Below, piece by piece: positions 1 to 12,812 of a DNA stretch of 12,812 bases (positions within the stretch are counted from its first letter, which is position 1; every line of letters starts with the position of its first letter). The position numbers and the translations under genes were made by a program. Source of the stretch: Nitrospinae bacterium RIFCSPLOWO2_12_FULL_45_22 (GTDB taxonomy: Bacteria; 2-12-FULL-45-22); contig MHDQ01000054.1 in NCBI GenBank assembly GCA_001803565.1, positions 1 through 12,812 of the forward strand, read 5' to 3'. Under the pieces are notes generated by a model that was not told where the DNA came from, searched no databases, and saw nothing but the letters and a program-made list of their open reading frames with translations.

Positions 1-210
1 TCGTGCAGCAGCTAATGGTAAATATCAGAGAACTGGTCAACAAACCTTAATTTTTGGTATGATGGTTATCCGGACTGAGATCGACATAAACCTTTATTTA
101 GGGAAGTCTTTGTCGCTGGAAACCTGCTATTTTGCACTCTCAGGACTTTATTATCACTCTCTCCATCTTCCGTTCCGGGCTTAATCTTTGAAGAAACCGA
201 GATTTTTGAT
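1..210. other. Left edge, no clear gene
   Basis: I see no convincing gene here. Two + strand frames are open at the left edge. One ends at a TAA at 48-50 and would give a short C-terminus ending in NIRELVNKP. The other runs from position 2 to a TAA at 182-184 and gives about 60 residues that I do not recognise. The first has the helical, charged look of a genuine protein end, so an upstream gene may stop at position 50. Both are too short to decide. Confidence 0.2.
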
Positions 211-238
211 TTGACATTTTATCTATATAGTTTAGACT
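211..238 (+). promoter_or_regulatory. Putative sigma70 promoter of the toxin-antitoxin operon
   Basis: A perfect TTGACA (211-216) is followed after 16 bp by TAGACT (233-238), a 4 of 6 match to TATAAT. An overlapping TATATA/TATAGT stretch (224-231) is spaced too closely to the -35 box to serve as its -10. The site lies 42 nt upstream of the preferred antitoxin start, in an A+T-rich stretch. This is inferred from consensus matching only. Confidence 0.45.
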
Positions 239-252
239 GTTACTTAAGTAAC
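239..252. promoter_or_regulatory. 14-bp palindromic operator candidate
   Basis: GTTACTTAAGTAAC is a perfect palindrome directly after the candidate -10 box and before the ribosome binding site of the antitoxin. Phd/YefM-type antitoxins repress their own operons by binding palindromes that overlap or adjoin the promoter, so the position suits autoregulation. The flanking TTTA (231-234) and TAAA (253-256) add a weak outer symmetry. Confidence 0.5.
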
Positions 253-280
253 TAAAGCAAGAATGAATCAGGAGGTCAGT

Positions 281-559
281 ATGGAAAAGATATTGAGTAT
301 AGAAGAGGCAAGAAAGAGTCTGGGTCATCTTGTTGATGGGGTCAGGATGAGGGGAGATTTTTATATTATTAGCAAGAAGGGGAAACCTTCAGCAGCTATT
401 GTCCCTATAGAAATAGCAGAGAGACATCAGGAATCTAAAAAGGCCCTGCTTTTGATGATTGAGGAAGTCCATGAGAAGAATAAAACTAAGAGACCGGAAG
501 AGATAGAGGCCTTGATCTCGGAGGCCTTAAAGGCTGTTCGGGATTCTAAAAGTCAATGA
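281..559 (+). CDS. Phd/YefM-family antitoxin
   Basis: Likely antitoxin of a type II toxin-antitoxin pair that binds and neutralises the PIN nuclease encoded next to it. The N-terminal half has the typical Phd/YefM pattern: ILSIEEARKSLGHLVDGVR, then a YIISKKGKPSAAIVPIE strand-rich segment. In this family that region dimerises and binds operator DNA. The rest is a charged helical tail (KKALLLMIEEVHEKNKTKR and onward), where such antitoxins usually contact the toxin. I chose the ATG at 281 (92 aa) because GGAGG at 271-275 sits 5 nt upstream. An ATG at 263 would add MNQEVS but has no such site. The end overlaps the toxin start in an ATGA, which implies translational coupling. The promoter and palindrome upstream suggest autorepression. 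The exact subfamily is uncertain. Confidence 0.85.
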   Translation: MEKILSIEEARKSLGHLVDGVRMRGDFYIISKKGKPSAAIVPIEIAERHQESKKALLLMIEEVHEKNKTKRPEEIEALISEALKAVRDSKSQ

Positions 560-999
560 TCAAGGTTGTCCTGGATACCAACCAGATTGTTTCGGCCATA
601 CTAAACCCAAAAGGGCTTGGCGATGTGATCCTCATGAGTTCTGGTCTTAAAGGAGATCAAAAATATGAGTTGGTCGTTTCGGAAGAGATTTTAATTGAGA
701 TAAAAAGGGTTCTAAATTATCCCCGTATAAAAAAGCTCCATGGATGGTCTGAAGAAAGGATTGACCTCTTTTTGAACCTACTTAAGAAACATGCCTATGT
801 CGTTGCCACACCACCTCCTCACGATAAGGTCGTGCTACCAGACCCGGGAGATGATAAGTTTTTTTACGCAGCCCTCCAGGCCGGAGCGTTGTATATAGTT
901 AGCAGGGATAATCATCTCTTAAATATAAAGGAGTATAAGGGAGTTAGGGTGTTAAAACCGGAGGTTTTTATTTCTGCAATGACGAATAACGCCCTTTAA
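556..999 (+). CDS. PIN-domain toxin (putative ribonuclease)
   Basis: A 147-residue single-domain PIN protein of the 'putative toxin-antitoxin system toxin component, PIN family' type (COG1569-like). PIN toxins are Mg2+-dependent endoribonucleases that usually cut tRNA or other RNA to stop growth. The acidic residues expected in the active site can be seen: D7 in VVLDTNQIVSAIL, glutamates around 43-49 in SEEILIEIKRVL, D99/D100 in PDPGDDKFFYAAL, and D118 in YIVSRDNHLL. The sequence appears full length and undamaged. Its ATG overlaps the antitoxin stop by 4 nt and no separate strong ribosome binding site is needed. It lies in a repeat-rich accessory region, where such pairs are common. The RNA target cannot be told from sequence. 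Confidence 0.88.
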   Translation: MIKVVLDTNQIVSAILNPKGLGDVILMSSGLKGDQKYELVVSEEILIEIKRVLNYPRIKKLHGWSEERIDLFLNLLKKHAYVVATPPPHDKVVLPDPGDDKFFYAALQAGALYIVSRDNHLLNIKEYKGVRVLKPEVFISAMTNNAL

Positions 1000-1080
1000 A
1001 GAGTTGCCCGAGAGGCTCGTATTCCTTTCTGGAGAGTACATAAGATATACAGAGGAGAACTAGTACAAAAGGGCATATCG

Positions 1081-2271
1081 GTGGGTATAAAGACTAAGGT
1101 GGTTCATATCATTACCCGGCTGGATAAGGGAGGGTCGGCTGAAAATACCTTGCTTACCGCCTCTCTCATGGACAAAGAGAGGTATGAGGTATTCCTGATC
1201 AGGGGACTTTCACTAGAATCAGACATGAGCCCCGCCGAGAGTGATGTCCTGGGGTATGACCTGACTCGGGCAGAAGCCAGGGGTGTCAGGGTATTCACTA
1301 TCCCTTCATTGGTACGACGCTTATCCCCCATAGATGACCTCCGCGCCTTTATTAGTATCTACCGGCTATTGAAAGAGATCAAGCCCAGGATAGTCCATAC
1401 CCATACCTCCAAGGCCGGCATATTGGGCCGCTGGGCCGCTTACCTGGCCCGTGTTCCTATAATTATCCATACCCCTCACGGCCATGTCTTTTATGGATAC
1501 TTTGGCCGGCCCTTGACGAGAATCTTTATCTTATTGGAGCGGTACTCCTCCTATATAACCGATAAAATTGTGACCTTGACCGATAAAGAAGGAGAAGAGC
1601 ATCTACAATCTAAGATCGCTCCTAAAGCCAAGTTTATTACAATTCATAGTGGAGTATTACTGGAGAGATATTCTCCTTCCAACATAAACCAGATAGATAT
1701 TAACGGGCTTAAAGCACAATTGGGGCTCTCTAATGAGGTAGCCATTGTGGGGACGGTAGGGCGATTGGCCCCGGTGAAAGGGCATGAGTATTTCATTAAG
1801 GCAGCCGGGAAGATTTTGAAAAATTTCCCTGAGACCAGGTTTTTATTGATTGGTGAGGGAGAATTAAGAAGTTATCTGGAAGGTCTGTGTTTAGAGTTAG
1901 GTATTTCTCAGCAGGTACTTTTTTTGGGCTGGAGAGATGATATTCCTGCCTTACTCGCGCTCATGGATGTCTTTGTCTTGCCTTCTTTGAATGAAGGAAT
2001 GGGAAGGGTTCTTGTTGAGGCCATGGCGGTAGGCAAACCTATTGTGGCCTTCCGGGTAGGCGGCATTCCTAACCTTATCCAGGATAGGGAGAATGGGATA
2101 CTGGTTCTGCCGAAAGATATCGAGGGCTTAGCCCGGGCTATCACTACCCTTTTAGCCAGTAGGACTTTAATGGAAGAGCTGAGGGCAAAAGGGACGGCCA
2201 AGGCCCCTCTTTACAGTGCAGAGAATATGGTGCAGAAAATAGAGGCCCTTTATGAAGCTTTACTTAAATAA
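1081..2271 (+). CDS. Family 4 glycosyltransferase (GT-B fold)
   Basis: A retaining glycosyltransferase, expected to move a sugar from a nucleotide-sugar donor to a lipid-linked or polysaccharide acceptor at the inner face of the membrane. The N-terminal Rossmann half begins VVHIITRLDKGGSAENT and holds HTHTSKAGILGRWAA and HTPHGHVFYGY. The C-terminal donor-binding half has TVGRLAPVKGHEYFIKAA, then VLFLGWRDDIPALLALMDVF. It ends with the EX7E motif in NEGMGRVLVEAM (E305 and E313). At 396 aa the length is normal for the family. The start is GTG at 1081, with only a weak GGG at 1071-1073 upstream. The reading frame is open back to the PIN stop, but the known fold begins at KVVHIITRL, so the GTG start fits. 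The gene overlaps the next one by 20 nt, so they are probably co-transcribed. The sugar specificity is unknown. Confidence 0.93.
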   Translation: MGIKTKVVHIITRLDKGGSAENTLLTASLMDKERYEVFLIRGLSLESDMSPAESDVLGYDLTRAEARGVRVFTIPSLVRRLSPIDDLRAFISIYRLLKEIKPRIVHTHTSKAGILGRWAAYLARVPIIIHTPHGHVFYGYFGRPLTRIFILLERYSSYITDKIVTLTDKEGEEHLQSKIAPKAKFITIHSGVLLERYSPSNINQIDINGLKAQLGLSNEVAIVGTVGRLAPVKGHEYFIKAAGKILKNFPETRFLLIGEGELRSYLEGLCLELGISQQVLFLGWRDDIPALLALMDVFVLPSLNEGMGRVLVEAMAVGKPIVAFRVGGIPNLIQDRENGILVLPKDIEGLARAITTLLASRTLMEELRAKGTAKAPLYSAENMVQKIEALYEALLK

Positions 2272-3718
2272 ACCTTGTTTATATGCCTTTGCTACTTTGT
2301 GCCTTTCTGTATCTCTTTTTCTCAATCCTTCCTTAGCCGCTCCACCACCGGCCTATATTCAGTTGGCGGGTTTGATAGACCTGCGCTCTACCTTTAGTGA
2401 TGGTGAATTATCCTTAGAGACCCTGGTAAGGAGGGCAAAAGAGCGTGGCTTTGAAGTAGTAGTGATTAACGATCATGACCGAATGGCTATGGAGTATGGG
2501 CTGTTCCCTTTCCGGAAGATATTGAAAAAACGCGAGGAAAGACCTTCTATTCTTAAGCTGGGTGCGGATAAATACCTGCAGGCGATAAAACAGATTGCCC
2601 AGCATTACCCCGATATGATCCTTATCCCTGGGGCTGAATCGGCGCCTTTTTACTATTGGACGGGTAGTTATCTTAGGGGAACCCTTACGGCCCATAACTG
2701 GGAGAGACACCTGCTCATTATTGGTCTGGAAGACCCACAGGATTACCAACATCTCCCTCTCCTTCATAACGGCTTTTCTACGCACTACTTCAGACAGTTG
2801 TTGCCTGGGAGTATGATATTTTTGATTCCTCTATGCCTGAGCCCCTTCTTGATACTGAGGAAGGGAAGCTATAGGTTTATGGGTATTACAATCCTGTTGC
2901 TCTCTTCACTAATGTTGATAGAATCCCATCCCTTCAAGGGCTCCCCCTTTGACCAGTATCACGGAGATCAAGGGATTTCTCCTTATCAAGAGCTGATTGA
3001 TTATGTTAGGAGCCGTGGTGGGATGACCTTCTGGAATCATCCGGAGACCAGGTCTGGCATAGCGCGAAAAGGCCCTATCCAGGTAAATACCCCTCCTCAT
3101 CCTGAGGTATTAATAGAGAGTAAAGGATATACCGGATTTGCAGTTGTCTATGGAGATAGAATCACGGTCACAGAACCTGGTCATGAGTGGGATAAGCTCC
3201 TGATAGACTACTGTCGGGCTAAGAGAGCCGATCCTCCATGGGGTATATCGTCGGCTGATTTTCATGGGGAAGGCGAGGCTGGGGAGAAACTGGGTAATTT
3301 CCCTACTATATTTCTAGTTAAGAGTAAGACCAAAGAGGAAGTGCTCAGGGCCTTCGAGCAAGGCAGGATGTATGCCTGCCGGGCAGGAGACAATTTCCGC
3401 CGGTTCGTATTGGAAGATTTCTCGGTCTCTGACCCCACAACGGGCTCCTGGGGCACTCTGGGAGAGACTATCATCTCTAAGAGTAAACCAAGAATAAGGA
3501 TTAAGATTTTGTCTTCAGACCAGAGGCGATATGATATTAGGATAAGGATTATTCGTTCTGGCAAACTGATAAATACTTTTTCTGGAACTACACCCCTGGC
3601 AGTTAACTTTTCTGATGATTATTTTCAGCCTGGGGAGCAGGTCTACTACCGGATAGACATCCCCGGTGTACTGGTCTCCAATCCCGTCTTTGTGAGGTTC
3701 AGTCAGGATAGACAATGA
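2252..3718 (+). CDS. Exported/membrane PHP-domain protein with altered metal site
   Basis: PHP-superfamily protein of 488 aa, a family of metal-dependent phosphoesterases. Residues 1-30 form a signal peptide or signal anchor (KPCLYAFATLCLSVSLFL, then SLAAPP), so the protein probably acts outside the cytoplasm. Family motifs follow in order: RSTFSDGE at 45-52, NDHD with H75, GAESAP with E129, WNHPE with H263, and SADFHG with D336 and H338. Two hydrophobic stretches at 188-202 and 210-223 split the domain and look like a membrane hairpin inserted between the third and fourth motifs. The usual first motif HxH is replaced by D43-L-R45, removing two normal metal ligands, so the catalytic state is uncertain. 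The ATG lies inside the glycosyltransferase gene, which suggests coupled translation and a shared role in envelope polysaccharide work. The C-terminal 110 residues look like a beta-rich domain that I do not recognise. Confidence 0.8.
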   Translation: MKLYLNKPCLYAFATLCLSVSLFLNPSLAAPPPAYIQLAGLIDLRSTFSDGELSLETLVRRAKERGFEVVVINDHDRMAMEYGLFPFRKILKKREERPSILKLGADKYLQAIKQIAQHYPDMILIPGAESAPFYYWTGSYLRGTLTAHNWERHLLIIGLEDPQDYQHLPLLHNGFSTHYFRQLLPGSMIFLIPLCLSPFLILRKGSYRFMGITILLLSSLMLIESHPFKGSPFDQYHGDQGISPYQELIDYVRSRGGMTFWNHPETRSGIARKGPIQVNTPPHPEVLIESKGYTGFAVVYGDRITVTEPGHEWDKLLIDYCRAKRADPPWGISSADFHGEGEAGEKLGNFPTIFLVKSKTKEEVLRAFEQGRMYACRAGDNFRRFVLEDFSVSDPTTGSWGTLGETIISKSKPRIRIKILSSDQRRYDIRIRIIRSGKLINTFSGTTPLAVNFSDDYFQPGEQVYYRIDIPGVLVSNPVFVRFSQDRQ

Positions 3719-3836
3719 TAAGCAGGTATTTACTCTTGTATCTGTCCCCTCCAAGGGCCCTTAGCTCTTCCGTTAAAATTTCCCCAATATAAAGAAGCCC
3801 CCCAGGAATAAGCCCCCCAATTAGCTGGAGTTTCTT

Positions 3837-3870
3837 TTACCACTAAGCACACAGAGATAACAGAGAAGAC
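3837..3870 (+). repeat. Degenerate cacagag-type mini-repeat
   Basis: The stretch reads ACCACTAAGCACACAGAG and then ATAACAGAGAAGAC. It is one of four related tracts in this window (also near 5449, 6330 and 7977) built on variants of 'accac.aagcacacagag'. Such tracts are common interspersed repeats in environmental bacterial genomes. Their function is unknown. Confidence 0.5.
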
Positions 3871-3890
3871 TATTCTCTGGCCTCTTTGAA

Positions 3891-3917
3891 GTGTGGGAGT
3901 TGCGTAGTGTGGGAGTT
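3891..3917 (+). repeat. Tandem 11-bp direct repeat
   Basis: GTGTGGGAGTT occurs at 3891-3901 and again at 3907-3917, separated by 5 nt. The approximate reverse complement appears just downstream (AACTCTCCCAC at 3947-3957), so the repeats can pair with the segment leading into the following hairpin. Confidence 0.55.
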
Positions 3918-3931
3918 TGCGGACCCCCTTC

Positions 3932-3985
3932 AACCCTTACTCCCTAACTCTCCCACTCCTTAACTTCCTGGAGTGGTGAAGGGTT
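3932..3985 (+). terminator. Nested stem-loop, possible transcription terminator
   Basis: The outer arms AACCCTT (3932-3938) and AAGGGTT (3979-3985) enclose an inner 7-bp stem, CCACTCC (3953-3959) pairing with GGAGTGG (3970-3976). An A-run and then TTATTTTTCTTTT follow (about 3986-4006). The T-rich tract is not immediately adjacent to the stem, so this is not a textbook intrinsic terminator. It could equally be a repeat-derived hairpin. Its place after the PHP gene and before a separate cassette fits a transcript boundary. Confidence 0.35.
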
Positions 3986-4122
3986 AAAAAAATTATTTTT
4001 CTTTTGTCAAATTGTTAACTACTTTTGCTGGATGCCCTTAACTTTATAGAAAATTTTCCGAAAAGAATACTAGAAAAAGAAAAAAAGACTTTAGTTGGGT
4101 ATAAAAAAGGGGAAGCCGAGCA

Positions 4123-4836
4123 ATGATTGTAGGAATTCACCAACCTCAATATCTACCCTGGTTAGGCTATTTTGACAAAATAGATAGGTCAGATGTTTTT
4201 GTTATCCTGGACAATGTCCAGTATAAAAAAAATGAGTGGCAAAACCGGAACCGGATAAAGACTGCTCAGAGATGGCAATGGATTACCGTACCGGTCTTAT
4301 ATCACTTCCCTCAAAGGATAAATGAGGTAAAGGTTGCTAACGGCGAGTCATGGAACAGAAAGCACCTTAATACCCTGCTTACCAATTATCATAAGGCCCA
4401 TTACTTCCATGAGTACCTACCTTTTTTTGAAGATGCCTATGCACATACCTGGGAATATCTGGCAGATGTAAATATCCACCTCATAAAATACTTTATAGAT
4501 GCTATTGGTATCAAGACTGAGTTGGTATTGGCCTCTCAATTAAGATTAAGAGAAGACCCCACAGAGAGATTAGTAGATATCTGCAAGGCCGTAGGGGCAG
4601 ATACTTATCTTTCAGGCAGAGATGGTGACAAATATATGGACCTGAGCAAGTTTTGGGCCGAGGGTATTGATGTAGTCTTCCAGGGTTTTTACCATCCGGT
4701 TTATGACCAGTTGTTTGGAGAGTTCGAACCGAATATGTCTGTAGTTGACCTTCTCTTTAACTATGGCCCACAAAGTTTAGAGCTTATAAGGAGAGAAAGA
4801 GATGAATATCCTGGCTTTGGGGTCCCATCCCGATGA
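4123..4836 (+). CDS. WbqC-like protein
   Basis: A WbqC-family protein of 237 aa. The family is found in O-antigen and exopolysaccharide clusters. It is thought to be enzymatic, in amino-sugar or glycan modification, but its reaction is poorly defined. The hallmark N-terminus is seen at once: IVGIHQPQYLPWLGYFDKI, then VFVILDNVQYKKNEWQNRNR and WQWITVPV. The C-terminal half has the usual YLSGRDGDKYMD and VVFQGFYHPVYDQ. Length and both ends match the family, so the ATG at 4123 is sound. A modest AGGGGA-like site (about 4108-4114) precedes it. The gene overlaps the next by 35 nt, so WbqC and the deacetylase are probably made together. This is the first gene after a 404-bp gap and may head a transcript that runs through the aminotransferase and sugar transferase. 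Confidence 0.92.
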   Translation: MIVGIHQPQYLPWLGYFDKIDRSDVFVILDNVQYKKNEWQNRNRIKTAQRWQWITVPVLYHFPQRINEVKVANGESWNRKHLNTLLTNYHKAHYFHEYLPFFEDAYAHTWEYLADVNIHLIKYFIDAIGIKTELVLASQLRLREDPTERLVDICKAVGADTYLSGRDGDKYMDLSKFWAEGIDVVFQGFYHPVYDQLFGEFEPNMSVVDLLFNYGPQSLELIRRERDEYPGFGVPSR

Positions 4837-5422
4837 TATTGAATTTGGTTGTGCCGGGACCCTCTTACGGTTCAGCCAAAAGGGTCATGCTGTCTACTTG
4901 ATGGTCCTTACTTATGGTGAAATGGGGGGTGAGAAGGAGCAAAGGTGCCAGGAGCAGATGGTTTCATCCAGGATACTTAGAGCCCAGGATGTTTTCTGGG
5001 GGGGCTACGCCGATACTGGGATCAACTTGAATAATGGATTAATTACTCACGTAGAGAGGGTTTTAGCCCGGATAAGACCTGATTTTATTTTTGTTAACTA
5101 TTTTGAAGATACTCACCAGGACCATCGCTATCTGGCTCAGGCCACTATCTCGGCAACCCGATACATCAAAAATGTACTCTTCTATGAAGTACCTACTACC
5201 CAAAACTTTACCCCTAATGTCTTTGTAGAGATAGGGGATGTCCTGGAGCAGAAGATGTCCTCACTAGAGGCCCATACCTCTCAGGTCTTAAAGACAAATA
5301 TTGAGGATATGTCTATCAGTGAGATAGCCAGGTCCTGTGCCAACTTTCGTGGGATTCAGGGACGGGTGAAACATGCTGAAGGGTTCGTCTCTCTGCGGTT
5401 ATTCGTAAATATCCCTCACTGA
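4802..5422 (+). CDS. PIG-L/LmbE-family deacetylase
   Basis: Zinc-dependent N-acetyl-sugar deacetylase of the PIG-L/LmbE fold, 206 aa. Family members remove acetyl groups from N-acetylglucosamine in lipid-linked or conjugated glycans. The zinc site is clear: HPDDIEFGCAGT near the start (H9, D11, D12) and DTHQDH further on (H105 and H108). The NILALGSHPDD start is typical for the family. The start codon is inside the WbqC gene and has AAGGAG (4788-4793) 8 nt upstream, which is strong support. Working with WbqC, the DegT aminotransferase and the WecA-like transferase, it fits a pathway making an amino sugar for a surface glycan. The actual substrate cannot be read from sequence. The protein is slightly short but shows no sign of truncation. 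Confidence 0.92.
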   Translation: MNILALGSHPDDIEFGCAGTLLRFSQKGHAVYLMVLTYGEMGGEKEQRCQEQMVSSRILRAQDVFWGGYADTGINLNNGLITHVERVLARIRPDFIFVNYFEDTHQDHRYLAQATISATRYIKNVLFYEVPTTQNFTPNVFVEIGDVLEQKMSSLEAHTSQVLKTNIEDMSISEIARSCANFRGIQGRVKHAEGFVSLRLFVNIPH

Positions 5423-5448
5423 AAGAAATAAACTTTTGCTAACTCTTC

Positions 5449-5482
5449 AGCCACGAAGTGACCCTAAGGAGCACTAAAAGGT
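5449..5482 (+). repeat. Degenerate cacgaag-type mini-repeat
   Basis: The stretch CAGCCACGAAGTGACC and then CTAAGGAGCACTAAAAGG resembles the 'ccacgaagtcacgaag' variant of the cacagag family. It fills most of the 70-bp gap before the aminotransferase and supplies the AAAGG (5477-5481) that may serve as that gene's weak ribosome binding site. The match to the family is by eye. Confidence 0.35.
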
Positions 5483-5492
5483 AATTATCACT

Positions 5493-6710
5493 ATGATTGC
5501 CCACTCTAAGCCTACTTTGAATGGAGAAGATTTTTCTGCCGTTGAGGAGGTATTACGTTCCGGCAACATTGCTCAAGGCGCCAAAGTAGTTCAATTAGAA
5601 GAGAATATGGCTGGATTTATTGGGGCTAAAGCAGAAGGGGTAGCGGTAAGCTCGGGGACTGCTGCTCTGCACCTGGCCTTAAAGGCCCTCAAGGTAGGAA
5701 AGGGGGATGAGGTAATCTTGCCCAGTTATGTCTGCACTGCCCTATTGAATGCTATAAATTATGAGGGTGCTAAACCAGTCCTGGCAGACATATGTCCTGA
5801 TTCCTTTAATCTGGACGTTTCTGCCGCAAAGAAGGCCCTTAGTAAAAATACCAGGGCCATAATCCTACCTCATCTATCTGGCCTGCCCGCCGATATAGAG
5901 GAATTTCTTACGCTGGGTGTCCCACTGATTGAAGATTGTGCCCAGGCCCTGGGGGCCACTTACCGGGGAAGGATGGTGGGAGGTCTTAGTACTTTCTCCA
6001 TCTTCTCCTTTTATGCTACCAAACTCATTACTACCGGCGGAGGGGGGATGCTCTTTTCTGATTCTCAAAAGTTACTGGATGAAGTCCGGGATCTGCGGGA
6101 ATACGATAATAGGGATGACTACCGGGTACGGTATAACTATAAGCTGACCGATCTCCAGGCTGCCTTAGGGCTGTCTCAACTAGAGAGGTTGCCTTCTTTT
6201 TTAGCCCGACGGAGAGAGATTGCTCAACGATACACGGAGGCAATGCAGCACATTCCTGTTGTTTTACCGCGGGCCTATCCTGACCGGGAGCATATTTATT
6301 ATCGTTATGTTATTAGGATAGATGGGATAGAGGCACAGAGGCACAGAGTTACAAAGGTACGGAGCGATAAAGAGGAATTAGGGAGATATCTGGAACTTTT
6401 GCATAGAAAGGGGATTGGGTGTCAGAGGCCGGTCTACCGGCCCCTCCATCATTACCTGGGGCTGAGGGGTTTTCCTATAACCGACAAAGTATGGCAGACT
6501 GCCCTCTCCCTTCCTATCTACCCTTCCCTCACGGATGATGAACAGGAAAAGATAATTAGTGAAGTAGAAGAAATAATCAACCCCTGTTGTGGTGATCACC
6601 ACAATCCCAAATTATGCAAGATTCCCGGCATGTCATTGCGAGGCTTGTCCCGAGCCGAAGTCCCGAGTGAAACAAGGGAGCAAGCGAGGGAACTCGACAA
6701 AGCAATCTGA
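5493..6710 (+). CDS. DegT/DnrJ/EryC1/StrS sugar aminotransferase
   Basis: PLP-dependent aminotransferase of the DegT/StrS family, which transfers an amino group to a keto sugar nucleotide. Family signs in order: an opening PTLNGEDFSAVEEVLRSGNI, VSSGTAALHLALKAL for phosphate binding, EVILPSYVCTALLNAI, IEDCAQALGA, and the Schiff-base lysine K177 in FSFYATKLITTGGGG. The closing LPIYPSLTDDEQEKIISEVEEII usually marks the end of the protein. The 405-aa product is longer than it should be for two reasons. An in-frame cacagag-type tract encodes about residues 280-292 (IEAQRHRVTKVRSD). About 40 extra residues also follow EEII, the last 26 read from a hairpin repeat that supplies the stop codon. The core looks intact, so it is probably still active. 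The ATG at 5493 has only AAAGG 11 nt upstream. It acts with its WbqC and deacetylase neighbours. Confidence 0.92.
   Translation: MIAHSKPTLNGEDFSAVEEVLRSGNIAQGAKVVQLEENMAGFIGAKAEGVAVSSGTAALHLALKALKVGKGDEVILPSYVCTALLNAINYEGAKPVLADICPDSFNLDVSAAKKALSKNTRAIILPHLSGLPADIEEFLTLGVPLIEDCAQALGATYRGRMVGGLSTFSIFSFYATKLITTGGGGMLFSDSQKLLDEVRDLREYDNRDDYRVRYNYKLTDLQAALGLSQLERLPSFLARRREIAQRYTEAMQHIPVVLPRAYPDREHIYYRYVIRIDGIEAQRHRVTKVRSDKEELGRYLELLHRKGIGCQRPVYRPLHHYLGLRGFPITDKVWQTALSLPIYPSLTDDEQEKIISEVEEIINPCCGDHHNPKLCKIPGMSLRGLSRAEVPSETREQARELDKAI
6330..6365 (+). repeat. cacagag-type repeat inside the aminotransferase
   Basis: GAGGCACAGAGGCACAGAG, then TTACAAAGGTACGGAG, is a clear member of the interspersed cacagag family. 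It sits within coding sequence at a point where DegT-family proteins normally pass straight from the 'YRYVIRID' strand to 'KEELGRYLELL'. The insertion keeps the frame and encodes a basic loop. Confidence 0.65.
6587..6604. repeat. Perfect 18-bp palindrome
   Basis: TTGTGGTGATCACCACAA reads identically on both strands. It falls just after the conserved end of the aminotransferase (EEII) and before the hairpin element at 6632, inside sequence that is probably not part of the ancestral protein. It could fold into a cruciform or mark an insertion junction. Confidence 0.6.
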
Positions 6711-6746
6711 TCGCTTATAGATTGCTTCGCTAAGGCTCGCAATGAC
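6632..6746. repeat. 115-bp hairpin element bounded by GTCATTGCGAG
   Basis: The ends are perfect 11-bp inverted repeats, GTCATTGCGAG (6632-6642) and CTCGCAATGAC (6736-6746). Inside is a second 9-bp stem, AAGCAATCT (6700-6708) with AGATTGCTT (6719-6727). This architecture is a familiar interspersed palindromic repeat of environmental bacterial genomes ('cattgcgag...gaagcaatct'). The aminotransferase stop (TGA, 6708-6710) lies within it. It could also shape the 3' end of the transcript. No transposase is nearby. Confidence 0.8.
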
Positions 6747-6813
6747 CATTCCCTGGAAGGATGTTTGAAATGAACCTGCATAATTTGGGAGAAGTTTAGA
6801 AGGATAATGAATA

Positions 6814-8004
6814 ATGGAAAAGAGTAAGCCTGGATATTTCTGGAAATCATTTTATATCCTGGTATCCTTGCTGTTGCTTTTGCTGGCAGCTCCACCGGTA
6901 AGGGGTTGGTGGTTCCAGGGGGGAGGTAGATGGTTCTATATCTTCCTATTCTCTTTTTGCCTCTCCTATCTGCTTACCCCTTTATCCCGCTATATTGCAA
7001 TGAAGCTTGGTATCATGGACTATCCTGATGCCAGGAAGATACATTCAAAGCCAACCCCACTCCTTGGAGGGATCGCTGTCTATCTGGCTTTTTTGGGTGC
7101 TATTCTGGTCAATTATATTTTTGACCAGAAGGTAGGGGCCATACTCCTAGGGGGTGCTTTATTGGTAGCTGTCGGGGTTTGGGACGATTATAAGGGGGCT
7201 CCTGCCGGGAGCAAGCTCTTGGTCCAAATTCTTGCTACCCTGTTACTCGTCAAATCCGGGATTGTGCTCAACTTTTTTCCTGCTGCCACAACCGTGGGGG
7301 CAATAGGGAACATATTATTGACCCTCCTCTGGGTAATAGGGATCACCAATGCCTTCAACTTCTTTGATGGGATGGATGGGCTGGCTACCGGCCTGGGGGC
7401 AATTATTGCCGCGTTCCTGGGGATCATAGCCTTTCAGACCTTTCAACCATTCCTTGGTTGGTTATCCGCCGCTATTGTAGGGAGCTGCCTGGGCTTCTTC
7501 CCCTATAATTTTAGGCTCCGCCAGCCAGCCTCTATTTTTCTGGGGGATACAGGCAGCGTATTCCTGGGTTTTGTGCTGGCTTCCCTGGCGGTTATGGGAG
7601 AATGGGCCGACAACGCCCCCTTTGTCTCGCTAACCAACCCAATACTTATATTTGGGGTGCTGATCTTTGACATGATCTATATCACAGTCTCAAGAATCTA
7701 TTCTAAAAAGGTAGTCAATTTTAGACAATGGATCAGTTATGTGGGTAAAGATCATCTCCATCACCGGCTAAACTCTGTCCTTAAAAACTGCAAGAGCACG
7801 GTGATATTTATATTCTTTTTGAGTACCACATTAGGAATAGGTGCCCTGGCCCTGAGAAATGCCCAGATTGTTGATGCCCTTTTATTGATTTCTCAGGCCG
7901 CCATCATACTGGTCCTGGTGACGGTGCTGGAGAGGGCTGCATCAATTATTACCAGGATTAAGGAATGGCAAAAAGAACCAAAGTCACAAAGATATAGCGG
8001 CTGA
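6814..8004 (+). CDS. WecA/MraY-family polyprenyl-phosphate sugar-1-phosphate transferase
   Basis: A polytopic membrane enzyme that moves an (N-acetyl)hexosamine-1-phosphate from UDP-sugar to undecaprenyl phosphate, the first step in lipid-linked glycan synthesis. Motifs: PDARKIHSKPTPLLGG in the first cytoplasmic loop, D124-D125 in VWDDYKG, NAFNFFDGMDGL with D185 and D188, FLGDTGS with D245, and the cytoplasmic DHLHHRL (313-319) typical of the WecA branch rather than MraY. Hydrophobic segments recur along the full length, roughly ten to eleven. At 396 aa the size is normal. The ATG at 6814 has AGAAGGA (6798-6804) 9 nt upstream. The last residues (EPKSQRYSG) resemble a translated mini-repeat and are probably an added tail. 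It should start the glycan completed by the sugar enzymes upstream. The exact sugar is unknown. Confidence 0.93.
   Translation: MEKSKPGYFWKSFYILVSLLLLLLAAPPVRGWWFQGGGRWFYIFLFSFCLSYLLTPLSRYIAMKLGIMDYPDARKIHSKPTPLLGGIAVYLAFLGAILVNYIFDQKVGAILLGGALLVAVGVWDDYKGAPAGSKLLVQILATLLLVKSGIVLNFFPAATTVGAIGNILLTLLWVIGITNAFNFFDGMDGLATGLGAIIAAFLGIIAFQTFQPFLGWLSAAIVGSCLGFFPYNFRLRQPASIFLGDTGSVFLGFVLASLAVMGEWADNAPFVSLTNPILIFGVLIFDMIYITVSRIYSKKVVNFRQWISYVGKDHLHHRLNSVLKNCKSTVIFIFFLSTTLGIGALALRNAQIVDALLLISQAAIILVLVTVLERAASIITRIKEWQKEPKSQRYSG
7977..8000 (+). repeat. Degenerate cacaaag-type mini-repeat at gene end
   Basis: ACCAAAGTCACAAAGATATA followed by GCGG resembles the interspersed 'accaaagtcacaaag' variant of the cacagag family. 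It encodes the final residues of the sugar-phosphate transferase just before its stop. The similarity is short and judged by eye. Confidence 0.35.
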
Positions 8005-8024
8005 TGTGAATTTCAAGCAACCAT

Positions 8025-8066
8025 TGATCCCTACTACAATCGGGGTAACGATTGATTGCCGGATCA
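8025..8066 (+). promoter_or_regulatory. Weak nested hairpin before the PqqD gene
   Basis: TGATCC (8025-8030) can pair with GGATCA (8061-8066), and inside CAATC (8037-8041) with GATTG (8050-8054). The structure fills the 90-bp gap between the sugar transferase and the peptide-maturation genes. It might be a terminator or leader structure, but there is no T-tract and the stems are short. Confidence 0.2.
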
Positions 8067-8094
8067 GGTCTGCAAGAGAGGGGGTTAATGCCTA

Positions 8095-8385
8095 ATGGAT
8101 TTTCTGGAAAAGGCCTATAAGAAAAGTGATTCTATTGTCTTTAGAAAGATAGCTGACGAGGTTATTTTAGTTCCGATAAGGCAAAATGTTGGTGATCTGG
8201 AAAGTATTTATACATTAAATGGGACCGCTACGCGTATCTGGGAACTGATGGATGGGAAAATAAAAGTTCGAGAGATAAAGGAGAAGATAGTTGAGGAATT
8301 TGAAGTAGCGCCTGAAGAAGCAGGAAAAGATTTAATGGAGTATTTACAGCAATTAGAGAAAGTATCGGCGATAATCGAAGGGTGA
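8095..8385 (+). CDS. PqqD-family leader-peptide-binding protein
   Basis: A 96-aa PqqD-like protein. In peptide-modification pathways these small winged-helix domains (RiPP recognition elements) bind the leader of the precursor and hand it to a radical SAM enzyme. The family signature is clear: IVFRKIADEVILVPIR, then an acidic GDLESIYTLNGTATRIWELMDG, then a helical region VREIKEKIVEEF and EEAGKDLMEYLQQLEK. Length and form are standard. The ATG at 8095 follows an AGAGAGGGGG tract (8075-8084). It sits 4 nt upstream of the radical SAM gene and two genes before the candidate precursor peptide, the expected arrangement. PqqD-like proteins also accompany HPr-kinase-like proteins in polysaccharide loci, so a role outside RiPP synthesis is possible, but the adjacent SPASM enzyme and peptide favour maturation. 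Confidence 0.9.
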   Translation: MDFLEKAYKKSDSIVFRKIADEVILVPIRQNVGDLESIYTLNGTATRIWELMDGKIKVREIKEKIVEEFEVAPEEAGKDLMEYLQQLEKVSAIIEG

Positions 8386-8389
8386 AGCT

Positions 8390-9493
8390 ATGGAATGTCC
8401 CCATATACCAGCTATTAGCTATACTGAGTTTGATGAATTGTTGTATAAGCAGGTCGTAGCAAAGAGAATCCCAATTAATGGATCATTTGAGCTTACCTTC
8501 CGCTGTAATCTGCGCTGTGCTCATTGCTATTGCAACTTGTCCCTGAATGATCAAGATGCCATCAACAAGGAACTATCTACTGAAGAGATATTTGATATCT
8601 TTGATCAGATGGCAGATGCTGGGTGTCTGTGGCTGTTGCTAACCGGGGGGGAACCGTTGGTGCGGAAGGATTTTTTAGAAATCTATACTTACGCCAAGAA
8701 AAAAGGCTTCATTATCACCCTATTTACCAATGGGACACTCATTACTCCGGAGATTGCCGATTACCTGGCTGAATGGCCACCATTTGCGGTGGAGATAACC
8801 TTATATGGTGCTACTAAAGAGACCTATGAGAAAGTAACTGGAGTCGCTGGTTCATTTAAGCGCTGTAAAAGAGGCATTGACTTACTATTAGAGCGAAAAA
8901 TTCCTTTGGGGTTGAAGACCATGATGATGACCTTAAATCGAGATGAGCTCTGGCAAATAAAAGAATATGCTGAGGGATTAGGCGTGAAGTTTCGTTTTGA
9001 TCCCATATTCAACCCCCGGCTGGATGGCTCTAAAACCCCTTATAATTTCAGGCTATCACCGGAAGAGGTGGTAAAATTGGATTTAGCTGATGAAAAAAGA
9101 ACGAAAGAATGGCAGAGGTTATGTGATAAGTTTTCCGGGTCTCCTTCATCTGACGATCTTTACCTCTGTGGCGCTGGAATTTCCGCATTCCATATCAATC
9201 CCTACGGGAAAATGAGCGTATGTGAGATGTCTCGTTTTCAGAATTATGACTTGCAGCGTGGTTCCTTTGAAGAGGGTTGGTATCAATCTATCCCTGAGTT
9301 TTTGACGCTAAAAGCTAAGGATGATTACCCATGCGCTCAGTGCGACTTGAGCGACCTATGTGGTCAATGCCCGGGTTGGTCATGGTTGGAGGCGGGCAAT
9401 GCCGAAACCCCGGTTGAATATCTCTGCCAGGTAGCCCATCTGCGGGCAGAGGCATTTAGCCCAAGGAAACCCTCAAAAAATGAAGGGAGGTAA
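8390..9493 (+). CDS. Radical SAM/SPASM peptide maturase
   Basis: A 367-aa radical S-adenosylmethionine enzyme with a C-terminal SPASM domain. The SAM-binding 4Fe-4S cluster motif is CNLRCAHC (C39, C43, C46), followed by LLLTGGEPLVRKDF (the GGE that binds SAM). The SPASM cysteines are C260 and C278 in a CX12GX4C pattern, then C315, C318, C324 and C327, with a last one at C346. They would hold auxiliary clusters. Enzymes of this kind make thioether or carbon-carbon crosslinks in ribosomal peptides. A PqqD protein immediately upstream and a small Cys-rich peptide gene immediately downstream point to that role. The final codons (GGGAGG before TAA) double as the ribosome binding site of the peptide gene. 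The bond it makes cannot be read from sequence. An anaerobic sulfatase-maturase-like function is a less likely alternative. Confidence 0.93.
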   Translation: MECPHIPAISYTEFDELLYKQVVAKRIPINGSFELTFRCNLRCAHCYCNLSLNDQDAINKELSTEEIFDIFDQMADAGCLWLLLTGGEPLVRKDFLEIYTYAKKKGFIITLFTNGTLITPEIADYLAEWPPFAVEITLYGATKETYEKVTGVAGSFKRCKRGIDLLLERKIPLGLKTMMMTLNRDELWQIKEYAEGLGVKFRFDPIFNPRLDGSKTPYNFRLSPEEVVKLDLADEKRTKEWQRLCDKFSGSPSSDDLYLCGAGISAFHINPYGKMSVCEMSRFQNYDLQRGSFEEGWYQSIPEFLTLKAKDDYPCAQCDLSDLCGQCPGWSWLEAGNAETPVEYLCQVAHLRAEAFSPRKPSKNEGR

Positions 9494-9495
9494 AA

Positions 9496-9669
9496 ATGGA
9501 GAGCAGAGAAAAGCCCCGGAAATGCTATATAAAACCTCAAATAAATCAAGTCATGTTGAAGATCGAGGAAGCGGTCCTGGCAGGTTGTAAGACAGGCGCA
9601 GGCGCGCCAGGGGTGACAAATAAGAATTGTGATCATGCTCAATGCAAGAGAAGTGTTTATGGTTCATAG
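9496..9669 (+). CDS. Candidate RiPP precursor peptide (57 aa)
   Basis: A short peptide gene that standard length cut-offs would miss. The ATG at 9496 is preceded by GGGAGG (9485-9490) with 5-nt spacing, one of the best ribosome binding sites in the window, and lies 2 nt after the radical SAM stop. The basic N-terminal half reads MESREKPRKCYIKPQINQ, then an amphipathic, acidic VMLKIEEAVLAGCK as a probable recognition leader. The C-terminal half is Gly/Ala/Asn-rich with three cysteines: C31 in AGCKTGAGAPG, and C45 and C50 in NKNCDHAQCKRSVYGS. A fourth Cys, C10, is in the leader. Position, size and layout fit a substrate of the adjacent PqqD and SPASM proteins, with thioether bonds likely at the C-terminal cysteines. 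I recognise the 'KPxhxxhxLxhEEAVLxxC' pattern only loosely from other small uncharacterised peptides. No function is known. Confidence 0.75.
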   Translation: MESREKPRKCYIKPQINQVMLKIEEAVLAGCKTGAGAPGVTNKNCDHAQCKRSVYGS

Positions 9670-9694
9670 TCTAGTAAAGCGGTTCCTTATTAAA

Positions 9695-9772
9695 ATGTCA
9701 TATCGACCGAAGGGAGATATCTTTCTAACCCACTGTTGCAAATAAGATTTCTCGCTTCGCTCGAAATGACAT
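9695..9772. repeat. 78-bp hairpin element, GTCATTTCGAG family (copy B)
   Basis: The ends are ATGTCATATCGA (9695-9706) and TCGAAATGACAT (9761-9772), inverted repeats with one mismatch. The interior carries CCGAAGGGAGATATCTTT on the left and AGATTTCTCGCTTCGCTCG on the right. Both halves match the reverse complement of the element at 12572-12694, so this is the same family in opposite orientation. It fills much of the gap between the peptide gene and the kinase-like gene. Confidence 0.75.
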
Positions 9773-9834
9773 CATTGTAACGGTATTTTGTCCCCGTCAG
9801 GCATTTTCAGAAGAAACTTTAGGGGGTTGATTGC

Positions 9835-10716
9835 GTGGTGGTAAATGAAGAGGGACTAAGGGAAGTGACGGTAGGTATCGCTGGTATCGGTATATCTTTT
9901 CTCTTCGGTCAAAACCTTTTTGGATGTGGACTTAAAGATATCAAGGATGATTTTGTTACAGACAATAGCGCTGAAGTAAAGCTTCGGGTGCATCATGGCG
10001 GTATTCCCGGAAAGAGACCTGAAAAAAAGATATTCGATTCCGGCAGCACCTGGTCACTCTACTGCAATGGGGGAAAATACGTCTTGCAGGATTGTTCCTT
10101 TGAACCTGATTTACTTCCTGAAAGAATTGTGGTCTTAGAATCTGATTTCAAATCTGGTGACATATACATGAGGAATGGTGTGTTCAATCAAAACCTTCTC
10201 CCCGATCCGTTAGGATATCCCTTGAATCAGGTTTTGATGATAATGCTCCTATCCCGTTCCAGAGGGATGTTGCTGCATGCGTGCGGTATTGATGATAATG
10301 GTAATGGGTATCTTTTTTTAGGTAATTCAACCCATGGAAAGTCAACCATCTCCAGATTGTGGTTTGAGAACCAGGCGACAGTTCTTAATGATGATAGAAT
10401 TATCGTAAGGGAAAAAGATGAAGAGCTTTGGATGTATGGGACACCATGGCATGGGGCTTTTAAGGAGGTGTCGCCTAAAGGACTACCGATCCGCAAGGTA
10501 TTCTTCTTGGGTCATGGAGAAAGGAATTCTGCGGTTCCCAAAAAGTATGCAGAGGCAGCTTCAATGTTTTTAACCCGGTGTTTTCCTCCATTCTGGGATA
10601 AAAAAGGGATGGAGTATACTGTCGGTTTATCCCACCGCATAATAAGTAAGATACCCTGTTATGAACTAAATTTTGTGCCAGATAAAGAAATTATCAGTTT
10701 CGTAAGGAATATATAA
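9835..10716 (+). CDS. HPr kinase-like P-loop protein
   Basis: A 293-aa protein with the HPr kinase/PEPCK-like nucleotide-binding fold in its C-terminal half. Key features: LLHACGI (the 'LHA' preceding the P-loop in this family), the Walker A loop GNSTHGKST (163-171, K169), and VLNDDRIIV with D186 and D187, which would bind Mg2+ or act as base. GTPWHG follows. The N-terminal half is a divergent domain (FLFGQNLFGCGL, then TWSLYCNGGKYVL) of unknown role. The P-loop departs from the usual GxSGxGKS. The start is GTG at 9835 with AGGGGG (9821-9826) 8 nt upstream; GTG at 9838 is possible. HPr-kinase-like proteins appear beside PqqD proteins in polysaccharide loci and as peptide-phosphorylating enzymes in some lasso-peptide clusters. 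Here the neighbouring peptide is a candidate substrate, though that is inference. It is not the global PTS regulator, since no HPr or PTS gene is near. Confidence 0.82.
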   Translation: MVVNEEGLREVTVGIAGIGISFLFGQNLFGCGLKDIKDDFVTDNSAEVKLRVHHGGIPGKRPEKKIFDSGSTWSLYCNGGKYVLQDCSFEPDLLPERIVVLESDFKSGDIYMRNGVFNQNLLPDPLGYPLNQVLMIMLLSRSRGMLLHACGIDDNGNGYLFLGNSTHGKSTISRLWFENQATVLNDDRIIVREKDEELWMYGTPWHGAFKEVSPKGLPIRKVFFLGHGERNSAVPKKYAEAASMFLTRCFPPFWDKKGMEYTVGLSHRIISKIPCYELNFVPDKEIISFVRNI

Positions 10717-10720
10717 ATAA

Positions 10721-11227
10721 GTGAGAAAGAGTGTTAATTTAGGAATAACTGACTTATTAGAATTAAGCCAGGCTATCCTTGAAAAAGGCAACTCAATCCG
10801 CTTTCAAGCCAAAGGCTGGAGTATGCGCCCTTTTATTCAAGATGGAGATTTTATAATCGTGAGCCCGGTTCAAAATTCCTCTATTAAAAAAGGAGATGTG
10901 GTATTTTATTCCACTGATGAAAATAAGGCTATTGTTCATCGCATTATTAAAAAATATAAAAACAATGGCACAACGACATTTCTCATTAAAGGGGATGCCT
11001 CTTTTGGCCTCCCTGAAAGGGTTGATATACGGAACATATTGGGCAAGGTGACCGCAATTGAAAGAAAGGGGTGGAAAAAGAGATTAGATACAAAGTTTTA
11101 TCGGGTAATTGGTTTGCTCTTTGCGGGAATATCTCCCTTCAGCCGCTGGACTTATCTAATCGGGAGCCGAGTTAAGCACAGCGGCCGCAGACTGCTGGGC
11201 TTTCGTCAGATATCAATACCTCAATAA
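10721..11227 (+). CDS. S24/S26-family peptidase, soluble form
   Basis: A 168-aa peptidase of the S24/S26 clan. Catalytic Ser34 lies in KGWSMRPFIQDGDFIIV (the SMxPxxxxGD signature) and His73 in IVHRIIKK. A Ser-His arrangement is seen in SipW-like enzymes, rather than the Ser-Lys dyad of standard leader peptidase. FLIKGDASFG fits the next conserved box. No obvious membrane anchor is present at the N-terminus, and the only hydrophobic stretch is a short one near 125-133 (VIGLLFAGI), so it may act on a cytoplasmic substrate. The start is GTG at 10721, 4 nt after the kinase-like gene's stop, with no strong ribosome binding site, implying coupling. In this locus it could remove the leader of the peptide encoded at 9496-9669. 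Processing of an exported protein is the alternative. Its substrate is not shown by the sequence. Confidence 0.85.
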   Translation: MRKSVNLGITDLLELSQAILEKGNSIRFQAKGWSMRPFIQDGDFIIVSPVQNSSIKKGDVVFYSTDENKAIVHRIIKKYKNNGTTTFLIKGDASFGLPERVDIRNILGKVTAIERKGWKKRLDTKFYRVIGLLFAGISPFSRWTYLIGSRVKHSGRRLLGFRQISIPQ

Positions 11228-11235
11228 AGGGAAAT

Positions 11236-11327
11236 GGGGTCAGGTCTTGACATTTGACATAAGGGGTTTAGTAAAATTTAGGACGATATCATTCGTAAGT
11301 TTATGTCAAATGTCAAGACCTGACCCC
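11236..11327. mobile_element. 92-bp element with 27-bp perfect inverted repeats
   Basis: The arm 11236-11262 begins GGGGTCAGGTCTTGACATTT and is an exact reverse complement of 11301-11327, which ends AATGTCAAGACCTGACCCC. The 38-nt loop is A+T-rich. A 27-bp perfect match is far beyond chance, and the GGGGTCAGGTCTTGA end is the kind of terminus I associate with elements mobilised by IS200-like/REP-associated tyrosine transposases. No transposase lies here, so it would be a non-autonomous copy. As RNA it would form a very stable hairpin between the peptidase and nucleotidyltransferase genes. Confidence 0.85.
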
Positions 11328-11350
11328 TCTACGCCAGTAGGAGAGTATAA

Positions 11351-12685
11351 TTGACCTGGACAAACGAGGATCGCTTAATGCTTTATTGTTGCCAAGCTAA
11401 TATTGGCAACAGCGATACAGATGAACTAATTGATACACAAAGAAACGGAATAGATTGGGGGTATTTTCTAAAAAAGGCGAGAACAGAAGGCATCTCGCCT
11501 CTAATTTATCACCGGCTTCAAAAAGTTGTTATAAGTAAGAATAATATCCCCAAGGATGTGATAGAAGAGCTAAAAAAAGATTATTATCTGAGTGCCACTA
11601 AAAATACCTTAATTTTTAAGGAGTTAGGAAAGCTCCTTGAGGCATGTAATAAAGTCGGGCTTCAGGTAATAGTCCTTAAAGGGGCGGCATTGGCGGAAAC
11701 CGTATATGAGAATCTAGCTTTGCGGCCAATGTCAGATATAGACCTGCTGGTAAGAAAAGAAGACCTGTTGTCCCTTGATAAACAGTTAAAGACGCTGGGC
11801 TATTGGCCATCTGATAGATCAGTTGACGATATTGACTTATATTCTCCATCATATCTGACCACCCTTGATTATAGAAATTCTTCCAATAATTCTCCTTCTT
11901 TTCATATCCACTGGCATTTTGTCAATTCCACCATTCCCAATGACTCTTATATCAAGGATATTCCAATTGAAAATATATGGCGGGATGCTGAAAAAACCAG
12001 GATTGCCCAGGTAGAAACCCAGGTGATGGTCCCTCACCACCTTATCATACACCTCTCAGAACATGCCTTAAGAGTTACGCACTCTCTGAGCAAATTTTGC
12101 TTCTTTTGTGATATCAATGAAGCGATCACTTTTTACCAGGAAAGATTGGATTGGGATAAGCTGCTTAGAGAGAGCGATAAGTTCAACCTTAGTAGAATGG
12201 TCTATTTAAGCCTATATTTTGCTGGTAAATTCCTGGCAACGAGGATACCCCATGATGTTTTATTAAAGCTAAGACCAAAACGGTTTACCCTAGGCGAAAA
12301 GCTCTTTATAAATTCTATATCAAACAATGACCGCTCTCCGGGCTTAAGCTACCTAGTCCATCTGTCCATGAACAAAGGGTTATTTAGGAAGATGAGATTT
12401 GTCTGGAGGACATTATTCCCTCCGCGTCAAATCATAGCCCAAAGAAGCTATATCCCTCAATCAAGAGTCAGTCCTATGAATTATCTTCGGCGGATTAAGG
12501 AGGTTTTTTCGCACTTTTTTAAGATGGTAATTATTTTAGGGAAGAACTTCCGCAGGAAACCATGGAAAACTTGTAACAGTTCATGTTCTTTGTCATTTCG
12601 AGCACAGCGAGAAATCTTTCCGAGACCGGAGGTAAATAAAGATTCCTCCCTTCGGTCGGAAACATTTATCTTCGATAGGGGCTGA
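11351..12685 (+). CDS. Nucleotidyltransferase-family protein (NTP_transf_5-like)
   Basis: A 444-aa protein resembling the uncharacterised nucleotidyltransferase family often found in lasso-peptide, RiPP and exopolysaccharide loci. The core motif is IVLKGAALAETVYENLALRPMSDIDLLVR, where D129 and D131 give the DxD metal site after KGxxL. A histidine-rich HIHWHFVN and VPHHLIIHLSEHALRV follow, as in the family. The start is TTG at 11351, supported by AGGAG (11339-11343) 7 nt upstream; ATG at 11378 is the fallback. From about residue 408 the sequence (CNSSCSLSFRAQREIFP and onward) is translated repeat DNA, so the ancestral protein was probably about 400 aa and has gained about 37 residues. The 92-bp inverted repeat upstream separates it from the peptidase gene. 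It may modify the peptide or a sugar, but its reaction is unknown. Confidence 0.82.
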   Translation: MTWTNEDRLMLYCCQANIGNSDTDELIDTQRNGIDWGYFLKKARTEGISPLIYHRLQKVVISKNNIPKDVIEELKKDYYLSATKNTLIFKELGKLLEACNKVGLQVIVLKGAALAETVYENLALRPMSDIDLLVRKEDLLSLDKQLKTLGYWPSDRSVDDIDLYSPSYLTTLDYRNSSNNSPSFHIHWHFVNSTIPNDSYIKDIPIENIWRDAEKTRIAQVETQVMVPHHLIIHLSEHALRVTHSLSKFCFFCDINEAITFYQERLDWDKLLRESDKFNLSRMVYLSLYFAGKFLATRIPHDVLLKLRPKRFTLGEKLFINSISNNDRSPGLSYLVHLSMNKGLFRKMRFVWRTLFPPRQIIAQRSYIPQSRVSPMNYLRRIKEVFSHFFKMVIILGKNFRRKPWKTCNSSCSLSFRAQREIFPRPEVNKDSSLRSETFIFDRG

Positions 12686-12694
12686 ACTGTTACA
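12572..12694. repeat. 123-bp composite hairpin element (copy C)
   Basis: The outer arms are perfect 12-bp inverted repeats, TGTAACAGTTCA (12572-12583) and TGAACTGTTACA (12683-12694). Inside is a GTCATTTCGAG-type element (from 12592) with its own stem, TTTCCGA (12617-12623) pairing with TCGGAAA (12656-12662), plus complementary CCGGAGG and CCTCCCTTCGG segments. The inner part is the reverse complement of the element at 9695-9772. The nucleotidyltransferase stop (TGA, 12683-12685) coincides with the start of the right arm. Confidence 0.8.
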
Positions 12695-12744
12695 GAAACT
12701 TTTGCCCATGTCTGGTCCATGATTCATTATTCTTTGGGATCCAA

Positions 12745-12812
12745 TTGTTAAAAAGAAATAAAGAATTTACGGCTATTCTCTCTACCATAACTTATATCCT
12801 TAGCATGGTACT
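12745..12812 (+). CDS. Possible start of a new gene (partial)
   Basis: From a TTG at 12745 the frame stays open to the right edge and reads LKRNKEFTAILSTITYIL and onward. This basic start followed by a hydrophobic stretch would suit a membrane protein such as a transporter subunit. A GGGA (12736-12739) precedes it. An ATG in another frame at 12719 stops after ten codons. The fragment is about 22 codons, so chance is a serious alternative. Confidence 0.2.
   Translation, partial: MLKRNKEFTAILSTITYILSMV

Follow-up and report, generated by a model that had tools for sequence, protein, structure and literature searches.

A widespread family of Cys-rich precursor peptides that accompanies radical SAM/SPASM maturases and is probably phosphorylated at its C terminus

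Introduction

Several described systems share enzymes with the locus reported here. In the linear polyphosphorylated peptide (LPP) system of Paenibacillus alginolyticus (LppA/B/K/S/N), described in 2026, the set of RiPP recognition element (RRE), HprK-like protein and signal peptidase I (SpI) has been linked experimentally to precursor phosphorylation and leader removal, the archaeal-type signal peptidase removing the leader and the HprK-like kinase carrying out (poly)phosphorylation; the target of LppK is an internal Ser, and Thr at that site is rejected (PMC13381572). LppA is cleaved after T−1, with a proline at P−13, and RREs bind [Y/W]xxP leaders, lasso and LPP RREs alike recognising a YxxP-type motif (PMC13381572). 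The kinases of phosphorylated lasso peptides carry a His-Lys-Asp-Asp residue set (PMC9266682), and a polysaccharide-locus setting is reported for both LPP and paeninodin clusters. A PqqD-like protein, an HprK-like protein and a radical SAM/SPASM enzyme occur together in SynChlorMet systems (NCBIfam TIGR04248-04251: ScmC, ScmD, ScmE, ScmF), and a SPASM maturase acts with a Cys-rich core in sactipeptides and ranthipeptides (SkfB, SuiB, CteB and PapB types).

Here we describe a precursor peptide gene in a 12,812 nt stretch of DNA (the window), which is the whole of contig MHDQ01000054.1 (C54) of Nitrospinae bacterium RIFCSPLOWO2_12_FULL_45_22, a source genome that is incomplete (3.67 Mb, 321 contigs). 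The family to which it belongs is widespread and apparently undescribed, occurs in uncultured phyla with few characterised RiPPs, and has a simple motif usable for mining.

Results and Discussion

The precursor gene

The gene lies at 9496–9669 on the forward strand, with its ATG at 9496 and its stop codon at 9667–9669, and encodes the 57-residue product MESREKPRKCYIKPQINQVMLKIEEAVLAGCKTGAGAPGVTNKNCDHAQCKRSVYGS. A Shine–Dalgarno sequence, GGGAGG (9485–9490, +), overlaps the last two codons of the maturase gene and lies 5 nt 5′ of the ATG; since the maturase stop codon TAA occupies 9491–9493, the gap between the two genes is 2 nt, and with the peptide start directly behind the maturase gene translation is probably coupled. 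A preliminary description of this DNA had proposed the same 57-codon reading frame, a strong ribosome-binding site inside the 3′ end of the maturase gene, a 2 nt gap, and Cys residues at positions 31, 45 and 50, and it is borne out on every one of these points, the three Cys residues all falling in the core. It mentioned neither the YxxPxI motif (Y11, P14, I16) nor the near-invariant C-terminal Ser; there is also an extra, non-conserved Cys10 in the leader. The homologues and the selection described below confirm that the ORF is a real gene, and its product is a RiPP precursor.

No RNA family was matched at the peptide gene in an Rfam search, and scans for promoters and terminators gave results at chance level only. 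A dispersed repeat, GATTTCTCGCTTCGCTCGAAATGAC, is present in the window at 9746–9770 and 12592–12616, and the genome contains seven exact copies of a 21 nt part of it. Between the peptide and kinase genes a hairpin is predicted, of which the 9746 copy forms part.

Neighbouring enzymes

The apparent operon has the order PqqD-like protein, radical SAM/SPASM enzyme, peptide, HprK-like kinase, signal peptidase I-like protein and NTP_transf_5 protein, and the predicted catalytic residues of every enzyme are intact. The PqqD-like RRE (8095–8385, +; PF05402, E=5e-16) has as its nearest solved structure by sequence the lasso RRE TbiB1 (E=6e-5), and its gene is found at 65 of 68 loci. Its conserved residues N42 (86%) and D79 (95%) may be the equivalents of LppB N33 and D70. 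The radical SAM/SPASM maturase (8390–9493, +; PF04055, E=5e-25) carries a CX3CX2C motif (C39, C43, C46) and seven SPASM Cys residues (C260, C278, C315, C318, C324, C327, C346), all 100% conserved; its predicted structure (pLDDT 92) has PqqE, SkfB, BlsE and SuiB as nearest folds, and SkfB is the top sequence match among solved structures.

Downstream of the peptide is an HprK-like protein (9835–10716, +), a candidate C-terminal Ser kinase on the basis of its conserved residues and predicted fold: H148, K169, D186 and D187 are conserved at 94–100%, the AlphaFold model (pLDDT 90) has the fold of the PEPCK/HprK superfamily, and the kinase profile matches HprK structures (E=4e-5). The HprK gene lies downstream in all 70 testable loci. 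An archaeal-type signal peptidase I-like protein (10721–11227, +; TIGR02228, 65 bits, above the cut-off), the candidate leader peptidase, has conserved S34, H73 and D92 and is encoded at 58 of 69 loci. The NTP_transf_5 nucleotidyltransferase (11351–12685, +; PF14907, E=5e-46), whose D129xD131 motif is 96% conserved, would be an optional tailoring enzyme; it is present at only 18 of the 52 loci with 4 kb downstream, most being without it. No transporter is universal among the loci. Elsewhere in the window there are polysaccharide-type genes at 1081–8004 (a glycosyltransferase, a PHP protein, a deacetylase, a DegT aminotransferase and a WecA-like protein) and, at 263–999, a pair made up of a Phd/YefM-like antitoxin and a PIN-domain toxin.

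Homologues and pairing with the maturase

When public genomes were scanned with an alignment of the maturase family (that of window 8390–9493), 80 loci were recovered, 75 of which have a homologous peptide, usually no more than about 30 nt from the stop codon of the maturase gene. A profile built from eleven peptides (those of the window, its C258 paralogue and G039, and eight from G043) picked out 72 homologues from the 23,134 short reading frames at these loci, including the G039 peptide used in training (L068); the best unrelated frame had E=0.66, and three further peptides sit inside longer reading frames. The submitted names for the 80 loci include Desulfobacterota, Acidobacteriota/Aminicenantes, Nitrospirota, Omnitrophota, KSB1, WOR-3, Cloacimonadales, Aerophobetes, Desantisbacteria, Clostridia, Myxococcales, Nitrospinae and others, and the peptide-bearing loci carry about a dozen phylum labels. 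Two loci (L077, L093) are labelled as a 'Bordetella parapertussis' MAG, which gives the impression of a mislabelled environmental bin. The peptide is absent from L074, L075, L080, L092 and L125; the DNA covering the last three has neither a PqqD nor an HprK gene, which suggests that the peptide travels with that set.

An independent survey of 386 genomes gave the same picture. The peptide profile matches 17 of them and the maturase profile (threshold E<=1e-90) 14, all within the 17, so that the peptide is found in 14/14 genomes with a close maturase vs 3/372 others (Fisher p=5e-23, a value inflated by relatedness; nearly all these genomes are from different families). One of the three (G379) has a maturase at E=6.5e-90 about 110 nt 5′ of the peptide, one (G046) has weaker maturases only, and the third (G066) is a marginal peptide match with no maturase. 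Only a few peptide-bearing genomes are without a SPASM maturase, and the window has one. Several weak matches (E > 0.01) from a first, single-sequence survey were judged to be due to chance, and a search of a plasmid collection returned only distant maturases and kinases.

Leader and maturase distances are correlated (r=0.68). A second cluster in the window's own genome (C258) encodes the peptide MNKKSDNSKKDRKHYHKPQLTRIRLVIEEARWETCKPAPDCVSHGPITRNPGS together with HprK, peptidase, PqqD and SPASM genes, and G039 has the full gene set in unchanged order, plus two inserted genes. We note one cluster (L175 of G240, 7302–9615) with two precursors, both with a Gly-Thr end. The peptide and the maturase are paired, and the earlier proposal that the peptide is the substrate of the adjacent PqqD and SPASM proteins, for which an absence of homologues beside related maturases had been named in advance as contrary evidence, is supported by the homologues at 75 of the 80 loci.

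Selection on the peptide

Substitutions were compared between peptide pairs at least 60% identical. In the leader pS is 0.67 and pN 0.16, and in the core 0.73 and 0.32 respectively; among the eight G043 copies, core pS is 0.76 and pN 0.035. The peptide frame therefore encodes a protein under constraint. Substitution patterns showing no selection on the amino acid sequence had likewise been put forward beforehand as grounds for abandoning the gene, and pN is far below pS in both parts.

Leader and core

The anatomy of the family was examined in 87 peptides, comprising those of the 75 loci, the window and C258 and ten from the survey. They follow the motif Y-x-x-P-x-[ILV]...L-x-P-E-E-A-V-L-x-x-C-K, usually with two more Cys residues and a C-terminal Gly-Ser, and in each of the 87 the first core Cys follows the leader Tyr at a spacing of exactly 20 residues. 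The leader motif Y11-I-K-P14-Q-I16 (9526–9543, +) is the predicted RRE (PqqD) binding site, conserved as YxxPx[ILV]: Tyr is present in 86/87 peptides (Phe once), Pro in 87/87 and [ILVAM] at +5 in 85/87. The EEAVL segment (9565–9579, +) has invariant spacing and contains the predicted cleavage site after A26 (9573/9574), placed there because it lies at the same 12-residue distance from the proline as the LppA site; L21 is kept in 83 of the 87 peptides, E25 in 84, A26 in 76, V27 in 79 and L28 in 82.

The core (9586–9666, +) contains C31-K32, C45, C50 and the C-terminal G56-S57. Both C31 and K32 are kept in 87/87 peptides, exactly three core Cys residues occur in 79/87 (a few have only two), the pattern is mostly C-x12-C-x4-6-C, and the three Cys positions are better conserved than the remaining core. 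Conservation of EEAVLxxC, as anticipated in the preliminary description, is evident from these counts; of its second element, CxxxxC, the later Cys pair is conserved and the spacing is not fixed, mostly with 4–6 residues between. The final residue is Ser in 83 peptides, Thr in three and Leu in one, a count that may be slightly biased by the inclusion of terminal residues in the profiles that found the peptides; Ser makes up only 14% inside cores, and six additional, more distant survey peptides all end in Ser or Thr. The sole member without terminal Ser/Thr (L095, 8645–8800), which ends in Leu, looks truncated in the core, which stops short and gives way to repeat-like DNA, apparently inserted.

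A proposed pathway

The chemistry that we infer for this pair starts from homology with described systems. The PqqD-like RRE would bind the leader strand YxxPx[ILV], which would present C31-K32, with its fixed 20-residue spacing from the Tyr, to the SPASM enzyme; this enzyme would then cross-link the core Cys residues, most likely as thioethers. The HprK-like kinase would phosphorylate the C-terminal Ser (S57) in the manner of the lasso peptide kinases PadeK and PsmK, NTP_transf_5, where present, may decorate the phosphate with a sugar or nucleotide, like PsmN, and the signal peptidase-like protein would remove the leader, probably after EEA. We regard this overall scheme of an RRE-bound leader, SPASM-cross-linked Cys residues, a phosphorylated C-terminal Ser and a leader removed by the peptidase as likely. 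It makes sharp predictions, naming residues Y11, P14, C31, C45, C50 and S57 and cleavage after A26.

The neighbouring kinase probably phosphorylates the terminal Ser/Thr. S57 is the candidate site by virtue of the near-invariant terminal Ser/Thr rather than the presence of a kinase: LppK acts on an internal Ser, and PqqD/HprK/radical SAM clusters of a SynChlorMet-type locus and of C138 have candidate precursors that lack a C-terminal Ser, so that the kinase by itself does not predict the site. C138 is a contig of the same genome as the window and carries a third PqqD/HprK/peptidase/radical SAM cluster (L007, G000:C138, 2343–5833), in which another short ORF, MKRKYVKPEIKSERLEATSLAGTCACSGDDVGSFIIDAVNNWLSGG, immediately follows the radical SAM gene.

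Dispersed precursors

In G043 the rSAM-PqqD-HprK-peptidase operon (L140, G043:C4) has no adjacent precursor, and at least eight full precursor copies and two partial matches are found on other contigs (L036–L041 among the loci). The same arrangement seems to hold in G188, with three copies, and in G320, with two (L170–L174); their cores include CKNDLGAGPNQSQCLIPQCFNGGS, and the cores of the precursors in these three genomes are nearly identical. With an operon lacking a precursor and the precursors elsewhere, one maturase appears to serve dispersed precursors. Five of six tested neighbour genes in G043 encode beta-propeller repeat proteins (RCC1, SBBP, LVIVD), which are probably secreted, and these genomes suggest a role other than that of a classical bacteriocin. 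On balance we favour the broader view that across about a dozen phyla a single precursor is both cross-linked at Cys by the radical SAM enzyme and phosphorylated, perhaps also glycosylated, at its C-terminal Ser, and that in G043, G188 and G320 one operon serves many dispersed precursors.

Alternative readings

There is an appreciable chance that the peptide is the SPASM substrate and that the chemistry is other than thioether formation, such as a C–C or C–O cross-link, an epimerisation or another Cys-derived change, since relatives with the same fold (SuiB, EpeE, ChlB, TigE) perform chemistry of other kinds. The three conserved Cys residues and the closest profile match, to the sactisynthase SkfB, favour sulfur chemistry and are not decisive.

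It is unlikely that the product is a linear phosphopeptide of the LPP kind and that the radical SAM enzyme has another target in the polysaccharide locus. Such a reading would account for the RRE/HprK/SpI/NTP set, which makes up the greater part of the core set of LPP (PMC13381572), and polysaccharide loci house both LPP and the window cluster; yet it leaves aside the peptide's presence at nearly all maturase loci in many phyla, the co-divergence of leader and maturase and the preferential conservation of Cys 31, 45 and 50, and LPP leaders are described as HQxIxFET, not EEAVLxxCK.

We also think it improbable that the peptide is the source of a redox cofactor like PQQ or mycofactocin rather than a cross-linked, exported peptide. 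The SPASM maturase is partnered by PqqD and has fold and profile matches to PqqE and the mycofactocin maturase, and the G043/G188/G320 lineage has an almost invariant core and one maturase for many loci. Against this, cores differ strongly between genomes (the pN of 0.32 given above), keeping only the Cys residues and the C terminus, the window is without PQQ or mycofactocin downstream genes, and a C-terminal Ser with a kinase has no known role in those pathways.

A small lipoprotein, as might be read from the resemblance of VLAGC to a lipobox and a weak TrbK lipoprotein match (E=0.018, under the cut-off), is very improbable and already contradicted: there is no hydrophobic signal segment in the sequence, charged EE stands just N-terminal to the site, the residues before the Cys are often GH, GN, GF or QG, many of them unfit for a lipobox, the Cys is always followed by Lys, and the peptide is linked with PqqD and the maturase. 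That the ORF merely spans a gene junction by chance, as its shortness and a longer antisense frame at 9364–9642 might suggest, is refuted by homologues across many phyla, strong purifying selection in the peptide's frame and the lack of an Rfam RNA at the site.

Comparison with known systems

Scans of the window peptide and 40 family members against Pfam and NCBIfam gave no meaningful match, the only hits being single weak ones (TrbK, 0.018; StsA, 0.0027), and a text search with motif strings found no paper describing the family within a limited selection of the literature. As in SPASM-modified RiPPs with a discrete RRE, there is a conserved adjacent precursor (75/80 loci; 14/14 genomes), a maturase with CX3CX2C and SPASM Cys residues, and a YxxPx[ILV] leader motif with a PqqD protein predicted to bind it. 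Sactipeptides and ranthipeptides differ from the present family, which has a separate PqqD RRE, an accompanying kinase, its own Cys pattern and a putative cross-link. With SynChlorMet the likeness is in gene content, whereas none of the window proteins comes near its curated cut-off (PqqD 29.7 vs 100 bits, rSAM 91 vs 400, HprK 31 vs 125), and short ORF candidates beside ScmC matches have neither EEAVLxxCK nor a terminal Ser; one SynChlorMet-type candidate, MKYEKPELKSLNLKNPEPKSPNDEKIETAGGDVCTEGGNAGTCNIGYDDGHLTGG, lies near an ScmC gene (L182, 2449–2661, −).

The family shares with LPP the discrete RRE, HprK-like kinase and archaeal-type signal peptidase I, the RRE + HprK + SpI set that marks LPP being present, as well as the NTP transferase, the YxxP leader and the polysaccharide-locus setting, and the LPP spacing would place cleavage after EEA in the window peptide. 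However, LPP is reported to be restricted to Bacillota (PMC13381572), its core set is without a radical SAM enzyme or further core-modifying enzyme, and it is phosphorylated at core Ser3 and not at a C-terminal Ser; of the LPP leader YxxPxVLxHQxIxFETxxS only YxxPx[hydrophobic] is common to both, HQxIxFET being absent from the 87 peptides. With the paeninodin and pseudomycoidin lasso systems (PadeK, PsmK, PsmN; PMC9266682) it has in common the HprK-like kinase with His-Lys-Asp-Asp, the NTP transferase and the discrete RRE, and the C-terminal Ser that is the phospho-acceptor there has its counterpart in terminal Ser/Thr in 86/87 members, with kinase residues intact. Unlike lasso clusters, however, the window encodes neither a macrolactam synthetase nor a B2 cysteine peptidase, and has instead a SPASM maturase together with a Cys-rich core. 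The family departs in a defining feature from each of LPP, phosphorylated lasso peptides and SynChlorMet, and we file it as a new family of SPASM-matured, probably C-terminally phosphorylated RiPPs, one that would join SPASM cross-linking and HprK-type C-terminal phosphorylation, two logics known separately.
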